A stretch of 59,022 bases of DNA from Brevinematales bacterium. GTDB lineage: Bacteria > Spirochaetota > Brevinematia > Brevinematales > JAOACQ01. The number at the start of each line of letters is the position of its first letter. The stretch's first letter is position 1. Under the pieces are notes generated by a model. It did no database searches and was not told the DNA's origin. It was given only the letters and a program-made list of their open reading frames with translations. This document shows positions 1-59,022 of the stretch, piece by piece. The DNA is taken from the NCBI GenBank assembly GCA_020052515.1, contig JAGVOW010000014.1, positions 1-59,022 on the forward strand, written 5' to 3'. The translations under genes were made by a program, and so were the position numbers.

Positions 1-1886
1 GCTGGTTTGAAACCTTGCATGTATTCCAGAATGCGTGACTTTAAACTATCCAGACGGGAAGAAGGAATTGTAAATCCTCCAGCGGATTTATGGCCGCCAA
101 ATTGGAGGAAAAGGTCAGATAAACTTTCCAGCATTTTTACTACATCAAAATTTCCGCTTGCCCGGGCTGAACCAACAGCAGTTTCTTCGTCAATGGAAAC
201 AATGACCGCGGGGACCCGGAATTGAGAGGAAAGCCTTGACGCGATAAGGCCTGAAACCCCTCTTGACACTTCTTTTGAAAAGATGAGGACTACTTTATCT
301 CTTTCTAAAGAAGCTTTGTCCAGGCTGCTTGATATAGCGTCTAAACTTTCATCCACCAGGCCCTTTCTGGTAGTGTCTTGCGAAATAATTTCTTCTACCA
401 ATTCTTCAGTTTCTTTTATTTTATTGGTGATTAAGAGTTCTACACTGAAGCTGGCGCTTCCTACCCGTCCCGGTGAATTTAAAAGCGGGGCAATCTGCCA
501 GCCGATATCTTTACTGGAAACCTGATTAATGTTCAGACGGGTAGCGCGTAAGAGATGAATCAAGCCAACAGAAGAATGAGGAAGAAGTTTTAACCCGTTC
601 TTTACAATGGTTCTATTTTCGCCATTTAAAGGCATCACATCCGCTACGGTGCCTACAGCGGCCAAGGGCAGAAATTCATAATACAGTTCCATCAGGCGGT
701 TGTTTCTCTGAATGATCAATCTTCGGTAAACCTCAGCGCATACCTTGCTGTCCATAACACTACGATGAAGTTTCTTCTGGTCAAAATAAACGCCGAGACT
801 TCTTGCGACAGTAGAAAGTTTATGGCTGCTTATTTTTTTGAGCATAACGCGGGACATTTTAAGAGTGTCTTCTGCCGGATTAGAAAGGGATTGTCCCAGA
901 TGTTTTTTGAACTGGGCTTGAAGAAACTTCAAGTCAAAATCAATCGCGTTGTGGCCAATTAACTTTGATTTTCCAATAAACTCAAGAAACTCTTTTAAAA
1001 CATCGCCGGCATCCCGGCCTTCTTTTTCTAAAATCTCATCTGTAATTCCTGTCAAATCTTTAATTTCTTGGGGAAGCGGGAAAGAAATTTTGATAAACCG
1101 TTGAAACTCATCGGTTTGAATGCCATTTTTTATTTTCACAGCGCCTAATTCGATGATTTCGTCTTTTGTCGGATTAAGTCCAGTTGTTTCTATGTCCAGA
1201 AACACAATTTCTTGATTGTAATAATCAGAAAGCCAGATTTTTTCGGCCAGGGCGCAGATCAATTTAAAAGCCGTAGATGCTCCGCTTAACGGTTGAAAAG
1301 GATAAGAGCTGCCAGGTGTTTTTGGATTAATGATAGCGTAAGCGTCCGGCAAATTCTCGCGAGCTTCATGGTGGTCAGTGATGATAGTGTCTATGCCCAC
1401 CGATCGGGCGTATTCTATTTCCTCAATGGAAGTAATTCCACAGTCCACAGTGATAATCAGAGTGAAGTCGTTTAATGCCGCCCATTCGATTACTTTTCTA
1501 GAGATGCCGTAAGCGTCATTTCCTTCTGGGACCCGGTAGGCGACGTTAGCGTCTATTTTTTGTAGAAATTTATAAACAATCGAAGTCGCCGTTACCCCAT
1601 CGACGTCTTTATCCCCAAAAATCAAGATGGCTTCTTTGTTGGAAACTGCTTGAACAATACGGTCAATAGCTTTTTCCATATCTTTAAAATAAAAAGGTGA
1701 ATAAAGCCCAAGCAACGATGGCTTGGTGTATTGATAAGTTTTTTCAGGGGAATCAATGCCCCGGCTAATTAAAATAGAGGCGATAAAATCTGGAAAATGA
1801 AACTGTTCTACTAATTCTGTGACTTTTTTTTGATCCACGGGAATTATTTTCCATTCCCGTTTGTCAAAGTTCGAGGATGGGGGCAT
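1..1886 (-). CDS. recJ: Single-stranded-DNA exonuclease RecJ with an inserted DEDDh exonuclease domain (3' end beyond window)
   Basis: RecJ degrades single-stranded DNA 5'-3' in recombination and repair. About 628 residues are visible, read from ATG 1886 behind AAAGGAG; the frame is open to the left edge, so the C-terminus is missing. The DHH phosphoesterase signature appears as GDKDVDG (about residue 90) and TDHHE (about 170). The RecJ core resumes with AVGTVADVMPLNGENR (about 405) and the DHHA1 motif FGGHKSAGGF (about 595). Between the two halves, roughly residues 225-392, lies a complete DnaQ-like DEDDh domain: LDIETTGL, HNAIDFDLKF and HRSVMDSK. That domain normally proofreads or trims 3' ends, so the protein may attack both polarities; this is inference. 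In motif I, GDKDVDG replaces the usual GDYDADG but both catalytic Asp are kept. The gene lies 10 bp downstream of pyrB. Confidence 0.93.
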   Translation of the reverse strand, partial: MPPSSNFDKREWKIIPVDQKKVTELVEQFHFPDFIASILISRGIDSPEKTYQYTKPSLLGLYSPFYFKDMEKAIDRIVQAVSNKEAILIFGDKDVDGVTATSIVYKFLQKIDANVAYRVPEGNDAYGISRKVIEWAALNDFTLIITVDCGITSIEEIEYARSVGIDTIITDHHEARENLPDAYAIINPKTPGSSYPFQPLSGASTAFKLICALAEKIWLSDYYNQEIVFLDIETTGLNPTKDEIIELGAVKIKNGIQTDEFQRFIKISFPLPQEIKDLTGITDEILEKEGRDAGDVLKEFLEFIGKSKLIGHNAIDFDLKFLQAQFKKHLGQSLSNPAEDTLKMSRVMLKKISSHKLSTVARSLGVYFDQKKLHRSVMDSKVCAEVYRRLIIQRNNRLMELYYEFLPLAAVGTVADVMPLNGENRTIVKNGLKLLPHSSVGLIHLLRATRLNINQVSSKDIGWQIAPLLNSPGRVGSASFSVELLITNKIKETEELVEEIISQDTTRKGLVDESLDAISSSLDKASLERDKVVLIFSKEVSRGVSGLIASRLSSQFRVPAVIVSIDEETAVGSARASGNFDVVKMLESLSDLFLQFGGHKSAGGFTIPSSRLDSLKSRILEYMQGFKP

Positions 1887-1896
1887 AGACTCTCCT

Positions 1897-2814
1897 TTAA
1901 CGGTTTTCTAACACAAGAGATAAAAGCGCCATCCGGATAGTTAAACCGTTATGTGCCTGCCGGAAGTAAGCGGCGCGAGGGTCGCTGTCCACTTCGTATT
2001 TGATTTCATCAACGCGGGGAAGAGGGTGCATTACGATAGCGTCTTTAGGTAAAATGCTCATGATTTCTTTATTGATGACATAGATTCCCTTGGTATTTTC
2101 GTATTCCTCTATGCTTAAGAAGCGTTCTCTCTGAATTCTGGTTTGATAGATTACTTGAACCTGAGACGCTACTTCTTCTAAATTTTCTTTTTCTTCGAAG
2201 AAAACCCTCTGCTTTTTTAAATATTCTTTGATGTCTTCTTTCATTTTTACGTTTTTGGGGGCCACAAAATAAATTTTAATATCCCGGTACTTGCCAAGTA
2301 AATACGCTAATGAGCGTACAGTCCTTCCGTTGGCGAGATCTCCCACCATCGCGATTGAAAGGCCGTCAATCCCGCCTAATTCTTTTTTGATAGTATAAAG
2401 ATCTAAAAGGGATTGAGTCGGGTGTTGGCCGGTACCGTCACCCGCATTAATAATGGGGATTTTGGATACAAGGCTGGCTTGTTTTGCGGCGCCGGATTCA
2501 AAATGCCGGATGACAATCACATCCCCATAACCGTTTAAAACCCTGATAGTGTCTTCCAATGTTTCTCCTTTAGCGGCTGAAGAGAAATTGGCGGCATTTT
2601 CAGTCGATATCACGCTGCCGCCTAATTTAATCATGGCGGATTCAAAAGAGAGGCGCGTGCGGGTAGAAGGCTCGTAAAAGAGAGTAATCAGGATTTTATT
2701 TTTGAGAGTAGATTCTGAATGGGAACGTTTTTCTATATCATCGGCTTTTGCGAAAAGTTCATCCAGGTCTTTTTTATTGAATTGCTGGGATTCGATAATA
2801 TGATAGAGCTTCAT
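1897..2814 (-). CDS. pyrB: Aspartate carbamoyltransferase catalytic subunit
   Basis: Condenses carbamoyl phosphate with aspartate, the committed step of pyrimidine synthesis. The 305-residue product has the expected family length. It shows the carbamoyl-phosphate motif YEPSTRTRLSFE, HPTQSLLDLY, and the aspartate-site motif MHPLPRVDEI. An in-frame ATG at 2895 exists, but the start at 2814 is preferred: it follows AGGGG at correct spacing, begins MKLYHIIESQQF as family members do, and lies just downstream of a promoter. No pyrI regulatory subunit or other pyr gene is adjacent. The leader is only about 10 nt, so there is no room for attenuation. Confidence 0.97.
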   Translation of the reverse strand: MKLYHIIESQQFNKKDLDELFAKADDIEKRSHSESTLKNKILITLFYEPSTRTRLSFESAMIKLGGSVISTENAANFSSAAKGETLEDTIRVLNGYGDVIVIRHFESGAAKQASLVSKIPIINAGDGTGQHPTQSLLDLYTIKKELGGIDGLSIAMVGDLANGRTVRSLAYLLGKYRDIKIYFVAPKNVKMKEDIKEYLKKQRVFFEEKENLEEVASQVQVIYQTRIQRERFLSIEEYENTKGIYVINKEIMSILPKDAIVMHPLPRVDEIKYEVDSDPRAAYFRQAHNGLTIRMALLSLVLENR

Positions 2815-2830
2815 AAAAACCCCTATGTAT

Positions 2831-2859
2831 ATTTTAAAACGCAGATAGAGAATAGTCAA
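2831..2859 (-). promoter_or_regulatory. Sigma-70-type promoter of pyrB
   Basis: On the minus strand TTGACT (2859-2854) and TAAAAT (2836-2831) are separated by exactly 17 bp, placing the start site about 10 nt before the pyrB ATG. Confidence 0.7.
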
Positions 2860-2885
2860 AGGAATTGGTATTCCGGAATCGGAAT

Positions 2886-2914
2886 AAAAAAACAAGGGGC
2901 GCCTGAGCGCCCCT
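2886..2914 (-). terminator. Rho-independent terminator of the CBM-like secreted protein gene
   Basis: On the minus strand a GC-rich hairpin with 7-bp arms GGGGCGC/GCGCCCC and a 4-nt loop is followed by TTGTTTTTTT. It lies 60 bp after the stop at 2973 and before the pyrB promoter, isolating the two units. Confidence 0.85.
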
Positions 2915-2972
2915 CGCTTAAGTTTGGTGGTGAAGAAGTTTTGGCTTCTTCTGGTTTTATTTGGAGAATTAT

Positions 2973-4205
2973 CTATTTACCGAAAGCAAGATTTCGAATC
3001 TCAAACCAACCTCTTTCCCCGGAAGAACCAGAACCGGTCTGAAATTGAATCAGATTGATTCTTTCCGGATCGAAGACGACAAATTTTCCCCATCCTTCTT
3101 GTTTAATAGAGTCAAGGGAAATCTTGTATTCTTTCCAGTCGGAAGTGGTCGCGGTTATTATTTCGTTATGATAATCATAGTCAGTAACACCCATAGTTCC
3201 AATCATTACTTTTACTTTGTTGCCGCTTCCTCTGATAGAAAAAGAAAGAGTTTTATACTTTGAGAAATCGGTTGGAGTGCCGAAATCCAATTTAGCAAGC
3301 GCGTAACGGTATTTGTAAGTTGCGCCCAGCTCATATTCCAGTTTCACTGTTTTCTTGCCTTTGGCCATTTCTTCCCCAAGAGAAAATTTCGATTTTGTAT
3401 CTCCGCCATTTGCTTGATCATCTCCTGAAGCCCAGCTAGCGCCCGCTACTGTATTAATCTTGAAACTATTTTTATCAAAAGCGTCCAGGCTGACAACATC
3501 GGGCAGCTTTACTTCTTTGATTGGATCAATCAAGTCAGAAGACTTTGATAGAACAACATTATCGAGAGCAATCCAGCCCTTTTCACCGGCGGTTGCTGAA
3601 GCTGTCTGAATTTGAATGGCTACAATGCTGGACAAATTAAGTTCCTTCTTTGTTCCCCATCCTTCCTGAAGGCAAGATGTAAAAGGGATTCTATATTGCT
3701 TCCACTCAGAAGGAACACTGGCAATTACATAATTGTGATAATCGTAGTCGGAAACATCTTTGGTGGCGATCTGTACCCTTACTTTTGAACCGTTGCCTTT
3801 AATCCAGAAAGAAACAGAATTATAAGCCGAAATATCGATGCCGTTAGAAGAAGCTGTAAAAGCTTCCTTTAATTGTACGTAACTGTATTGGAAAGCAGCG
3901 CCCAGCTCATAATCCATGCGAAGAGCTTTTTTTGTCTTAAAACCTTCGGTAAATGAAAGGTTGGCTTTCGAATTTCCTCCGCTTGCTTTATCATCCGTAG
4001 TTTGCCAGAGGCCTTTGCCGAAATCAGATTCCAAACTTCCGCTGTCGAATTTTTCCAGGCTGGCAATATCTTTTTCTACTATAGAGGCCGGCTCTTGGTC
4101 TGTTGCTTTCTTAGTGTCTTTTTTAGCGGCAATCGCGGGAATAGCTATGCCGGTTAATAACACTAAAACCAGGGCATTCCTAAAAAGTTTTCTTATCTTT
4201 AACAT
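2973..4205 (-). CDS. Secreted protein with two tandem CBM11/CIA30-like beta-sandwich domains
   Basis: The 410-residue product starts at ATG 4205 behind AAGGAGG; an upstream in-frame start at 4244 is less likely. It has a signal peptide (about residues 1-26, ending AIPAIAA) and then two copies of one domain (about 45-235 and 240-410). Each copy has a DYELGA or EYELGA strand, a DYDYHN motif, SEWKQYRIPF or SDWKEYKISL, EGWG, and a closing GWIALDNVVL or GWFEIRNLAF. The pattern resembles carbohydrate-binding or complex-I-intermediate-associated beta-sandwich domains; no catalytic domain is present. It probably acts in the periplasm or at the outer surface. It does not resemble spirochaetal FlaA. 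The ligand is unknown. Confidence 0.75.
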   Translation of the reverse strand: MLKIRKLFRNALVLVLLTGIAIPAIAAKKDTKKATDQEPASIVEKDIASLEKFDSGSLESDFGKGLWQTTDDKASGGNSKANLSFTEGFKTKKALRMDYELGAAFQYSYVQLKEAFTASSNGIDISAYNSVSFWIKGNGSKVRVQIATKDVSDYDYHNYVIASVPSEWKQYRIPFTSCLQEGWGTKKELNLSSIVAIQIQTASATAGEKGWIALDNVVLSKSSDLIDPIKEVKLPDVVSLDAFDKNSFKINTVAGASWASGDDQANGGDTKSKFSLGEEMAKGKKTVKLEYELGATYKYRYALAKLDFGTPTDFSKYKTLSFSIRGSGNKVKVMIGTMGVTDYDYHNEIITATTSDWKEYKISLDSIKQEGWGKFVVFDPERINLIQFQTGSGSSGERGWFEIRNLAFGK

Positions 4206-4634
4206 AAAAATCCTCCTTGTTTTATAAATACACTTACTTTTCATAAACCTTACTTTCCCTTAGCTTTACCCGGAAGACACCAAGAAAAAATAAATCAGTT
4301 TTTTCATTTTTTTCCTCTTGTGTTTGAATAAAATTCCCAGTTATTTTTTAATGCAACAAATTATAGAATTTTTTACCGGGGAATAAAATCGTCCGGAAGA
4401 AGGGTTCTTGTCATCCTTTCGAGCGGAATTATATCATCCTTTTGGGATGATATTTTGCATACGTAATGAATGATATCCTGAAAGGAGGGGGCGATAAATT
4501 GAAAAAGAGAGCGTTTATGTAGCCGCAAGCTTTGGCTTGCGATTATTTTTGCACAGACTAAAGCCTGCGGTTACATCAAGAAAAGGACAGGTGGTAAAGA
4601 AAATCTGGAATGTTTGAGATTTTTTGATTAGTGT
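4206..4634. other. Intergenic region between glnD and the CBM-like gene
   Basis: This 429-bp gap holds no plausible gene. It contains a 58-bp imperfect palindrome (4518-4575), a short hairpin with 9-bp arms ATATCATCC/GGATGATAT (4431-4453), and presumably the promoter of the downstream minus-strand gene, which was not resolved. Confidence 0.6.
4518..4575. repeat. Imperfect palindromic repeat of the CCGCAAGC-GCTTGCG type
   Basis: The element begins TGTAGCCGCAAGC and ends GCCTGCGGTTACA, so its outer arms are near reverse complements. An inner GCAAGC-TTTG-GCTTGC hairpin sits in the left arm. It lies downstream of glnD and could act as a transcript end, but no T-run follows. Confidence 0.6.
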
Positions 4635-7166
4635 TTAGAACTTTTCGATGAGGCTTTTCAAATCTTCTAAGAAGAGATTTAATTCTTTCGAAGAAAGGGA
4701 GTCTTTTACTTCGAACAAGTCATGAACGTACCAGCCAGCAGTATCGATGACTGCTTTCTGGATAGAAAGGCCGTTTTGAGCAAAATAGTGGGCTATATTG
4801 TACAGCAAAGCGGGCCTGTCTGTACAGGAAATTTCAAAAGTGCTTCTATTATCAGGAAGCTGCTTATATTCAACAACAGTTTGGCGTTTGAAGGCATCGT
4901 TTGTTTTTTTTATGCTTATTTTTAGTTCCTGAATTTTTTCATCTAATTTCTTCGGGTTTTCCAAATAATAGGGCAGGGATTTTATCAAGTCTTTTTCCCA
5001 GAGAAGTAATTCATCCCGCATACGGTGTTTTGAAAAGTCCTCCCCGAATATGCCTGTGATGATAAATTCATCTATAGCAGTGCCTTCAAATGTTTCTATT
5101 CGCGCGCGTACAATGTCGGCTCCGTTGATGAGAAGCACACCGCAGAAAATCGAGAAAAGCCCCTTCTGATCCGGCGCCGAGATTTTCGCCTTTAAATATT
5201 CATTAAAAAGAGAAACTTCAATTTGAAAACCTTTTTCCAGGATTTCTTTTTTTAATTTATTTAAATTTTTGTCCTTTTCTTGCTTTAAAGGGATGATTTT
5301 CTCATCCTGTCCGATTAATGCTGACGCGCGCATATAAACCTGGTTTAACAATTCAGCTAGATAACCGGAATAGTTCTTTGAATTTGTAGCGTAGATATCC
5401 GCGTAAGTGATGAGGAAAAGTAAATCCATATATTCTCGCGGAAAAGGCGAGTTGATGAGCTCTTCTGCCAGATCCCTCATAATATGGTGGTCTTCAATGT
5501 CGCTTCTTCTAATAATGTGTGAGAGAAGAAGGTGTTTTTCTATCAAAAAAAGAATGAGCTTCTTGAAAAGAAAATCTATTGGATAGTTTTTTAAGAAATT
5601 TTCGGCAATTTCCACCCCGTTTTTTGCATGGTCGCCTTCGTAATATTTTCCCGCGTCATGAAATAAAAGAGCAAGTTTTACCACCCAGATATGAGTGGAG
5701 TAAAGATCCGCTATTTTCATTGGCAAGAGAAATTTTGCCCTATCCGAGGACGCGTCATTTTTAATTTTTATCGTAAACAAATCATCGATAGCCTTCACTG
5801 CTTCTATAGAATGCTGATCTACTGTAAATTGGTGAAAAGAATTGTAAATAATATAATGTTTTATCGGTTTTAGAGGTGTTAAATAGGCGTAAATCAAGCC
5901 GGAAATTTTCATAATATTTAACGCGTAATAAGAGCGGGGAAGAGAAAGAATTTTTTGCAGATAAACCGCGATTTCGTAAGAATAAATGAGCGTTTTTGTT
6001 TTCCCAGCGCTTTTTTTTAAATAAGAAATGAGATTGTAAGAATAGGAGTAATTTTTTTCCGCGCAGAGCAATATGGCCTCAAAGGCATTTGTTACTGATA
6101 TTTCTAAGTTGTCTTGAATAAATAATTGATTACCAAGAAGGTAAAACTTGTTTTTTACTAAAACTTTCTTTTTCTTTTTCAGGAAAAGGCTGCCGAAATG
6201 ATCCATAACAAAAATAAGGGAAATAAGAATCTCCGTTGCTTTTTCATAATACTTTTTCATTAATTTTCTCATTTTCGTTTCCTGATCAGGCCCATTTAAG
6301 CAAAGATAGCTGGAAGCCATCATTTGTTGATCTATATAAAAAGTGTCTTCTTTACGGCCATGAGTAAAGTGCTGCATATTTCGAATAAAAAGAATAAAAT
6401 CATAGTTGTAATAAAGCCGCTTGTATTCAATTGGAGAGAAAAATGTTTTTAATCCTTTTAAGCCGGATTGTGAATAGAAAGCGTAGTTTATCCATTCCAT
6501 CATATGGACGCTTCTTAAACCACCCGCGCTACTTTTTAAATTAGGTTCTTTGGAAAGGATTTCATCCGCATTTTCTCTCAGTATAAAATGTGTTTCGCGA
6601 ATCATTGTCTGGAGACAACTTTTTTTTGTTTTAAGAAGAGATTTTTTGATCGAGGCCCCGATGTGCTGAAAAAGTTCTGTGTCTCCTGCGATAAGCCTGA
6701 TTTCAAAAAGCGAGGTCAGAAAAAATAAATCTTCCGCAGAATCCTTCTCAATTTGTTCGAGTGTTCTAACGCTGTTTCCAAGCTTATAGCCGATGTCCCA
6801 CAAGATGCGGATAAATTCTTCGATGAATCCGGTGTTTTCTTTGTTTTTTTTCTGAATGACGAGAATGTCCATGTCAGAGAATGGGGAAAGTTCGGCCCTC
6901 CCATAGCCGCCAACTGCGCAGATAGAAAGCTCTTTTTTTATTCCACCTAGATAGGCAATAACTTTTTGGATAACTTCATCTCTCCAATCAGACAAGAGTT
7001 TTGAAATGGAAAGCCCTTTTCCCGGCGACCATTGGCCAAGGGTTTCTTTTTTGAGCGTTTCCATCACTTCGGCTTCTAGTTTTTTGATATTCGGGATGAA
7101 TTCATTTCGAGGAAGGGTAAGGCTCATTTTTTCTAACTCTTTGAGAAATGATTCAATATTCAACAT
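4635..7166 (-). CDS. glnD: Bifunctional uridylyltransferase/uridylyl-removing enzyme GlnD
   Basis: Senses glutamine and uridylylates or de-uridylylates PII, linking nitrogen status to glutamine synthetase and transcription. The 843 residues match the family length. The nucleotidyltransferase motif GGYGRAEL (residues 86-93) is followed by SDMD (97-100). An HD hydrolase motif LLFHDAGK lies near residue 510. Two C-terminal ACT domains follow (about 660-740 and 770-843, the latter with TDRPALLYNIA). It is the last gene of the amtB-glnB-glnD set but is separated from glnB by a terminator hairpin. Its AAAGG ribosome site lies directly after that terminator's T-run. The PII target residue is present in the neighbouring glnB product. 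Confidence 0.96.
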   Translation of the reverse strand: MLNIESFLKELEKMSLTLPRNEFIPNIKKLEAEVMETLKKETLGQWSPGKGLSISKLLSDWRDEVIQKVIAYLGGIKKELSICAVGGYGRAELSPFSDMDILVIQKKNKENTGFIEEFIRILWDIGYKLGNSVRTLEQIEKDSAEDLFFLTSLFEIRLIAGDTELFQHIGASIKKSLLKTKKSCLQTMIRETHFILRENADEILSKEPNLKSSAGGLRSVHMMEWINYAFYSQSGLKGLKTFFSPIEYKRLYYNYDFILFIRNMQHFTHGRKEDTFYIDQQMMASSYLCLNGPDQETKMRKLMKKYYEKATEILISLIFVMDHFGSLFLKKKKKVLVKNKFYLLGNQLFIQDNLEISVTNAFEAILLCAEKNYSYSYNLISYLKKSAGKTKTLIYSYEIAVYLQKILSLPRSYYALNIMKISGLIYAYLTPLKPIKHYIIYNSFHQFTVDQHSIEAVKAIDDLFTIKIKNDASSDRAKFLLPMKIADLYSTHIWVVKLALLFHDAGKYYEGDHAKNGVEIAENFLKNYPIDFLFKKLILFLIEKHLLLSHIIRRSDIEDHHIMRDLAEELINSPFPREYMDLLFLITYADIYATNSKNYSGYLAELLNQVYMRASALIGQDEKIIPLKQEKDKNLNKLKKEILEKGFQIEVSLFNEYLKAKISAPDQKGLFSIFCGVLLINGADIVRARIETFEGTAIDEFIITGIFGEDFSKHRMRDELLLWEKDLIKSLPYYLENPKKLDEKIQELKISIKKTNDAFKRQTVVEYKQLPDNRSTFEISCTDRPALLYNIAHYFAQNGLSIQKAVIDTAGWYVHDLFEVKDSLSSKELNLFLEDLKSLIEKF

Positions 7167-7180
7167 AGAAATTTACCTTT

Positions 7181-7215
7181 AAAAAAACACAGGCGACGAT
7201 CATTATCGCCGCCTG
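7181..7215 (-). terminator. Terminator/attenuator between glnB and glnD
   Basis: On the minus strand arms CAGGCGGCGAT and ATCGTCGCCTG (one mismatch, 4-nt loop) are followed by TGTTTTTTT. Because glnD starts 15 bp later on the same strand without an obvious promoter, partial read-through is the likely source of glnD expression. Confidence 0.82.
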
Positions 7216-7223
7216 CTATATAA

Positions 7224-7562
7224 TTATATCGCGTTTTCGCCTCTTTCTCCAGTTCTGACTCGAATAGTGTCTAGGATGTCGCTTACAAATATCTTCCCAT
7301 CGCCGATTTGGCCTGTTTTTGCAACGGCAATGATAGCATTTACGGCTTTTTCTACAACGGCATCTTGAAGAACAATTTCCACCTTTGCTTTTGGGATGAA
7401 TTTAACTTCATATTCCCGGCCGCGGAAAAGTTCTTTCATCCCTTTCTGCCTTCCATGTCCGCGCACATCGGTAATATTCATTCCAGAATGGCCGAAACCT
7501 TCCAGAACCTCTACTACGGCTTCTAATTTTTCGGGCCTAATTATTGCTTCAATTTTCTTCAT
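7224..7562 (-). CDS. glnB: Nitrogen regulatory protein P-II
   Basis: PII integrates 2-oxoglutarate, ATP/ADP and glutamine signals and controls ammonium transport and glutamine synthesis. The 112-residue length is canonical from ATG 7562, which follows GAGGAGG; an upstream start at 7577 would overlap amtB. The T-loop has Tyr51 in RGREYEVKF, the uridylylation site used by GlnD. The B- and C-loop motifs TGQIGDGKIF and RVRTGE are intact. It sits 11 bp after amtB, the usual glnK-type pairing, so it probably also plugs AmtB. GlnB and GlnK cannot be told apart by sequence here. Confidence 0.97.
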   Translation of the reverse strand: MKKIEAIIRPEKLEAVVEVLEGFGHSGMNITDVRGHGRQKGMKELFRGREYEVKFIPKAKVEIVLQDAVVEKAVNAIIAVAKTGQIGDGKIFVSDILDTIRVRTGERGENAI

Positions 7563-7573
7563 ATTATTCCTCC

Positions 7574-8935
7574 TCAATTAGATTCTAGCTGTTCGCCATG
7601 CTGAGATATATCCAAGCCGGTAATCTCCGCTTGTTCTTTGACTCTGATGTTGCCGAAAGTGATCAGATAAGTCAATAAATAACAAATCAGAGTTCCAACA
7701 ATAGCAATGAGAACTGCTGCCAGCACGGAAATAAGCTGAATTCCGAGCTGAGCGAGATTGCCGTAAAACGCTCCTTTTACACCATTGGCGATAGTGCCGG
7801 AAGCAAAAAGGCCTGTGGCTATGGCTCCCCACATTCCTCCAAGGCCATGAACGCTGAACACATCCAGAGCATCATCGTATTTGAACATCTTTCTAAAAAC
7901 CGACATAAAAGTAAAAGAAATGATGCTGACTATTCCGCCGATTGCCAGAGCGCCCGCAATATCGACAAAGCCGGAAGCGGGAGTAATAGCGACCAATCCT
8001 GCTACAGCGCCGGTAGACGCGCCTACAACAGTGGGTTTTTTGTGAGTAATCCATTCCAGGATCATCCAAACTAAAGCGGCCATTGCAGCAGCAGTGTTAG
8101 TAACTAAAAATGCGCTTCCCGCGACTCCATTTGCGGCTACAGCGCTTCCTGCGTTAAATCCAAACCAGCCTACCCACAAGAGAGCTGCGCCGATAAAAAT
8201 GTAGCCAATATTTGCCGGCGGATTGACGGGGTCTTTTCTGAAACCCAAGCGTGGCCCCAAAAGAAGAACTAGAACCAATGCTGACACTCCGGAAGAAGTG
8301 TGAACAACCAGTCCTCCTGCAAAGTCAAGAGCTCCCAGGTGCCAGAGCCATCCTTCAGGATTCCATACCCAATGGGCTAAAGGGGTATAGACTAGGAGTG
8401 ACCAGAGAATGGTAAATACAAACCAGCCCGCAAAGCTCATTCTTTCCACTATGGCCCCGGAAATCAAAGCTACGGTGATAATGGCAAACATCAGCTGAAA
8501 CATAGAGAAAGCAAATTCTGGTATCGTTCCCGCGTTTGGATGAACAGAAGTGACCGATATTCCATGCAGAAAAGCTGTTTTCAGGTTGCCGAACCATTCG
8601 GCAAATCCTCTCACGTTGGCGGCGTTTGCCGGGTCTCCGCTCAAAGTAAAGATCAAGCTGTACTGCCCGACTACCCATAAAAGACTGACGATAATAGCGG
8701 CACTGAAGCTGTAGGCGACTACCGAAAGCACATTTTTCTTCTTTACCATACCACCGTAGAACAGGGCAAGCGCTGGTATGGTCATCATCAGTACCAGGGC
8801 AGCGGAAGTAAGAACCCATGCTGTGTCTCCGGCATTAATAACTGGAGCCGGAGCGGTTTCTTGAGCTATCAGGGAAGCGGGTAAAGCGGCAAGTAAAATC
8901 AGACTTCGACTAATAGTCTTGATAAAATCTCTCAT
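7574..8935 (-). CDS. amtB: Ammonium transporter
   Basis: A trimeric inner-membrane channel for ammonium. The 453-residue product has a cleavable N-terminal signal sequence (ending about SLIAQ) and about eleven further membrane segments. The twin pore histidines appear in VVHTSSGVSAL and VHGLGGMWGA, and the DFAGGLVVH signature is clear. The start follows AGGAGG. It is the first gene of the operon with glnB, and a sigma-54-type promoter lies about 40 bp upstream, consistent with induction under nitrogen limitation. Confidence 0.97.
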   Translation of the reverse strand: MRDFIKTISRSLILLAALPASLIAQETAPAPVINAGDTAWVLTSAALVLMMTIPALALFYGGMVKKKNVLSVVAYSFSAAIIVSLLWVVGQYSLIFTLSGDPANAANVRGFAEWFGNLKTAFLHGISVTSVHPNAGTIPEFAFSMFQLMFAIITVALISGAIVERMSFAGWFVFTILWSLLVYTPLAHWVWNPEGWLWHLGALDFAGGLVVHTSSGVSALVLVLLLGPRLGFRKDPVNPPANIGYIFIGAALLWVGWFGFNAGSAVAANGVAGSAFLVTNTAAAMAALVWMILEWITHKKPTVVGASTGAVAGLVAITPASGFVDIAGALAIGGIVSIISFTFMSVFRKMFKYDDALDVFSVHGLGGMWGAIATGLFASGTIANGVKGAFYGNLAQLGIQLISVLAAVLIAIVGTLICYLLTYLITFGNIRVKEQAEITGLDISQHGEQLESN

Positions 8936-8973
8936 ATAAGACCTCCTCTTAGTTTTATAACATAAGAGTGAAA

Positions 8974-8989
8974 TGCAATATTTATGCCA
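8974..8989 (-). promoter_or_regulatory. Sigma-54 (RpoN) -24/-12 promoter of amtB-glnB
   Basis: The minus strand reads TGGCATAAATATTGCA. The invariant GG and GC are ten bases apart, and TGGCA and TTGCA both match the sigma-54 consensus. The start site would fall about 27 nt upstream of the amtB ATG. Control of ammonium transport genes by sigma-54 is common in other bacteria. Confidence 0.75.
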
Positions 8990-9006
8990 ATGTGTTAATA
9001 ATAAAG

Positions 9007-9037
9007 TTATAGGCGCGGTTAATTACCGCGCCTATAA
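9007..9037. repeat. Variant copy of the TAGGCGCGG palindrome
   Basis: 12-bp arms TTATAGGCGCGG and CCGCGCCTATAA surround the 7-nt loop TTAATTA. It differs from the other four copies by one missing A in the centre. It lies between the HD-GYP gene and amtB. Confidence 0.9.
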
Positions 9038-9152
9038 CCGCAGTTCTAGAGCTGCAACAGGGTTTATCTTTGCAGGCAAATATTTCGTAAAGGTTGAATA
9101 GCGGCAAAAGCTGATTAATAATTAATCAACGTGCTTTAGAGGTGTTTAATAA

Positions 9153-10019
9153 TCATACAGTTAGATCGCCTTTGTTCGCCGTAATGAGGTCTTCATTAAT
9201 TTGTGCTTCTTTTATGTTTGTTTTGTTAGAGGGGAAACTGCTTTTAATTTCTGTTAACTTTTCAATCATTTGCGGGTTTTCAATCACCTGGGATATCCAG
9301 CGGGTATCATCGTATTCCAGGTTAATCGAAATAGGAAAGTGAACCTTTTCTTTCTTAGCATTAATGTAAATATTAATAGAAGGAGAAAGGGTTTGCGGAA
9401 AATTATAGTCGACTACTTCAGCTATTTCGCCAGTATTGAGAACGGTAAAAGTGCCTTTTTTGAATATTTCCGATTCTGTGAGCTGGGAAGGCATTTCGTT
9501 GACAAAAGTTTTAGCGAGTCTGGGGGAATAAGATGAACCGCTTTCCCTCCTGATTTCGGTTAAAGCAAACCAGAATGGAAATGCCGCTTTATAGGACCTC
9601 GCGGAAGTCAAAGCGTCAAAGACATCAGAAATTCCAAGAATTTGCGTCAGGTCATCTATCTGCTCGCCATGCAGCCCAAATGGATAACCTTTCCCGGAAA
9701 TCTTTTCATGGTGAAGCAAGACCATTTTCTGAATCGCAGTAGAATAACTTGAAGAGCTTTTTACTATCTCGTAACCAAAAACAGGATGTCTTTTCATTAA
9801 TTCAAATTCTTGCTCATTGAGTGCCGCATTTTTGTTTATTATTTCTCGGGGAATCATGGTTTTTCCGATGTCATGAATGAGTCCTGCTGTGCCAATGGCT
9901 CTCAAGTTGTTTGGGTTGTAATTGAGTTTTTTTGCCAGCATGATGGCAAGAATAGATACATTCATAGAATGAGTGTAAGTGTAGTCGTCATAGTCTTTTA
10001 AATCCAGAAGGTTAATCAT
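9153..10019 (-). CDS. HD-GYP domain protein, possibly 5'-truncated
   Basis: HD-GYP proteins hydrolyse cyclic di-GMP. From ATG 10019 there are 288 residues: an HD-GYP domain with YTHSMNV, LIHDIGK, LMKRHPVFG, HHEKISGKGYPFG and DVFDALTS all intact, then a C-terminal beta-rich extension of about 90 residues (from about 195). The open frame and recognisable family sequence (SVDNIVSNSEA) continue 19 codons upstream of the ATG to a TAA at 10077-10079, with no ATG, GTG or TTG. The annotated ATG has no convincing ribosome site. The N-terminal region normally present before this domain is absent, and the sigma-factor gene ends only 91 bp upstream. Whether the gene is expressed is uncertain. Confidence 0.75.
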   Translation of the reverse strand: MINLLDLKDYDDYTYTHSMNVSILAIMLAKKLNYNPNNLRAIGTAGLIHDIGKTMIPREIINKNAALNEQEFELMKRHPVFGYEIVKSSSSYSTAIQKMVLLHHEKISGKGYPFGLHGEQIDDLTQILGISDVFDALTSARSYKAAFPFWFALTEIRRESGSSYSPRLAKTFVNEMPSQLTESEIFKKGTFTVLNTGEIAEVVDYNFPQTLSPSINIYINAKKEKVHFPISINLEYDDTRWISQVIENPQMIEKLTEIKSSFPSNKTNIKEAQINEDLITANKGDLTV

Positions 10020-10110
10020 AGCTTCGCTATTTGAAACGATATTATCAACACTAATAGAAAATTTGCAAGGACAAAGTTATTTGGAATGAATTGGGGCTGT
10101 CTCTGGAGAT

Positions 10111-11013
10111 TTAATTTAGATAAGAATATAAAAACTGAATTTCATTATCCTGGCGCAACCGGCTCATTACCCATTCTTCAATTTGGCGGATTCTTTCTTT
10201 GGTCAAGTTCAATTTTTCGCCAATAGCAGAAAGCGAATGCGCATCTTCTCCGTTAAGGCCAAATCGGTACTCAATAATTTTCTTTTCCCTTTCCGGAAGT
10301 TTGGAAAGAGCTTTTTTCAATTCTTCCTGCAAAGAAGACTTTATTGCTATATCATCCGGATTTACTCCAGGAGAGGAAAAGTAAGAATCGGAAATATAAT
10401 CATCCATATTTGAATCTTTTTCATCGTTGGTCATATCTTCAAGCGAAGTATAAGATTGAGAAAAATCGATCATTTTCTTTACTTCCGCTTTTTCAATCGA
10501 TAAGTTTTGAGATATTAATTCATAACTGGGTTTTTCTCCAAAATTCTTTGAGTATTCATCCATAAACTTACGGATTTGCTTGAGCTCATTGGAGCGGTTC
10601 ATGGGAAGCCTGACCATTCTGGACTTTTCAGCAATCGCTTTCAAGATAGACTGCTTGATCCACCAAATAGCGTAAGAAATAAAATGGAAACCTTTTTTAT
10701 AATCAAACTTGTCTGTCGCGGTTATTAATCCTAAATTTCCTTCACTGATCAGATCAGAAAATGGAATTCCATAACTCTGGTAGTTTTTTGCGATAGAAAC
10801 AACAAAACGGAGGTTGGAAATAATCAATTTTTCTTTAGCTTCCCGGTTGCCTTTAAAAGCTTTTTCCGAAAGTTCTATCTCTTCATCCCTGGTTAACAAA
10901 GGGATTTTATCAATCTCTTTCAAATAGACAGATACAGCGTTAGTCTTCAGAATTTTTTCATAATTATCTAGTTTTACTGGATGAAGGCTGTTGGCGGTCG
11001 TTTCTTTTTTCAT
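10111..11013 (-). CDS. RNA polymerase sigma factor, sigma-70 family group 2
   Basis: The 300-residue product starts at ATG 11013 behind AGGAGGAG. It has region 1.2 (VSVYLKEIDKIPLLT), region 2 with the core-binding and -10 motifs (NLRFVVSIAKNY, DLISEGNLGLI, FISYAIWWIKQSI), region 3, and region 4 with the helix-turn-helix (LSAIGEKLNLTKERIRQIE). It lacks region 1.1 and the long non-conserved insert of the housekeeping sigma, so it is an RpoS-like alternative sigma. It lies upstream of the HD-GYP gene and downstream of flaB. The anti-sigma/STAS pair at 16.6-19.4 kb is a possible but unproven regulator. Confidence 0.9.
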   Translation of the reverse strand: MKKETTANSLHPVKLDNYEKILKTNAVSVYLKEIDKIPLLTRDEEIELSEKAFKGNREAKEKLIISNLRFVVSIAKNYQSYGIPFSDLISEGNLGLITATDKFDYKKGFHFISYAIWWIKQSILKAIAEKSRMVRLPMNRSNELKQIRKFMDEYSKNFGEKPSYELISQNLSIEKAEVKKMIDFSQSYTSLEDMTNDEKDSNMDDYISDSYFSSPGVNPDDIAIKSSLQEELKKALSKLPEREKKIIEYRFGLNGEDAHSLSAIGEKLNLTKERIRQIEEWVMSRLRQDNEIQFLYSYLN

Positions 11014-11203
11014 AAATTCTCCTCCTGACAATCTTGTATTGCAATAGGCGTGCCGAAGAGAGAAAAATTTACCTCATTGATTTTAAAGGAATTATAAATT
11101 TACCAGAATTTTTCAAAGTTAAAAAACTGAGACTTTTTGACACAAAAATAAGAGCTGTATTAGATGTGTGTCGAAAGTAGTCATTTGAGTGGAGCTGGGT
11201 AAT

Positions 11204-11238
11204 CAAAAAAAATCCCCCGCCATTTCTCAGGCGGGGGA
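11204..11238 (-). terminator. Rho-independent terminator of flaB
   Basis: On the minus strand arms CCCCCGCC/GGCGGGGG (8 bp) with an 8-nt loop are followed by ATTTTTTTT, 28 bp after the flaB stop. Confidence 0.93.
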
Positions 11239-11265
11239 AGCGTTTGTTTAGTTTTTACTAAAATA

Positions 11266-12138
11266 CTACCTTAGCAACTGGAGCATTAGTTGTGGTTTCT
11301 GGTTTGCCTGAGCGAGCATTGCTGTTGCGGCTTGTGTCAGGATCTGAGACCTTACAAAACGTGACATCTGCTCTGCCATGTCTGTGTCGCGGATTCTAGA
11401 CTCAGCTGCCTGCATGTTTTCGTATCCAACCATCAAGCCGACAGCGGTTTTCTCCATTCTGTTCTGGTAAGCGCCCAGATCGGCTCTTTGTTTGGAAACT
11501 TTTGTGAGAGCCAGATCAATCATGCCGATGGACATGTTGGCTTTGTCCGGTGTGCTCAAGCTGATAAAAGAAGCGGTAGTGGGATTTCCTATAGAGGACT
11601 TCAGACCAAGCCCCTGACTGGACATAGTGCCTATGTAGACTCTGTACCGCTGGTCCATATTTGCTCCTACATGGAACCAGATACTTGCCATAACAGTGTT
11701 TTCTCCCTCGGATCTCGCAAACCTTCCAGTTAACAAGTTCATTCCATTGAATTGCGCATGGGAAGCGATTCTGTCTACTTCGGCGATCAGCTCTGATACT
11801 TCTACCTGAATCTGCATTCTGTCTTCCGAGGAATAAATTCCATTGGAAGCTTGAACAGCAAGTTCTCTTAACCTCTGTAGAATACCATGGCTTTCATCCA
11901 GATAGCCTTCTGCTGTCTGAATAAAGGAAACACCATCCATAACGTTGTGGTTTGCCCGGCGAAGACCCTGGATCTGGCTTCGCATTTTCTCAGATACCGC
12001 TAGACCGGAAGCGTCATCACCCGCGCGGTTAATCCGCATACCCGATGAGAGCTTCTCGATGTCCTTGTCGCTGTCGCGGTTGTTGATGGTCAGCTGCCTC
12101 TGACTAAAAATGGCACTGACATTGTGGTTGATAATCAT
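11266..12138 (-). CDS. flaB: Periplasmic flagellin FlaB
   Basis: Core filament protein of spirochaetal periplasmic flagella. The 290 residues are close to the usual 285. The N-terminal D0/D1 region ([71 protein letters not shown]) and C-terminal region ([33 protein letters not shown], ending LLR) match spirochaetal FlaB closely. The middle has the short spirochaetal segment rather than a surface-exposed D2/D3 domain. The gene is monocistronic with its own terminator. AAGGAGG precedes the start, and the leader carries a hairpin and a putative sigma-28 promoter. The export chaperone gene fliS is at 23 kb. Confidence 0.98.
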
Positions 12139-12159
12139 ACCATCCTCCTTGATGTTTTC

Positions 12160-12181
12160 CTGAGAACGTCCTTGTTCTCAG
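12160..12181 (-). promoter_or_regulatory. flaB leader hairpin with GGA in the loop (candidate CsrA site)
   Basis: In the flaB mRNA, 8-bp arms CTGAGAAC and GTTCTCAG present the loop AAGGAC. A second GGA-containing site is the ribosome binding site AAGGAGG, nine nt downstream. Paired GGA sites, one in a hairpin loop and one at the SD, match CsrA-repressed flagellin leaders (Bacillus hag; CsrA control of flaB is also reported in Borrelia). Confidence 0.6.
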
Positions 12182-12191
12182 CTTAATATCT

Positions 12192-12218
12192 TTTTCGGAA
12201 GATTCTGATTTTGCATTA
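12192..12218 (-). promoter_or_regulatory. Putative sigma-28 (FliA) promoter of flaB
   Basis: The minus strand reads TAAT, 15 bp, TCCGAAAA, compared with the flagellar consensus TAAA-N15-GCCGATAA (9 of 12 bases). Position and spacing fit a start about 45 nt before the flaB ATG. Confidence 0.5.
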
Positions 12219-12258
12219 GAGTTTAAAAAGAGTTTTTTTGTCCGAATTGCCGATAGTT

Positions 12259-12287
12259 TTGACTAATCCTGCTGATTATTTTATAAT
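12259..12287 (+). promoter_or_regulatory. Sigma-70-type promoter of frr-uppS-cdsA
   Basis: TTGACT (12259-12264) and a perfect TATAAT (12282-12287) are separated by 17 bp, 44 bp upstream of the frr start. Confidence 0.8.
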
Positions 12288-12331
12288 AAATAGAAGATTT
12301 GAAAAATTTTACTGCCGTAGGAGGGAAATTT

Positions 12332-12898
12332 ATGATAGAAGATTTTATTCAACTAAAAAAAGAAGCGAATGAGAGGATGGATAAAACCATTCAACATTTA
12401 AAGGATGAATTCAAAAAACTCAGGACCGGCCGGGCACATGTAGGAATGGTCGAAGATATCCGTTTTGATTTTTATGGTACGCTCACGCCGATTCGGCAGG
12501 CAGCTTCTATAAACACACCAGATCCACATACTATTGTAGTAGACGCCTGGGATAAAAGTATATTGAAAGCAATTGAAAAAGGTGTTTCGGAATCAGGCCT
12601 TGGCTTCCAGGCGGCAAATGATGGGAAAGTGATTCGTGTTTCTATTCCGCCTCTTACCGAGGAAACAAAGAGAGATTTTGTGAAAAAGGCGAAGGAAATC
12701 GCCGAGGAAATAAAAGTAACTATCCGCAATGAAAGAAGGGATATTAATAACCATGTAAAGAAATTATCAAAAGATGGGCATATTGGCGAAGACGATGAGA
12801 GAAGAGAATTGGATGATATCCAGAAGGTTACAGACAATCATATTAAAACAATAGACGACGTGGTCTTGAAAAAAGAGAAGGAAATTATGGAAGTATAA
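12332..12898 (+). CDS. frr: Ribosome recycling factor
   Basis: Releases ribosomes from mRNA after termination together with EF-G. The 188-residue length is canonical from ATG 12332 behind GGAGGG; an in-frame start at 12299 lacks a ribosome site. It shows LRTGRAHVGMVEDI, YGTLTPIRQAASI and the helical C-terminus with IRNERRDINNHVKKL. It heads frr-uppS-cdsA, a gene order widely conserved in bacteria; uppS starts 16 bp after its stop. Confidence 0.98.
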   Translation: MIEDFIQLKKEANERMDKTIQHLKDEFKKLRTGRAHVGMVEDIRFDFYGTLTPIRQAASINTPDPHTIVVDAWDKSILKAIEKGVSESGLGFQAANDGKVIRVSIPPLTEETKRDFVKKAKEIAEEIKVTIRNERRDINNHVKKLSKDGHIGEDDERRELDDIQKVTDNHIKTIDDVVLKKEKEIMEV

Positions 12899-12914
12899 AA
12901 GCGGAGTAAATGAA

Positions 12915-13643
12915 ATGCGACACTATGGCTTTGACCTGGATGAAAAAAAATTACCAGCGCATATTGCCATTATTATGGATGGAAATGGAAGATGGGCGCA
13001 AGAAAGAAGTTTTGAAAGGGCCAAAGGGCATGAAAAAGGGTATGAAACTTTAAAAAGAATTATTGATTTTAATAAGAAAATAGGGGTCAAAACCATTTCA
13101 GTTTATGCTTTTTCCACGGAGAATTGGCAGAGGCCGCAAAAGGAAGTTAGCTTTCTGATGCAATTGGCTGTAAACCTTGTCCAGGAATATACGGATACTT
13201 TGATTCGGAATAATATCCGGCTGTTGATTACAGGGACTGATGACAATGTTGAGGCTGGATTGCTTTCTTTATTAAAAGAAGCAATGAAAAGAACAGAGCA
13301 TTGTGATTTTTATACGCTGAATATTGCTTTTAACTACGGCGGCAGAAGAGAAATAGTAGATGCCTGTAAAAAAATCGTTGTTGCGTATAAAGGCCGCGAA
13401 AAAGATTTGCGGAATTTTAGTGAAGGCGATTTTGAAAACAATCTTTATCAAGCAGGCCTTCCGGATGTGGATTTAATGATTCGGAGCGGCGGCGAGATGC
13501 GGATCAGCAATTTTTTATTGTGGCAGAGTGTTTACGCGGAGCTCTGGTTTACTAAAAAGTTTTGGCCGGATTTTACGGCAAAAGACTTTTGCAGGGCTAT
13601 TTATCAGTATCAAGGAAGAAAAAGAAGATTCGGTGGTTTGTAA
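12915..13643 (+). CDS. uppS: Isoprenyl transferase (undecaprenyl diphosphate synthase)
   Basis: Makes the C55 lipid carrier for peptidoglycan and other envelope glycans by cis-condensation of isopentenyl diphosphate. 242 residues. It shows the diphosphate-binding motif IIMDGNGRWA, the second motif YAFSTENWQRP, NIAFNYGGRREI, and DLMIRSGGEMRISNFLLWQ with the conserved Arg residues. It is second in frr-uppS-cdsA. Confidence 0.97.
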   Translation: MRHYGFDLDEKKLPAHIAIIMDGNGRWAQERSFERAKGHEKGYETLKRIIDFNKKIGVKTISVYAFSTENWQRPQKEVSFLMQLAVNLVQEYTDTLIRNNIRLLITGTDDNVEAGLLSLLKEAMKRTEHCDFYTLNIAFNYGGRREIVDACKKIVVAYKGREKDLRNFSEGDFENNLYQAGLPDVDLMIRSGGEMRISNFLLWQSVYAELWFTKKFWPDFTAKDFCRAIYQYQGRKRRFGGL

Positions 13644-13654
13644 AGGGGATAGGT

Positions 13655-14497
13655 ATGTTTACTAAGCGTTTTTTGACGGTTCTTGCGCTTCTTCCCGGTG
13701 GTGCCTTTGTAATGTTTACAGGAATAGCGAATGGCCTTCCTCTTTTTTTTAGTCTTTTATTGATAGCGCTGGTTATATCTTTTGAGATATTCAGTTTAAT
13801 GGAGAAAAGGGGTTACCGCTTTTATCTCTGGGTTAATTCTGTGTCTGTAACTTTGAGCTTTATTACTTTTTATCTATATGGCCTGGGTGTTTATGACGTT
13901 GGTTATTTTTTTGTTTTACAACTGGGTTTGCTTACAGTTTATTGTTTGATGATCCTGATTATGGAGTCTTTATCTGGAAATTTTGAATCTTCGATGGAAA
14001 ATATTGGTATTTCCCTTTTTGGGTATATAACTCTGGGTATTTTTTGCCCTATTATCGGCCTTGTAAAGATGATCGACATGTCCGGCTATATGCTGGCTTT
14101 ACTGGTAGGCGTGACTGCTTTTACTGACAGCGGCGGGCTTTTTGTAGGAAAGTTTTTTGGCAGGCATAAGATACCCTTTTTGTCCAGCCCCAACAAAACG
14201 ATTGAGGGCTATCTCGGTTCAGTTTTATTTGGTTTTATTACGGCTTTGTTTTTTTATTTTCTGCAGATTGTATTTTCTTTTTCGATATTCTCACTTCAAA
14301 AAATTCTCATTATTGCGGCGGTTGTTATTTTCTCGAGTATTATTGGTGATCTGGGAGAATCAACTCTGAAGAGGTGGGCACATACGAAAGATTCCGGCGA
14401 CCTCTTGCCCGGACATGGTGGTTTTTTTGATCGTTTTGACAGCATGATTTTCTCAGCGCCAGCCTTCTACGTTTTGATAAAGTTGATGGGTTATTGA
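13655..14497 (+). CDS. cdsA: Phosphatidate cytidylyltransferase (CDP-diglyceride synthase)
   Basis: Makes CDP-diacylglycerol from phosphatidate and CTP for phospholipid synthesis in the inner membrane. 280 residues from ATG 13655; the same frame is open upstream into uppS, but this start follows AAAGGGG and gives the usual N-terminus. About eight membrane segments precede the family signature STLKRWAHTKDSGDLLPGHG and FFDRFDS near the C-terminus. Its 3' end overlaps the convergent truA by 7 bp. Confidence 0.95.
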   Translation: MFTKRFLTVLALLPGGAFVMFTGIANGLPLFFSLLLIALVISFEIFSLMEKRGYRFYLWVNSVSVTLSFITFYLYGLGVYDVGYFFVLQLGLLTVYCLMILIMESLSGNFESSMENIGISLFGYITLGIFCPIIGLVKMIDMSGYMLALLVGVTAFTDSGGLFVGKFFGRHKIPFLSSPNKTIEGYLGSVLFGFITALFFYFLQIVFSFSIFSLQKILIIAAVVIFSSIIGDLGESTLKRWAHTKDSGDLLPGHGGFFDRFDSMIFSAPAFYVLIKLMGY

Positions 14498-15258
14498 GGA
14501 TAATAGGCTCTTTTAAAATAAAGTCCTTGGGCCGGCACCTGTCCTCTTTTTGCTTGAGGGAGTTTTGTTTTATTTTTCAAGGCCTTTTTTATTTCAGAAA
14601 GGCTTGTTTTTCCATCGGCATAGTTTAAGCAAGCCGCGATGATGTTTCGGATCATACCTCTTAAAAAGCCATTGCCTTTAATAAAGAAAACAGTTTGGCT
14701 TCCATAGGAACTCTTGATTTCTCTGGCTCGAAAATAGAATATCTGTCTTTCGGTATTTCCTTCTTCTCCATACCCGATGCAAAAATTTTTGAAATTGTGT
14801 TTTCCGACAAAAAGAGAGCAAGCTTTTTTAATTTTTTTTATATCTATTGGTTTTTTCCGGTAGTAGGTGTAGGGGAGAAAAAATGGCAGTGGATGGCCTG
14901 TTTGATATATAATATATATATATTCTCTGGCTAAAGCTGAAAAACGAGAATGAAAATCGACGTCTGTTTCCTCGGCTGAAATAATACGGATTTCTTCAGG
15001 CAAGGAGAAATTTAGAATTACTGGCAATTTGCTGATGGACATAGAAAAATTGTTTGTTAGAAAGTTAGCCGTGTAGCGAATAGCATGGACGCCTGAGTCG
15101 GTTCTGCCGGCACCTGAAATTTTAATTGTTTCCTTCATCAGTTTGGATAAAATTTCTTCTAAAATGCCTTGAATCGAGGCTTGTTTTTTTTGTTTTTGCC
15201 ACCCGCAATAAGGTTTGCCATCAAAAGAAAGGGTTAATTTGACATTCTTTTTATTCAT
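14491..15258 (-). CDS. truA: tRNA pseudouridine(38-40) synthase
   Basis: Converts uridines 38-40 of tRNA anticodon arms to pseudouridine. 255 residues with the catalytic-Asp motif GAGRTDSGVHA and the conserved FDGKPYCGWQKQ near the N-terminus, plus GNGFLRGMIRN in the C-terminal half. It lies downstream of the rsmH/ftsL-like genes on the same strand, separated by 94 bp that contain a decayed C-run/G-run repeat. Confidence 0.95.
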   Translation of the reverse strand: MNKKNVKLTLSFDGKPYCGWQKQKKQASIQGILEEILSKLMKETIKISGAGRTDSGVHAIRYTANFLTNNFSMSISKLPVILNFSLPEEIRIISAEETDVDFHSRFSALAREYIYIIYQTGHPLPFFLPYTYYRKKPIDIKKIKKACSLFVGKHNFKNFCIGYGEEGNTERQIFYFRAREIKSSYGSQTVFFIKGNGFLRGMIRNIIAACLNYADGKTSLSEIKKALKNKTKLPQAKRGQVPAQGLYFKRAYYPQ

Positions 15259-15352
15259 CGCATGAATTCCCCCTTTTCAAAGCGAGTTAGGGGGATTTGA
15301 AAATAGGAATAAATATTTCATAGGATTACAATCCAAATTAAAAAATAAAAAA

Positions 15353-15724
15353 TCAGCTTTTTTTAAAAAAGAAGGCTGTTATTTTTTTGAAGAATGCCTG
15401 ATCGAAGAAAGAGTTATCAGCATTTTGTCTTAATTTTTCTTGTTTTTGAGAAATGGGTGTTTTTATAAAACAGACATCTTTCATCGATATAGGCGTTCCT
15501 ATTTTTCCGAAACTTGCAGAAGAAAGCCTTTCCATTTCGGAGTGTATTTTTAATTTTAGCTCATTTTTTTCCAGATAAAGTGTTTCCATGGAATTTTCTA
15601 AAAATTTTATTCTTGAATCGTAACTCTTTGACTCGAGTCTCTGTTCTACAATAATAAAAGAAAAGCCAATAAATAGAAGAAAAATGAACAATAATTTTGA
15701 CGAAACAGTTCTAGTTTGTCTCAC
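15353..15724 (-). CDS. FtsL-like single-pass membrane protein
   Basis: A 123-residue protein with one N-terminal membrane span (about residues 10-26) followed by a predicted coiled coil (about 35-65, FLENSMETLYLEKNELKLKI) and a basic tail. The start codon overlaps the rsmH stop by 4 bp. In many bacteria the small coiled-coil divisome protein FtsL is encoded directly after rsmH, and size, topology and position all fit. FtsL sequences are poorly conserved, so the call rests mainly on context. Confidence 0.6.
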   Translation of the reverse strand: MRQTRTVSSKLLFIFLLFIGFSFIIVEQRLESKSYDSRIKFLENSMETLYLEKNELKLKIHSEMERLSSASFGKIGTPISMKDVCFIKTPISQKQEKLRQNADNSFFDQAFFKKITAFFFKKS

Positions 15725-16629
15725 AAAAAGCCTCTTACTTCAAACGCCCGGAGTTTTGCGCTTCTGGAAGGCCGATTCTTTCGAATTTCTTCCTGAGAGG
15801 CAATAATTGGTTTTTTTGTTACCACCATACCCTTTCCTATCATTTCAAGATTTTTAAAGCAGTGTTTCACTATTCTATCTTCCAAAGAATGATAGCTAAT
15901 AATTGCCACTCTGCCGTTTTCAGATAAATTATCGACAGCATGGGGTATAAAACTTTCGAGAATTTCCAATTCTTTATTCACAAAAATTCGTAAAGCCTGA
16001 AAAGTCTTAGTCGCTGGATGACTTTTCCCTCTTTTCTTTTTTACACGTGCCACAACATCTCCCAGTTCTTTTGAACTCGAAATAGGCCTTTCCCGTAAAA
16101 TAGCCCGGGCAATCTTACGGGCTTCGTATTCTTCTCCATAATGGTAAAGAATATCCGCGATTTGTTCTTCCTTAAAATGGTTAACCACATCGCCTGCGGA
16201 AACAGAGGAAGAGGTGTCTAAACGCATATCTAAGGAAAATTCATCTGTATAACTGAATCCTCTGTTTAAAGCATCCGGGCCCTCCGTTTCGCTTTTGTTT
16301 TTCAAATGAAACAGAGAAATTCCCAGATCCGCAAGTATTGCATCGACTTTATTTATTTTTTCTTGAGCGAGTATTTCTTCAATTTTATTGAAATTAATAT
16401 TGATAAAATAGGCATTGGAAAACGAAGAGAGTCTCTGTTTTGCTCTTTCTAAGATTTCTTTATCTCTATCCACGCAAAGAAGTTTGCCGTCCGGGATGAG
16501 CTTTAGAATTTCCAGAGAATGGCCGCCTTCGCCGCATGTCCCGTCTACCACAATGCTTTTTGGAGAAAGATTAAGCAATTCGATGGTTTCCTTTAATAAA
16601 ACCGGCGTATGATAAAATGTGTTTTCCAT
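15721..16629 (-). CDS. rsmH: 16S rRNA (cytosine(1402)-N(4))-methyltransferase
   Basis: Methylates N4 of C1402 in 16S rRNA using S-adenosylmethionine. About 302 residues from ATG 16629 (MENTFYHTPVLLKE); an in-frame ATG at 16659 would overlap the preceding stop. The SAM site is VDGTCGEGGHS. Other family blocks are ILADLGISLFHL, RGFSYTDEFSLDMRLD and AIISYHSLEDRIVK, and the C-terminal RPSRSAKLRAFE is present. It is the usual first gene of a division cluster, but only the ftsL-like gene follows here. Confidence 0.96.
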   Translation of the reverse strand: MENTFYHTPVLLKETIELLNLSPKSIVVDGTCGEGGHSLEILKLIPDGKLLCVDRDKEILERAKQRLSSFSNAYFININFNKIEEILAQEKINKVDAILADLGISLFHLKNKSETEGPDALNRGFSYTDEFSLDMRLDTSSSVSAGDVVNHFKEEQIADILYHYGEEYEARKIARAILRERPISSSKELGDVVARVKKKRGKSHPATKTFQALRIFVNKELEILESFIPHAVDNLSENGRVAIISYHSLEDRIVKHCFKNLEMIGKGMVVTKKPIIASQEEIRKNRPSRSAKLRAFEVRGFL

Positions 16630-16639
16630 ATTTTCTCTC

Positions 16640-19066
16640 TTATTTATAATGTAAGGCAAGAGTTACTTCATTGCCTTTTTTGTTGTATTTCACCCGGTCC
16701 ATTATTTTTCTTATCATATAAACACCTCGGCCGGAAGGCTTCAAAAGATTGTTCTCCTGAAGCGGGTCCGGAATTTCTTCCATTCTAAAACCAGTGCCCT
16801 CGTCTCCTACTTTGAATATCAGGTAGTCTCTAAAAATCCTATAGCTAATGGAAACTCTTTTCTGAACATTAAACTTATTGCCGTGCTCGACTGAATTTAT
16901 AATTGCTTCATAAAGTGATGTATAAAGGCGCCATTTGAGCTCTTCACTTATCTGAATAAATAGAGAAATGTCTTCCATTATTTTTACGATGGCATTGTCA
17001 ATTTCCAGAACATTACTTGGGATAGATAGATTGTTTTTTAAGATTTTTTGTTTGCTCAAGATAACTAAAAGCATGCTGACATCATCGTCGGTAAATTGAA
17101 AGGAATTCTCTGAAATACTTTGATAAATATAGTTCAGGATGTGCTTATTTTGTAAACCTGTGCTCTGCTTAAAAACTTCTATGACGGTTTCAATTTTGAC
17201 TAATCCCTCTTCTTTCTTGAAAGTGAAGAGGCCGTCCGTGTAAAGTAAAATCTTGCAGCTTGGGGGAAGAGTGGTTTTCCTCATAAAATCGCTGTAGGGG
17301 ACGTTTCTTTTTGTGCCCAGGGGGAAAGAACAGGTATCTAGAATCTGAATACTTTTCTTCTTTTCGTCAAAAACCAGGGGAAAAGGATGCCCGCAATTGA
17401 TGTATTCCATAGTGTAGTTTTTCGTGTCAATAATACCATAGAAAAGAGTAATATATTGATCTTCCGGCAGCACTTTCATCATAATGGTGTTTAAGTAGGA
17501 TACCATTCCATCCAGCCGATGCGGGTCGCGCGGGGCAAATTCTACCAGCATTTTCAGCATAGCTGTAATGAGTGATGAAGAAACCCCATGCCCGGAAACA
17601 TCCGCTATGAGCACGCCAATATGAATTTCGTCAATCTGGATAACGTCATAAAAATCCCCTCCGAGCTGAGCGGAAGGCTTGAAGAAGGTTTCAAAACGAA
17701 TACTGGAAGAATAAATAGGAGGAATAGAAAGGAGGTGTTCCCATATTAAACGCGCCGTATAAAGTTCTTCTTCAATCAATTTGTTTTTCTGCTCTAACTG
17801 GCGGTAAAGGGTGTTTTCTACAGTGATATCCTGGAATACGGCTTCTATAAATTCTTCTTCTCCAAGATAGATTTTTTGCAGATGAATGGAGAAAATATTT
17901 TCCCCATACTTTTCTTTTAAAGACAACTGAAGGTAAAGAGATTTGTTCTCTTGAACTTCTTTGATTATATCTTCAAAATTCGAAGGGATTTCAAAAAATT
18001 CATGAATCGAATTGCCCTGAATTTTTTCCGCGTTCAGAAAACCAAGTGAAGTAGTGAATCTATAATTGACAAAATAAATGTAGCCTAATTCATTGAGTAT
18101 GGCAAGGCCTACAGGAAGTTCATTTAAAAGCTTTTTGTATCTTTCCTCGGATGCTTCTAATTTTTTAAATAAAAGGTATTGTATAGAGTCATCAATAATA
18201 GTGTACAAGCCGCCGCGAATAACCCCGTCAATGGCATAAAGAGGGATTCCTCGAATCTTCAAGTTCTTTTTCTCATAAAAAAATTCTTTTTCCAGGCTGC
18301 TGCCCGTCATAACCTGTTCAATAAATTCAATCGGGAGTATTTTCTTTATGTTTTGAAACTGATGGGGAAAAAGTTTTTGAAATTCTTTGTTAAATTTAAT
18401 GATTACCCCTTCCGCATCGGTTAGGCACATCGATATAGGGTTTTTTTGAAAAGCGCCGTCTAAAAACTCCTGATTTTCTTTAAAGCGTAGGGACAATTCT
18501 CTTAAATAGAGAACCAAAAACAACTGTCTTTTTATGAACAGAATCAGTTTACTCGAAGAATTATTGATGTTTTTACTTTGATAAAAGACTAGAAAAAAAT
18601 ATTCTATTCCAATGAAATCAAAGGAAATAGGGTAAATTCTAACTTTATTTGCGGCGGCTAGCGAGACAGATTTTGCCGCGGAGGCCGCGTAAATGGCATT
18701 AAAAGAGGAGTCGCTTTTGGAAAATTCGTAAAACTCCTGCTCTTTGCCTTGAAGGAGAAATTTCAGATTTTTACTTTCGATTTTTTCGTCATTCATTAGG
18801 TCTGTAAAGCAAAGGCCGTCATAACGAAAAAGAAGAATGGAGAAATTATAATGGTCTTTTGAAAGGATCTGAAACAAAGAGACGAAAATCCGGTCAAAAT
18901 TTAAGAGAGAAGTAATAGAAGAAAAACTTTCTAAGATTAAATCTTCGAGATTGTGTATCGATTTCTCATACTTCCGGTCTTTTCTCCGGATGCCTTTCCC
19001 TACATAATTGCCTGCGAAGAAGCTAAGGAGCAAAAGAATGATAACGGTAAGAATATAAAAAAACAT
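16640..19066 (-). CDS. PAS-PP2C (SpoIIE-type) phosphatase fused to an RsbW-type anti-sigma kinase domain
   Basis: The 808-residue sensor has an N-terminal membrane span (1-20), a GAF-like region (about 40-190), two PAS-like domains (about 205-300 and 315-430), and a short coiled coil. A PP2C/SpoIIE phosphatase follows (about 450-650), with GGDFYDVIQ and ADVSGHGVSSSL supplying metal-binding residues. A C-terminal HATPase domain (about 680-808) shows N-box EAIINSVEHGN, DEGTGF and GRGVYMIR. The phosphatase should dephosphorylate a STAS antagonist and the ATPase should phosphorylate it or hold a sigma factor. The STAS gene is immediately upstream (11 bp). This is a partner switch with both opposing activities on one chain; function is inferred from domain families. 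Confidence 0.88.
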   Translation of the reverse strand: MFFYILTVIILLLLSFFAGNYVGKGIRRKDRKYEKSIHNLEDLILESFSSITSLLNFDRIFVSLFQILSKDHYNFSILLFRYDGLCFTDLMNDEKIESKNLKFLLQGKEQEFYEFSKSDSSFNAIYAASAAKSVSLAAANKVRIYPISFDFIGIEYFFLVFYQSKNINNSSSKLILFIKRQLFLVLYLRELSLRFKENQEFLDGAFQKNPISMCLTDAEGVIIKFNKEFQKLFPHQFQNIKKILPIEFIEQVMTGSSLEKEFFYEKKNLKIRGIPLYAIDGVIRGGLYTIIDDSIQYLLFKKLEASEERYKKLLNELPVGLAILNELGYIYFVNYRFTTSLGFLNAEKIQGNSIHEFFEIPSNFEDIIKEVQENKSLYLQLSLKEKYGENIFSIHLQKIYLGEEEFIEAVFQDITVENTLYRQLEQKNKLIEEELYTARLIWEHLLSIPPIYSSSIRFETFFKPSAQLGGDFYDVIQIDEIHIGVLIADVSGHGVSSSLITAMLKMLVEFAPRDPHRLDGMVSYLNTIMMKVLPEDQYITLFYGIIDTKNYTMEYINCGHPFPLVFDEKKKSIQILDTCSFPLGTKRNVPYSDFMRKTTLPPSCKILLYTDGLFTFKKEEGLVKIETVIEVFKQSTGLQNKHILNYIYQSISENSFQFTDDDVSMLLVILSKQKILKNNLSIPSNVLEIDNAIVKIMEDISLFIQISEELKWRLYTSLYEAIINSVEHGNKFNVQKRVSISYRIFRDYLIFKVGDEGTGFRMEEIPDPLQENNLLKPSGRGVYMIRKIMDRVKYNKKGNEVTLALHYK

Positions 19067-19077
19067 TTTTCAAAAAT

Positions 19078-19404
19078 TTAGCTGATGAGTTCCAATTTGT
19101 CTACTATGTGAAAGAACTCATTTAATCGAAAAGTAAAGAAAAGGTCTTTAATATCTTTGTTTAAACCTGTCACATAAAGCTTGCCGCCCAGGTCATCAAG
19201 CCTTTTGTAAGCAAGCAGAAGCTTGCCGATGCCGCTGGATCCAATAAACACCATATCAGAAAAATCAATAACAATTTCTTTCTTGCCTTCATCAATCATA
19301 GAAGTTAAGACTTCTTTAAATTCTCTCGCATCCGGATCCGTCACAAGGTTTTCTTTGATTTTTAGAAGAGTTTTACCTCTATGTTCTGATATTTCATATT
19401 TCAT
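19078..19404 (-). CDS. STAS-domain anti-sigma factor antagonist
   Basis: A 108-residue stand-alone STAS protein of the SpoIIAA/RsbV type. The phosphorylatable serine lies in FIGSSGIGKLL (Ser56 or Ser57). In the family, the unphosphorylated form binds the RsbW-type kinase and frees the sigma factor. It is co-transcribed with the downstream phosphatase/kinase fusion, its likely partner, from a promoter at 19453-19481, and TAGGAG precedes the start. Confidence 0.9.
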   Translation of the reverse strand: MKYEISEHRGKTLLKIKENLVTDPDAREFKEVLTSMIDEGKKEIVIDFSDMVFIGSSGIGKLLLAYKRLDDLGGKLYVTGLNKDIKDLFFTFRLNEFFHIVDKLELIS

Positions 19405-19452
19405 AAGAAACTCCTAAAATATTATAAAAAAACACCCCATTTAGATGTTAAT

Positions 19453-19481
19453 ATTCTAATAAACTTTTTGATTAATATCAA
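19453..19481 (-). promoter_or_regulatory. Sigma-70-type promoter of the STAS-phosphatase operon
   Basis: Minus strand TTGATA (19481-19476), 17 bp, TAGAAT (19458-19453), 49 bp before the STAS start. Confidence 0.6.
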
Positions 19482-19589
19482 GATTTTTATAAAAAAACTT
19501 AACAACTTTCAAAAATGGCAAAGGCCGACACATTCAGGTTAGAATTGCCCAAAACGCGAACAGAGGGTCGCTTGCAATTATTGATTAAT

Positions 19590-19618
19590 TTGTATTTTTT
19601 AATCTTTTTATGTATAAT
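19590..19618 (+). promoter_or_regulatory. Sigma-70-type promoter of aroF-tyrA
   Basis: TTGTAT (19590-19595), 17 bp, perfect TATAAT (19613-19618), 38 bp upstream of the aroF start. Confidence 0.7.
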
Positions 19619-19656
19619 AAACCTTTGATAGATTGAGGAAAACCGGAGCGCAACTT

Positions 19657-20688
19657 ATGATTATTGTTCTGAAACCTACTGCGACAAAAGAGGAAATGAA
19701 TCACATTGTTGATATGATTCAGAAAGCGGGCCTTAAAACGAATGTTTCAATTGGAGACCATCAGACAATTGTTGGCGTGATTGGTGATAAAACTAAATTA
19801 AGCGATATGCCCATTGCTTCTCTTGCCAGTGTTGAATCAATTGTCCAGGTTTCCAAGCCTTATAAAATTGCCAGCAGGGACTTTCATCCGGATGATACGA
19901 TTGTGGATGTAAAAGGGAGAAAGATTGGCGGAGGGAATCTGGCTATTGTCGCGGGTCCTTGCAGTGTTGAAAGCGAAGCGCAGATGATGACTATAACGAA
20001 AGCGGTGAAAGAATCCGGAGCCAATTTTTTAAGAGCAGGGGCATTTAAACCCAGGACTTCTCCTTATGCGTTTCAAGGGATGGGAGAAGAAGGGCTTAAG
20101 CTTTTAAAAAAAGCGGGCCGGGAGTTTGATCTGCCTGTAGTGACTGAGGTTATGGATACCGCGACCATTGATTTGATTTGCGAATACGCGGATGTGCTTC
20201 AGATTGGTACCAGAAACGCTCAGAATTTTGCTTTGCTCAAAGAAGCTGGTAAAAGAAATTTGCCCGTGGTATTGAAGAGAGGCATGTCTCAGACTATTGA
20301 AGAGTGGCTTATGTCCGCTGAATATATTATGTCAGAAGGCAACAAAAATGTTATTTTGTGTGAAAGAGGGATCAGGACTTTTGAGACCGCTACTAGAAAC
20401 ACCTTTGATATAATAGCTGTGCCAGTTATAAAAGAGAAAAGCCATCTTCCTATCATTGTGGACCCGAGTCATGCTGCTGGTAAATGGCAATATGTTGTTC
20501 CTATGGCTCTGGCTGGAATTGTAGCTGGGGCAGATGGAATTATGATAGAAGTGCACCATGAACCCGAAAAGGCAATTTCTGATGGGGCGCAATCTCTCAA
20601 ACCAAAAAAATTTACAGAAATGATGAAGGAAATAGTGAAAATAGCTTCGGTAATAGGAGTAGGGGAAAATTTAAAAATTGCTGCTTGA
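19657..20688 (+). CDS. aroF: 3-deoxy-7-phosphoheptulonate synthase (type I-beta DAHP synthase)
   Basis: Condenses phosphoenolpyruvate with erythrose 4-phosphate, the first step of aromatic amino acid synthesis. 343 residues from ATG 19657 (GGAG upstream). An N-terminal ferredoxin-like regulatory domain (1-70) precedes the barrel, as in the Thermotoga-type enzyme that is feedback-inhibited through this domain. Barrel motifs include VAGPCSVESEAQM, GAFKPRTSPYAFQG, QIGTRNAQNF, LKRGMSQTIEEW, CERGIRTFE and VDPSHAAGK. It is paired with tyrA 21 bp downstream, so the unit may favour tyrosine synthesis. Confidence 0.96.
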   Translation: MIIVLKPTATKEEMNHIVDMIQKAGLKTNVSIGDHQTIVGVIGDKTKLSDMPIASLASVESIVQVSKPYKIASRDFHPDDTIVDVKGRKIGGGNLAIVAGPCSVESEAQMMTITKAVKESGANFLRAGAFKPRTSPYAFQGMGEEGLKLLKKAGREFDLPVVTEVMDTATIDLICEYADVLQIGTRNAQNFALLKEAGKRNLPVVLKRGMSQTIEEWLMSAEYIMSEGNKNVILCERGIRTFETATRNTFDIIAVPVIKEKSHLPIIVDPSHAAGKWQYVVPMALAGIVAGADGIMIEVHHEPEKAISDGAQSLKPKKFTEMMKEIVKIASVIGVGENLKIAA

Positions 20689-20709
20689 AAATATTTTCTT
20701 GGAGTCTGT

Positions 20710-21558
20710 ATGGAACAGAAGACTTTTGGTATTTATGGATTAGGGCTGATCGGAGGCTCGATTGCCCTGGCGGTAAAGTCGGCCATACGTGGTTCGAAAG
20801 TGATAGGTTTTGGAAGAGATAAAGAGAAGCTCGAATCGGCTAAGCGTCTCGGAATTATAGACGCTTATGCGGATGAAAAATCTGAAAAAGTGGGAGATTT
20901 AGACTATTTTATTATTGGTACTCCCACGGAAACAGTTTCGCAAATATTTTTATCTTATATGAATCAGCTTTCTGAGAACGTTGTAGTGATGGATGTGAGC
21001 AGTGTAAAAAGGCCGGTGATCGAAGGAATTCATAAGGTTAATAGTAAAGGCCTTCGCTTTGTAAGCGCTCACCCTATGGTTGGGAGCGAAAAATCCGGAT
21101 TGGAATTTGCCAGGGCGGATCTTTTCAACAAGAAAATAGTGGCTATTATTGAAAATGGCGAAGAAGAAGTTATAGATCAGGTGAGGGGTTTCTGGAAGCT
21201 TCTGGGAGCTCAGATAGTGCTTGTTTCTGCGGATTTCCATGATGAGATTGTAGCCAGTACCAGTCATACGCCCCACCTGATTGCCTCAGCAGTTTCGCGC
21301 TGTTTAGAAAAAGACGGCTGGTCAGAGGTGAAATTTTTCGGGCTTTATGGGAAAGGGCTTTTGGATACGACTCGCATTGCTCAGGGTAATCCGGAAATGT
21401 GGGCAGATATTACATTGGCGAATGCGGATAATATAGAGAGGTCTTTAATTGATTTTTCAAGGGAAATTGACACTATCATTCATTTGATCCGAAACAAAAA
21501 GCGCAAAGAATTAGTGGATTATTTAAACAAAAGCAAAGAATTTAGAGAAACTTTATGA
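20710..21558 (+). CDS. tyrA: Prephenate/arogenate dehydrogenase
   Basis: Oxidatively decarboxylates prephenate (or arogenate) toward tyrosine using NAD(P). 282 residues. It has the Rossmann motif IYGLGLIGGSIA at the N-terminus, DVSSVKRPV, and the substrate-site signature SAHPMVGSEKSGLEFA, with SHTPHLIASAVS in the helical C-terminal domain. No ACT or chorismate mutase domain is fused. It is second gene of aroF-tyrA and converges with the 21563-22036 gene with a 4-bp gap. Confidence 0.94.
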   Translation: MEQKTFGIYGLGLIGGSIALAVKSAIRGSKVIGFGRDKEKLESAKRLGIIDAYADEKSEKVGDLDYFIIGTPTETVSQIFLSYMNQLSENVVVMDVSSVKRPVIEGIHKVNSKGLRFVSAHPMVGSEKSGLEFARADLFNKKIVAIIENGEEEVIDQVRGFWKLLGAQIVLVSADFHDEIVASTSHTPHLIASAVSRCLEKDGWSEVKFFGLYGKGLLDTTRIAQGNPEMWADITLANADNIERSLIDFSREIDTIIHLIRNKKRKELVDYLNKSKEFRETL

Positions 21559-21562
21559 TAGC

Positions 21563-22036
21563 TTAACGGGTGATATTTTTTCCTTCATAAATTTTCTTTA
21601 CCTTATCTAATAGAATCTTTTCCGATTGTTCCGAAATGAAGTAACCTTCTGCCAGATAGGAAACCTTTTTATTTTCTTCTATTGTGGAAATGCTAAATAA
21701 AATTTTGGCCGATAAAACAACGTTTGTTTGATTGGTTTCCTTTGTCGTTTCGAAATGATAGGAATAAAGAAGATAGAGGTTAGGTTTTAGCTTTAAAAAA
21801 GAAAGTTCATTGACAAAATTCGTGGATACAATAGTGGATAAAGTATTTGTGTCGTTTTTAGCAATGGCTTGAAAATAAGAGGACACGACTTTTTCATATT
21901 TGTCCGAATTGTAATTTCCCATATAACTTAAAATTCGGTAAGCTAAATAAGCAAAAACGGTTACCACCACTACCATTACGGCGATGATCCGCCAGTCTGC
22001 TTTGTAAGTTTTCAATTCGTTTTTTCCCTTCGACAT
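21563..22036 (-). CDS. Membrane-anchored protein of unknown function
   Basis: I do not recognise this 157-residue protein. A short basic N-terminus is followed by one membrane span (about 17-35) and a soluble domain of about 120 residues starting with YEKVVSSYFQAIAKNDTNTL. That helical start followed by strands resembles the general shape of SnoaL/DUF4878-like domains, but no signature residues confirm it. A strong AGGAGGGGG ribosome site precedes the start, 16 bp after the acidic protein gene. It is probably co-transcribed with fliS, so a flagellar or envelope role is possible. Confidence 0.6.
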   Translation of the reverse strand: MSKGKNELKTYKADWRIIAVMVVVVTVFAYLAYRILSYMGNYNSDKYEKVVSSYFQAIAKNDTNTLSTIVSTNFVNELSFLKLKPNLYLLYSYHFETTKETNQTNVVLSAKILFSISTIEENKKVSYLAEGYFISEQSEKILLDKVKKIYEGKNITR

Positions 22037-22052
22037 TTCCCCCTCCTTTCTA

Positions 22053-22970
22053 TTAAACGCCTAATTTATCTAATATCTTAACGTATAAATCATAGTATTC
22101 CGATTTCGCGAACGCCTTGATTTTTTCTTCCGGCAGGTCTTCCAACAATGTGTCCAGGTAACACAAAACAGTCCGAAGCTCATCTTTTGTGTCACTGCTT
22201 AAACTTGCCAATTTTTCTTCAATAACCTGTTTTTTGTTTTCGCTGGCGGTTGTTGGTGAAATATCAGCCTGTACTGCATTTAATTGCTCTTCTAGATTTC
22301 CTTTGCTTTCGGATATGTCGATATTGTTTAGTTCTTCAATAGAAAGAGCAATCGGTTCATCTTCCTCAATTTCCGCGACGTCTGGAATAACAGAAAGATC
22401 AAAGTTGAATTCTTCTGACGGAAGAGGACTCGAGGCGTCATTCTTAATTTCATCTCCAAGATCATCGGTGAAAATAAGCTCTTCAGTACGATAAGAATCT
22501 TCCAGAGGTTCTAGAGATTCTCCAGAAGGGGCTGGTTCTTCCATCACAATGATGTCTTCAATTTTTTGCTCAGGGATATCCACATTTGGAGATTCTGCGA
22601 AAGTTTCCGTAGAAGATTCTTCCGCAAGAGGAGTTTCATTGTTTTTTGCTTCTGTTTCGATGCCATAGATAACCTTGTCCAGGTCATTTCCGTCTATAGA
22701 AATAATGTCATCTTCAATACTAAAAATAGAAGAGTCATTTAATAGCTCCTGTCCTGAATCAGCTTGAGAACCCTCTATTGGAATAGATGGTTCTGGAGTA
22801 TTTTCAACCAGGTCTAAATTTTCTATTCTTATTTCAATAGGGGAATCACTTGAGCTAAGAGCTTCCTTGTTTTCTAAATTTTCTTTTTTATCTATATCAT
22901 CCAGAGGTATTGTTTCAATATTGAGATCCAATTCAAAGTCGTCCAGAACCTGAACATTATCATTTGGCAT
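22053..22970 (-). CDS. Highly acidic low-complexity protein downstream of fliS
   Basis: I do not recognise this 305-residue protein. About the first 235 residues are very acidic (rich in Glu, Asp, Ser, Pro) and look disordered. A compact helical C-terminus follows (about 240-305: KKQVIEEKLASL, LRTVLCYLDTLLEDLPEEKI, AFAKSEYYDLYVKILDKLG). There is no signal peptide or membrane span. GAGGTGA precedes the start. Its place between fliS and a membrane protein suggests a link to flagellar assembly, by context only. Confidence 0.6.
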   Translation of the reverse strand: MPNDNVQVLDDFELDLNIETIPLDDIDKKENLENKEALSSSDSPIEIRIENLDLVENTPEPSIPIEGSQADSGQELLNDSSIFSIEDDIISIDGNDLDKVIYGIETEAKNNETPLAEESSTETFAESPNVDIPEQKIEDIIVMEEPAPSGESLEPLEDSYRTEELIFTDDLGDEIKNDASSPLPSEEFNFDLSVIPDVAEIEEDEPIALSIEELNNIDISESKGNLEEQLNAVQADISPTTASENKKQVIEEKLASLSSDTKDELRTVLCYLDTLLEDLPEEKIKAFAKSEYYDLYVKILDKLGV

Positions 22971-23008
22971 ATTGTCACCTCGCCTTTAAAATTTAAAATT
23001 TCGAAGCG

Positions 23009-23419
23009 TTACCCTGCCACATTTAAACGGTTTGCTTTGTTACTTTCTTCAAAATTCTTTTCCCCTTTTAGAAGTTGTTCCCATGCTTCTTTCAGAACGT
23101 TGAGTAAACGTATCACTTCGTTGATTATTTCGGTATTTTTCTCAATATTGGCTTCTAAAAGCCTTCTGTTAATATAAATATAGAGGCTGTAAAGATTGTG
23201 AGCGACTTCGCCGGCATCAAAATTAAGAGAAGTCATTAATTCTGAAACAATATCCTGTGCTTTAATAATATTATTATTGGCCAGGTCTAATTTTTTGAGA
23301 TTAATTCCTTCCTTTGCGGAGTTTAGAAAACGAATTGCCCCCGAGTAGAGCATAACTACCAAACGCAAACCGCTGGCAGTCTCGATCTCTACCTGCTTGT
23401 AATTTTTGTAACCTTCCAT
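23009..23419 (-). CDS. fliS: Flagellar export chaperone FliS
   Basis: Binds the flagellin C-terminus in the cytoplasm and delivers it to the flagellar export gate. The 136-residue four-helix protein shows YKNYKQVEIETASGLRLVVMLY (compare the family Y-x-x-x-x-V-x-T-A-x-P-x-x-L-I-x-M-L-Y pattern), then GAIRFLNSAKEGI and LYIYINRRLLEAN. The family proline in the first block is absent here (SGLRLV). The client FlaB is encoded at 11-12 kb. No fliD is adjacent. Confidence 0.9.
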   Translation of the reverse strand: MEGYKNYKQVEIETASGLRLVVMLYSGAIRFLNSAKEGINLKKLDLANNNIIKAQDIVSELMTSLNFDAGEVAHNLYSLYIYINRRLLEANIEKNTEIINEVIRLLNVLKEAWEQLLKGEKNFEESNKANRLNVAG

Positions 23420-23501
23420 AAATAGCGCCCCACTTTTGCCGCTTTCTTTAGAAGATAAATCGGCATTCAGTGCTTAATTCTTAAGGAATAAGGACCTTCA
23501 A

Positions 23502-24239
23502 CTAAGATTTTTTAAAAATTTCGAATATATCCAGTGGAATCGGGAAAACAATCGTGGTAGCGTTTTCGGACGAAATATCTGTCAGAGTCTGCAGATAACG
23601 AAGCTGGACTGAAATAGGTTCTTGCTTCATCTTTTGCGCCGCTTCTAAGAGCTTAAAAGAAGCTTGCAATTCCCCATCAGCGGCAATCACTTTTGCTCTT
23701 CTTTCTCTTTCGGTTTCCGCCTGTTTTGCCATAGCGCGTTTCATCTCTTCCGGGAGGTCAATCCTTTTTATTTCAACATTCGCGACTTTTATGCCCCATG
23801 GCTCTGTTTCTTCATCAATGATTACTTGAAGTTTCTCATTGATTTTTTCTCTTTGAGATAGAAGGTCATCCAGTTCGGACTGACCCAAAATGCTTCTCAA
23901 AGTGGTTTGAGAAATCTGGGAAGTGGCAAACATAAAGTCCTCTACTTCAATTATGGCTTTTTCGGGGTGGATCACTCTGAAATAAACGACAGCGTTTACA
24001 TTAACGGAAACATTGTCTTTTGTGATTACATCCTGCGGAGGGACATCCATTGTGACGGTTCTTAAACCCACCTTTACGGCGCGGTCTACAGCCGGTATAA
24101 TGAAAACAAGCCCAGGGCCTTTTACTTTGTGGAATTTACCCAGGCGGAAAACAACTACCCGTTCATACTCTGTAATAATTTTAATGGTCGAGAAAAGTAC
24201 AAAAACTATAAAGATGATAATATAAATTGAATACATCAT
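23502..24239 (-). CDS. Slipin/stomatin-like SPFH membrane protein
   Basis: A 245-residue SPFH/band 7 protein with an N-terminal membrane hairpin (about 4-24) followed by the slipin core: [64 protein letters not shown] and [20 protein letters not shown]. These scaffold membrane microdomains and often partner an NfeD-type protease. No nfeD gene is adjacent. It is upstream of fliS on the same strand with an 82-bp gap. Confidence 0.93.
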
Positions 24240-24359
24240 AAATCCCCCCTACCTTTTTTACCTTTAGCAAAGAGTATAAAGGATAAAATCCCAAGTTACA
24301 AGTTTATTTTGAATAAATTTACAAAGTATTCGCCATAAATTCCCGTTCGCTTTTTGTCT

Positions 24360-24385
24360 AACTCCCCCTTTTTAAAGGGGGAGTT
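24360..24385. repeat. C-run/G-run inverted repeat
   Basis: Arms AACTCCCCC and GGGGGAGTT flank a short T/A centre, directly after the DUF4416 stop. Related sequences occur near 15270, 44993, 49812, 54242 and 55036. It could end the DUF4416 transcript, but the T-run on that strand is short. Confidence 0.75.
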
Positions 24386-24386
24386 T

Positions 24387-24920
24387 TTAAATGCAGTTTT
24401 TCAACTGCCGCTTGTAGATTTCCCGGATTTCGGTTAAAATCGTCTTGTATTCTTCACTTCTGTAGTCGGGATAGGTCCATTCTTCCCAATGCCGCCAGCC
24501 TTTATCCCGATAGTAAAGAGTGATTTCTTCGTAAATTCCATCCCGGATGTAGAGGCGGTGCTGTTGATCTTTGGTTGTGGCGAGAACAAATTTCCCCAAT
24601 TCTAAATAGCCGGGATCCAGATTGATTTTCCTTTTATTTCCTATGGCTGATTCTATTTCTATTTGATTGGTTGTTTTTTTTATGTCTGCTAAACTATCTG
24701 GAGCAATGAGCGTTTCAAAGGCGATAAATTTTCTCCAGATAGTTTCACCCATCTCTTCCTGATAATAATTCGTAAACATAAAAAGAAAAGGCTTGCTTTG
24801 AAAATCAGCTTTTCCGTAAAAAGATAACAATTTTTGTTCAACTTCGGCAAGAATAAGCTCGCTGGAAAAAAGAATAGGGATCACCAGCTTTACTTTTGTA
24901 TGCGGATATTCTACACCCAT
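24387..24920 (-). CDS. DUF4416 family protein
   Basis: A 177-residue protein of the uncharacterised DUF4416 family. Recognisable blocks are KLVIPILFSSE, the middle INLDPGYLELGKFVLATTKD, HRLYIRDGIYEEITLYYRDKG and the C-terminal WTYPDYRSEEY. No signal peptide. Family function is unknown. GAGGAA precedes the start, and its 3' end abuts a C-run/G-run inverted repeat. Confidence 0.88.
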   Translation of the reverse strand: MGVEYPHTKVKLVIPILFSSELILAEVEQKLLSFYGKADFQSKPFLFMFTNYYQEEMGETIWRKFIAFETLIAPDSLADIKKTTNQIEIESAIGNKRKINLDPGYLELGKFVLATTKDQQHRLYIRDGIYEEITLYYRDKGWRHWEEWTYPDYRSEEYKTILTEIREIYKRQLKNCI

Positions 24921-24992
24921 TTGTTATTCCTCAATTGAAAATTACTGAGTTTAGGATAGGATTAAATTTAATAATTTTCAAATTTTTTACTC

Positions 24993-25021
24993 TTGACAAT
25001 TTATGGATACTTCATTATGAT
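24993..25021 (+). promoter_or_regulatory. Strong sigma-70-type promoter upstream of the degenerate receiver gene
   Basis: Perfect -35 TTGACA (24993-24998), 17 bp, TATGAT (25016-25021), 40 bp before the start codon. Confidence 0.85.
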
Positions 25022-25061
25022 TGAATGATTGAAGATGTAAATTATCATTTGGGGGTTTTTT

Positions 25062-25727
25062 ATGAGGCGCTTATTAATGGTCAGTACGCTGATTATCGAT
25101 CACACTACACTTGGAAGAAAAACTATTATAGAATCGTTAAAAAATTTTAACCTTGAGTTTTCTGAAGCTTCTGATGGCGCGAGCGGCCTTGTAATGATTG
25201 CTAAAACTATGCCGGATATAATACTTCTGGAGGTCAATCTGCCGGATATGGATGGGTTTGCTCTTCTGGAAAAGATTAAAGAAAACGCTAATAGCAGTAG
25301 GACTCCGGTGATTATCATTTCCTCGAGCAGCCGCTCGGAAGATGTGGAAAAGGCATTAAAACTGGGGGCAAAATATTATTTGATTAAGCCGATAGACGCG
25401 AGTATTTTGCTCGGAAAAATATTGCAAATTTTGGGCATAAAAGAGGAAGAAGTTTCTGCTCTTTGTCTGGATAAGAGAAGCAGTGTTTCTGAAAATAGAG
25501 GTGAAAACATAAGAGCTATGGACGATTCAAGCGGCTCTTTTAGCAAGACGGCTTCTTATCAGAAAGTCGAGGTCTCCGAATTAAAACCAAATATGACCCT
25601 GGGCTTATCCGTTTTCTCTCAGGAAGGGTCTCTGGTTTATAATAATGGCACTGTGCTGGATGAAGATAAGATTTTAAAAATGAAGCAGAATGGTATAGAA
25701 AAGGTTTTTATCAAGCCCTTCGCTTGA
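25062..25727 (+). CDS. Receiver-domain protein with Glu at the phosphorylation position and a C-terminal HD-GYP-associated segment
   Basis: 221 residues. The N-terminal receiver fold (about 6-125) has LIIDHT at the acidic pocket (one Asp remaining, Asp13), LLEVNLPDMDG where the phosphoacceptor Asp is Glu57, a conserved Ser87, and the switch Lys109 in LIKP. After a Ser-rich linker, residues about 165-221 (VSELKPNMTLGLSVFSQEG, GTVLDEDKILKMKQNGIEKVFI) match the segment that usually precedes HD-GYP domains, but no HD-GYP follows. Glu may mimic the phosphorylated state, so the protein may be constitutively on or sense something else. It stands alone behind a strong promoter. Confidence 0.85.
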   Translation: MRRLLMVSTLIIDHTTLGRKTIIESLKNFNLEFSEASDGASGLVMIAKTMPDIILLEVNLPDMDGFALLEKIKENANSSRTPVIIISSSSRSEDVEKALKLGAKYYLIKPIDASILLGKILQILGIKEEEVSALCLDKRSSVSENRGENIRAMDDSSGSFSKTASYQKVEVSELKPNMTLGLSVFSQEGSLVYNNGTVLDEDKILKMKQNGIEKVFIKPFA

Positions 25728-25748
25728 TTTATTTGGAGAAACGGTTAT

Positions 25749-25985
25749 TTACTTATCAATACCCCCTTCTTTTTGTATAATTTCCATAATAAAATATTCG
25801 GCTAAAGCGGGTATATCCATTTTTCTTTCTCTTAAGGGCGGTATACTAATATTGAGCACATTTAAACGATAATATAAGTCTCTTCTAAACTTGCCATCTT
25901 CGACCATTTTCAGCAAGTCACAGTTTGTGGCGCAAATAACCATGATGTCTGTTTTTATGGCTTTTGATCCCTTCAGCCGGGGCCG
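25749..25985 (-). pseudogene. Remnant of a sigma-54-dependent (NtrC-type) activator AAA+ domain
   Basis: About 75 residues match the second half of the sigma-54-interaction ATPase: GSKAIKTDIMVICATNCDLL, GKFRRDLYYRLNVLNISIPP, LRERKMDIPALAEYF. Walker A, Walker B, the GAFTGA loop and the DNA-binding domain are all missing. The 5' boundary lies within about 15 bp of a second, oppositely oriented remnant. No functional protein is expected. Confidence 0.8.
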
Positions 25986-26129
25986 GAAAAATCCAGAAGT
26001 TCTTGTAAAAAACATTGGACGATATTGGTCTATATGGCGGCGGACAATAACCTCGACAGCGCGGCTTTGAAAGATTTGAACGAAATGGAAAAAGCGGGAA
26101 TAAACTCTTTTTTTGACAAAATTTCATAA
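25968..26129 (+). pseudogene. Remnant of a clostripain-type (C11) cysteine peptidase
   Basis: An open stretch with no start codon at its 5' end encodes WTILVYMAADNNLDSAAL and KDLNEMEKAG, the N-terminal signature of family C11 peptidases. It then loses similarity and stops at 26127-26129. The catalytic His and Cys regions are absent. Its 5' end coincides with the end of the sigma-54 activator remnant on the other strand, so this is a rearrangement or deletion scar. Confidence 0.75.
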
Positions 26130-26168
26130 GCAACTTAAAATTACTCTCTAGAAATTGCGGAGGTAGCA

Positions 26169-26390
26169 ATGCCGATACAAATAGATAAAATTTTGAGTTT
26201 TGAGGGCAATAAATACGAAAAAACCTGTGCTATGATTAAGTACGCGCGCCATCTGGCTCAGAAGAACGAGGAGAATCTTGAAATTCCGATCAATCGTTAC
26301 ACTAAAGAAAAAATCACAGTGTCAGCCATTAATGATATCCTCACCGGAAAAGTTACTTATCATTTAGAAGCAATGCCCGAAGAAAAATGA
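26169..26390 (+). CDS. rpoZ: DNA-directed RNA polymerase omega subunit
   Basis: Small subunit that helps RNA polymerase assembly by clamping the beta-prime C-terminus. The 73-residue product begins MPIQIDKIL and contains NKYEKTCAMIKYARHLAQ, equivalent to the omega helix with the YELV-type motif, and a tail with SAINDILTGKVTY as in other spirochaetal omega proteins. GGAGGT precedes the start. Its stop overlaps the miaA start (ATGA), so the two are coupled. Confidence 0.85.
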   Translation: MPIQIDKILSFEGNKYEKTCAMIKYARHLAQKNEENLEIPINRYTKEKITVSAINDILTGKVTYHLEAMPEEK

Positions 26391-27319
26391 TTCCCGATGC
26401 CGCTTTTCCTTCTATTGCTTTAGCTGTATTGGGGCCTACTGCTGTCGGAAAATCTGAGACAGCTATTCGTTTAGCCTCCATTTTTAAGGGCGAAATTGTT
26501 TCCTGTGATTCTGTTCAGGTATATCGTTTTTTAGACATAGGATCAGCCAAGCCTGCTTTTAATGAAAGAAAGCAGGTTCCTCATCACTTCTTAGATATCT
26601 TTGATCCTGATTTTCAAATCGACGTGGGAATCTATAAAAACCTTGCTGAAAAAACCATTTTAAGTATTCAGAAGCGTAGGTGTTTGCCGGTTGTTACAGG
26701 CGGCACCGGTTTATATTTCAATTCTATTTATTATGGGCTTTCTGATGCGCCTGCCCGGGACGAAGCGGTAAGGGAAGAGCTCGAAAACAAAGTTGCCACA
26801 GAAGGTTTGGAGTTTCTCTACTGCCAATTAAAAGAAAGTGACCCTGAAAGCGCTCAAAAAATTCTTCCCGGTGATAAAAGAAGAATAATCCGGGCGCTCG
26901 AAGTTTATCAGATTGCCCGCATTCCGCTTTCGCGATTTCAAAGTCAAAACAAAAAACTTCCTATTCGATGGCTCTTGATAGGGCTTACTCTGGAACGAAA
27001 GCAATTGTACCAGAGGATAGAAAATCGTGTGGAAAAAATGCTCGAAAGAGGGCTTCTTCAGGAAACTGAGGCTATTATGCAGAAGTTCGGCAAAGATGCT
27101 TTTGCTCTGGGCAGTATTGGCTATCGGCATGCAAGGAATTTTTTACAGGGTATCTGGACCAAAGAGGAAATGGTAGAAAATTTGAAAAAAGATACTCGCC
27201 ATTACGCGAAAAGGCAGATGACCTGGTTCCGCAAAAATAAAGACATTCATTGGTTTGATGTTTTCGACTTTGAAGGGGTCGAAAGAGCGGCTAGAGATTT
27301 TCTCTATAGGCGCGGTTAA
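26387..27319 (+). CDS. miaA: tRNA dimethylallyltransferase
   Basis: Transfers a dimethylallyl group to A37 of tRNAs reading UNN codons. 310 residues: P-loop LGPTAVGKSETA, SCDSVQVYRFLDIGSAKP, HHFLDIFDP, TGGTGLYF, and the tRNA-binding C-terminus GSIGYRHARNFL and RQMTWFRKN. Its start overlaps rpoZ by 4 bp. The last three residues (Arg-Arg-Gly) and the TAA stop are encoded by a copy of the dispersed 26-bp palindrome, so insertion of the repeat probably reset the C-terminus. Confidence 0.97.
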   Translation: MIPDAAFPSIALAVLGPTAVGKSETAIRLASIFKGEIVSCDSVQVYRFLDIGSAKPAFNERKQVPHHFLDIFDPDFQIDVGIYKNLAEKTILSIQKRRCLPVVTGGTGLYFNSIYYGLSDAPARDEAVREELENKVATEGLEFLYCQLKESDPESAQKILPGDKRRIIRALEVYQIARIPLSRFQSQNKKLPIRWLLIGLTLERKQLYQRIENRVEKMLERGLLQETEAIMQKFGKDAFALGSIGYRHARNFLQGIWTKEEMVENLKKDTRHYAKRQMTWFRKNKDIHWFDVFDFEGVERAARDFLYRRG

Positions 27320-27332
27320 TTAACCGCGCCTA
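27307..27332. repeat. 26-bp perfect palindrome (TAGGCGCGGTTAA half-site), overlapping the miaA stop
   Basis: Exact copy; half-site TAGGCGCGGTTAA followed by its reverse complement. The first 13 bases include the final miaA codons and stop. No T-run follows, so it is not a standard terminator. Confidence 0.95.
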
Positions 27333-27355
27333 AAATTGTTAAAACAGATTTTTAG

Positions 27356-27384
27356 TTGAATAAATATAATAAGTAATATAAGAT
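27356..27384 (+). promoter_or_regulatory. Possible sigma-70-type promoter of the chemotaxis operon
   Basis: TTGAAT (27356-27361), 17 bp, TAAGAT (27379-27384), 49 bp before the first gene. The -10 is imperfect and the region is AT-rich, so chance matches are likely. Confidence 0.4.
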
Positions 27385-27433
27385 ATTGTTGGGTAAAAAG
27401 GTTGAAGTTGTTGGTAAATACAATGGGGGAAAG

Positions 27434-28318
27434 ATGGAAATAAAAATAAACGGCCAGATCCTGGATGCTTCCCTGGAAGAAGAGAAAACAGCTTATGAGG
27501 TAGCGGATGCTTTAATCAAACAATTTGATCCTCAAGAGGTGATCGTGTCCTCCATTGAGATTAACAACCGTTTTTATAGCCTGGAAGACAGCGAACTACA
27601 GGGTATACAGGTGGATTCTATCGATTCTATGAATATTGAGCTTGCTACAAAAGAAGAATTGATTATTAATTTATTGGCCGAATGTAAAGAAATACTGCGT
27701 AATATTGCCAAAGATTTGAGGGAAAATTCTTTTTCCCATTCGTTGGAATTGGGTGAATTATTTCAATGGATTGTCGAAACAGTGCAGACGATTAATAATA
27801 CCGCTTTGTTCAATATGGTGGAAGTAAAGCTGATTGTTTCAACTGTTCAGCAGATACAATCTTATCTAAACAGTGAAAATAAAGAACCGGAAAAGATTGA
27901 TTCTCTGGCCGGGATTATTTTAAGTTTGTCAAAATATTTTGACGCCATTCAGACAAAAATTGCTTCCAATTTTTCTGTGAGTAAGAAAGAGCTTTCTGAG
28001 GCTATCCAGAACGGCAAAGAAGTCCTGCCCGAAATTTCAGAAGCCTTTCAGACCGGCAGGGATAAAGAAGCACTGGAAAAGATCAATGTGGTGATCAGCC
28101 TGTTGGAATTGTGCTGTATTTACCTCAAGAAAAACATGGATTGTTTCTCAAAAGAAGAGAGAGATGATATTGACAGTCTCTATGAAGACATGAATATTCT
28201 TTTGACTCAAATAGTGGATGCGTTTGAGAATGGAGATATGGTTTTGCTGGGAGACCTCCTGGAATATGAGCTGCCGGATAAGCTTGAAGATTACAGTAAA
28301 ATTGTTTTAGAGAAATAA
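27434..28318 (+). CDS. Uncharacterised helical protein heading the chemotaxis operon
   Basis: I do not recognise this protein. About 294 residues from ATG 27434 (GGGGGA upstream; earlier TTG 27386 lacks a ribosome site). The N-terminal 80 residues look like a small alpha/beta domain (MEIKINGQILDAS, VIVSSIEINNRFYSL), and the rest is mainly amphipathic helices. There is no signal peptide or membrane span. It lies 5 bp before cheR and is presumably co-expressed with the chemotaxis proteins, so a motility role is likely from context only. Confidence 0.7.
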   Translation: MEIKINGQILDASLEEEKTAYEVADALIKQFDPQEVIVSSIEINNRFYSLEDSELQGIQVDSIDSMNIELATKEELIINLLAECKEILRNIAKDLRENSFSHSLELGELFQWIVETVQTINNTALFNMVEVKLIVSTVQQIQSYLNSENKEPEKIDSLAGIILSLSKYFDAIQTKIASNFSVSKKELSEAIQNGKEVLPEISEAFQTGRDKEALEKINVVISLLELCCIYLKKNMDCFSKEERDDIDSLYEDMNILLTQIVDAFENGDMVLLGDLLEYELPDKLEDYSKIVLEK

Positions 28319-28323
28319 AGAAA

Positions 28324-29148
28324 ATGATGCCGGATTTAAAAATTGATCAGGCTGATTTAAATGAGATTGCCGCTCTCGTTTATCAGAGCTGTGGAATCGT
28401 GTTTAAGGATTCTAATCTCTCTGTTTTGACAAGCCGGTTATCCAATAAATTAAAAGAAAATCAAGTCAACTCTAATGAATATGTAAAAAAACTGAAAGAA
28501 GAACCTCTCGAGTTAAGGTCTTTTATTGGTTTTGTCACTACCAATTTCACTTCTTTTTTCCGAACGCCCAGGCAGTTCGATATATTGAGAGAAAACGCTC
28601 TTCCCGAAATTATTCGGAAAAATTCAGAGGAAAAATTAATCAGGATTTGGAGCGCTGGTTGCGCCACAGGTGAAGAACCCTATACTTTAGCTATGGTTTT
28701 AAATGAGTTTCTGGAGCAGAATTCTTTGTTGGTAAAAGGCTGGGATTATTCTATAACGGCCTCTGACATCAGCCTGAATAGTTTATTTACTGCTAAAGAG
28801 GGCAAGTATCCGGCTGAAGGCGTAAAAAAAATGAGTCCCTATTATCTTAATAAGTATTTCAAAGAGCTAAGCGGCGAATATTTGGTATCGGATAGCATTA
28901 AGAAAAAAATTTGCTTTGATTACCACAATTTAATTTATGACAATGGAATAAGGGAAATGGACATTGTTTTTTGCAGAAACGTCCTTATTTATTTTGATGC
29001 GGATATTCAGACAAGAGTGCTTTTGAATATTCATCAAGCAATGAAAGAGAAAAGCTTCTTTTTTATCGGGCATTCTGAAAGTTTATTTGGGTTATTTAAA
29101 GATTTCTCGCCTATGACCACGGAAAAGGGGATTGTTTATGTTAAATAA
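28324..29148 (+). CDS. cheR: Chemotaxis protein methyltransferase CheR
   Basis: Methylates glutamates on chemoreceptors with S-adenosylmethionine to set adaptation. 274 residues: N-terminal helical domain (1-80), then the SAM-binding domain with NFTSFFRTPRQF, IWSAGCATGEEPYTLAM, DIVFCRNVLIYFD and the C-terminal GHSESLFG. The stop overlaps the cheB start by 11 bp, indicating translational coupling of the adaptation pair. No receptor gene is in the window. Confidence 0.96.
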   Translation: MMPDLKIDQADLNEIAALVYQSCGIVFKDSNLSVLTSRLSNKLKENQVNSNEYVKKLKEEPLELRSFIGFVTTNFTSFFRTPRQFDILRENALPEIIRKNSEEKLIRIWSAGCATGEEPYTLAMVLNEFLEQNSLLVKGWDYSITASDISLNSLFTAKEGKYPAEGVKKMSPYYLNKYFKELSGEYLVSDSIKKKICFDYHNLIYDNGIREMDIVFCRNVLIYFDADIQTRVLLNIHQAMKEKSFFFIGHSESLFGLFKDFSPMTTEKGIVYVK

Positions 29149-30259
29149 TAATCCGATTAAAGTCATGGTGGTGGATGATTCGGTTCTGGTACGAAAATAT
29201 GTTTCTCAGATATTGGGAGAAATACAAAACATTGAAGTCATAGCTACAGCGCCTAATGGAAAAATAGCGGCGCAAAAAATATTTATCAATCGGCCCGATG
29301 TTATTATTCTGGATATTGAAATGCCGGAGATGGATGGCATAGAATTTTTGAGATTTCTAAAAGAAAACACATCTTTATCGGTAAAACCGCAAGTGATACT
29401 TTTTAGTTCGCTGGTAGCGGATGGCTCGGTCGTTACATTTGAAGGATTGGCGCTGGGAGCGGCTGATTTTATCAGAAAGCCTGAGGGAGAAATAGTTCAA
29501 AACATCGATTATCTGAAAAAAGAATTTGAAATGAAGATAAAGAACCTTTTTCAGACAAAGCAGGAAAAGCTGCAGTTGGAAGATCGAAAATCATTTGTTC
29601 AAATGGATGTGAAGCCTTTAAACTATAACGAAACCGTGCTTTTTGGCATTGATCAATTAAGGTTGCTGATCGCTTCTAAAGCAATATCTCCTGAGCTTCT
29701 GGCGATTGGTTCCTCAACAGGCGGCCCACAGGCCATCCGGAAAATTATGGAGAGTTTGGGGAAACTTTCGATACCGGTTGTCATTGCGCAGCACATGCCG
29801 GCTGGTTTTACAAGAGGTTTTGCGGCTAATCTTTCTCAGCTTTTTCAAAGAGAAGTAGTTGAAGCGGGAGATGGAACCGTGATGAAGAGCGGGGTTATTT
29901 ATATTTGTCCGGGAGGCAGTCATGTCCGAATCTTCAGAGAGAATAGCAGTTTAATTCTAAGGACAGACGCGAAAGAGTATGAAGGGTTCTTTTTTAAGCC
30001 CTCTGTAGACTTGTTTTTTAGATCTGTTCGGGAAGCAGTAGGAAAGAATGTGCTGGCTGTTATTTTAAGTGGAATGGGCAAAGACGGAGCATTAGAGGCC
30101 TTTGAATTGAAAAAAAGCGGGGCGATGGTAATGGCACAGGACAAAGAAAGCTCGGCTGTTTGGGGAATGCCGGGTAGTGCTGTGGAAAGAGGCGGTGTGG
30201 ATATAGTGATTGACTTAAAAGACATGGGAAATGCGATCAATCTTGTTTGTCAGAACTAA
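29138..30259 (+). CDS. cheB: Chemotaxis response regulator protein-glutamate methylesterase CheB
   Basis: Removes methyl groups from receptors when phosphorylated by CheA. 373 residues from ATG 29138; a TTG two codons upstream is less likely. Receiver domain with VVDDS (residues 11-15) and phosphoacceptor Asp59 in ILDIEMPEMDG. The methylesterase domain has the catalytic Ser in IGSSTGGPQAI, His in AQHMPAGFTRGF and Asp in SGMGKDGALEAF. It is followed by a 66-bp repeat before cheA. Confidence 0.97.
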   Translation: MLNNNPIKVMVVDDSVLVRKYVSQILGEIQNIEVIATAPNGKIAAQKIFINRPDVIILDIEMPEMDGIEFLRFLKENTSLSVKPQVILFSSLVADGSVVTFEGLALGAADFIRKPEGEIVQNIDYLKKEFEMKIKNLFQTKQEKLQLEDRKSFVQMDVKPLNYNETVLFGIDQLRLLIASKAISPELLAIGSSTGGPQAIRKIMESLGKLSIPVVIAQHMPAGFTRGFAANLSQLFQREVVEAGDGTVMKSGVIYICPGGSHVRIFRENSSLILRTDAKEYEGFFFKPSVDLFFRSVREAVGKNVLAVILSGMGKDGALEAFELKKSGAMVMAQDKESSAVWGMPGSAVERGGVDIVIDLKDMGNAINLVCQN

Positions 30260-30303
30260 AACCAATAACGCCTTGATAAAAATTAGGAATTAAAATATAA
30301 TTT

Positions 30304-30369
30304 AACTCACCCCGCCCTTCGGGCACCACCTCTCTTTTCCGCAAAAAAGAGGGGGCTGGGGGGTGAGTT
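30304..30369. repeat. 66-bp inverted-repeat element between cheB and cheA
   Basis: Outer arms AACTCACCCC and GGGGTGAGTT enclose CGCCCTTCGGGC and a CTCTCTTTT/AAAAAAGAG pairing, so the whole unit folds as a long imperfect hairpin. It resembles CACCCC...GGGGTG intergenic repeats found scattered in many bacterial genomes. It sits inside an operon 16 bp before the cheA start. Confidence 0.85.
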
Positions 30370-30385
30370 TATAGCTGAGGTTTTT

Positions 30386-32536
30386 ATGGCTGATTTCTCT
30401 CTGGAGTTGAAAAAAGATTTTATGGATGAAGCTTTTGATCTTTTGGATGCTTTAGAAAAAAATGTTCTTTTGCTGGAAAAAAACCCCGCTGAAGAAAAGG
30501 CCATTGCGGAAATTTTTAGGATTGCCCATACTTTAAAAGGAGGGGCAGGGACGGTAGGTTTCCTGGAAGCCCAGGAAATACTGCATCTTCTGGAAGATAA
30601 TTTGGATCTGGCTAGAAAAAAGAAATTAGTTTTTAATAGTCATGATATTTCTATTATTTTACAGAGCAGGGATGAATTGGAGAAAATGCTTTCTCATTTT
30701 GCTGAAAATCAGTCTTATCAGAGTGACAAAATAGAAGTCTTGAAAAAACATTTAATAGAGATAAAGTCTCTGGCCCATAGCGAACCCGCGGCTGTAAAAA
30801 AAGTGTTTTCAACGGACATGAAGCTTTCTGAGTATGAAATTTCGCTTATTATGGAGCTGATAGAGCAGAAGAAGAATGTTTTCTGGATTTCTTATCGGCT
30901 CAATGAAACAAACGAAATGCGGGATGTTTCCGGTTTTCAGATTTACGCGCTTTTAAAAGACACTGGCGAAATCATAAAAATGACGCCTGCTATTGAAGAA
31001 ATGGAAACTTCCTTCTATTCGAAAATTCACTTTATAGTTGCCTCTGACCGGGACGAGGATTTTATCCGCTCAAAGACATATTTAAAAGAGCTGGTTTCTG
31101 AATTGACATTGACAAAGCTGAATATGGAAAATGTTAAAGACCTGGAAGGTTTGAGGCAAGAAAACACAAAGCTGCCGGAACACAAAAGCCTTGAAAAGAA
31201 TAAAGAAGAACCGGATGTGCAAAAGAGGGATTTAGCGACTCTGCGAGTGGAAAGCTGGAAGATCGATGAACTTCTCAATCTTTTGGGTGAATTGGTAATT
31301 ACGAAGTCCGTTTTTACGGAATTGGATTCAAAGTTTGGGGATGCGGCAGAAACATTAAGAGAGAATAGCAAGTCTTTTTTGAGCGGGACGGTAAAATCGG
31401 ATTTTTCTTCTGATAAGGATTTATTTAAAGAAAAAGATGACTGGCTAAAAGTTTTTGACAATTTATTCAACTTTTTTGACCTTTATTCTGAAAGTGTTCA
31501 AAAATTGAATCGAATTTCCGGATCTCTACAGGAAAGTGTTATGAACATGAGGATGGTTCCTATTCAGATGGTTTTTTCCCGCTTTCCCAGATTGATACGC
31601 GATATGGCCGAAAAATTGGGCAAAAAAGTGGATTTTCAGATTGAGGGAGTGGAAACAGAAATTGACAAGGGTATGGTCGACGACATTTTTGATCCATTGA
31701 TCCATATTTTGAGAAATTCGGTTGATCATGGGCTTGAGACAGTAGAAGAAAGAAAAAAAATTGGGAAAAAAGAAGAAGGGAAAATTATTTTAAAAGCGTT
31801 TCAAGAGGGCGAAAGCATTATCATAGAAGTTTCAGATGATGGGAAAGGAATTGATGTAGATTCTATTAGAAAGAAAGCGCTGGAAGGCCATTTTGTTTCA
31901 CAGCAGTCTGTGGAACAGCTTTCCCGTAAAGATTTGCTGAGCCTGATATTCTTGCCGGGTTTATCTACAGCTAAAGAAGTTACCAACTTGTCTGGGCGCG
32001 GAGTAGGAATGGATGTGGTAAAAAAGAAGATTGAGGAAATTGGCGGGAATGTAGGGGTAGCAACTGTTAAGGGGAAAGGAACAAAAATAACAATCCGGCT
32101 CCCGCTTACTCTCGCTATTATTCAGGGCCTTCTCATTGTAGTGGAAGGGATGTCTTATGTTATTCCTGTAGCGGCTGTTGAAGAGACTGTGTTGGTGAAT
32201 TCGAGGGATTTAAAAGAAATCAATGGAAAATGGAATCTTGAAATAAGAGAACGATTTGTGCCGGTGATTCCGCTAAAAAATTTCTTTTATCAAAAGGAAT
32301 TTTCTTTTAATGCGGGGGAGAATTATTATTGCATCGTAGCAAAGTACGCAGAAAACACAATCGGTATTCTGGTGAATGAAGTGATTGGAGAGCAGGACAT
32401 TGTGATAAAACCCTTAAACACAAGATTGATTAAAAGTCCCGGTATATCGGCGGCTACTATCATTGGAAATGGAGAGATAGGTTATATTATGGATATAAGC
32501 CAGATTGCCGTAAATTATTTTAAATTAAAAGCATAA
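30386..32536 (+). CDS. cheA: Chemotaxis histidine kinase CheA
   Basis: Receptor-coupled kinase that phosphorylates CheY and CheB. 716 residues. P1 phosphotransfer domain with His48 in IAHTLKGGAGTVGF. A P2-like alpha/beta segment (about 150-250). P3 dimerisation around LRVESWKIDELLNLLGELVI. P4 kinase with HILRNSVDHGLE, EVSDDGKGID and GRGVGMDVVKKKI. P5 CheW-like domain at the C-terminus. GAGG precedes the start. It is followed by cheW, cheX and cheY, a spirochaetal order. Confidence 0.98.
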   Translation: MADFSLELKKDFMDEAFDLLDALEKNVLLLEKNPAEEKAIAEIFRIAHTLKGGAGTVGFLEAQEILHLLEDNLDLARKKKLVFNSHDISIILQSRDELEKMLSHFAENQSYQSDKIEVLKKHLIEIKSLAHSEPAAVKKVFSTDMKLSEYEISLIMELIEQKKNVFWISYRLNETNEMRDVSGFQIYALLKDTGEIIKMTPAIEEMETSFYSKIHFIVASDRDEDFIRSKTYLKELVSELTLTKLNMENVKDLEGLRQENTKLPEHKSLEKNKEEPDVQKRDLATLRVESWKIDELLNLLGELVITKSVFTELDSKFGDAAETLRENSKSFLSGTVKSDFSSDKDLFKEKDDWLKVFDNLFNFFDLYSESVQKLNRISGSLQESVMNMRMVPIQMVFSRFPRLIRDMAEKLGKKVDFQIEGVETEIDKGMVDDIFDPLIHILRNSVDHGLETVEERKKIGKKEEGKIILKAFQEGESIIIEVSDDGKGIDVDSIRKKALEGHFVSQQSVEQLSRKDLLSLIFLPGLSTAKEVTNLSGRGVGMDVVKKKIEEIGGNVGVATVKGKGTKITIRLPLTLAIIQGLLIVVEGMSYVIPVAAVEETVLVNSRDLKEINGKWNLEIRERFVPVIPLKNFFYQKEFSFNAGENYYCIVAKYAENTIGILVNEVIGEQDIVIKPLNTRLIKSPGISAATIIGNGEIGYIMDISQIAVNYFKLKA

Positions 32537-32551
32537 GTGGAGGAGAGCAGC

Positions 32552-33067
32552 TTGGAAGAAAAAGTACTGAATAGAAAAATTCAAGAAGATGTACAGGACA
32601 AAAAACTAACTAAGTTTTTATTTCAAGCGGTAACTTTTTTTTTAGACGGTAATGTTTATGCTCTGGATATAGCCGACATTCAGGAAATTATTTTTCCTAG
32701 AAAAATAAGCCGTATACCTAATACAAGCGAGAAAATTTTGGGGGTTTTAAATCTAAGAGGGAGTATATTGCCTGTGTATAGCCTGAAATTGATTTTAGGG
32801 CTCCCTGATTTGATGAAAGGGAAATTTTTTATTGATGAAGAAGAAAAGTTTATTGTTATTTTGAAGAAGCAGAAGGATGTGTTTGGGGTGTTCATTGACA
32901 CAATTTACAAAAATATTACCGCTACAGAAGAAAATTATAAAACCGGGGAAATGATTGAAAGATGGTCAAAAAATTTTTTGTTTAAAGGAGTTATTCTGGA
33001 AGGGGAAAAAGAAATTTTAACCATTCACAGTGACACCTTGATGAAAACCATTTTTTCTTTAAAATGA
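32552..33067 (+). CDS. cheW: Chemotaxis coupling protein CheW
   Basis: Scaffold linking chemoreceptors to CheA. About 171 residues. The start is taken as TTG 32552 because GGAGGAG lies 6 bp upstream; a GTG at 32537 is in frame but lacks a ribosome site. CheW fold motifs include VTFFLDGNVYALDIADIQEI, RIPNTSEKILGVLNLRGSIL and PVYSLKLILGLPD, plus the C-terminal FGVFIDTIYKN strand. Confidence 0.95.
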   Translation: MEEKVLNRKIQEDVQDKKLTKFLFQAVTFFLDGNVYALDIADIQEIIFPRKISRIPNTSEKILGVLNLRGSILPVYSLKLILGLPDLMKGKFFIDEEEKFIVILKKQKDVFGVFIDTIYKNITATEENYKTGEMIERWSKNFLFKGVILEGEKEILTIHSDTLMKTIFSLK

Positions 33068-33086
33068 TAACAGTGTAGGAGGGATT

Positions 33087-33548
33087 ATGCGAATAGAATA
33101 CATCAACCCTTTTGTGGAGGCGGCTTTTGATATATTAAGCGAAGTGCTGCAGACTCCTGTGAAAAGAGGCCAGCTTTATTTGAAAAAATTAGGTGAATCT
33201 ATGAAAGGAGTGGCGATCCTGATAGGTGTAGTGGGCAACATGAAGGGCCGTATTATATTTGATATGACTGAAGAAACAGCGATAAAAATAGCTTCAAAAT
33301 TGAATAATGAAGAATTTAAAGATTTTAACGCGATGGCACAGAGTACTATCGCAGAATTGGCAAATATCATTACAGGCAGGTCTGTGACCAGGCTGGAGAA
33401 GGAAAAAATGGCGTTCAATTTTACACCCCCTACCATTATTTCTGGGAGCAATATGAATATCCATGAATTCAACGAGATGGAAGCTTTGATTATACCAATT
33501 GACACTAAATATGGTATCGTGGAAATAAATGTCGCTTTTAAAGAATAG
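33087..33548 (+). CDS. cheX: CheY-P phosphatase CheX
   Basis: Dephosphorylates CheY-P to reset the flagellar signal; in spirochaetes it takes the place of CheZ. 153 residues. The catalytic E-x-x-N motif is in IAELANIITGRSVTRLE, and MKGRIIFDMTEETAIKIAS and the C-terminal GIVEINVAF match the CheX/CheC fold. It lies between cheW and cheY with short spacers (19 and 17 bp). Confidence 0.96.
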   Translation: MRIEYINPFVEAAFDILSEVLQTPVKRGQLYLKKLGESMKGVAILIGVVGNMKGRIIFDMTEETAIKIASKLNNEEFKDFNAMAQSTIAELANIITGRSVTRLEKEKMAFNFTPPTIISGSNMNIHEFNEMEALIIPIDTKYGIVEINVAFKE

Positions 33549-33565
33549 ATTGATAAGGAGGAAAT

Positions 33566-33988
33566 ATGAGTATTTTGTTTGACGAGAACGGGCTTCCTAC
33601 CGGCAGAAAGAAAGAGGGGGGGAATTTAAAAGTCATGATTGTGGATGATTCCCAGTTCATTATAAAGCACCTTTCTCAAATATTTCTTTCAAGGGACTTT
33701 GATGTGGTAGGTACAGCTGATAATGGCAAAGCGGGAGTCGAATTGTTCAAGAAATTAAGCCCGAATATTGATTTAGTTACTCTGGACATTACTATGCCGG
33801 AGATGAGTGGTATAGAGGCATTGCAGGCTATCAAGGCTCTGAATCCCAATGTCACTGCAATTATGGTAACAGCAATCGGCACTGCTGAATCGGTAAAGGA
33901 ATGCATCAAACTGGGGGCTAAGGGTTATATAGTGAAGCCTCTTGATAGAGAAAAGGTAATTGAAAGAATTGGGCAAATTTTGAAATAG
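33566..33988 (+). CDS. cheY: Chemotaxis response regulator CheY
   Basis: Single-domain receiver that, when phosphorylated by CheA, binds the flagellar switch. 140 residues, with an unusual N-terminal extension of about 20 (MSILFDENGLPTGRK) before the fold. Acidic pocket IVDDS (25-29), phosphoacceptor Asp74 in TLDITMPEMSG, Thr/Ser switch in MVTAIGTAE and Lys in IVKPLD are all present. It is the fourth gene of cheA-W-X-Y. Confidence 0.95.
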   Translation: MSILFDENGLPTGRKKEGGNLKVMIVDDSQFIIKHLSQIFLSRDFDVVGTADNGKAGVELFKKLSPNIDLVTLDITMPEMSGIEALQAIKALNPNVTAIMVTAIGTAESVKECIKLGAKGYIVKPLDREKVIERIGQILK

Positions 33989-34006
33989 AAAAGGGAGATT
34001 TTTAGT

Positions 34007-34975
34007 ATGGCTTATTTTCTGGGCGTTGACCTCGGAGGAACAACTGTCAAAATGGGCATTGCCAGTGAAAGCGGAGAAATAAAGGATATAATGGAAATTC
34101 CAACATTAGCTGATTCAAACCATGCCAGTATCATTATCGAAAACATGAAACAGGCGGTTATAGATTTAATTACGAAAAACAAAGTTCTGGATATCCGCGC
34201 CATGGGGATAGGGGTTCCCGGATGCGCGCTGTCGGAACAGGGCGTGATTACTTCTCTTCCGAATATTCCTGTTTTTCAGGATTATCCTTTAGTAAAAGAG
34301 TTGAATAAAGATTTGAAAATTCCTATTTATCTGGACAATGACGCTAATAACGCGGCGCGCGGAGAGTTTGTTTTTGGATCGGGAAAAGGGAGAAAAAACT
34401 TTGTTTTTATTACACTTGGTACGGGTGTGGGCGGTGGGGTTTTCATCAATGGTGACTTATACGGCGGAGAGGCAAATTACGCGGGTGAGATTGGCCATAC
34501 TGTAATGGTTCCTGATGGAAGGCTTTGCGGCTGCGGCAATTATGGCTGTTGGGAGGCTTATAGTTCGGCTTCAGCTATGTCCCGGCGGGCAAAATTATTG
34601 ATTGAGAAAGGGTTGGATACTATTTTGAAGAAGCATTACCCCGATAAATTAAACGCAAAAGCTATTATGGACGCGGCAAAGGAAGGGGATGCCGCGGCTT
34701 TATTTGTCTTTGAAGAAGCGGCGCGCTTTACGGGAATAGGGGTAGCAAATTTGCTCAATATTTTCAATCCTTCAGCCTGCATTATTGGAGGAGGGGTTTC
34801 CCATGCGGGAAAATTTCTTCTGGACAGGGTACGCTTTTACGCTCAGTTATACGCTCTTCCGAAGGCCTTTGAAAAAGCGGAGATCTTACTGGCAAAACTG
34901 GGAAATCAGGCGGGAATATTAGGGGGAGCGGCGCTTGCTTTTATGAAATTCAAAAATGAGAGAGATTCATTATGA
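34007..34975 (+). CDS. ROK-family sugar kinase (glucokinase-like)
   Basis: Phosphorylates a hexose, most likely glucose, with ATP. 322 residues: phosphate loop GVDLGGTTVKMGIA, YLDNDANNAARGE with catalytic Asp, TLGTGVGGGVFINGD, GEIGHTVMV, and the zinc/sugar-binding CGCGNYGCWEAYSS typical of ROK kinases. There is no helix-turn-helix, so it is an enzyme rather than a repressor. It starts 18 bp after cheY and overlaps the next gene by 4 bp, so sugar phosphorylation appears co-transcribed with chemotaxis. Confidence 0.93.
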   Translation: MAYFLGVDLGGTTVKMGIASESGEIKDIMEIPTLADSNHASIIIENMKQAVIDLITKNKVLDIRAMGIGVPGCALSEQGVITSLPNIPVFQDYPLVKELNKDLKIPIYLDNDANNAARGEFVFGSGKGRKNFVFITLGTGVGGGVFINGDLYGGEANYAGEIGHTVMVPDGRLCGCGNYGCWEAYSSASAMSRRAKLLIEKGLDTILKKHYPDKLNAKAIMDAAKEGDAAALFVFEEAARFTGIGVANLLNIFNPSACIIGGGVSHAGKFLLDRVRFYAQLYALPKAFEKAEILLAKLGNQAGILGGAALAFMKFKNERDSL

Positions 34976-36096
34976 ATTGTTTTCTCCGTTTATTCTTATT
35001 TTCATGGGGCAGTATTTTTCTCTTCTTTTATTCTGCCTATGCTGGTATTTTGCTGGATGTCAGGGAAGTCCCTTATTCAAATCTGATAAGCGTTATTTCT
35101 AATCTCGATTTAAAAGCCGGATTGGAAGGTGTTGTTACAAGGCCGCCTTTTAAAACCTATGAGCAAGAAATTTTGGATTTCGATCAAGAAGTGGTTTATG
35201 ATTTTTTTGACACAGGCGGGCGCCTTCAAAGAGGATCTTTCTTAACCCCAATGGGGGATGAAAATACGCTGAAAGAACTTTCCTCCTATTTGAGAGAAAA
35301 AAAAATTATGCTTTGTGCCTGGGCCAATCTTTTCTTTCAGAAAAAGGGTTTTCTCCGCTCATTCTGGGCAAATACTGATTTTGTCCCGGAAGACAGAGCG
35401 AATTCAGATGTTTATCGCGTAGATATAAGGAATTCTGCCGCGGTTTCCAAACTCGCGAAGATAGCCGCTTCTATGAGAAGACTTCCCATTCAAAAATGGA
35501 TAATCGATCTAAGAAACATTCCTCCTCGGGAAAGAAGAGGTTATATTGATTTTGTCAGGGGGCAGTTTGGTTCGCAGGCAGTCATTGTTTCCGATGAGAT
35601 TCTGGATGGAAGAGAAGTCATTTTTTCAGCGCCTTACTGGCAATTGCGGAAAGATATTTTTCTAAATTTAGGGCCGCATTTTACCTTATTGGATAAGTTA
35701 GGGTTAAGAAAGGAAGGTTTTTATTTTATAGAAAGCGATAGCCTGTCAGTGGACAACTACTCAGCCTTGACCTTCCTGCTATTGGAAGGCTGTTCGGTAT
35801 TTATGCCTTACTCCATGATGAAATCTTACTTGGAAACAACTTTCGGCCGCATTTATCAGGATAGAAGTTTTCAAAGAAAAATACTGTCGGATGAAAGAAT
35901 GTTTTATTATTCCAGGAAAACATTGATAGCTTTTAATTTTTCTGAAACTTTTGGTGTCTGGAAAACAAAAAATGGGATTTTTCGAAAAGGTTTTTATAAA
36001 AGCATTCTGGGGAGTTCTATTTTAAACAGCAGTCCGGAGAACCTCTTTTTCTTTTTGTTTCCGCAGAGCATTGCTGTCTGGGATCTGGAGAAGTAA
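34972..36096 (+). CDS. Exported protein of unknown function
   Basis: I do not recognise this 374-residue protein. An N-terminal signal sequence (about 1-24, FLFFYSAYAG) is followed by a domain with alternating strands and helices: GILLDVREVPYSNL, VVYDFFDTGGRLQRGS, KWIIDLRNIP, REGFYFIESDSLSV-like segments (the exact start of that last one is RKEGFYF). A TIM-barrel-like fold similar to glycoside-hydrolase-like exported proteins is possible but I see no catalytic signature. It overlaps the ROK gene by 4 bp and abuts the next gene. Confidence 0.6.
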   Translation: MNCFLRLFLFSWGSIFLFFYSAYAGILLDVREVPYSNLISVISNLDLKAGLEGVVTRPPFKTYEQEILDFDQEVVYDFFDTGGRLQRGSFLTPMGDENTLKELSSYLREKKIMLCAWANLFFQKKGFLRSFWANTDFVPEDRANSDVYRVDIRNSAAVSKLAKIAASMRRLPIQKWIIDLRNIPPRERRGYIDFVRGQFGSQAVIVSDEILDGREVIFSAPYWQLRKDIFLNLGPHFTLLDKLGLRKEGFYFIESDSLSVDNYSALTFLLLEGCSVFMPYSMMKSYLETTFGRIYQDRSFQRKILSDERMFYYSRKTLIAFNFSETFGVWKTKNGIFRKGFYKSILGSSILNSSPENLFFFLFPQSIAVWDLEK

Positions 36097-36744
36097 ATGG
36101 GAAGGAGAAAAACGCCTCATAGAGGTTTTCTTTCTTTATTGATTCTGGTCATTTTAGCGGCTGGATGCATTGGCGTCTGGCGGTTTTCGCTCGAGAAAAG
36201 AAAAGTTTCTATCCAGGAAGCCATAGCGAATATTAAGTCGGAATATGAATTTGCTGATTTAAAAATACTCCAGAGAAAAGAGAATTCAACTTCGTTCTTT
36301 TTGACTCTGCTGACCAGCGAGACAAATAAAGTTTTTGAAAAAGGCTTTGAACTACCGGGCAAAGATGTTTTTATCAGCTCTAAAGTCATTGTGATTGAAG
36401 CCTATGGTGAAAAAAAGGCTTTTGTTTTTCCGCAAGCTGTTTATTCGGACGTTATTCCGGAAAAAGAAGGTTTTTCTCTGATTCCTTATTATGTAGAAAA
36501 TAATTTCCCGAGAAATTATTTTTTTGATAAAGAAAATGATGATTTTGTTGACCTTATGAGGAAAGTGTACAGGGCGGCGGATTCCGGCAATGAGGAATCA
36601 AGAGGATGGGGAAAGGATTCTTTTCGCGTGGTTTTGATTCTGGAAGCATCGCTTCATCAGGCTGATTTTAAGCCATTTGAGGAAGGCAGAGTTTATAAAT
36701 TGGTTTTGCATCCGAATGGGGGGCTGGAAATTGCAGGGAAATAA
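36097..36744 (+). CDS. Membrane-anchored protein, possible distant relative of the 36936-37829 product
   Basis: Not recognised as a named family. 215 residues with one N-terminal membrane span (about 11-29, cysteine in LAAGCIGV but no proper lipobox) and a periplasmic-type domain. Segments such as KVIVIEAYGEKKAFVFPQAV, YSDVIPEKEGFSLIPYY and NNFPRN line up loosely with the neighbouring membrane protein, suggesting an old duplication. It starts immediately after the preceding stop. Confidence 0.55.
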   Translation: MGRRKTPHRGFLSLLILVILAAGCIGVWRFSLEKRKVSIQEAIANIKSEYEFADLKILQRKENSTSFFLTLLTSETNKVFEKGFELPGKDVFISSKVIVIEAYGEKKAFVFPQAVYSDVIPEKEGFSLIPYYVENNFPRNYFFDKENDDFVDLMRKVYRAADSGNEESRGWGKDSFRVVLILEASLHQADFKPFEEGRVYKLVLHPNGGLEIAGK

Positions 36745-36935
36745 GTTGGGGAAAGGCTCCCCAAAGTCGGGGAGATATTCCCCAATCTGGGGGAAGAATT
36801 TGGGATGACCGCAAATAAGTAGCAAAGCCGCAACTCTCGTTCTCGTGGAGCATGTCATTTCGACAGCGACGTGCGCTTTCGCGCGCGACACAAACCACAG
36901 ATGGTTTGAAAAGATGGGTTTTGGGAGGGCATTTT
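36745..36935. repeat. Repeat-rich spacer inside the envelope-protein run
   Basis: Contains GGGGAAAGGCTCCCC-type and GGGGAGATATTCCCC inverted repeats (about 36749-36795) and a GTCATTTCGACAGCG segment with a GC-rich GCGCTTTCGCGCGC hairpin (about 36855-36890). The ribosome site GGAGGG for the next gene follows. An in-frame ATG at 36852 lies inside the repeat and is not used as the start. Confidence 0.6.
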
Positions 36936-37829
36936 ATGGAATTTTTAAGTTTTGGTAAAGACCTGGAAACTGCTATGCAGGCGTTTGTGTCTGTGGCAAA
37001 AGCTTTGATATTAATAGCCCGTTTTTTATTCCTGACTCTCTGGGGATGGTTGATTATTGTTGCCGCTCTCATTTCTATTATTGTCGCGAAATCGAGGAAT
37101 AAGAATGGTGAGATAACAGCGGGTGGTTTTTTAGGCTCACTAGCAGAGGTTTTCTTCTGGTTTTACTCTCATATGACTTCTGTGTTAATAGGAATTATTT
37201 TGCTTTTTTCTGTGACTTTTGTTTACAATACGGTGAAAGATCTTTCTTATTCTCTAAATTTGTTTCGGGAAGTAAAGACACTGGAAGCGGCGCTGAAAAA
37301 TCTGAAAGCGGAAAGAAAACTTCTGGAAGTAAACGCTTCTCTTGTAACAGATAAAGATACCGCAAAGATAAATGTCCGCATGAAATACTTTGCCTATTCT
37401 CCCGTGAAAGACGAGGATATTTTTACCGGCGAGGCGGTTTATTCCATAGAAGGGAAGAAGTTGTTTGTTGATTTTGGAACAATTAATTTTGACTATTCTC
37501 TTGTAGAAAAAGGCCTCGCTAAAAACATTACTTTTCCGAATAAAATTTATTCTGACTCAGTCAGCTACGAGAATGGAATGAGTATTTTTGCCCAATCTGA
37601 AGGGATGCCGCTTTCTTTTAAACTGGACAACCAGGAGCTCTATTTGATGAAGCAGCCGGATTACAAAAAAGAGATTTTAGAGATTTTGTCCGCTTTCTCT
37701 TCACCTGAAAAAGCCAGGTCTTTAGGATTGAGGGCCGCTTATGGAGAGGCGCTTTCTGTTTATCCCGCGGCAACGGCCAGAACGGTCAGTTTCTATTCTA
37801 CCGCTACTGGCGGTATTATTATGAAATGA
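36936..37829 (+). CDS. Membrane protein of unknown function
   Basis: 297 residues from ATG 36936 behind GGGAGGG. Two or three membrane spans lie in the N-terminal 110 residues (around 25-50 and 78-98), followed by a helical linker (LEAALKNLKAERKLLEV) and a soluble domain with FTGEAVYSIEGKKLFVDFG, FPNKIYSDSVSYENGMSIF. The latter resembles the 36097-36744 product. Family unknown. Its stop overlaps the nadD start (ATGA). Confidence 0.6.
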   Translation: MEFLSFGKDLETAMQAFVSVAKALILIARFLFLTLWGWLIIVAALISIIVAKSRNKNGEITAGGFLGSLAEVFFWFYSHMTSVLIGIILLFSVTFVYNTVKDLSYSLNLFREVKTLEAALKNLKAERKLLEVNASLVTDKDTAKINVRMKYFAYSPVKDEDIFTGEAVYSIEGKKLFVDFGTINFDYSLVEKGLAKNITFPNKIYSDSVSYENGMSIFAQSEGMPLSFKLDNQELYLMKQPDYKKEILEILSAFSSPEKARSLGLRAAYGEALSVYPAATARTVSFYSTATGGIIMK

Positions 37830-38533
37830 AGTTTATGAAGAAAATAAAAGTCGGTATTTTGGGCGGCGCTTTTAATCCGCCTCATCAGGCCCATCTTCTT
37901 CTAGCCGATTACGCGTTTGCGTGCTGCGGCCTTGAAAAACTTATTTTTGTGCCTCTTTACGAGCCTCCACACAAGGAGATGCAAGATTCTTTTACACCGG
38001 AACTTCGTTCTTTAATGATTAAAATCGCCTGTTTTTTTATTGAGCCGGAAGAGCTGATGCGAATTTTCGAAGAAAAAGGCTGGAAAAGCGCTGGAAAGGA
38101 TTTTTTGATTACTTACAAAAGTCTTTTTGCGAAGAAGCATAATCCAAAAATAGAAGTGTCAGATTCTGAGATTGAGAGAAAAGGCGTTTCTTATACAATA
38201 GATACAGTGAAGGAATTTTTAGAGAAAAATCCAGACTGGAATATTTCCCTGATTATGGGGATGGATCAGGCAACGGCTCTAGAAAGCTGGAAAGATTGGA
38301 AAGAGCTTTCAAGGCTTGTTTCATTCTGTGTGGCGGATAGGGGCGAAATGGATAGGGAAGAAGTGAAAAAAAAGTTTCCCTTTATGAATTTTTTCCCTTT
38401 TCCTGACATTTCTCTCTCTTCTACATTGATTCGTGAGAACTGGAAAGAGGGGAAAAGCAGCCGGGGACTCCTGCCATTAATCCTCGAGGATTTTTATGAT
38501 TTTATGATTTCAGTGATAAGTGAGAAAACATAG
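37826..38533 (+). CDS. nadD: Nicotinate-nucleotide adenylyltransferase
   Basis: Adenylates nicotinate mononucleotide in NAD synthesis. 235 residues: nucleotide-binding GILGGAFNPPHQAHL, IMGMDQATALESW and the C-terminal SLSSTLIREN signature (ISSTxIR type). ATG 37826 overlaps the upstream stop; ATG 37835 is an alternative start. The last 40 bp overlap the 3' end of the convergent LacI-sensor/LuxR gene. No rsfS or obgE gene follows, unlike common contexts. Confidence 0.92.
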   Translation: MKFMKKIKVGILGGAFNPPHQAHLLLADYAFACCGLEKLIFVPLYEPPHKEMQDSFTPELRSLMIKIACFFIEPEELMRIFEEKGWKSAGKDFLITYKSLFAKKHNPKIEVSDSEIERKGVSYTIDTVKEFLEKNPDWNISLIMGMDQATALESWKDWKELSRLVSFCVADRGEMDREEVKKKFPFMNFFPFPDISLSSTLIRENWKEGKSSRGLLPLILEDFYDFMISVISEKT

Positions 38534-40977
38534 GATTGGTAACCAAACCGATTGATTTGAAAAGTTTTCATCAGGTTAAAAAACTCGTTTCTGGTGGAAA
38601 CGCCCATTTTCTGATAAACGGAAGTTAAATGGTCTTTGACTGTTCCCTCGGAAATAAACAAGGCATCGGCTATTTCTTTGGGCCTATACCCTTTCATCAG
38701 AAGAAGTATCACTTCCTCTTCTCTGGGAGAAACATGCCTTTCTTTGAAAAAAGTACTATCTGGAAGCAATGAATTGATCAGCATAGGTTTAATATCCAGA
38801 GCGTTCCAGCGAATTCCTTCAATCGTATATCCTCTATAAACAGGATTTCCCTTTATCAGAAGGGTGAAAATTTTCCCGTCCGGCCTTTGAACCCGGAGCT
38901 CTATAAAATTAATCAACTCTTTATCGATGATTTTAGAAAAATATTCTTGCAGTTTTTCTTTTTCATCTGGATGTACAAATTCTAAGAATGATAAACCTTT
39001 TTTTATGTCTTCTACTGCGAAGCCAAGAATTTCCAAACCAGTATTGTTGACAAAAGTAATCCTAAAATTCAGATCGGTTTCTAGAATAATGGAGGGAAGC
39101 AGAAGGGCCATTTCCTTGTATCTTTCTTCACTTTTTTTAAGCATTTCCTCTGCTCTTCTCTTTTCAACAATTTCCAATTCCAGCTGAGCGTTTGTGCGGG
39201 ACAGGTTTGCGGTTCGTTCTTTCACCTGCTCTTCCAAAATTTTAGCCTGGTTTCTAATTTGATCAATGAGAAGGCCTCTCGCTAACGCGATATTAATCTG
39301 GATTCGCAGTGTTTCTGAAATTTTCCAATCCTTCGCGCTGGCGTCAAATAAAACAAAACCAATCTGCTCGTCCCTCTCATATAGGTCCTGAGCTATAAAA
39401 GCAAAAGCACCAACGTTTTCCATAATTTCCTGAGGCAAAATTTCCTTTGTCGGAAAAACTATCTCTTTTCTTTGAAGATTGATTCTTTCGCCTTTTCTCA
39501 AACCAAAAATGAGCTTTGAATTTTCTAATGGCTTGCGGGGGTTCTCATAAAGAGCTAAATAGCATTCATTTATGCCTAAAGAAGGAAGTTCTTCAGACAA
39601 AACATCCATCTGTTCCTCTATACTTAAGGAAACGGCCAACTTGCCGCTAATCTGGTTGATTTTTTCTCCTTTACGCTCTTTATAGATTTTTTGGAATATC
39701 CCATCGTCCGAAGAGCTAAGCATAATTCTAGCCTCGTGAAGTAAATCCTCCGCTTGTAATAGTATTTTCTTGTCAGCTAGATAGGGTGTAACAAAAGCGC
39801 GAAAAACAGAAAGAAAGTGCTGGAGGTTTCGAACATTTCTTTCGTTAGCCCATTCTTCTTTAGCTATATTATTCCAGGTCAAAAGAAAAATAGAGTTTTT
39901 TTCTTCCTTCAAGTTTTTTATTAAAGATTCAAATAAAATTTTTGTCCAGTTTCTCCAGGATTTATTAGGATTTTTTTTGTTTTGCTGGTATGTTGCTAAA
40001 ATACTTTGAAGTATTTCTTCCTTATTGCTCAAAAGAGCGTCAATTGGATCTTCTGTCGGCTGAATGCTTCGTAGATCGGCGGCTATGCGCTGGACATGGT
40101 GAAAAAAGCAGCCACAGGATTCCCGGATAATCAGTTCTGTGGAAAGCCCTACAACTGGAGGAATATTTTCGCCTTTGATCTGTTGAACCATCAATTCGGC
40201 GGCTTTTCTCCCCTGTTCATACAGCGGCTGTTTTACTGTAGTGAGTTTTGCGTCCTGGCTGAATTGAGTATCGTCAAAACCGACTATGGGTATATTATCA
40301 AAACCGGTCCTGCCGCGCCTGAGAAGTTCTTCCAGGGCTCCGGCGGCCATATCGTCGTTTGATGCGACTATCGCGTCTATTTTAACATTCCTTTCATCTA
40401 ACAAGGTGGTGATAGCTGATTTCCCAGATGAAAATAAAAAGTTGCCAATAACTGTCAAATCAGAATTATAAGGTATGTGATGAGCCTCAAGAGATTTTAA
40501 AAATATACGGAAACGAATATTGGCTTCTTCATTGCCTTTTGGCCCGCTGATAAAGGCTAGATTTTTGTAGCCATGGGACTCAATTAAATGATTCATTAAA
40601 TCAGTCATACCCTTTTCATTGTCCACCAAAATGGCTGGTATATCGGCGTATTCCTCTTCTATAGTCAACTTTGGAATAGGGGGTAATTTTTTTAAAATTT
40701 CTTCAAATTCTTCTTTAGAAAGAAGATTGCGAAGTGTTGGGGCAAAAATAATAATACCGTCCATATTTTTCTTGGTAATAAAATCAAAAAAAATATTTCT
40801 ATTTTTTTCCCATTCATAAAGAGAATTTAACCGCCCGGCGGCAAAACAGAAAAAATTGATATTTTTTTCGAAAGCGTAATCAGCAATACCAGACAAAATA
40901 GCAGCCTGATAGGGCGGATTTATCCAATCCGTCAGTACACCAATAGTAATAGAAGAATTTGCTGAGGTTTCTATCAA
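38494..40977 (-). CDS. LacI-type sugar sensor fused to PAS and LuxR-type DNA-binding domains
   Basis: An 827-residue cytoplasmic regulator. Residues 10-300 form a LacI/GalR-type periplasmic-binding-protein sensor (TIGVLTDWI, GIIIFAP, YKNLAFISGP, IVASNDDMAAGALE, VGFDDTQFSQ) without the usual N-terminal LacI helix-turn-helix. A helical region, a GAF-like region (about 450-580), a coiled coil and a PAS domain (about 630-740) follow. A LuxR helix-turn-helix ends the protein (about 750-804: SPREEEVILLLMKGY, IADALFISEGTVKDHL). It probably couples ligand binding to transcription; ligand and targets are unknown. Its start overlaps the transglycosylase stop (ATGA). Confidence 0.88.
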   Translation of the reverse strand: MIETSANSSITIGVLTDWINPPYQAAILSGIADYAFEKNINFFCFAAGRLNSLYEWEKNRNIFFDFITKKNMDGIIIFAPTLRNLLSKEEFEEILKKLPPIPKLTIEEEYADIPAILVDNEKGMTDLMNHLIESHGYKNLAFISGPKGNEEANIRFRIFLKSLEAHHIPYNSDLTVIGNFLFSSGKSAITTLLDERNVKIDAIVASNDDMAAGALEELLRRGRTGFDNIPIVGFDDTQFSQDAKLTTVKQPLYEQGRKAAELMVQQIKGENIPPVVGLSTELIIRESCGCFFHHVQRIAADLRSIQPTEDPIDALLSNKEEILQSILATYQQNKKNPNKSWRNWTKILFESLIKNLKEEKNSIFLLTWNNIAKEEWANERNVRNLQHFLSVFRAFVTPYLADKKILLQAEDLLHEARIMLSSSDDGIFQKIYKERKGEKINQISGKLAVSLSIEEQMDVLSEELPSLGINECYLALYENPRKPLENSKLIFGLRKGERINLQRKEIVFPTKEILPQEIMENVGAFAFIAQDLYERDEQIGFVLFDASAKDWKISETLRIQINIALARGLLIDQIRNQAKILEEQVKERTANLSRTNAQLELEIVEKRRAEEMLKKSEERYKEMALLLPSIILETDLNFRITFVNNTGLEILGFAVEDIKKGLSFLEFVHPDEKEKLQEYFSKIIDKELINFIELRVQRPDGKIFTLLIKGNPVYRGYTIEGIRWNALDIKPMLINSLLPDSTFFKERHVSPREEEVILLLMKGYRPKEIADALFISEGTVKDHLTSVYQKMGVSTRNEFFNLMKTFQINRFGYQSYVFSLITEIIKS

Positions 40978-43229
40978 GGGATCATCTCCTTTTTAGGATA
41001 GAGCATTGCCGCGAAGCCTGAAGTGGAACTTTCATAGATATCTTTATATCGGAAATAATTGCAGAAAACTTTCTTTACATACTCTCTGGTTTCCTGATAA
41101 GGAATTAATTCCATCAGCTCAATGTCGTTGGCCGGATGAAATTTTGCCTTTGTTTTTTCTATAATCCGGATGCCGCCATTGTAGGAAGCGACAGCTTTTA
41201 GGAGCCCGTAATTAATAATATTGTCATTCAAAAAGAAAGAGCCTAGAATAATGTTGTGCAAAGGATTATAGAGGTCCGCTTTTTTTTTGTCTAAGGCTTT
41301 TTTTGAAATAAGCCTTGCTGTAGATGGCATAATCTGCATAAGGCCCCTTGCGCCTGCCCAGGAACGGGCATTTGGGATAAACATACTTTCCCCGCGAATG
41401 ACCGCATAAACCAGGCTCTTGTCAGTCAATCGATTGCCCAATTTACTAAGAGCAAGTTTAATTTCGCTGTCATAAGGAGTTGGATACAGAAGAATTTGCC
41501 ATTCCTTTGGTAAAAAAGGAAAATTCTCTTTTAAATAAGATTCATCGGCCAGCGAAGAATAGAGCGGGGAAGCTTTTTTAAAGTCTTTATTCCTGACTAA
41601 TTCTTGCAAAACAAGAAAATTTTGAAGGTTTGGATCAGACAGCTCTTCTGAAGAAAGAATAGCCTTCGCCTTTTCAATTAGTCCCAGCCGGGTATGAACC
41701 ATGAACTGAACATAATTTTCCGATTTTTTCATTTTCTTTAAACAACCACTATCCCACTCGAGAATTTCATCTGGGTTCAATTTTTTGTTCAAAAACAAAA
41801 TTCTTTCTTTTATAGCCTCTTTTTCGGAATTATCTTTCCAGACATAGAGAATTTTTCCGAGATAAAGCTTTAAAGCGGTGTCATCTGAATCTGAAAAATT
41901 CTTTTCCAAAGTATGGATATAATTCTCAAAAGGAATTTTTTCTTTCTCTAATATTTGCTGAATAAAGTTTTTTGCGTAGAAAGCGTAATATCCATCAGGT
42001 GTTTTCGAGATAGTGCCTTCAAAAGCTTTCAGGGCCGCGTCGTATTCTTTCATTTGTAAATAAGAGTATCCTTCCCAAAAAGAGACGCCTTCGCTTAAAA
42101 TACTGTAGTTAGAAATTAGGTTTAATTTTTGGTAGGTTTTTTCGATAACATTCGTGATAGCGTCATATTTTTTGAAGGCAAGTAAATTCCGAATAGTAAA
42201 CTCAAGGTTCTTTCGCGCGTAGCCGGTGTCAATATTACCATCCAAAAAGTTTTCATAGTAGCTTAAAGCTTTTGAGTCGTTGTAGCGTGCTTTCTTAGAA
42301 AGTTTGCGCAGAAGCTGGTAATAATAGTAGCCTCGCACAGAGCTGGAATGACTTTTGACGGGCTTTTCACTGATACGCAAGAGTGATTCCATTTCAGCGG
42401 CAATTTCAGGATAGCTTTCTTTCAAGGCCAATAACCATCTAAATTTACCAGGATGAGAAAGCATCTCTAACGCAAGCGCCTCAGTTTCTTCAAAATCGGT
42501 CTTATATTCATTTATATAACGGATAGATAAGACAGCGGATTCATCATTAAGCCCCATCTTATTCAAAGAATTCAAAATGAATTTTTTTTCTGCCTGGGAG
42601 TAGAAACCCCAATTATCCCGTACCGCTTGACTATAAAAATCACGGCAATCTTCTTCTAAAAAAGAAATTTCGGCAATCGCCTTCCCGGCCAATTTTGTTT
42701 GGCCCTGTAGATAATAAAGCCGGGCCAATGTAAAACAAACTTCATCCTTTTTATAATAGGGTGAAATATTCTTGTTTTCCTCTATCATTTTCAGCGCTTT
42801 TTTAGCCCTGTCTTCCTTTTCATAAAGCGTCGACAGCTCAAGCATAGCATCCGTCTTTGAGAGGGAATTTTCTCCATTTTCTAAAATACCCAGTAGAATA
42901 TCTTTTGACTTTTTATAATCTTTGATTCTTTCATAAGCTTTTGCTTTCAGAAGCTCCACATCGTCATTTAAGATAAAAAAGCGATTTTTCCCGCCTAGAT
43001 CACAAAGAGTCTGAATTAGATTTTTCAGATCTTTTTCTTTGACATTGTTTCTTTCTAAGAGGAAGAAACATTTCTTGTAAGTTTCCAGTTCTTGATACTG
43101 GCTTTCCATAACTGTTTGCAGAAAAAACTCACGGGTAGGTTCTAAAGAAAAAACCACAGCGGAGAAAAAAAGTATTGAAGAAACAATGATTTCCGTTTTC
43201 AGGAATTTTTTTGAAGATGTATAGCTCAC
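40974..43229 (-). CDS. Lytic murein transglycosylase (SLT domain) with TPR-like N-terminus
   Basis: Cleaves peptidoglycan glycan strands, forming 1,6-anhydro ends. 751 residues: signal/anchor sequence (about 12-32), a long helical solenoid with TPR-like repeats (about 40-590), and a C-terminal SLT domain with catalytic Glu614 in VIRGESMF, GLMQIMPSTA, NIILGSFFL and AVASYNGG. Architecture resembles Slt70. It overlaps DUF2225 by 4 bp upstream and the LacI-sensor/LuxR gene by 4 bp downstream. Confidence 0.93.
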   Translation of the reverse strand: MSYTSSKKFLKTEIIVSSILFFSAVVFSLEPTREFFLQTVMESQYQELETYKKCFFLLERNNVKEKDLKNLIQTLCDLGGKNRFFILNDDVELLKAKAYERIKDYKKSKDILLGILENGENSLSKTDAMLELSTLYEKEDRAKKALKMIEENKNISPYYKKDEVCFTLARLYYLQGQTKLAGKAIAEISFLEEDCRDFYSQAVRDNWGFYSQAEKKFILNSLNKMGLNDESAVLSIRYINEYKTDFEETEALALEMLSHPGKFRWLLALKESYPEIAAEMESLLRISEKPVKSHSSSVRGYYYYQLLRKLSKKARYNDSKALSYYENFLDGNIDTGYARKNLEFTIRNLLAFKKYDAITNVIEKTYQKLNLISNYSILSEGVSFWEGYSYLQMKEYDAALKAFEGTISKTPDGYYAFYAKNFIQQILEKEKIPFENYIHTLEKNFSDSDDTALKLYLGKILYVWKDNSEKEAIKERILFLNKKLNPDEILEWDSGCLKKMKKSENYVQFMVHTRLGLIEKAKAILSSEELSDPNLQNFLVLQELVRNKDFKKASPLYSSLADESYLKENFPFLPKEWQILLYPTPYDSEIKLALSKLGNRLTDKSLVYAVIRGESMFIPNARSWAGARGLMQIMPSTARLISKKALDKKKADLYNPLHNIILGSFFLNDNIINYGLLKAVASYNGGIRIIEKTKAKFHPANDIELMELIPYQETREYVKKVFCNYFRYKDIYESSTSGFAAMLYPKKEMIP

Positions 43230-44128
43230 TCGCCTTCCTCCGGAGGGGTTTCCGGCGTATTCCCTTCTATCTGATTTAAGGATACCTGAAGCGATTCTGT
43301 TTCCTCGCCTAGTTTGTCATAAATTTCTCTGGAGAAATTCAGGAGTACTTCCGGCTTATCTTTTGCCTTCCTGCCCATTCCGAAAACCTTGCTCAGAATG
43401 CGTTTGGTTTCTTCAAAAAGCCTTAGTTTTTCATAAGGGTCTTCAACGAAATGAGCGGTTTTGTACTGCAGAACAGCTGCAACATAAAGCATTCCGTCGT
43501 AACCGAAGTTTTTGTCTGTGTCCGGGCCAAGAGATTTAGCTCCATCTATGGGCTCTTTGTTTTGATTGTTGAGGGCGGTGTCATAAAATTCAGCGGCTTT
43601 TTTGTAAAACAATAAAGAAAGTTCCTGGTACTTTGGATCTTTTGTTTCCAGAAACAAATCAGAAAAAAGCCATGCTGACCGTAAAGAATAAATCCCTATT
43701 TTCATAGTAGGCGAAAATCTCTTTCTATCAAAAAAAGGTATACAGCTCATGGCTAAAATATAACTGGCTGCGCCACTAAAAAGATCTCTTTTCTCTTGAA
43801 AATCCGGGATCCTTTCAAAAATTTTAATCAAATACTGCGCGCGAATATCGTGATAAACCTTGATGCTTTCAACGGCTTTTTGAGGAAGGCTGAGAAAGTC
43901 AAAATCATCCGCCGCGTAAAGGCAGCTATAACAAACGGTGATTGGATAAATGAGCGGATTGATAGCCCCGTACTTTTGAGTGGGGATGTAAGTTCTGCGA
44001 AGTTCATTTGTCAGCTCGCCCGCGTTCAATCTTCCGCCGCCTAAGCGTAATTCTTCTCTTTTGAAAGCTATTCCGCAAACTGGACAAATAATATCGTCTT
44101 TGGCAAAATAAGTTACTTCATCCGGCAT
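43226..44128 (-). CDS. DUF2225 family protein
   Basis: A 300-residue cytoplasmic protein of the uncharacterised DUF2225 family. The N-terminus has the zinc-finger-like ICPVCGIAFKREEL and a second pair in YPITVCYSCLYAADDFDF. A helical TPR-like region follows (IGIYSLRSAWLFSD, LFYKKAAEFYDTAL). Function unknown. It is coupled to the downstream transglycosylase gene by a 4-bp overlap and lies 11 bp after a small membrane protein gene. Confidence 0.9.
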   Translation of the reverse strand: MPDEVTYFAKDDIICPVCGIAFKREELRLGGGRLNAGELTNELRRTYIPTQKYGAINPLIYPITVCYSCLYAADDFDFLSLPQKAVESIKVYHDIRAQYLIKIFERIPDFQEKRDLFSGAASYILAMSCIPFFDRKRFSPTMKIGIYSLRSAWLFSDLFLETKDPKYQELSLLFYKKAAEFYDTALNNQNKEPIDGAKSLGPDTDKNFGYDGMLYVAAVLQYKTAHFVEDPYEKLRLFEETKRILSKVFGMGRKAKDKPEVLLNFSREIYDKLGEETESLQVSLNQIEGNTPETPPEEGE

Positions 44129-44139
44129 ATTACCCTGCC

Positions 44140-44277
44140 TTACTGAAAGTATTTCATTGAGATTTCGGTCCAGAAATCATGAGGCAAAAGAGCCATAATC
44201 AAAAAGACAATTAATAGGGCTGCGGCAATAAATAGGGGCAAAGGTTTAGTGAATAGACTGTTCTGCTTGTTATCCAT
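44140..44277 (-). CDS. Small single-pass membrane protein (45 aa)
   Basis: A 45-residue reading frame (MDNKQNSLFTKPLPLF, then a membrane span of about residues 15-32, then MALLPHDFWTEISMKYFQ) with a good ribosome site (AGGAGA 7 bp before ATG 44277). It lies 17 bp after the ComFB-like gene and 11 bp before DUF2225 on the same strand, so it is part of the operon. Sequence not recognised. Confidence 0.75.
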   Translation of the reverse strand: MDNKQNSLFTKPLPLFIAAALLIVFLIMALLPHDFWTEISMKYFQ

Positions 44278-44294
44278 GATATATCTCCTGTTTA

Positions 44295-44978
44295 TTATAA
44301 CTTATGAAATGGTAAATAAACATCCTCTAATGGGAAAACATTATTATAAAAATCCGACTTCATGTTTTGTATGCCTAAAGAGGCTGGATCTGTTTCATAA
44401 AAAAATTTTTTATCATAATTGCAGCTGCCGTCTTCGCATTCAATATGAATAGTAATCTGGAAACTTTTTTTCCGGCAAGGTTTTCCAGCTGCAATTGGCA
44501 AAGGGGCAAAGCAGAACGTTCCTCCATCCTTCGGAAGAATTTCTGTCGGGTTTTTCCAGAGTTCGAAGAGGCTTTTAGCCGCCTTTGAGTTAATTAACAG
44601 GGTTATTTTTGCGCTTTCGACCGGCATAAAATCGTTTGCGGAAATAACGCGGCCATAAAATTTAGGGAACAAATAATATAATTTATCTGGATCGAATTTT
44701 TTCTTAACAATAGGAGTTTCATGAGATTTCAAAACCAGTTTTAAACCCGCGGATATCTGGGTCATTAAGTCTGCTAAAAATTGAGGATCACTTCTGTATT
44801 TAACGATTAAATTGGTAAAACCTTTATTGCTTGTAATGTACATTGGCTTGACGCGGTTCAAGACATAAGCGGCAATTTCACGTTTTTGGCTTAAAGAAAT
44901 AGCGCCGCCTTTTGATTCATCTAAAGAGCTGATAAGCTCCTGCACAATATCTTCTACAATATTCTTCAATTCCAACAT
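44295..44978 (-). CDS. ComFB-like domain protein
   Basis: 227 residues. The N-terminal 90 residues match the ComFB (late competence) domain pattern: NIVEDIVQELISSL, then QKREIAAYVLNRVKPMYITS and GFTNLIVKY. The cysteines found in many ComFB proteins are missing. The C-terminal 110 residues are unrecognised, with three Cys (CFAPLPIAAGKPC, ECEDGSC). ComFB-type proteins have been reported to bind cyclic di-nucleotides in cyanobacteria; whether this one does is unknown. First gene of the five-gene operon ending in the LacI-sensor/LuxR regulator. Confidence 0.7.
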   Translation of the reverse strand: MLELKNIVEDIVQELISSLDESKGGAISLSQKREIAAYVLNRVKPMYITSNKGFTNLIVKYRSDPQFLADLMTQISAGLKLVLKSHETPIVKKKFDPDKLYYLFPKFYGRVISANDFMPVESAKITLLINSKAAKSLFELWKNPTEILPKDGGTFCFAPLPIAAGKPCRKKSFQITIHIECEDGSCNYDKKFFYETDPASLGIQNMKSDFYNNVFPLEDVYLPFHKL

Positions 44979-44992
44979 TTTGCCTGCTTACC

Positions 44993-45011
44993 TTCCCCTT
45001 TAAAAGGGGAA
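44993..45011. repeat. Short C-run/G-run inverted repeat
   Basis: Arms TTCCCC and GGGGAA separated by TTTAAAA; a small member of the C-run/G-run family, in the leader of the ComFB-like gene. Confidence 0.6.
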
Positions 45012-45031
45012 TAAGGATTTATCTTCATATT

Positions 45032-45059
45032 ATTTTAAAAGACGCCTAAGAAAAGTCAA
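45032..45059 (-). promoter_or_regulatory. Sigma-70-type promoter of the ComFB-like operon
   Basis: Minus strand TTGACT (45059-45054), 16 bp, TAAAAT (45037-45032), about 54 bp before the start codon. Confidence 0.65.
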
Positions 45060-45121
45060 TTAAATAGGAAAATTTGAGATTTTTATTGTTTTCTTTTACA
45101 ATTTTGAAAAAGGAGAGTGTT

Positions 45122-45508
45122 TTGCATCCGTTTTTTATTACTATTTCCTTGATTACCAACGTGCTTTGTTTCCAATTGGCTTTAAGTGGCGATGAGAAAG
45201 AAAGGGGGCTGATGTACCGAAAAAGCTGGGGGGAAATCGATGGCATGCTTTTTTTAAATGAAGAACCGCAAAGGGTTTCTTATTGGATGAAAAACACCTG
45301 TCTTAATCTAACAATGTGTTTTCTGGATAGGGAATTGCAGATCAGGGAAGTGATTTGTCCTGAACCCTTCTCAACGGAATTGATCACTTCCAGCAACACC
45401 AATATCAGCTATGTTTTGGAACTGAATCCGGAACTGACCAATCTGGTTTTTTCTCATTATTCCGCGTTTCAGAAAAAGGTAAAGAATCAAATCAAGCGGT
45501 TAAAATAA
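45122..45508 (+). CDS. DUF192 family protein
   Basis: 128 residues. The start is taken as TTG 45122 because AAGGAG lies 6 bp upstream; TTG 45074 in the same frame has no ribosome site. Recognisable DUF192 blocks: EKERGLMYRKSW, DGMLFLNEE, YWMKNTCLNLTMCFLD, NISYVLELNPE. Members are usually periplasmic or cytoplasmic and of unknown function; here no clear signal peptide is seen. Convergent with the phosphohexomutase gene (4-bp gap). Confidence 0.88.
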   Translation: MHPFFITISLITNVLCFQLALSGDEKERGLMYRKSWGEIDGMLFLNEEPQRVSYWMKNTCLNLTMCFLDRELQIREVICPEPFSTELITSSNTNISYVLELNPELTNLVFSHYSAFQKKVKNQIKRLK

Positions 45509-45512
45509 AAAT

Positions 45513-47273
45513 TCAACCATCCAACCCATAAAGTGCCAAAAAATCCACCTTCAATTCCTCGTGTTCTTGATTCACTCTTTTTTCCAGAGAATCCAGGCTC
45601 TCTCCCTCTTTGACTCTGCCGGAAGTAGTACAGTAAAATTTGATCTTCGGTTCAGTCCCGGAAGGCCTGGCAATGATCTTTGCTTTTTCCGAAAGCCGCA
45701 ATATGATTACATTGGAAGAAGGGAGGTTCCATTTACCGGTAACCTGGCCGGTTTTCTGATCGAAAATCTTGCCGGTTTCCAGGTCAATGGTAAAAAGAAG
45801 GTCAAATCGGCCGATTTGAGCAGGCGGGTTCCTTCGAATTTTTTCCATCAGGGCTTTAATTTGCTCTGCGCCGTCCTGGCCTTTCATGGTGATGGATTTT
45901 TGAGATTCCCGGTAATAACTATACTTCCTGTAGATTTCCTGGAGTATTTCGTAAGCGGATGTGCCTCTGGATTTATAAAAAGCCGCAAGTTCTGCAATGA
46001 GGGAGGCACCGATTACAGCGTCTTTGTCTCTCACAAAAGTCCCGGCGAGGTAGCCATGGCTCTCCTCACAGCCGAATACAAAATCAAGTCCTTCCTTTTC
46101 ATACTCGTTCATTTTGAAGCCGATCCATTTAAATCCGGTTAGCACTTCATCCAGTTTAATTCCAAAAGACTCCGCGATATCAGCGAGCAACCCTGTTGTC
46201 ACAATAGTGGAAATGATGCGGGGCTTCACAGGCATTTTCTTTGTCTCAGCCAATTGTGAGGCTATATAATAAACCAATAGAGTCGCTATCTGGTTTCCAT
46301 TGAGCAGAGCGAAATCCCCATCCGGCTTTTTCAGCATTACTCCGATTCTATCCGCATCCGGGTCGGTCGCGATAAAAATATCAGCGTTTCTTTCTTTGGC
46401 AAACTTCATACCGACTGCCATTGCGGAAGGTTCTTCGGGGTTGGGGTAGGGAGCGGTCGGAAAATTGCCGTCCGGAGTACTTTGCTCTTCTACCATGACA
46501 ACATCTTTAAAGCCTAATCCTCTCAGGCTTTCAGGAACCAATCTGTAGCCTGTGCCGTATAAAGGGGAGTAGCAGATTTTGATGCCGGATGCCCGAATGA
46601 CTTCCGGATGAACCGAAAGAGACTTTACTTTCTCAAGGTACACACGGTCTATTAAATGATCTGCTGTTTCAAATAAAGGACTTTGTTTTGCTTCCTGGAA
46701 GGAAATAAATTTCACCTGCGAGAGAGAAGTTATTTTTCTCACTTCCTCAATAATATTTCCGTCATGGGGAGGTGTAATCTGAGCGCCGTCTTCCCAGAGG
46801 ACTTTGTAACCGTTGTATTCTTTTGGATTGTGAGAAGCGGTAATCATCACGCCGGAAATAGCTTTTAAGTGCCTTAAACCAAACGATACAGTCGGTGTGG
46901 GATGAATATCCTGGAAATAGTAAACCTTGATGCCATTAGCGATCATAACCGAAGCGGTTTCTTCCGCGAAGCGATCCGATAGGATCCTTGAGTCTCTGCC
47001 AATGAGGATTCCTTTTCTTTGACCGCTATTTCGAATAATATAATTCGCGAGCCCTTGTGTGGCTTTTCGTACATTGTAAATATTCATGCGGTTCGCGCCG
47101 GCGCCCAATGTGCCTCTGAGGCCCGCGGTGCCAAATTCCAGCTCGGTATAAAACCGGTCTACGAGTTCTTTTTCGTCATTTTTATCCAGAAGGGTTTGAA
47201 TTTCTTTTCTAGTGCCAGCGTCGTAATCATCTGAAAGCCATTCCTTTATTCTGGCTTCTATCGTTTGATCCAT
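45513..47273 (-). CDS. Phosphoglucomutase/phosphomannomutase
   Basis: Interconverts hexose 1- and 6-phosphates through a phosphoserine. 586 residues, the length of the bacterial PgcA/phosphopentomutase-like subgroup. Motifs: N-terminal AGLRGTLGAGANRMN, catalytic Ser in TASHNPKEYNGYK, metal-binding ATDPDADRIGV, sugar-binding GCEESHGYLAG, and C-terminal phosphate-binding RPSGTEPKIKFY. AAAGGAG precedes the start. Whether glucose, mannose or ribose phosphate is preferred cannot be judged. Confidence 0.95.
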   Translation of the reverse strand: MDQTIEARIKEWLSDDYDAGTRKEIQTLLDKNDEKELVDRFYTELEFGTAGLRGTLGAGANRMNIYNVRKATQGLANYIIRNSGQRKGILIGRDSRILSDRFAEETASVMIANGIKVYYFQDIHPTPTVSFGLRHLKAISGVMITASHNPKEYNGYKVLWEDGAQITPPHDGNIIEEVRKITSLSQVKFISFQEAKQSPLFETADHLIDRVYLEKVKSLSVHPEVIRASGIKICYSPLYGTGYRLVPESLRGLGFKDVVMVEEQSTPDGNFPTAPYPNPEEPSAMAVGMKFAKERNADIFIATDPDADRIGVMLKKPDGDFALLNGNQIATLLVYYIASQLAETKKMPVKPRIISTIVTTGLLADIAESFGIKLDEVLTGFKWIGFKMNEYEKEGLDFVFGCEESHGYLAGTFVRDKDAVIGASLIAELAAFYKSRGTSAYEILQEIYRKYSYYRESQKSITMKGQDGAEQIKALMEKIRRNPPAQIGRFDLLFTIDLETGKIFDQKTGQVTGKWNLPSSNVIILRLSEKAKIIARPSGTEPKIKFYCTTSGRVKEGESLDSLEKRVNQEHEELKVDFLALYGLDG

Positions 47274-47343
47274 AATAATCCATCTCCTTTGTATTTAGTG
47301 GGAATTAGATTAGCATTATTCTGGTAAAAAATCAAAAAATACA

Positions 47344-48354
47344 TTAAACCGTCTTTCCCCCGCTCGCTTTTTCCAGTCTGTTCATGATGGCCCTGCCGAT
47401 GCCTTTCTCTTCAACGGCCTGAGCGATGATAATTTCAACTCCCATCTGGTCTAAATCCACCAGGGTTTTATAGAGGTTTTTCGCGTAATCAGCAAGGGAG
47501 CTGAAACTGATTTGCTCTCTGTTTTCAGAAGGCGGTATGTCAAAAGAAAGGTGGATTACCCCAATTTTCCTGTCTCCAAACAGTTTATTTACTTTGACGT
47601 TTTTCCAATGTTCGGCCAGATAAACAGGCGCTTTCGGCTGATAATGGGCGTACTTCATTCCCGGTGAAGAGGGTTTTGCATGACTGCCGCTTGCTTCCTG
47701 AATAAGTGGGTTTTTACTTCCCAGCACAACGCGGATCATTTCTTCCGTTACGGCGCCGGGCCTCAGAATCTTAATCTGTTCATCTGGAATGCTTACCACG
47801 GTTGATTCCAGGCCCACTTCGCAACTGCCGCCGTCTATAATGGCATCTACTCTTCCCTTCATTTCCATCACAGCCATGTCAAAAGTCGTAGGGCTAGGGC
47901 GTCCTGACCGATTCGCTGAAGGCGCCGCGATAGGCAAGCCAGATTTTTCAAGCAGAAGCCGGGCTATGGGATGAGAGGGAATCCTGACGGCGACTGTGTC
48001 TAAGCCTGCTGTTACAATCGCCGGTACAGCCTTGTTTTTAGCCAGGACTATAGTAAAAGGCCCGGGAGAAAAGGTTTCGAACAATTGAAGCGCTGATGAA
48101 GGAATATTTTTTGCTACAGTAGATAAATCTTTTATGCTCAAAATATGGACAATTAGAGGATTATCGCCTGGCCTGCCCTTGGCTTTAAAAATGGAAGCGG
48201 CTGCGTCCTCATCGAAAGCGTTCGCGCCCAATCCATAAACCGTCTCTGTGGGAAACACCACAAGGCCGCCGTTTTTCAAAATCAAAGCCGCGCACTCCAG
48301 CTCACATGGATCATTGAGAATATTTCGTAATAGAAGGGTGTGTTTATTGCGCAT
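47344..48354 (-). CDS. L-threonylcarbamoyladenylate synthase, Sua5 type
   Basis: Makes threonylcarbamoyl-AMP for the t6A37 modification of tRNA. 336 residues: the YrdC domain (about 12-215) with PTETVYGLGANAFDE, KGRPGDNPLIVHI, PSANRSGRPSPT and LESTVVSI, followed by the Sua5 C-terminal domain after the linker SSPGMKYAHYQPKAPV. It lies downstream of the glycosyltransferase, separated by a 26-bp palindrome copy, and lacks a strong ribosome site (GGAA only). Confidence 0.95.
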   Translation of the reverse strand: MRNKHTLLLRNILNDPCELECAALILKNGGLVVFPTETVYGLGANAFDEDAAASIFKAKGRPGDNPLIVHILSIKDLSTVAKNIPSSALQLFETFSPGPFTIVLAKNKAVPAIVTAGLDTVAVRIPSHPIARLLLEKSGLPIAAPSANRSGRPSPTTFDMAVMEMKGRVDAIIDGGSCEVGLESTVVSIPDEQIKILRPGAVTEEMIRVVLGSKNPLIQEASGSHAKPSSPGMKYAHYQPKAPVYLAEHWKNVKVNKLFGDRKIGVIHLSFDIPPSENREQISFSSLADYAKNLYKTLVDLDQMGVEIIIAQAVEEKGIGRAIMNRLEKASGGKTV

Positions 48355-48365
48355 TTGTTATTCCA

Positions 48366-48391
48366 TAGGCGCGGTTAATTAACCGCGCCTA
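48366..48391. repeat. 26-bp perfect palindrome (TAGGCGCGGTTAA half-site)
   Basis: Exact copy between the glycosyltransferase stop and the sua5-type start, 11 bp upstream of the latter. Confidence 0.95.
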
Positions 48392-48397
48392 AATTCT

Positions 48398-49597
48398 CTA
48401 TTCAATTGTTTCCTTTTTCAACTGATCCAGCCTGTCGGGATAAAGCTCCAGAACTCTTTTATAAAGCTTTTCCATCCGTTCTACATGGTGGTCAGCCGTG
48501 AACATCTGAGAAATCTCAAGGCTTGCTTTGGAAAATTGCTTCAAAAGCGCATTATCATTAAGCAATAATTTGATTTTTTCGGTCATTTCTTCGTCTGTAT
48601 CCACCAGATAGCCGTTCTTACCGGGATAAACGAGGTCTAAATAGCTGTCATCCCTTCTGGCTATCAAAGGAAGCCCGCACATAGCGCCTTCAATCAAAGT
48701 CATCGGGTGCACTTCGCTTAAGGAGGAGGTCACAAAAATATCCGCTATGGAATAAAGCTGATAAACTTTGTCCCAGTTGACAAAACCGGTAAATATAAAA
48801 GTGGACTCTAGTCCCACTGCCTTCGCGTTATCTTTAAGCTTTGTCAAATCAGGGCCATCTCCTACCAATATCAGTTTTACATCGGGGTTTTCTTTAGCGA
48901 TCGGCACTACGGAATTAAACAACTCCTGCACTCTCTTTTCCTGGCCCATCCTTCCTACAAAAACCAGCAATTTGTCGGACTTCTGGATGCCGTATTGATT
49001 TCTCAGTTTAGTAATATCGCCTTCCGTGAAGGAAGAGGATTTAAACTTTTTCATATCAATACCATTTGGGACAATCTGTACCGGCACTTCGGGAATGACC
49101 ATTTGATCGTATTTTTTAGCCTTTACCGAAGGGGCGACAATGGTACTCACTCCCTTCAGAAAAAAGCGCATAATCCGCTTTACCATTTTAGAAGATAATA
49201 GCCAGCCATGGAAAATATAATGACGGTACTCTTCCCACATGGTGTGGGTAGTATGAATATGCGGAATGTGGAGCTTTTTCGCGGCGGCTTTTCCGCTGAA
49301 GCCCAGCGCAAATTCGGTATGGGTGTGAATAAGCTCAACCTTATTCTCTTTTAAAAAGTTTAATAATTTTTTCCGATTGACAAGCCCTATTCCATAATCT
49401 TGCTTATCGCCCAATCCCAGAACAAAAGTGGGTACGCGGTAGATGTTTTTCTCCTTTTCCTTGTAGCCTTTTACTTCTACAGTCGCTACTACAACATGGT
49501 GCCCCCTCTTTTCCAAACCTTCCTTTAACTGCAGCGCGGATGTAATCACTCCATTCTTCATGGGGGTAAAAGCGTCCAACATAAGCGCGATATTCAT
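48398..49597 (-). CDS. Glycosyltransferase family 4
   Basis: 399 residues with GT-B fold. The N-terminal acceptor half has LMLDAFTPMKNGVITSA and IHTHTEFALGFSGKAAA. The C-terminal donor half has VPNGIDMKKFK, LVFVGRMGQEKRVQEL, LILVGDGPDL and SSLSEVHPMTLIEGAMCGLP with the E-x7-E pattern. The N-terminal pattern resembles diacylglycerol glucosyltransferases that make membrane glycolipids; this specificity is inference. GGGAGGCGG precedes the start. Confidence 0.92.
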   Translation of the reverse strand: MNIALMLDAFTPMKNGVITSALQLKEGLEKRGHHVVVATVEVKGYKEKEKNIYRVPTFVLGLGDKQDYGIGLVNRKKLLNFLKENKVELIHTHTEFALGFSGKAAAKKLHIPHIHTTHTMWEEYRHYIFHGWLLSSKMVKRIMRFFLKGVSTIVAPSVKAKKYDQMVIPEVPVQIVPNGIDMKKFKSSSFTEGDITKLRNQYGIQKSDKLLVFVGRMGQEKRVQELFNSVVPIAKENPDVKLILVGDGPDLTKLKDNAKAVGLESTFIFTGFVNWDKVYQLYSIADIFVTSSLSEVHPMTLIEGAMCGLPLIARRDDSYLDLVYPGKNGYLVDTDEEMTEKIKLLLNDNALLKQFSKASLEISQMFTADHHVERMEKLYKRVLELYPDRLDQLKKETIE

Positions 49598-49652
49598 AAC
49601 CGCCTCCCTTATTCGAATTTCGATATAGAAAACTATAAGTAAAACAATCGCA

Positions 49653-49678
49653 TAGGCGCGGTTAATTAACCGCGCCTA
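49653..49678. repeat. 26-bp perfect palindrome (TAGGCGCGGTTAA half-site)
   Basis: Exact copy, extended by two paired bases on each side (CA...TG) to 30 bp. Confidence 0.95.
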
Positions 49679-49770
49679 TGCTCTCTTTTTATCGACAGCG
49701 GTGCCTTAATTCTAAAACCATTGCGTTATTTTATTTTTGGAATTATAATAGATCTCGAACGCACGGTTTA

Positions 49771-49796
49771 TAGGCGCGGTTAATTAACCGCGCCTA
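49771..49796. repeat. 26-bp perfect palindrome (TAGGCGCGGTTAA half-site)
   Basis: Exact copy, 92 bp from the previous one, extended by TA on each side. Confidence 0.95.
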
Positions 49797-49853
49797 TATT
49801 TAAATTTACTTTACCACCCCTTAAAGGGGGGCAGGGGGCCACAGGAGGAAATT

Positions 49854-50756
49854 ATGCTCAAGAATAAAAAGGAACTTTTTTTCATGCTGAGCGTCTATAC
49901 CCTTTCGACAGCCGCCTGGCTTGCCAGCAATATTCACGCCCCCCTGCGGTACACCATGGAGCCCTTAAAGGTAACAGAGTGGCATTTCTTTTCCGCAGGG
50001 ATCAATGCTTTGATTCTACTGGTATTGGTTTTCCTGAAGCGGAAAGAGCTCTTTTTTATTCCCATTTTTTATGCTATTCAGCCGCTCGCTTATATCATCA
50101 TGTCTTTTATTTCCCCTCAAATATTGGGCAATCACCCAAATCAAATGACCTGGAAGTTTGTGAATGATATTCTGTTTTTTATTCTGGAAATAGTTTTGTT
50201 TCTTCCCTTGCTTTTGATGCTCAGAACGGGAGACAGAATGCCCTTTAAAGCGCTCAGAAAGAAAGAGCCGGGAAAAAATAAAGAAGTGATTCTTCCGATG
50301 TGGAAAAAGGGTAGAAAATGGACGGTTTCTTTTCTCTATGCCGCTACAGTCCTGGTATTGTGTTTTCTGACGGTTTATTCCCCCATTCAGCAAGAAATCA
50401 GGCTGGATTTAATTGTTCAGCTTCTGGGTTTTCAGATAGTTTTCGCGCTCTTTCTGGGGATAAAAGAAGAGCTGATTTTCCGATGGATATTTTTAAAGGG
50501 AAATGAAAAGATTTTCCAGTCAAGATTGGCCGCCCTATTCTTACAGGCGGTTCCCTGGGCGCTTTACCATGCTTTTTTTGGAGAAGGCACCGGGACAGGT
50601 TTAATAGGCGGCGGCCTTACTCTATTCGGCGCGCTATGTTTTGGGTTTCTGGTTTATGAAACGGAAAGCCTTTTGCTTCCATTGATCTTACACATTCTCA
50701 TTGAAGCGTTTGGCTTTTATCTGATGTATGGGGTGCTCATCGCGCGCTTTTATTAA
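49854..50756 (+). CDS. CPBP-family intramembrane glutamic endopeptidase
   Basis: A 300-residue polytopic membrane protein (about eight spans) of the CAAX-protease/bacteriocin-processing (ABI) family. The active-site motifs are EELIFRWIFLKG (E-E-x-x-x-R), WALYHAFFGEG with a His, and a final H-containing helix LILHILIEAFG. Substrates of bacterial members are mostly unknown. AGGAGG precedes the start. The last 69 bp overlap the 3' end of the convergent MBL-CNBD gene. Confidence 0.88.
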   Translation: MLKNKKELFFMLSVYTLSTAAWLASNIHAPLRYTMEPLKVTEWHFFSAGINALILLVLVFLKRKELFFIPIFYAIQPLAYIIMSFISPQILGNHPNQMTWKFVNDILFFILEIVLFLPLLLMLRTGDRMPFKALRKKEPGKNKEVILPMWKKGRKWTVSFLYAATVLVLCFLTVYSPIQQEIRLDLIVQLLGFQIVFALFLGIKEELIFRWIFLKGNEKIFQSRLAALFLQAVPWALYHAFFGEGTGTGLIGGGLTLFGALCFGFLVYETESLLLPLILHILIEAFGFYLMYGVLIARFY

Positions 50757-52928
50757 TTGCTTCCCATTGCTCTGCTCAAACATCAAATTCATTTTTACAC
50801 CGGGGTTGTCTTCCAGAAAGTTAAGGATAGCCTCGCCTTCAATCCGATAAAGCTTCGATTTTGATTTCGCTTTATAAGTGCTGGTAATCGGCCTTTTTTC
50901 CTTAATGGCAAAAATGTCCCCCACAATCGCGCCTTTGAGGCATTCTTTGGATAGCTTGTGCTCATTAATTTCTTCCACACAGCCCTCAATGATAATAAAA
51001 ATATGGCCGCTCAAGCTGTCTTTTTGAAATAAAGTTTCTCCTTTTTCTATTTCGACCTCTTTTAGAATGCTTTCCAGCTGAGTAATCTGAAAAGAAGAGA
51101 GGTTTTTAAAGAAGGGATTTGCTTTTATCGTGGTCCATGTTTTTTCATTCCTCACGCTGGCTAGCTGCCGGATGTTTTTTTCAACCTTAGTACCGCTGAT
51201 GAGCCTTAAAAACGAGTCCTTCGCTATTGAATAAGCCTCTACATTGGTAATCGCGACCACATCGGCTTTTCTGAGGCTGCCCAGCAGAAGCGAAACTTCA
51301 CCAAAATACTCAAATGTCGCGTATACCTTGTCTTGAATTTCCTGATTTTCAAGGCCGCTGACGTTTACATTCCCGGAAATAATAACATAAAATTTATCTC
51401 CCGGCGTGTCTTTTTTGATAATGGCGCTGCCCTTTGGAAAGGATTCCTTTTTTACAACCAGCAGAAGGTCTTTGATCCGGTCAAACGGCAGGTCCTTGAA
51501 AACATCAATTCGGCTGAAAATATCGAGAATGTGATAAGCTTCTTCAAACTCGTATTTTTCAATATCCGGATAAAAAGTTTCACCGATTCCAAATTTCGCG
51601 AGCTTTAATTTTGTTTCTTTTGGAAAATCCTTTTCCGCGATGTGATAAACGGTAATTTTTTTCTGGACTTCTTCCGGTAATAAATTTAAATAGCTGACAG
51701 GAGTATGAAGAGGTGGAATTCCGGCCTCATGGTAAATAATATCATAGTGCCATGGAAAATTGAGAAGATGCTCAGCCCTTTCTTTTGTCAAAACACCTTC
51801 CTGGTGTAGTTTTTTTATGGTTTCCGGTTCATTCAAATGATCCGACGAATAAACAAAATTTTTATTCCGGTAGTTAAAATGAAAACCGATGGTCGGAATG
51901 GAATGGAGGGTATAGAAAAAGTTAAAAATGGCGCCATGGATATTGTAAAGCACATTCATTTTAACCGGGTAAAAGTTAAAAAGGCTCATCAGAGTGGCGG
52001 CTGGAATCCGGGTGAGCGCGGAATACTTTCTCAAAAAACTCTGCATCACAGTCGGTGTTGTGTAAATGGTTATCCTGGTTTCTTCCAGGATTTTTTGAAA
52101 CGTTCCGGCGTCATGGTCGGCATGGCAATGAGTCAAAATAACGCTGTCAATGAGTTTAGAGTTGACATTAGAATCTTTCAGCCACAGGGTGGAATTCGCG
52201 GGCGGATCTACCATAATGCCCGATTTATTAATCCAGAGAATGAAACCCGAAGTGTTTTGATCCGGGTCAAAGCCGTGGGAAGGCCCCAGACAGGTAATGC
52301 CAAACTCCGGAGGTAAGAATGGTTCGGAAAGCGTAGTCCCCAGGTCGTAAAGCGCTTTGAAGCTCATTCTTGCGGGTACGGTAACCAGAAGTTTGTCATG
52401 GTCATAGACATCAAAACCGCCATTTTCTTCTTGACAAATCCGGACATTCTCAACACAAAAACCGCATTTATCGAGTTCGCATAGCTCCACCAGATCTTCA
52501 AGAACCCGATTTCCCCTGAAATAATTCATCTCTGATCTCAGGTTGGGGATGTAATAATTCTCAATCTTTTCTACTTCATTGGAAATGTCCACTTCTTTAG
52601 GGCCAAAAACCGCTTCCTGTAAAACTATTTTCATGTTTTCGATGTGATCTGGATTGACAAAAATCCTTGTCTTTTTTTTCTTCAGGAAGAAATTATAGTA
52701 AATAGGAAATTCAATCTCAGCGACGCTCATCCCATGCTTGGGGTCGAAATGTTCCATAGGAAGGACAAATATGGTTGGAACACCTTTCGGTAAAAAAATT
52801 GTGTCTTTCAATGTTTCAGGAGGGGAGCCGAATTGAATGTAACCGGCTGAAGTGTCTACGAGATACCCGCCTCTGGGAAGCTCAGTAATCAATCCAGACA
52901 GTTCTCTTAAACTTTTAATTTTCTGCAT
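50688..52928 (-). CDS. Metallo-beta-lactamase-fold protein with two C-terminal cyclic-nucleotide-binding domains
   Basis: 746 residues. An N-terminal region (1-230) unlike known domains precedes a metallo-beta-lactamase fold (about 230-450) with metal motif LTHCHADHDAG, YSSDHLNEP and YHEAGIPPLHTP. Two CNBDs follow: about 485-600 (FPKGSAIIKKDTPGDKFYVI, FGEVSLLLGSLRKADVVAI) and about 620-735 (KGETLFQKDSLSGHIFII, VGDIFAIKEKRP). The MBL part may be a hydrolase, perhaps of a cyclic nucleotide, regulated by cNMP binding; this is inference. It is cotranscribed with the preceding GAF-HD-GYP gene (11-bp gap). Confidence 0.87.
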   Translation of the reverse strand: MQKIKSLRELSGLITELPRGGYLVDTSAGYIQFGSPPETLKDTIFLPKGVPTIFVLPMEHFDPKHGMSVAEIEFPIYYNFFLKKKKTRIFVNPDHIENMKIVLQEAVFGPKEVDISNEVEKIENYYIPNLRSEMNYFRGNRVLEDLVELCELDKCGFCVENVRICQEENGGFDVYDHDKLLVTVPARMSFKALYDLGTTLSEPFLPPEFGITCLGPSHGFDPDQNTSGFILWINKSGIMVDPPANSTLWLKDSNVNSKLIDSVILTHCHADHDAGTFQKILEETRITIYTTPTVMQSFLRKYSALTRIPAATLMSLFNFYPVKMNVLYNIHGAIFNFFYTLHSIPTIGFHFNYRNKNFVYSSDHLNEPETIKKLHQEGVLTKERAEHLLNFPWHYDIIYHEAGIPPLHTPVSYLNLLPEEVQKKITVYHIAEKDFPKETKLKLAKFGIGETFYPDIEKYEFEEAYHILDIFSRIDVFKDLPFDRIKDLLLVVKKESFPKGSAIIKKDTPGDKFYVIISGNVNVSGLENQEIQDKVYATFEYFGEVSLLLGSLRKADVVAITNVEAYSIAKDSFLRLISGTKVEKNIRQLASVRNEKTWTTIKANPFFKNLSSFQITQLESILKEVEIEKGETLFQKDSLSGHIFIIIEGCVEEINEHKLSKECLKGAIVGDIFAIKEKRPITSTYKAKSKSKLYRIEGEAILNFLEDNPGVKMNLMFEQSNGKQLIKARDEHPIHQIKAKRFNENV

Positions 52929-52939
52929 TACTGCCTCCC

Positions 52940-54163
52940 TTATTTCTCAGCGTATTTCTCGCGAATCGCGCGAATGACGTCGTAAATAGAGAAAAATGCT
53001 TTTACTACATCCGGATCAAAATGCTTACCGGATTGTTCTCCTATATACTTCAGCACCTCCTCTTCCTTCCAGGGTTCTTTGTAAACCCTTTTTGAAATAA
53101 GGGCGTCATAAACATCCGCCAGGGCTACGATTCTGCCGGCTATCGGTATTTCTTCTCCTTTCTTGCCAATCTGGGGGGCTATTTCTTCCCGGTAGATGTT
53201 ATCTACCCTGCCCATGTAACCACTTCCATCCCATTTTTCATGGTGGCTGATGGCGATTTCCGCCGATAAAGCATCCCAATCTGAAACCGGATTCTCAAAA
53301 AGCTGGGCCCCGAAAATGGTATGTTTCTTCATAATCTCAAACTCTTCTTCTGTCAACTTGCCGGGCTTTTTGAGTATCATGTCGGAAATAGCTACTTTAC
53401 CTACATCATGCAGCATAGCCGCGATGCGAAAGGTGTCTTTTACTTTCTTGATTTCTTCCAGCGGTATTTTTTTGTTTTTTGCCCACTTTTCATAGATTTC
53501 AATGGAGTAGCTTCCTACACGGTTGACATGATTGCCCGTTTCCCTGGGATCTCGAAGTTCAGTCATTTTGATCATTCGCAAGACGATTTCCCGCGTCATT
53601 TTTGCGCGTTCTATAGCGACCGAAGCATTGTTAGCCAGGAAAGACACATACATCATTTGATCGTTGCTGAAAGAAGTCACTTCGCCTTTTTTATCTTTCG
53701 CGTTAATAATCTGTATGACGCCAATAATGTTTTGCTGGCTTGTGACCAAAGGCACAGTCAGCATAGATTTTGTACGGTAACAGGATATCTCGTCAAAGTA
53801 GGGGTTGAAAGAATAGGAAACACCGCCGTTCAATTGGTAGACATCTTCTATTAAGAGAGGATCGCCAGTTAGAGCGACATAGCCCGCTATGGACTTGTCA
53901 TCTATTGGTATATCAAATATAGAATAAATATATTTATTGTTCCCTTCATCTATTTTCGCGATAGAATCATTCTGAACGTAGCTGAATTTAAGTTTATCTC
54001 CATCAGCCAGAAAAATGGAGCCGGCATCAGCTCTCGTGAATTTTCTAGCCTCGAGTAAAATGTTGTCTAAAAGCGAATCAATATCTTTGATATGATTAAG
54101 CTTTTCGGAAATTTTTAAAAGCTCGGAAATTCTTTTTGTGTTTTTTTTGACAGGCTTTGGCAT
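52940..54163 (-). CDS. GAF domain and HD-GYP domain protein (cyclic di-GMP phosphodiesterase family)
   Basis: 407 residues from ATG 54163 (AGAGG upstream); the frame is open far upstream but that part crosses an intergenic repeat. GAF domain about 30-185 (LLDNILLEARKFTRADAGSI, MLTVPLVTSQQNIIGVIQII). HD-GYP domain about 200-400: NHVNRVGSYS, AAMLHDVGKVAISD, IMKKHTIFGAQLF, HHEKWDGSGYMG, ADVYDALISKRVYKEPW. The catalytic HD and HH residues are present; the GYP signature reads GYM. Likely senses a small molecule via GAF and degrades c-di-GMP. First gene of an operon with the MBL-CNBD protein. Confidence 0.92.
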   Translation of the reverse strand: MPKPVKKNTKRISELLKISEKLNHIKDIDSLLDNILLEARKFTRADAGSIFLADGDKLKFSYVQNDSIAKIDEGNNKYIYSIFDIPIDDKSIAGYVALTGDPLLIEDVYQLNGGVSYSFNPYFDEISCYRTKSMLTVPLVTSQQNIIGVIQIINAKDKKGEVTSFSNDQMMYVSFLANNASVAIERAKMTREIVLRMIKMTELRDPRETGNHVNRVGSYSIEIYEKWAKNKKIPLEEIKKVKDTFRIAAMLHDVGKVAISDMILKKPGKLTEEEFEIMKKHTIFGAQLFENPVSDWDALSAEIAISHHEKWDGSGYMGRVDNIYREEIAPQIGKKGEEIPIAGRIVALADVYDALISKRVYKEPWKEEEVLKYIGEQSGKHFDPDVVKAFFSIYDVIRAIREKYAEK

Positions 54164-54241
54164 AAAGACCTCTTCTGTTTTCTTAAATCGAAAACTATTT
54201 ATATATCGGAAAAACTGCGGGGAAAGCTTTAATCTTTTATT

Positions 54242-54270
54242 TCCCCCTTTCAAAGGGGGCCAGGGGGAGA
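54242..54270. repeat. C-run/G-run inverted repeat
   Basis: CCCCCTTTCAAAGGGGG followed by CCAGGGGGA; the C-run/G-run family, in the spacer between the HD-GYP gene and the lipoprotein gene. Confidence 0.75.
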
Positions 54271-54410
54271 CTAAATAGCAGCCAAAAATTTTAAAAAACT
54301 TGGTTTTAAAAAAAAGCGTGTTATGTTTCCTGTAGGAAGGAAAACAAAAGAAATATTTCTTGCAAGAAAGTAATAGTTGAAAAATCAAAAATTTTTTTAG
54401 GAGGTAGACA

Positions 54411-54938
54411 ATGTCTACAAAATGTTTCAAAGTTTTCTCATTGGTTCTCACAGCGTGCGCTTTCAGCCTGATGGCTTGTTCTGTTAATGTCGGAGACACG
54501 AAAACCAGCTCGACCGGCTCCAGTGTGACTCCCCAGCAAACATCAGCGGCACAGGGCGCTTCCAATCCCTATATGGCTAATGTGGCTACAGTAGAAGGCG
54601 GCGCAGGAAGCTTTAACTTGTCCGGTTCCGGCTACACTTTTACCGGTTCTTCTGTTAATACTGTTGGAGTTATTGCCATTAACGGTACGATTACATTCAC
54701 CGGCGGTTTTACTTTCACTCAGAATGGCTACTCCGGAACGATCAATAGCGGTAGTTTTACTATCTCCGGCACGATAATGTCCAGTACTTACACACTTAGT
54801 CTGAGCGGTTCGGCTGCAATAACAGTTGATGGAAAAAGTTACGCTATTACAGAAATTGATATTGTGAAAACAGGCTCTACTTATGTTGGAACGGTGACCA
54901 TGGATGGAATTTCCTATTCGAGTGTGGCTCTTCAGTAA
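54411..54938 (+). CDS. Putative lipoprotein, Ser/Thr/Gly-rich
   Basis: 175 residues with a type-II signal peptide: basic start, hydrophobic core and lipobox LMAC (Cys23). The mature part is rich in Ser, Thr and Gly with a repetitive beta pattern (GSGYTFTGSSVNTV, INGTITFTGGFTFTQNG, GTINSGSFTISGTI), suggesting a small beta-structured surface or periplasmic domain. AGGAGG precedes the start and a strong terminator follows. Family not recognised. Confidence 0.8.
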   Translation: MSTKCFKVFSLVLTACAFSLMACSVNVGDTKTSSTGSSVTPQQTSAAQGASNPYMANVATVEGGAGSFNLSGSGYTFTGSSVNTVGVIAINGTITFTGGFTFTQNGYSGTINSGSFTISGTIMSSTYTLSLSGSAAITVDGKSYAITEIDIVKTGSTYVGTVTMDGISYSSVALQ

Positions 54939-54970
54939 AAACAAAAACAAAACAGCCAATTAATAGCCTG

Positions 54971-55014
54971 CGCCGCGGGGTTTGTTTTTAAAACAAATTC
55001 CGCGGCGTTTTTTT
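54971..55014 (+). terminator. Rho-independent terminator of the lipoprotein gene
   Basis: Long hairpin starting CGCCGCGG and ending CCGCGGCG with AAAACAA/TTGTTTT pairing in between, followed by seven T; 33 bp after the stop. Confidence 0.9.
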
Positions 55015-55070
55015 ATCATTTCGAAGTAAAAAATCCCCCCGGCCCCCTTTGAAAAGGGGGAGTTAAAAAA

Positions 55071-55099
55071 TTGCTTAAATTCAGCTTTTCGATTAAAAT
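55071..55099 (+). promoter_or_regulatory. Possible sigma-70-type promoter of the 55207-56433 pair
   Basis: TTGCTT (55071-55076), 17 bp, TAAAAT (55094-55099), about 108 bp upstream of the start. Confidence 0.5.
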
Positions 55100-55128
55100 A
55101 TGAGCAACATTACTTTTCTGTTTTTACA

Positions 55129-55200
55129 GTCATTCTTCGACAGGCTCAGAATGACATGTAACTAATAATAATTTGTCATCCTGAGCTTGCCGAAGGAGAG
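55129..55200. repeat. Two opposed copies of a GTCAT-type dispersed repeat
   Basis: Copy one (55129-55157) begins GTCATTCTTCGACAGGC and ends CAGAATGACAT, a hairpin. Copy two (55174-55200) reads TGTCATCCTGAGC then TTGCCGAAGGAGAG and is in the opposite orientation. The 3' end of copy two supplies the ribosome site GAAGGAGAGG for the next gene. Confidence 0.8.
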
Positions 55201-55206
55201 GTCTTT

Positions 55207-55704
55207 ATGTTTAACAAAAAAAAGAAACGCTGGTTTCAAGGTAAACCGAATTATAAAAAGAATGAAGGGGAAGAAGAGCCTCATTTTTCTGCTAATGATG
55301 GAAATGGCATAAACAAGCCAAAAATCCAGCCTGTTGTGACTGAGCAAGTTGTTCAAAAGCCCGAGGAGCCGCCTATAGAAGTGCCGAAGGAGCTGCTTCC
55401 GGATCAGGACAACTCTACCAGAGACGCGATTCTGGTAAATCCTGTCAATTGCCCTATCTGCAATATGCCTATTCGCAATCCCCATACCGCTATGCGGCAC
55501 AAGGAAACGAAAGAACTGGCTCACTTTGACTGCATTCTGCGCAATCTTTCGAAGGAAAATACCGCTAAACTGGGCCGATTCAAAAGGATTTATTACGTCG
55601 GAGCGGGAAATTTCGCTATTGTGAAGGAAATTCTGGATAAAAGAGGCTTTTTAAAAAGCTACGAAATATTGGAAAAAATCAATTATGAAAGCAGGGAAAA
55701 ATAA
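55207..55704 (+). CDS. Small protein with a Cys/His zinc-binding-like motif
   Basis: 165 residues; not a named family I recognise. A basic N-terminus (MFNKKKKRWFQGK), a disordered Pro/Glu-rich stretch (about 30-75), then NCPICNMPIRNPHTAMRH and HFDCILRNL, a likely Cys2-His-Cys zinc site, then FKRIYYVGAGNFAIVKE. It could be a nucleic-acid or ribosome-associated protein, by resemblance of motifs only. It lies 6 bp before recO. Confidence 0.65.
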   Translation: MFNKKKKRWFQGKPNYKKNEGEEEPHFSANDGNGINKPKIQPVVTEQVVQKPEEPPIEVPKELLPDQDNSTRDAILVNPVNCPICNMPIRNPHTAMRHKETKELAHFDCILRNLSKENTAKLGRFKRIYYVGAGNFAIVKEILDKRGFLKSYEILEKINYESREK

Positions 55705-55710
55705 ATTCGG

Positions 55711-56433
55711 ATGCCCGGCAATTCTTTGAATCATTTTCCCTTTTATGGGATCATCCTGAAAGTCAAAAGTTTTGGGGAAGGGAATTCTATTCTGACTGTC
55801 TTAGATAGAGAGAAGGGCAAGATAGAAGGTTTTTCTTTTGGTTCATCCCGGGAGAAAAGCAAAAAAAGAAGCGCTATTCTGGTGTCTCATCTGGTTTCCG
55901 GTGTTCTATCGCAAAAACAGCCGCAAAGTTTGCCTTCCGTAAAGGAAATAAATCTGGAAAGATCTTATCCTTCTATTACTTCCCATTTCCCTAAACTTTC
56001 CTATCTCTATTTTTTATTTGAAGTATTGAATACATTTCTCGGCAAAGAATGCCCGTTTCCTCTTTTCTCTCTTTTGTTAGAAACATTGGATAAAATGGAA
56101 CTTCAGGAAGAATCTGAGAAATATGTGTTTGCTTTATTGATTTATTTTCTGCAAAAGGAAGGTTTTATGCCCTTTCTAGAGGAGGAAAATGATTTTCAGC
56201 AGACGCTGAAAGATCTTTCGAAGGATGGTTTTACCATTGGAAATGGCACATTGAGTTTTATACGCGATGTTCAGAGTGAAAATAAAATAGATTTTTTAGA
56301 TTCAAAAAGGCTCTCTCCTTCGGTCATCGAGAACTTGCTGGCCTTGTTTTCTCTTCTTTATTGCTACCACTTTGGGAGGAAATTGGCGGCGCTGGAATTG
56401 ATTTTAAATAAAAAATCGCACAATTTAGCGTAA
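55711..56433 (+). CDS. recO: DNA repair protein RecO
   Basis: Mediates RecA loading onto SSB-coated single-stranded DNA in the RecFOR pathway. 240 residues: N-terminal OB-fold (about 10-85: YGIILKVKSFGEGNSILTVL, GKIEGFSFGSS) and a helical C-terminal domain. The Cys4 zinc site seen in many RecO proteins is not visible. Start ATG 55711 lies 6 bp after the upstream stop. A second recombination gene, recJ, is at the left of the window. Confidence 0.8.
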   Translation: MPGNSLNHFPFYGIILKVKSFGEGNSILTVLDREKGKIEGFSFGSSREKSKKRSAILVSHLVSGVLSQKQPQSLPSVKEINLERSYPSITSHFPKLSYLYFLFEVLNTFLGKECPFPLFSLLLETLDKMELQEESEKYVFALLIYFLQKEGFMPFLEEENDFQQTLKDLSKDGFTIGNGTLSFIRDVQSENKIDFLDSKRLSPSVIENLLALFSLLYCYHFGRKLAALELILNKKSHNLA

Positions 56434-56440
56434 AATAATT

Positions 56441-56469
56441 TTGACTTTATTATTCATAAGATATAAACT
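56441..56469 (+). promoter_or_regulatory. Sigma-70-type promoter of the toxin-antitoxin pair
   Basis: TTGACT (56441-56446), 17 bp, TAAACT (56464-56469), 26 bp before the antitoxin start. Confidence 0.55.
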
Positions 56470-56495
56470 AAAATGTGTTTTAGGAAGGAGTCCTT

Positions 56496-56705
56496 ATGAG
56501 TAGAACTTTTGAAGAAGTAGTAGAAATAGTCAGAGATTTACCTACAGATGAGAAGGAAGAAATTAAGTTCATTATTGAAAAAACAATTGTTGAGAAAAGA
56601 AGGGGAGAAATTTACAAGAATTATCTAAAATCAAAACAAAAACAGAAAGACGGAAAACTACATTTTACTAATAAAATAAATGAGCTTAAAAAAATGCTTG
56701 GATAG
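56496..56705 (+). CDS. Putative antitoxin of a RelE-type toxin-antitoxin pair
   Basis: 69 residues: MSRTFEEVVEIVRDLPTDEK at the start, then a helical, Lys/Glu-rich tail (NKINELKKML). It resembles short antitoxins that precede RelE/YafQ-type toxins, where the C-terminus wraps the toxin. A strong AGGAAGGAG ribosome site precedes the start. The toxin gene begins 3 bp after its stop. No DNA-binding motif is evident. Confidence 0.7.
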   Translation: MSRTFEEVVEIVRDLPTDEKEEIKFIIEKTIVEKRRGEIYKNYLKSKQKQKDGKLHFTNKINELKKMLG

Positions 56706-56708
56706 TTT

Positions 56709-56900
56709 ATGGAGACATCTTTCAGTTCTACCTTTAAAAAGGCTTTTGATCATAGGCTGAAGACGCATAAACTTCAAGGTAAGTTGAAAGAATTATGGAG
56801 TTATTCTGTTGAATATGATCTAAGAATACTTTTTTATTTTACTGATGAGGGAAGAAGGGTTGTCTTTGTCGATATTGGTAAACATGATGAAGTTTATTGA
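56709..56900 (+). CDS. RelE-superfamily toxin, internally shortened
   Basis: 63 residues, compared with about 85-90 for this subgroup. The N-terminal strand and start of helix (FSSTFKKAF) join directly to DHRLKTHKLQGKL and LWSYSVEYDLRILFYFTD, ending VFVDIGKHDEVY. The typical pattern has about 25 residues between the KKAF and RLKTHKL segments, so an in-frame internal deletion removing a helix is likely. The C-terminal RelE signature (YDLR, IGxHDEVY) is intact. Activity is doubtful. Its stop is 1 bp before the next gene's start. Confidence 0.75.
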   Translation: METSFSSTFKKAFDHRLKTHKLQGKLKELWSYSVEYDLRILFYFTDEGRRVVFVDIGKHDEVY

Positions 56901-56901
56901 C

Positions 56902-59022
56902 ATGAAAAACACCTTTTGGATTATTTTTTTTATTTTTATCTCTACCGTACTCTATCCTTTCGGCAAAAACAAAGTCGCTTATTATTCTTACGATTGGGAA
57001 ATTCTGGAAACAGGGCACTATCAGATATACCTGCCCGGCAGCGAGTTGTTTTTATCCAATCGGATCATTCAGAGCGCGGAGGAAATCTTTTCACTTTATA
57101 CTCAGCGGTTTGATTATACCCCCAAAACAAAAATCAGAATTCTCATTTACCCGAACCAGATTGATTTTCAGCAGAACAATATCTCCGACTGGATTGGTCC
57201 CGGAACAGGCGGATTCACTGAATTTATCAAGGGAAGGATAGTGCTTCCCTATTCAGCAAATCACCCCGACTTTTACCATGTCATGGCGCACGAAATTAAT
57301 CATGTCTTTCAGGGGCTTATCTGGGGAAAGGGGAGTATCTCGATGTATTCCCTTCGCGATGTTGAAATTCCGCTCTGGCTGATAGAAGGCGCTTCCGAAT
57401 ACAATTCCATTGGCGTTGACCTGGAATGCGAGATGATGGTAGCCGATGGAGTCATAGAAGGAAATTTGCCTTCCCTCATGGAATTGTCCGATCTTTATTT
57501 GCTTTCTGGAAGGGAATATTATTATATTTATAAGGAAGGCCAGATTTTTTATGATTTTTTAAACCGGAAATACGGCCCTTCCATTTACGCGAAATTAAAT
57601 AAGGATATCGCGGAAAAAAGGATTTTCCCGGAGATATTATCCAATTCTCTTGGAATGAATCTGGAGGAAATAAACACTGAGTTTTTTGATTATTTAAGAA
57701 AAAAATACCTTCCAAATATTTCCAATCTGGAAAGCGTGGGAATGGCGGCCAGGAAAATACTGAAAGAAGACAGTTTTTTCAACATGAACCCTGTTTATCT
57801 TTCCTCCAATGAAATCGCTTTTATCAGCGATAGGAAAATTTATCCTTCTATCCTTCTGTACAACAAGCAAAACGAATCACTGGAAACGATCGTGAAGGGT
57901 GGTTTTGACGAGGAATTTCTGGAATTTCAGTATGGAAAAAGAAACCATCTTTCTGTCAGCGCTAGCGGCCTTTTGTGCTTTGTTTCCAGAAGCGGCGGGA
58001 GCGACGCCATTCACCTTTGTGATTTAAAGAGCCGCCGGATAGAAAAACTCTCGCTTCCCTTCCGGGTTATTTCTTCTCCTGACATTTCTAAAGACGGCAA
58101 AAGAATTGTCTTTTCGGCTGTCCAAAATCAGCGGATGGATATCTTTATCTACTACCTGGAGAAGAAAGAGGTCGTCCAATTGTTTGACGATGCCTATTCC
58201 GACAATCAGCCGCGCTTTATCGGAGAGAAAAAAATTGTTTTTACTTCGAATCGCGGCAAAGGTTATAAAAGCAATGATATGGACCTTTTTATCTATGATT
58301 TTGAGAAGAAGGAATTTCTTTTGACTATAGACAGCGGCTTTTCTGACCAATACCCTGCTGTTTCTTCGGATGGAAGTAAAATAGCCTTTATTAAAGAAGA
58401 TGTTCACCCAACCTTAGTGATTTATGACCTATCTGAAAATAAGAGTTATGAGGAAATAAAGCCTACCGGCGGGGTTTTCGCGCCTTCTTTCAGCGAAGAG
58501 GGTAAAATTGTCTTTTCGGCTTATCAAAAAAACAGCTATAATATTTATGAATACACCCCGCGCTATAAAAATCCAGCCAGAGGCATGATTGCGCTAAAAA
58601 AGTTTGAGGCAAAACCGGAAGGCCCAGAAGGTTCTGTTTCTTTTGAGAAAAAGCCTTATGGAATGGAACTTTCGATTGACAGTATTTTCGCGGGGCTTTC
58701 TTTCAACTCCGCTTTCGGACTGGCCACGTTTGGTGTTCTGCAGTGGAGCGATTTTCTGGGTGACCACCGCTTTCAGCTTCTAATGGACGCTTCCGTGCAG
58801 ATCAACACCAACTTTCTGAATTACCTCAACATTGATTTTTCTTATTTGTTTCTCAAGTACCGTCCAAATTTTGGAATTCATTTTTTTCATTACAGTAATT
58901 ATTTCTATGAACTGGCGACTTTCCAGGATTTCTTTAATGTAGAAAGGCCTTACAATACGAGTTATGGCGTTTTTCTCAATTACAGCTACCCTTTTTCTAC
59001 ATTTGACCGGATTGAGGCGGAA
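56902..59022 (+). CDS. Large exported metallopeptidase/beta-propeller protein with a barrel-like C-terminal part (3' end beyond window)
   Basis: 707 codons are visible, with no stop before the right edge. Signal sequence about 1-21. A peptidase domain (about 30-270) has the zinc motif MAHEINHVFQG (HExxH) and the third-ligand-type LWLIEGASEY, a gluzincin pattern. A TolB/WD40-like propeller follows (about 290-560) with repeats such as SPDISKDGKRIVFSA, QPRFIGEKKIVFTSNRG, YPAVSSDGSKIAFIKED and APSFSEEGKIVFSA. After about 575 the sequence becomes alternating hydrophobic strands (GVLQWSDFLGDHRFQLLMDA, YLFLKYRPNFGIHFF) as in outer-membrane beta-barrels. ATG 56902 is used; ATG 56884 in the same frame would overlap the toxin gene. 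Confidence 0.82.
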   Translation, partial: MKNTFWIIFFIFISTVLYPFGKNKVAYYSYDWEILETGHYQIYLPGSELFLSNRIIQSAEEIFSLYTQRFDYTPKTKIRILIYPNQIDFQQNNISDWIGPGTGGFTEFIKGRIVLPYSANHPDFYHVMAHEINHVFQGLIWGKGSISMYSLRDVEIPLWLIEGASEYNSIGVDLECEMMVADGVIEGNLPSLMELSDLYLLSGREYYYIYKEGQIFYDFLNRKYGPSIYAKLNKDIAEKRIFPEILSNSLGMNLEEINTEFFDYLRKKYLPNISNLESVGMAARKILKEDSFFNMNPVYLSSNEIAFISDRKIYPSILLYNKQNESLETIVKGGFDEEFLEFQYGKRNHLSVSASGLLCFVSRSGGSDAIHLCDLKSRRIEKLSLPFRVISSPDISKDGKRIVFSAVQNQRMDIFIYYLEKKEVVQLFDDAYSDNQPRFIGEKKIVFTSNRGKGYKSNDMDLFIYDFEKKEFLLTIDSGFSDQYPAVSSDGSKIAFIKEDVHPTLVIYDLSENKSYEEIKPTGGVFAPSFSEEGKIVFSAYQKNSYNIYEYTPRYKNPARGMIALKKFEAKPEGPEGSVSFEKKPYGMELSIDSIFAGLSFNSAFGLATFGVLQWSDFLGDHRFQLLMDASVQINTNFLNYLNIDFSYLFLKYRPNFGIHFFHYSNYFYELATFQDFFNVERPYNTSYGVFLNYSYPFSTFDRIEAE

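Follow-up and report, generated by a model that had tools for sequence, protein, structure and literature searches.

In the genome of a Brevinematales bacterium, the last codons and the stop codon (TAA) of the miaA gene (ORF 26387-27319; Pfam IPPT, E value 5e-80) are supplied by a copy of a 26-bp palindrome that recurs in the same window (the whole stretch of 59,022 nucleotides that was analysed), which raises the question of what this palindrome is and how it came to be dispersed. A sequence-only reading of the window had noticed the arrangement at miaA and had argued against a simple terminator, naming a small mobile palindrome, a selfish hairpin, or a protein-binding site instead. The mobile or selfish alternative is supported here: a RAYT (TnpA-REP, Y1/HUH) partner was found, and T-tracts at the copies are at the control level. 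The palindrome is probably a non-autonomous, REP-like element of such a transposase, with its flank copied in inverted form at many sites.

Copies in the window and across the genome

All four exact 26-mers claimed by the sequence-only reading are present in the window, compared with none expected from 100 shuffles, and the shortened copy that it placed at 9007-9037 proved to be a 25-mer with a 7-nt centre at 9010-9034. Its count of five copies therefore stands but overlooks a sixth, degenerate relative at 7191-7214. The copies are intergenic, as claimed, except for the one at 27307, at the end of miaA. The features discussed are as follows.

7191-7214, no strand: degenerate relative, AGGCGACGATCATTATCGCCGCCT, of the AGGCG-N14-CGCCT type, with 2 of 12 pairs broken
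9006-9038, no strand: variant copy (core 9010-9034, centre TTAATTA), with arms reaching GTTATA...TATAAC
26387-27319, plus strand: miaA (IPP transferase), its C terminus ended by the palindrome
27307-27332, no strand: palindrome copy TAGGCGCGGTTAATTAACCGCGCCTA, the 26-mer itself, at the 3' end of miaA, without locus-specific arms
47344-48354, minus strand: Sua5/YrdC gene, one neighbour of the copy at 48366-48391
48366-48391, no strand: exact copy, in a 43-bp gap with the Sua5/YrdC gene on one side and the glycosyltransferase gene on the other
48398-49597, minus strand: glycosyltransferase gene, the other neighbour of the same copy
49650-49681, no strand: exact copy whose perfect pairing continues from the core (49653-49678) outward to GCATA...TATGC
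49769-49798, no strand: exact copy whose perfect pairing continues from the core (49771-49796) outward to TATA...TATA

The variant copy has an ammonium-transporter gene on one side and an HD-domain gene on the other, and the cores at 49653 and 49771 are 118 bp apart. The window also carries a further repeat family, the dispersed inverted repeat CCCCCTTT...AAAGGGGG (15265-15298, 24354-24392, 54235-54268, and 55031-55071).

The genome-wide count proposed by the sequence-only reading yielded far more copies than the five in the window. In the whole genome (2,615,017 bases, or 2.6 Mb, in 114 contigs; 99.6% complete), there are 80 copies of the 26-mer at up to 3 mismatches and 83 copies of its 22-bp core at up to 2 mismatches, with zero matches to a backwards control pattern; a few of these copies are counted twice, as contig C95 is a fold-back read both ways and the end of contig C29 and the start of contig C60 are the halves of a single copy. 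That reading had named two findings that would speak against mobility, namely, the lack of further copies or their fixation at identical positions in distant relatives; neither was seen, and the palindrome has 0 copies in 59 relatives, which include the only same-family genome. Exact matches to the 22-mer were likewise absent from 84,980 species genomes and from the IMG/VR viral contigs (two scans that possibly left out the genome itself), as well as from the genome contigs collection, and no dispersed palindrome family was seen in the sampled stretches of three relatives. In the 1.87 Mb that were read letter by letter (∼72% of the genome, which is also the coverage of the arm statistics given below), 65 perfect cores were found, compared with single-digit counts for each variant. 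The rarity of near-copies and the absence of the palindrome from relatives indicate that it expanded recently within a single lineage.

Gene context and symmetry of the palindrome

Gene context was assigned from a simple ORF map, in which ORFs cover ∼92% of the sequence. The palindrome was found in 41 tandem, 16 convergent, and 8 divergent gaps and at 7 contig edges, and none of the 65 classifiable copies lies inside a predicted gene. The palindrome is overrepresented in convergent gaps (16/65; odds ratio, 2.7; p = 0.002) and underrepresented in divergent ones (8/65; odds ratio, 0.36; p = 0.004). In tandem gaps, its midpoint is typically ∼20 to 35 bp past the upstream stop codon. The palindrome carries stop codons in all six frames, so that its insertion within a gene would truncate that gene. 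Paralogous genes at four different loci (L053:1563, L038:14290, L063:398, and L074:15062) have palindromes of different families shortly past their stop codons.

The position of most copies just past stop codons and the bias toward convergent gaps would also suit intrinsic terminators or stabilisers of mRNA 3' ends that are maintained by selection, and some of the window copies do fit a loose terminator pattern. However, T-tracts accompany only 14 of 63 copies (22%), compared with 22.6% of random intergenic control points, and a near-uniform core that is missing from all relatives is not what selection on terminators would suggest. Together with the symmetry and the arms described below, this makes such an explanation quite improbable, although RNA effects are possible as a side benefit.

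The palindrome belongs to a set of 24-bp sequences of the form AGGCG-N14-CGCCT that, in the 1.87 Mb read, are nearly always perfectly self-complementary. Their interiors include CGGTTAATTAACCG (the main palindrome, n = 65), ACAATAATTATTGT (n = 7), AGGTTAATTAACCT (n = 3), and ACGATTCGAATCGT (n = 2), the others being found once each. The differences between members of the set are symmetric and run right through the centre, where RNA pairing would not need symmetric change; such change is superfluous for an RNA loop and counts against the terminator explanation. When the zero-loop palindromes of this genome were surveyed, almost every long one proved to belong to a family. As single-stranded DNA, a 28-nt strand folds into 12 pairs (-14.2 kcal/mol). 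The conserved foot is ATAGGCG/CGCCTAT, with A or T, and never G, at left position -3 in 62 of 62 copies.

In its size (within the 20- to 40-bp range), copy number, and extragenic location, the palindrome resembles REPs. It contains neither the GT[AG]G nor the CGTC foot motif and shows no strand polarity in the form of an unpaired foot, loop, or bulge, the core being a perfect zero-loop palindrome. An uptake sequence was considered and rejected, as isolated half-sites are almost absent. The small dispersed repeats of Nostoc, reportedly described by Elhai et al. in 2008 as 21 to 27 nt long, mobile, subject to compensatory changes, and nested in other repeats, are a further point of reference; we know of no described link of these repeats to RAYTs and of no locus-specific arms in them. 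Elsewhere in the genome, at L066:17845, a 24-bp palindrome contains the ParB parS consensus, TGTTTCACGTGAAACA.

Perfect two-fold symmetry that includes the centre is typical of the operators of dimeric DNA-binding regulators, and the symmetric variants could be paralogous operators. Nevertheless, the copies lie behind stop codons and avoid the divergent (promoter-containing) gaps, diverged copies are fewer than would be usual for operators, cognate palindromes are found in frame at RAYT genes across genomes (see below), and the locus-specific arms would be left unexplained. An operator role for the palindrome is therefore highly improbable.

RAYT transposases and their cognate palindromes

Five Y1 (HUH) transposase genes (PF01797) are encoded in the genome. 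The sequence-only reading had proposed a search for a REP-associated tyrosine transposase, and one was indeed found, with near-identical palindromes flanking its gene. This gene, L159, lies between GTATAGGCGAGGTTAATTAACCTCGCCTATAC and ATAGGCGAGGTTAATTAACCTCGCCTAT and has on either side a copy of AGGCGAGGTTAATTAACCTCGCCT, a palindrome that differs from the main core by one symmetric base pair; in the second RAYT gene, L161, AGGCGACGATTCGAATCGTCGCCT is found inside the reading frame and again downstream. The exact 83-copy core does not flank any RAYT gene of this genome, and the closest partner is one symmetric base pair off, so that the association of RAYT and cognate palindrome is through variants, on both sides at L159 and inside and downstream at L161. 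The L159 protein scores 81.9 with the curated NCBIfam model REP_Tyr_transpos (cut-off, 80), and its sole PDB match is 4er8, TnpA-REP. The L158 protein also scores above the NCBIfam cut-off, and no AGGCG palindrome was found beside its gene. The remaining two genes, L157 (1417-1974) and L160 (17-544), represent a second Y1 type; the AACAAGGGGCTTAAGCCCCTTGTT palindrome upstream of L157 is also present at other loci (L126, L095, and L074).

Four RAYT relatives were located in named genomes. L162, from Falkowbacteria, and L164 carry, respectively, AGGCGACACATCGATGTGTCGCCT and AGGCGAGGTTCCGGAACCTCGCCT in frame, aligned with the position of the L161 palindrome, so that in all three proteins the palindrome falls at the same place between the HuH and Y motifs; L163 has AGGCGGGCAAACGTTTGCCCGCCT both around its gene and within its reading frame. 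Dispersed palindromes with symmetric interior variants number 15 in the L163 genome, 17 in the L164 genome, and two in the L162 genome. The AlphaFold model of L164, which is of modest quality (pLDDT, 65), has as its top fold match 4er8, the structure of TnpA-REP in complex with a REP hairpin.

The survey was extended to 296 genomes of the phylum, with palindrome-rich genomes defined as those with at least 20 matches to AGGCG-N14-CGCCT and at least twice the number for the reversed control. There are 22 such genomes besides the one studied here. RAYT relatives are present in 19 of these 22 versus 55 of 273 other genomes (Fisher p = 4.6e-10), and members or relics of the close RAYT clade are present in 10 of 22 versus 10 of 273 (p = 7e-8); these p-values are only descriptive, because the threshold was chosen once the counts had been seen and the genomes are phylogenetically related. 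The link between palindrome and RAYT thus rests on more than one genome. No RAYT relatives were found in viral contigs and plasmids, and the system is found in numerous genera of a single phylum as well as in Falkowbacteria. We infer that the palindrome is quite likely mobilised by a RAYT. Each copy with its conserved flanks would, when single-stranded, form a hairpin of 12 pairs that was most likely nicked and spread by the genome's own RAYT, the one between two variants differing by one symmetric pair, and the targets would be non-coding single-stranded DNA, chiefly right behind stop codons.

The closest known counterpart appears to be TnpA-Y1 subclass 2.4 (RAYT group 4), for which Quentin et al. 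2018 (PMC6006769) describe double-foot REPs and REPs placed in frame inside the transposase gene. The likeness extends to the presence of a foot at both ends of the palindrome, a cognate RAYT, and one REP family per RAYT (PMC6006769). In contrast, the feet of subclass 2.4 are GT[AG]G/C[TC]AC rather than AGGCG/CGCCT, all families sampled here are 24 bp long and loop-free, the Y motif is Y---NP (YIxNNP) in subclass 2.4 and Y---Q in L159 and L161, and the text consulted makes no mention of inverted arms specific to a locus (PMC6006769). In detail, the Y motif reads YIEYNP in L164, YIRKQ in L159, and YIEQQ in L161, WQ (the W motif given for subclass 2.4) is present in L164, and the HuH motif is DH[LVF]H versus NH[IFV]H in subclass 2.4.

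Classical REPs and REPINs with their TnpA-REP enzymes in E. coli and Pseudomonas are similarly 20 to 40 bp long, extragenic, multicopy, and located downstream of genes, with a low-copy RAYT flanked by REPs (PMC3116915, PMC8266576). Most REPs fall into the GTAG and CGTC types (Di Nocera 2013, PMC3733652), and the TnpA-REP enzymes studied are strand-specific and depend on the foot, loop, or bulge (Corneloup 2021, PMC8266576). The present palindrome has none of the three hallmarks of classical REPs, namely, the one-sided GTAG foot, the loop or bulge, and the strand polarity; lacking the foot motif and the polarity, it is not filed here as a classical REP, although it appears to work like one. RAYTs cut REPs in vitro, and the mechanisms of REP dissemination have been described as poorly understood (PMC8266576). 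The system provides a RAYT substrate that is strand-neutral and has an exchangeable 14-bp interior paired to different RAYTs, making palindrome recognition, insertion, and growth directly testable in vitro.

Locus-specific inverted arms

Outside the conserved ATA/TAT, many copies are prolonged as perfect inverted repeats that differ at every locus, such as GCCTCACTCTACTCTATA-core-TATAGAGTAGAGTGAGGC at L065:2420. Arm lengths, counted outward from GGCGCGG, were determined for the 62 non-duplicate copies with both flanks and compared with 2,000 re-pairings of the flanks. Arms of at least 5 bp are found in 37 copies (5.5 expected; maximum, 14), those of at least 7 bp in 26 (0.4 expected; maximum, 3), and those of at least 9 bp (9 to 18 bp) in 17 (0.03 expected; maximum, 1). 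The arms are AT-rich (33% GC), contain Watson-Crick pairs only, and end abruptly in unpaired sequence; past the first mismatch, pairing of the flanks is at the chance level of 25%. With such sharp ends and chance pairing beyond them, the arms are best read as one-step copies rather than the slowly selected longer stems that the terminator explanation would make of them. Concerning the target duplication that the sequence-only reading had proposed to look for, no direct one was found, the flanks being reverse complements of each other instead. The palindrome therefore lacks the mark of a MITE of a DDE transposase, and the TA steps at its two ends are its own.

It is highly likely that the arms arose by inverted copying of one flank. 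Information on the direction comes from four partly informative sites in paralogous repeats and is clear only at L078:1858, where the core sits in the dispersed repeat GCCTCACCCCGGCCTTCGG.... Here the left flank CTTCGGAC (CTTCGG) is ancestral to the host repeat, the right arm GTCCGAAG copies the left flank, the right arm TATGTCCGAAG is missing from the related repeat copies shown, and the tip hairpin of the host repeat is gone, with the core in its place. At this single site, the combination of an ancestral left flank and a new right arm indicates that left was copied to right and that the older hairpin was replaced. At L034, L030, and L108, too, the core lies at or near the hairpin position of another repeat, as would be expected if the element preferred to insert at the centre of older palindromes or hairpins and the arms were pre-existing. 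However, repeat families aside, perfect palindromes with arms of at least 9 bp occur naturally about as seldom as chance predicts, the flank X and its complement X' adjoin the core without loop remnants, and the L078 arm is missing from related copies of the host repeat, all of which makes pre-existing arms unlikely.

Contigs do break at palindromes, which brings up the possibility that arms or copies were created by fold-backs during library preparation or assembly. Contig C29 ends and C60 starts at the same core, with matching arms of 21 bp, and contig C95 of genome G000 (43,724 bp; L072 and L118) is its own reverse complement, with 16,276 of 16,276 mirrored bases identical. This perfect 43.7-kb fold-back, probably an assembly artefact, is centred on a different palindrome, GTAGAGGCGCACGGCCGTGCGCCTCTAC, which is a GTAG double-foot palindrome. 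Fold-backs run on without limit, whereas the arms stop (after 5 to 18 bp) and are followed by the next gene, which requires reads across the junction. Armed copies are often located in gaps of 30 to 60 bp, with the contig running into the next gene, and similar palindromes are found in independent assemblies, so an artefactual origin has very little chance of being correct. At the end of contig C94 (L071:17928), GGCGCGGCAAAATGCCGCGCC precedes the Illumina adapter sequence AGATCGGAAGAG.

The copying of a flank could proceed by one of two routes. At many sites, the 5' flank X would have served once as the template for its reverse complement X' on the opposite side, giving X-core-X': the free 3' end of the hairpin would fold back, copy X for 0 to 21 nt, and rejoin the downstream DNA. 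This could take place by template switching as a replication fork meets the hairpin or by fill-in from the 3'-OH left by the RAYT cut at the foot, prior to rejoining. Template switching during replication is somewhat favoured over RAYT-coupled fill-in, and it would also account for the loss of the older hairpin and for the symmetric changes in the interior. It has been documented at quasi-palindromes in yeast and microbes (PMC3820800, PMC8794818), where one arm likewise serves as the template for the other, so that inverted repeats are created or made perfect; it is a mutational process rather than an element, and in the present case it would be concentrated on a mobile palindrome with dispersed copies. 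In the same genome, 13 copies of sister palindromes have significantly shorter arms (p = 0.02), and arms are mostly absent from the palindromes of genome G060, suggesting that arm formation is no constant byproduct of insertion and mildly favouring a process driven by the GC-rich hairpin over an obligate insertion step.

It is possible, if rather doubtful, that inverted target duplication is part of insertion by this class of RAYTs, with the enzyme leaving at the foot of the symmetric, strand-neutral hairpin a 3'-OH that is extended along the 5' flank of the target. Each new copy would thereby leave an inverted scar specific to its locus, a signature unlike the direct target duplication of DDE transposases or the scarless HUH insertion of IS200/IS605. 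A literature search, with subscription papers partly outside its scope, turned up no description of REPs with locus-specific inverted arms. The ∼80 near-identical copies with locus-specific inverted scars provide a physical record of events at the hairpin.

Reshuffling of flanks between copies was considered as a reason for the low-arm copies and explains few of them, as most do not re-pair; the flanks of the C95 copies at 12731 and 13683 do re-pair if the intervening segment is inverted. The flank of the copy at L034:6329, shared with more than 20 other places, belongs to a two-hairpin dispersed repeat, GTAGCCGCGGGCTTTAGCCCGCGTAAATTAAGCGCAAGCTAAAGCTTGCGGCTACAT, in which contigs end. The copies at L049:5622 and L072:13683, which are at different loci, have in common a 15-nt flank (ATAAGAACTCACATA), which is above chance; possibly, a longer armed unit has moved.
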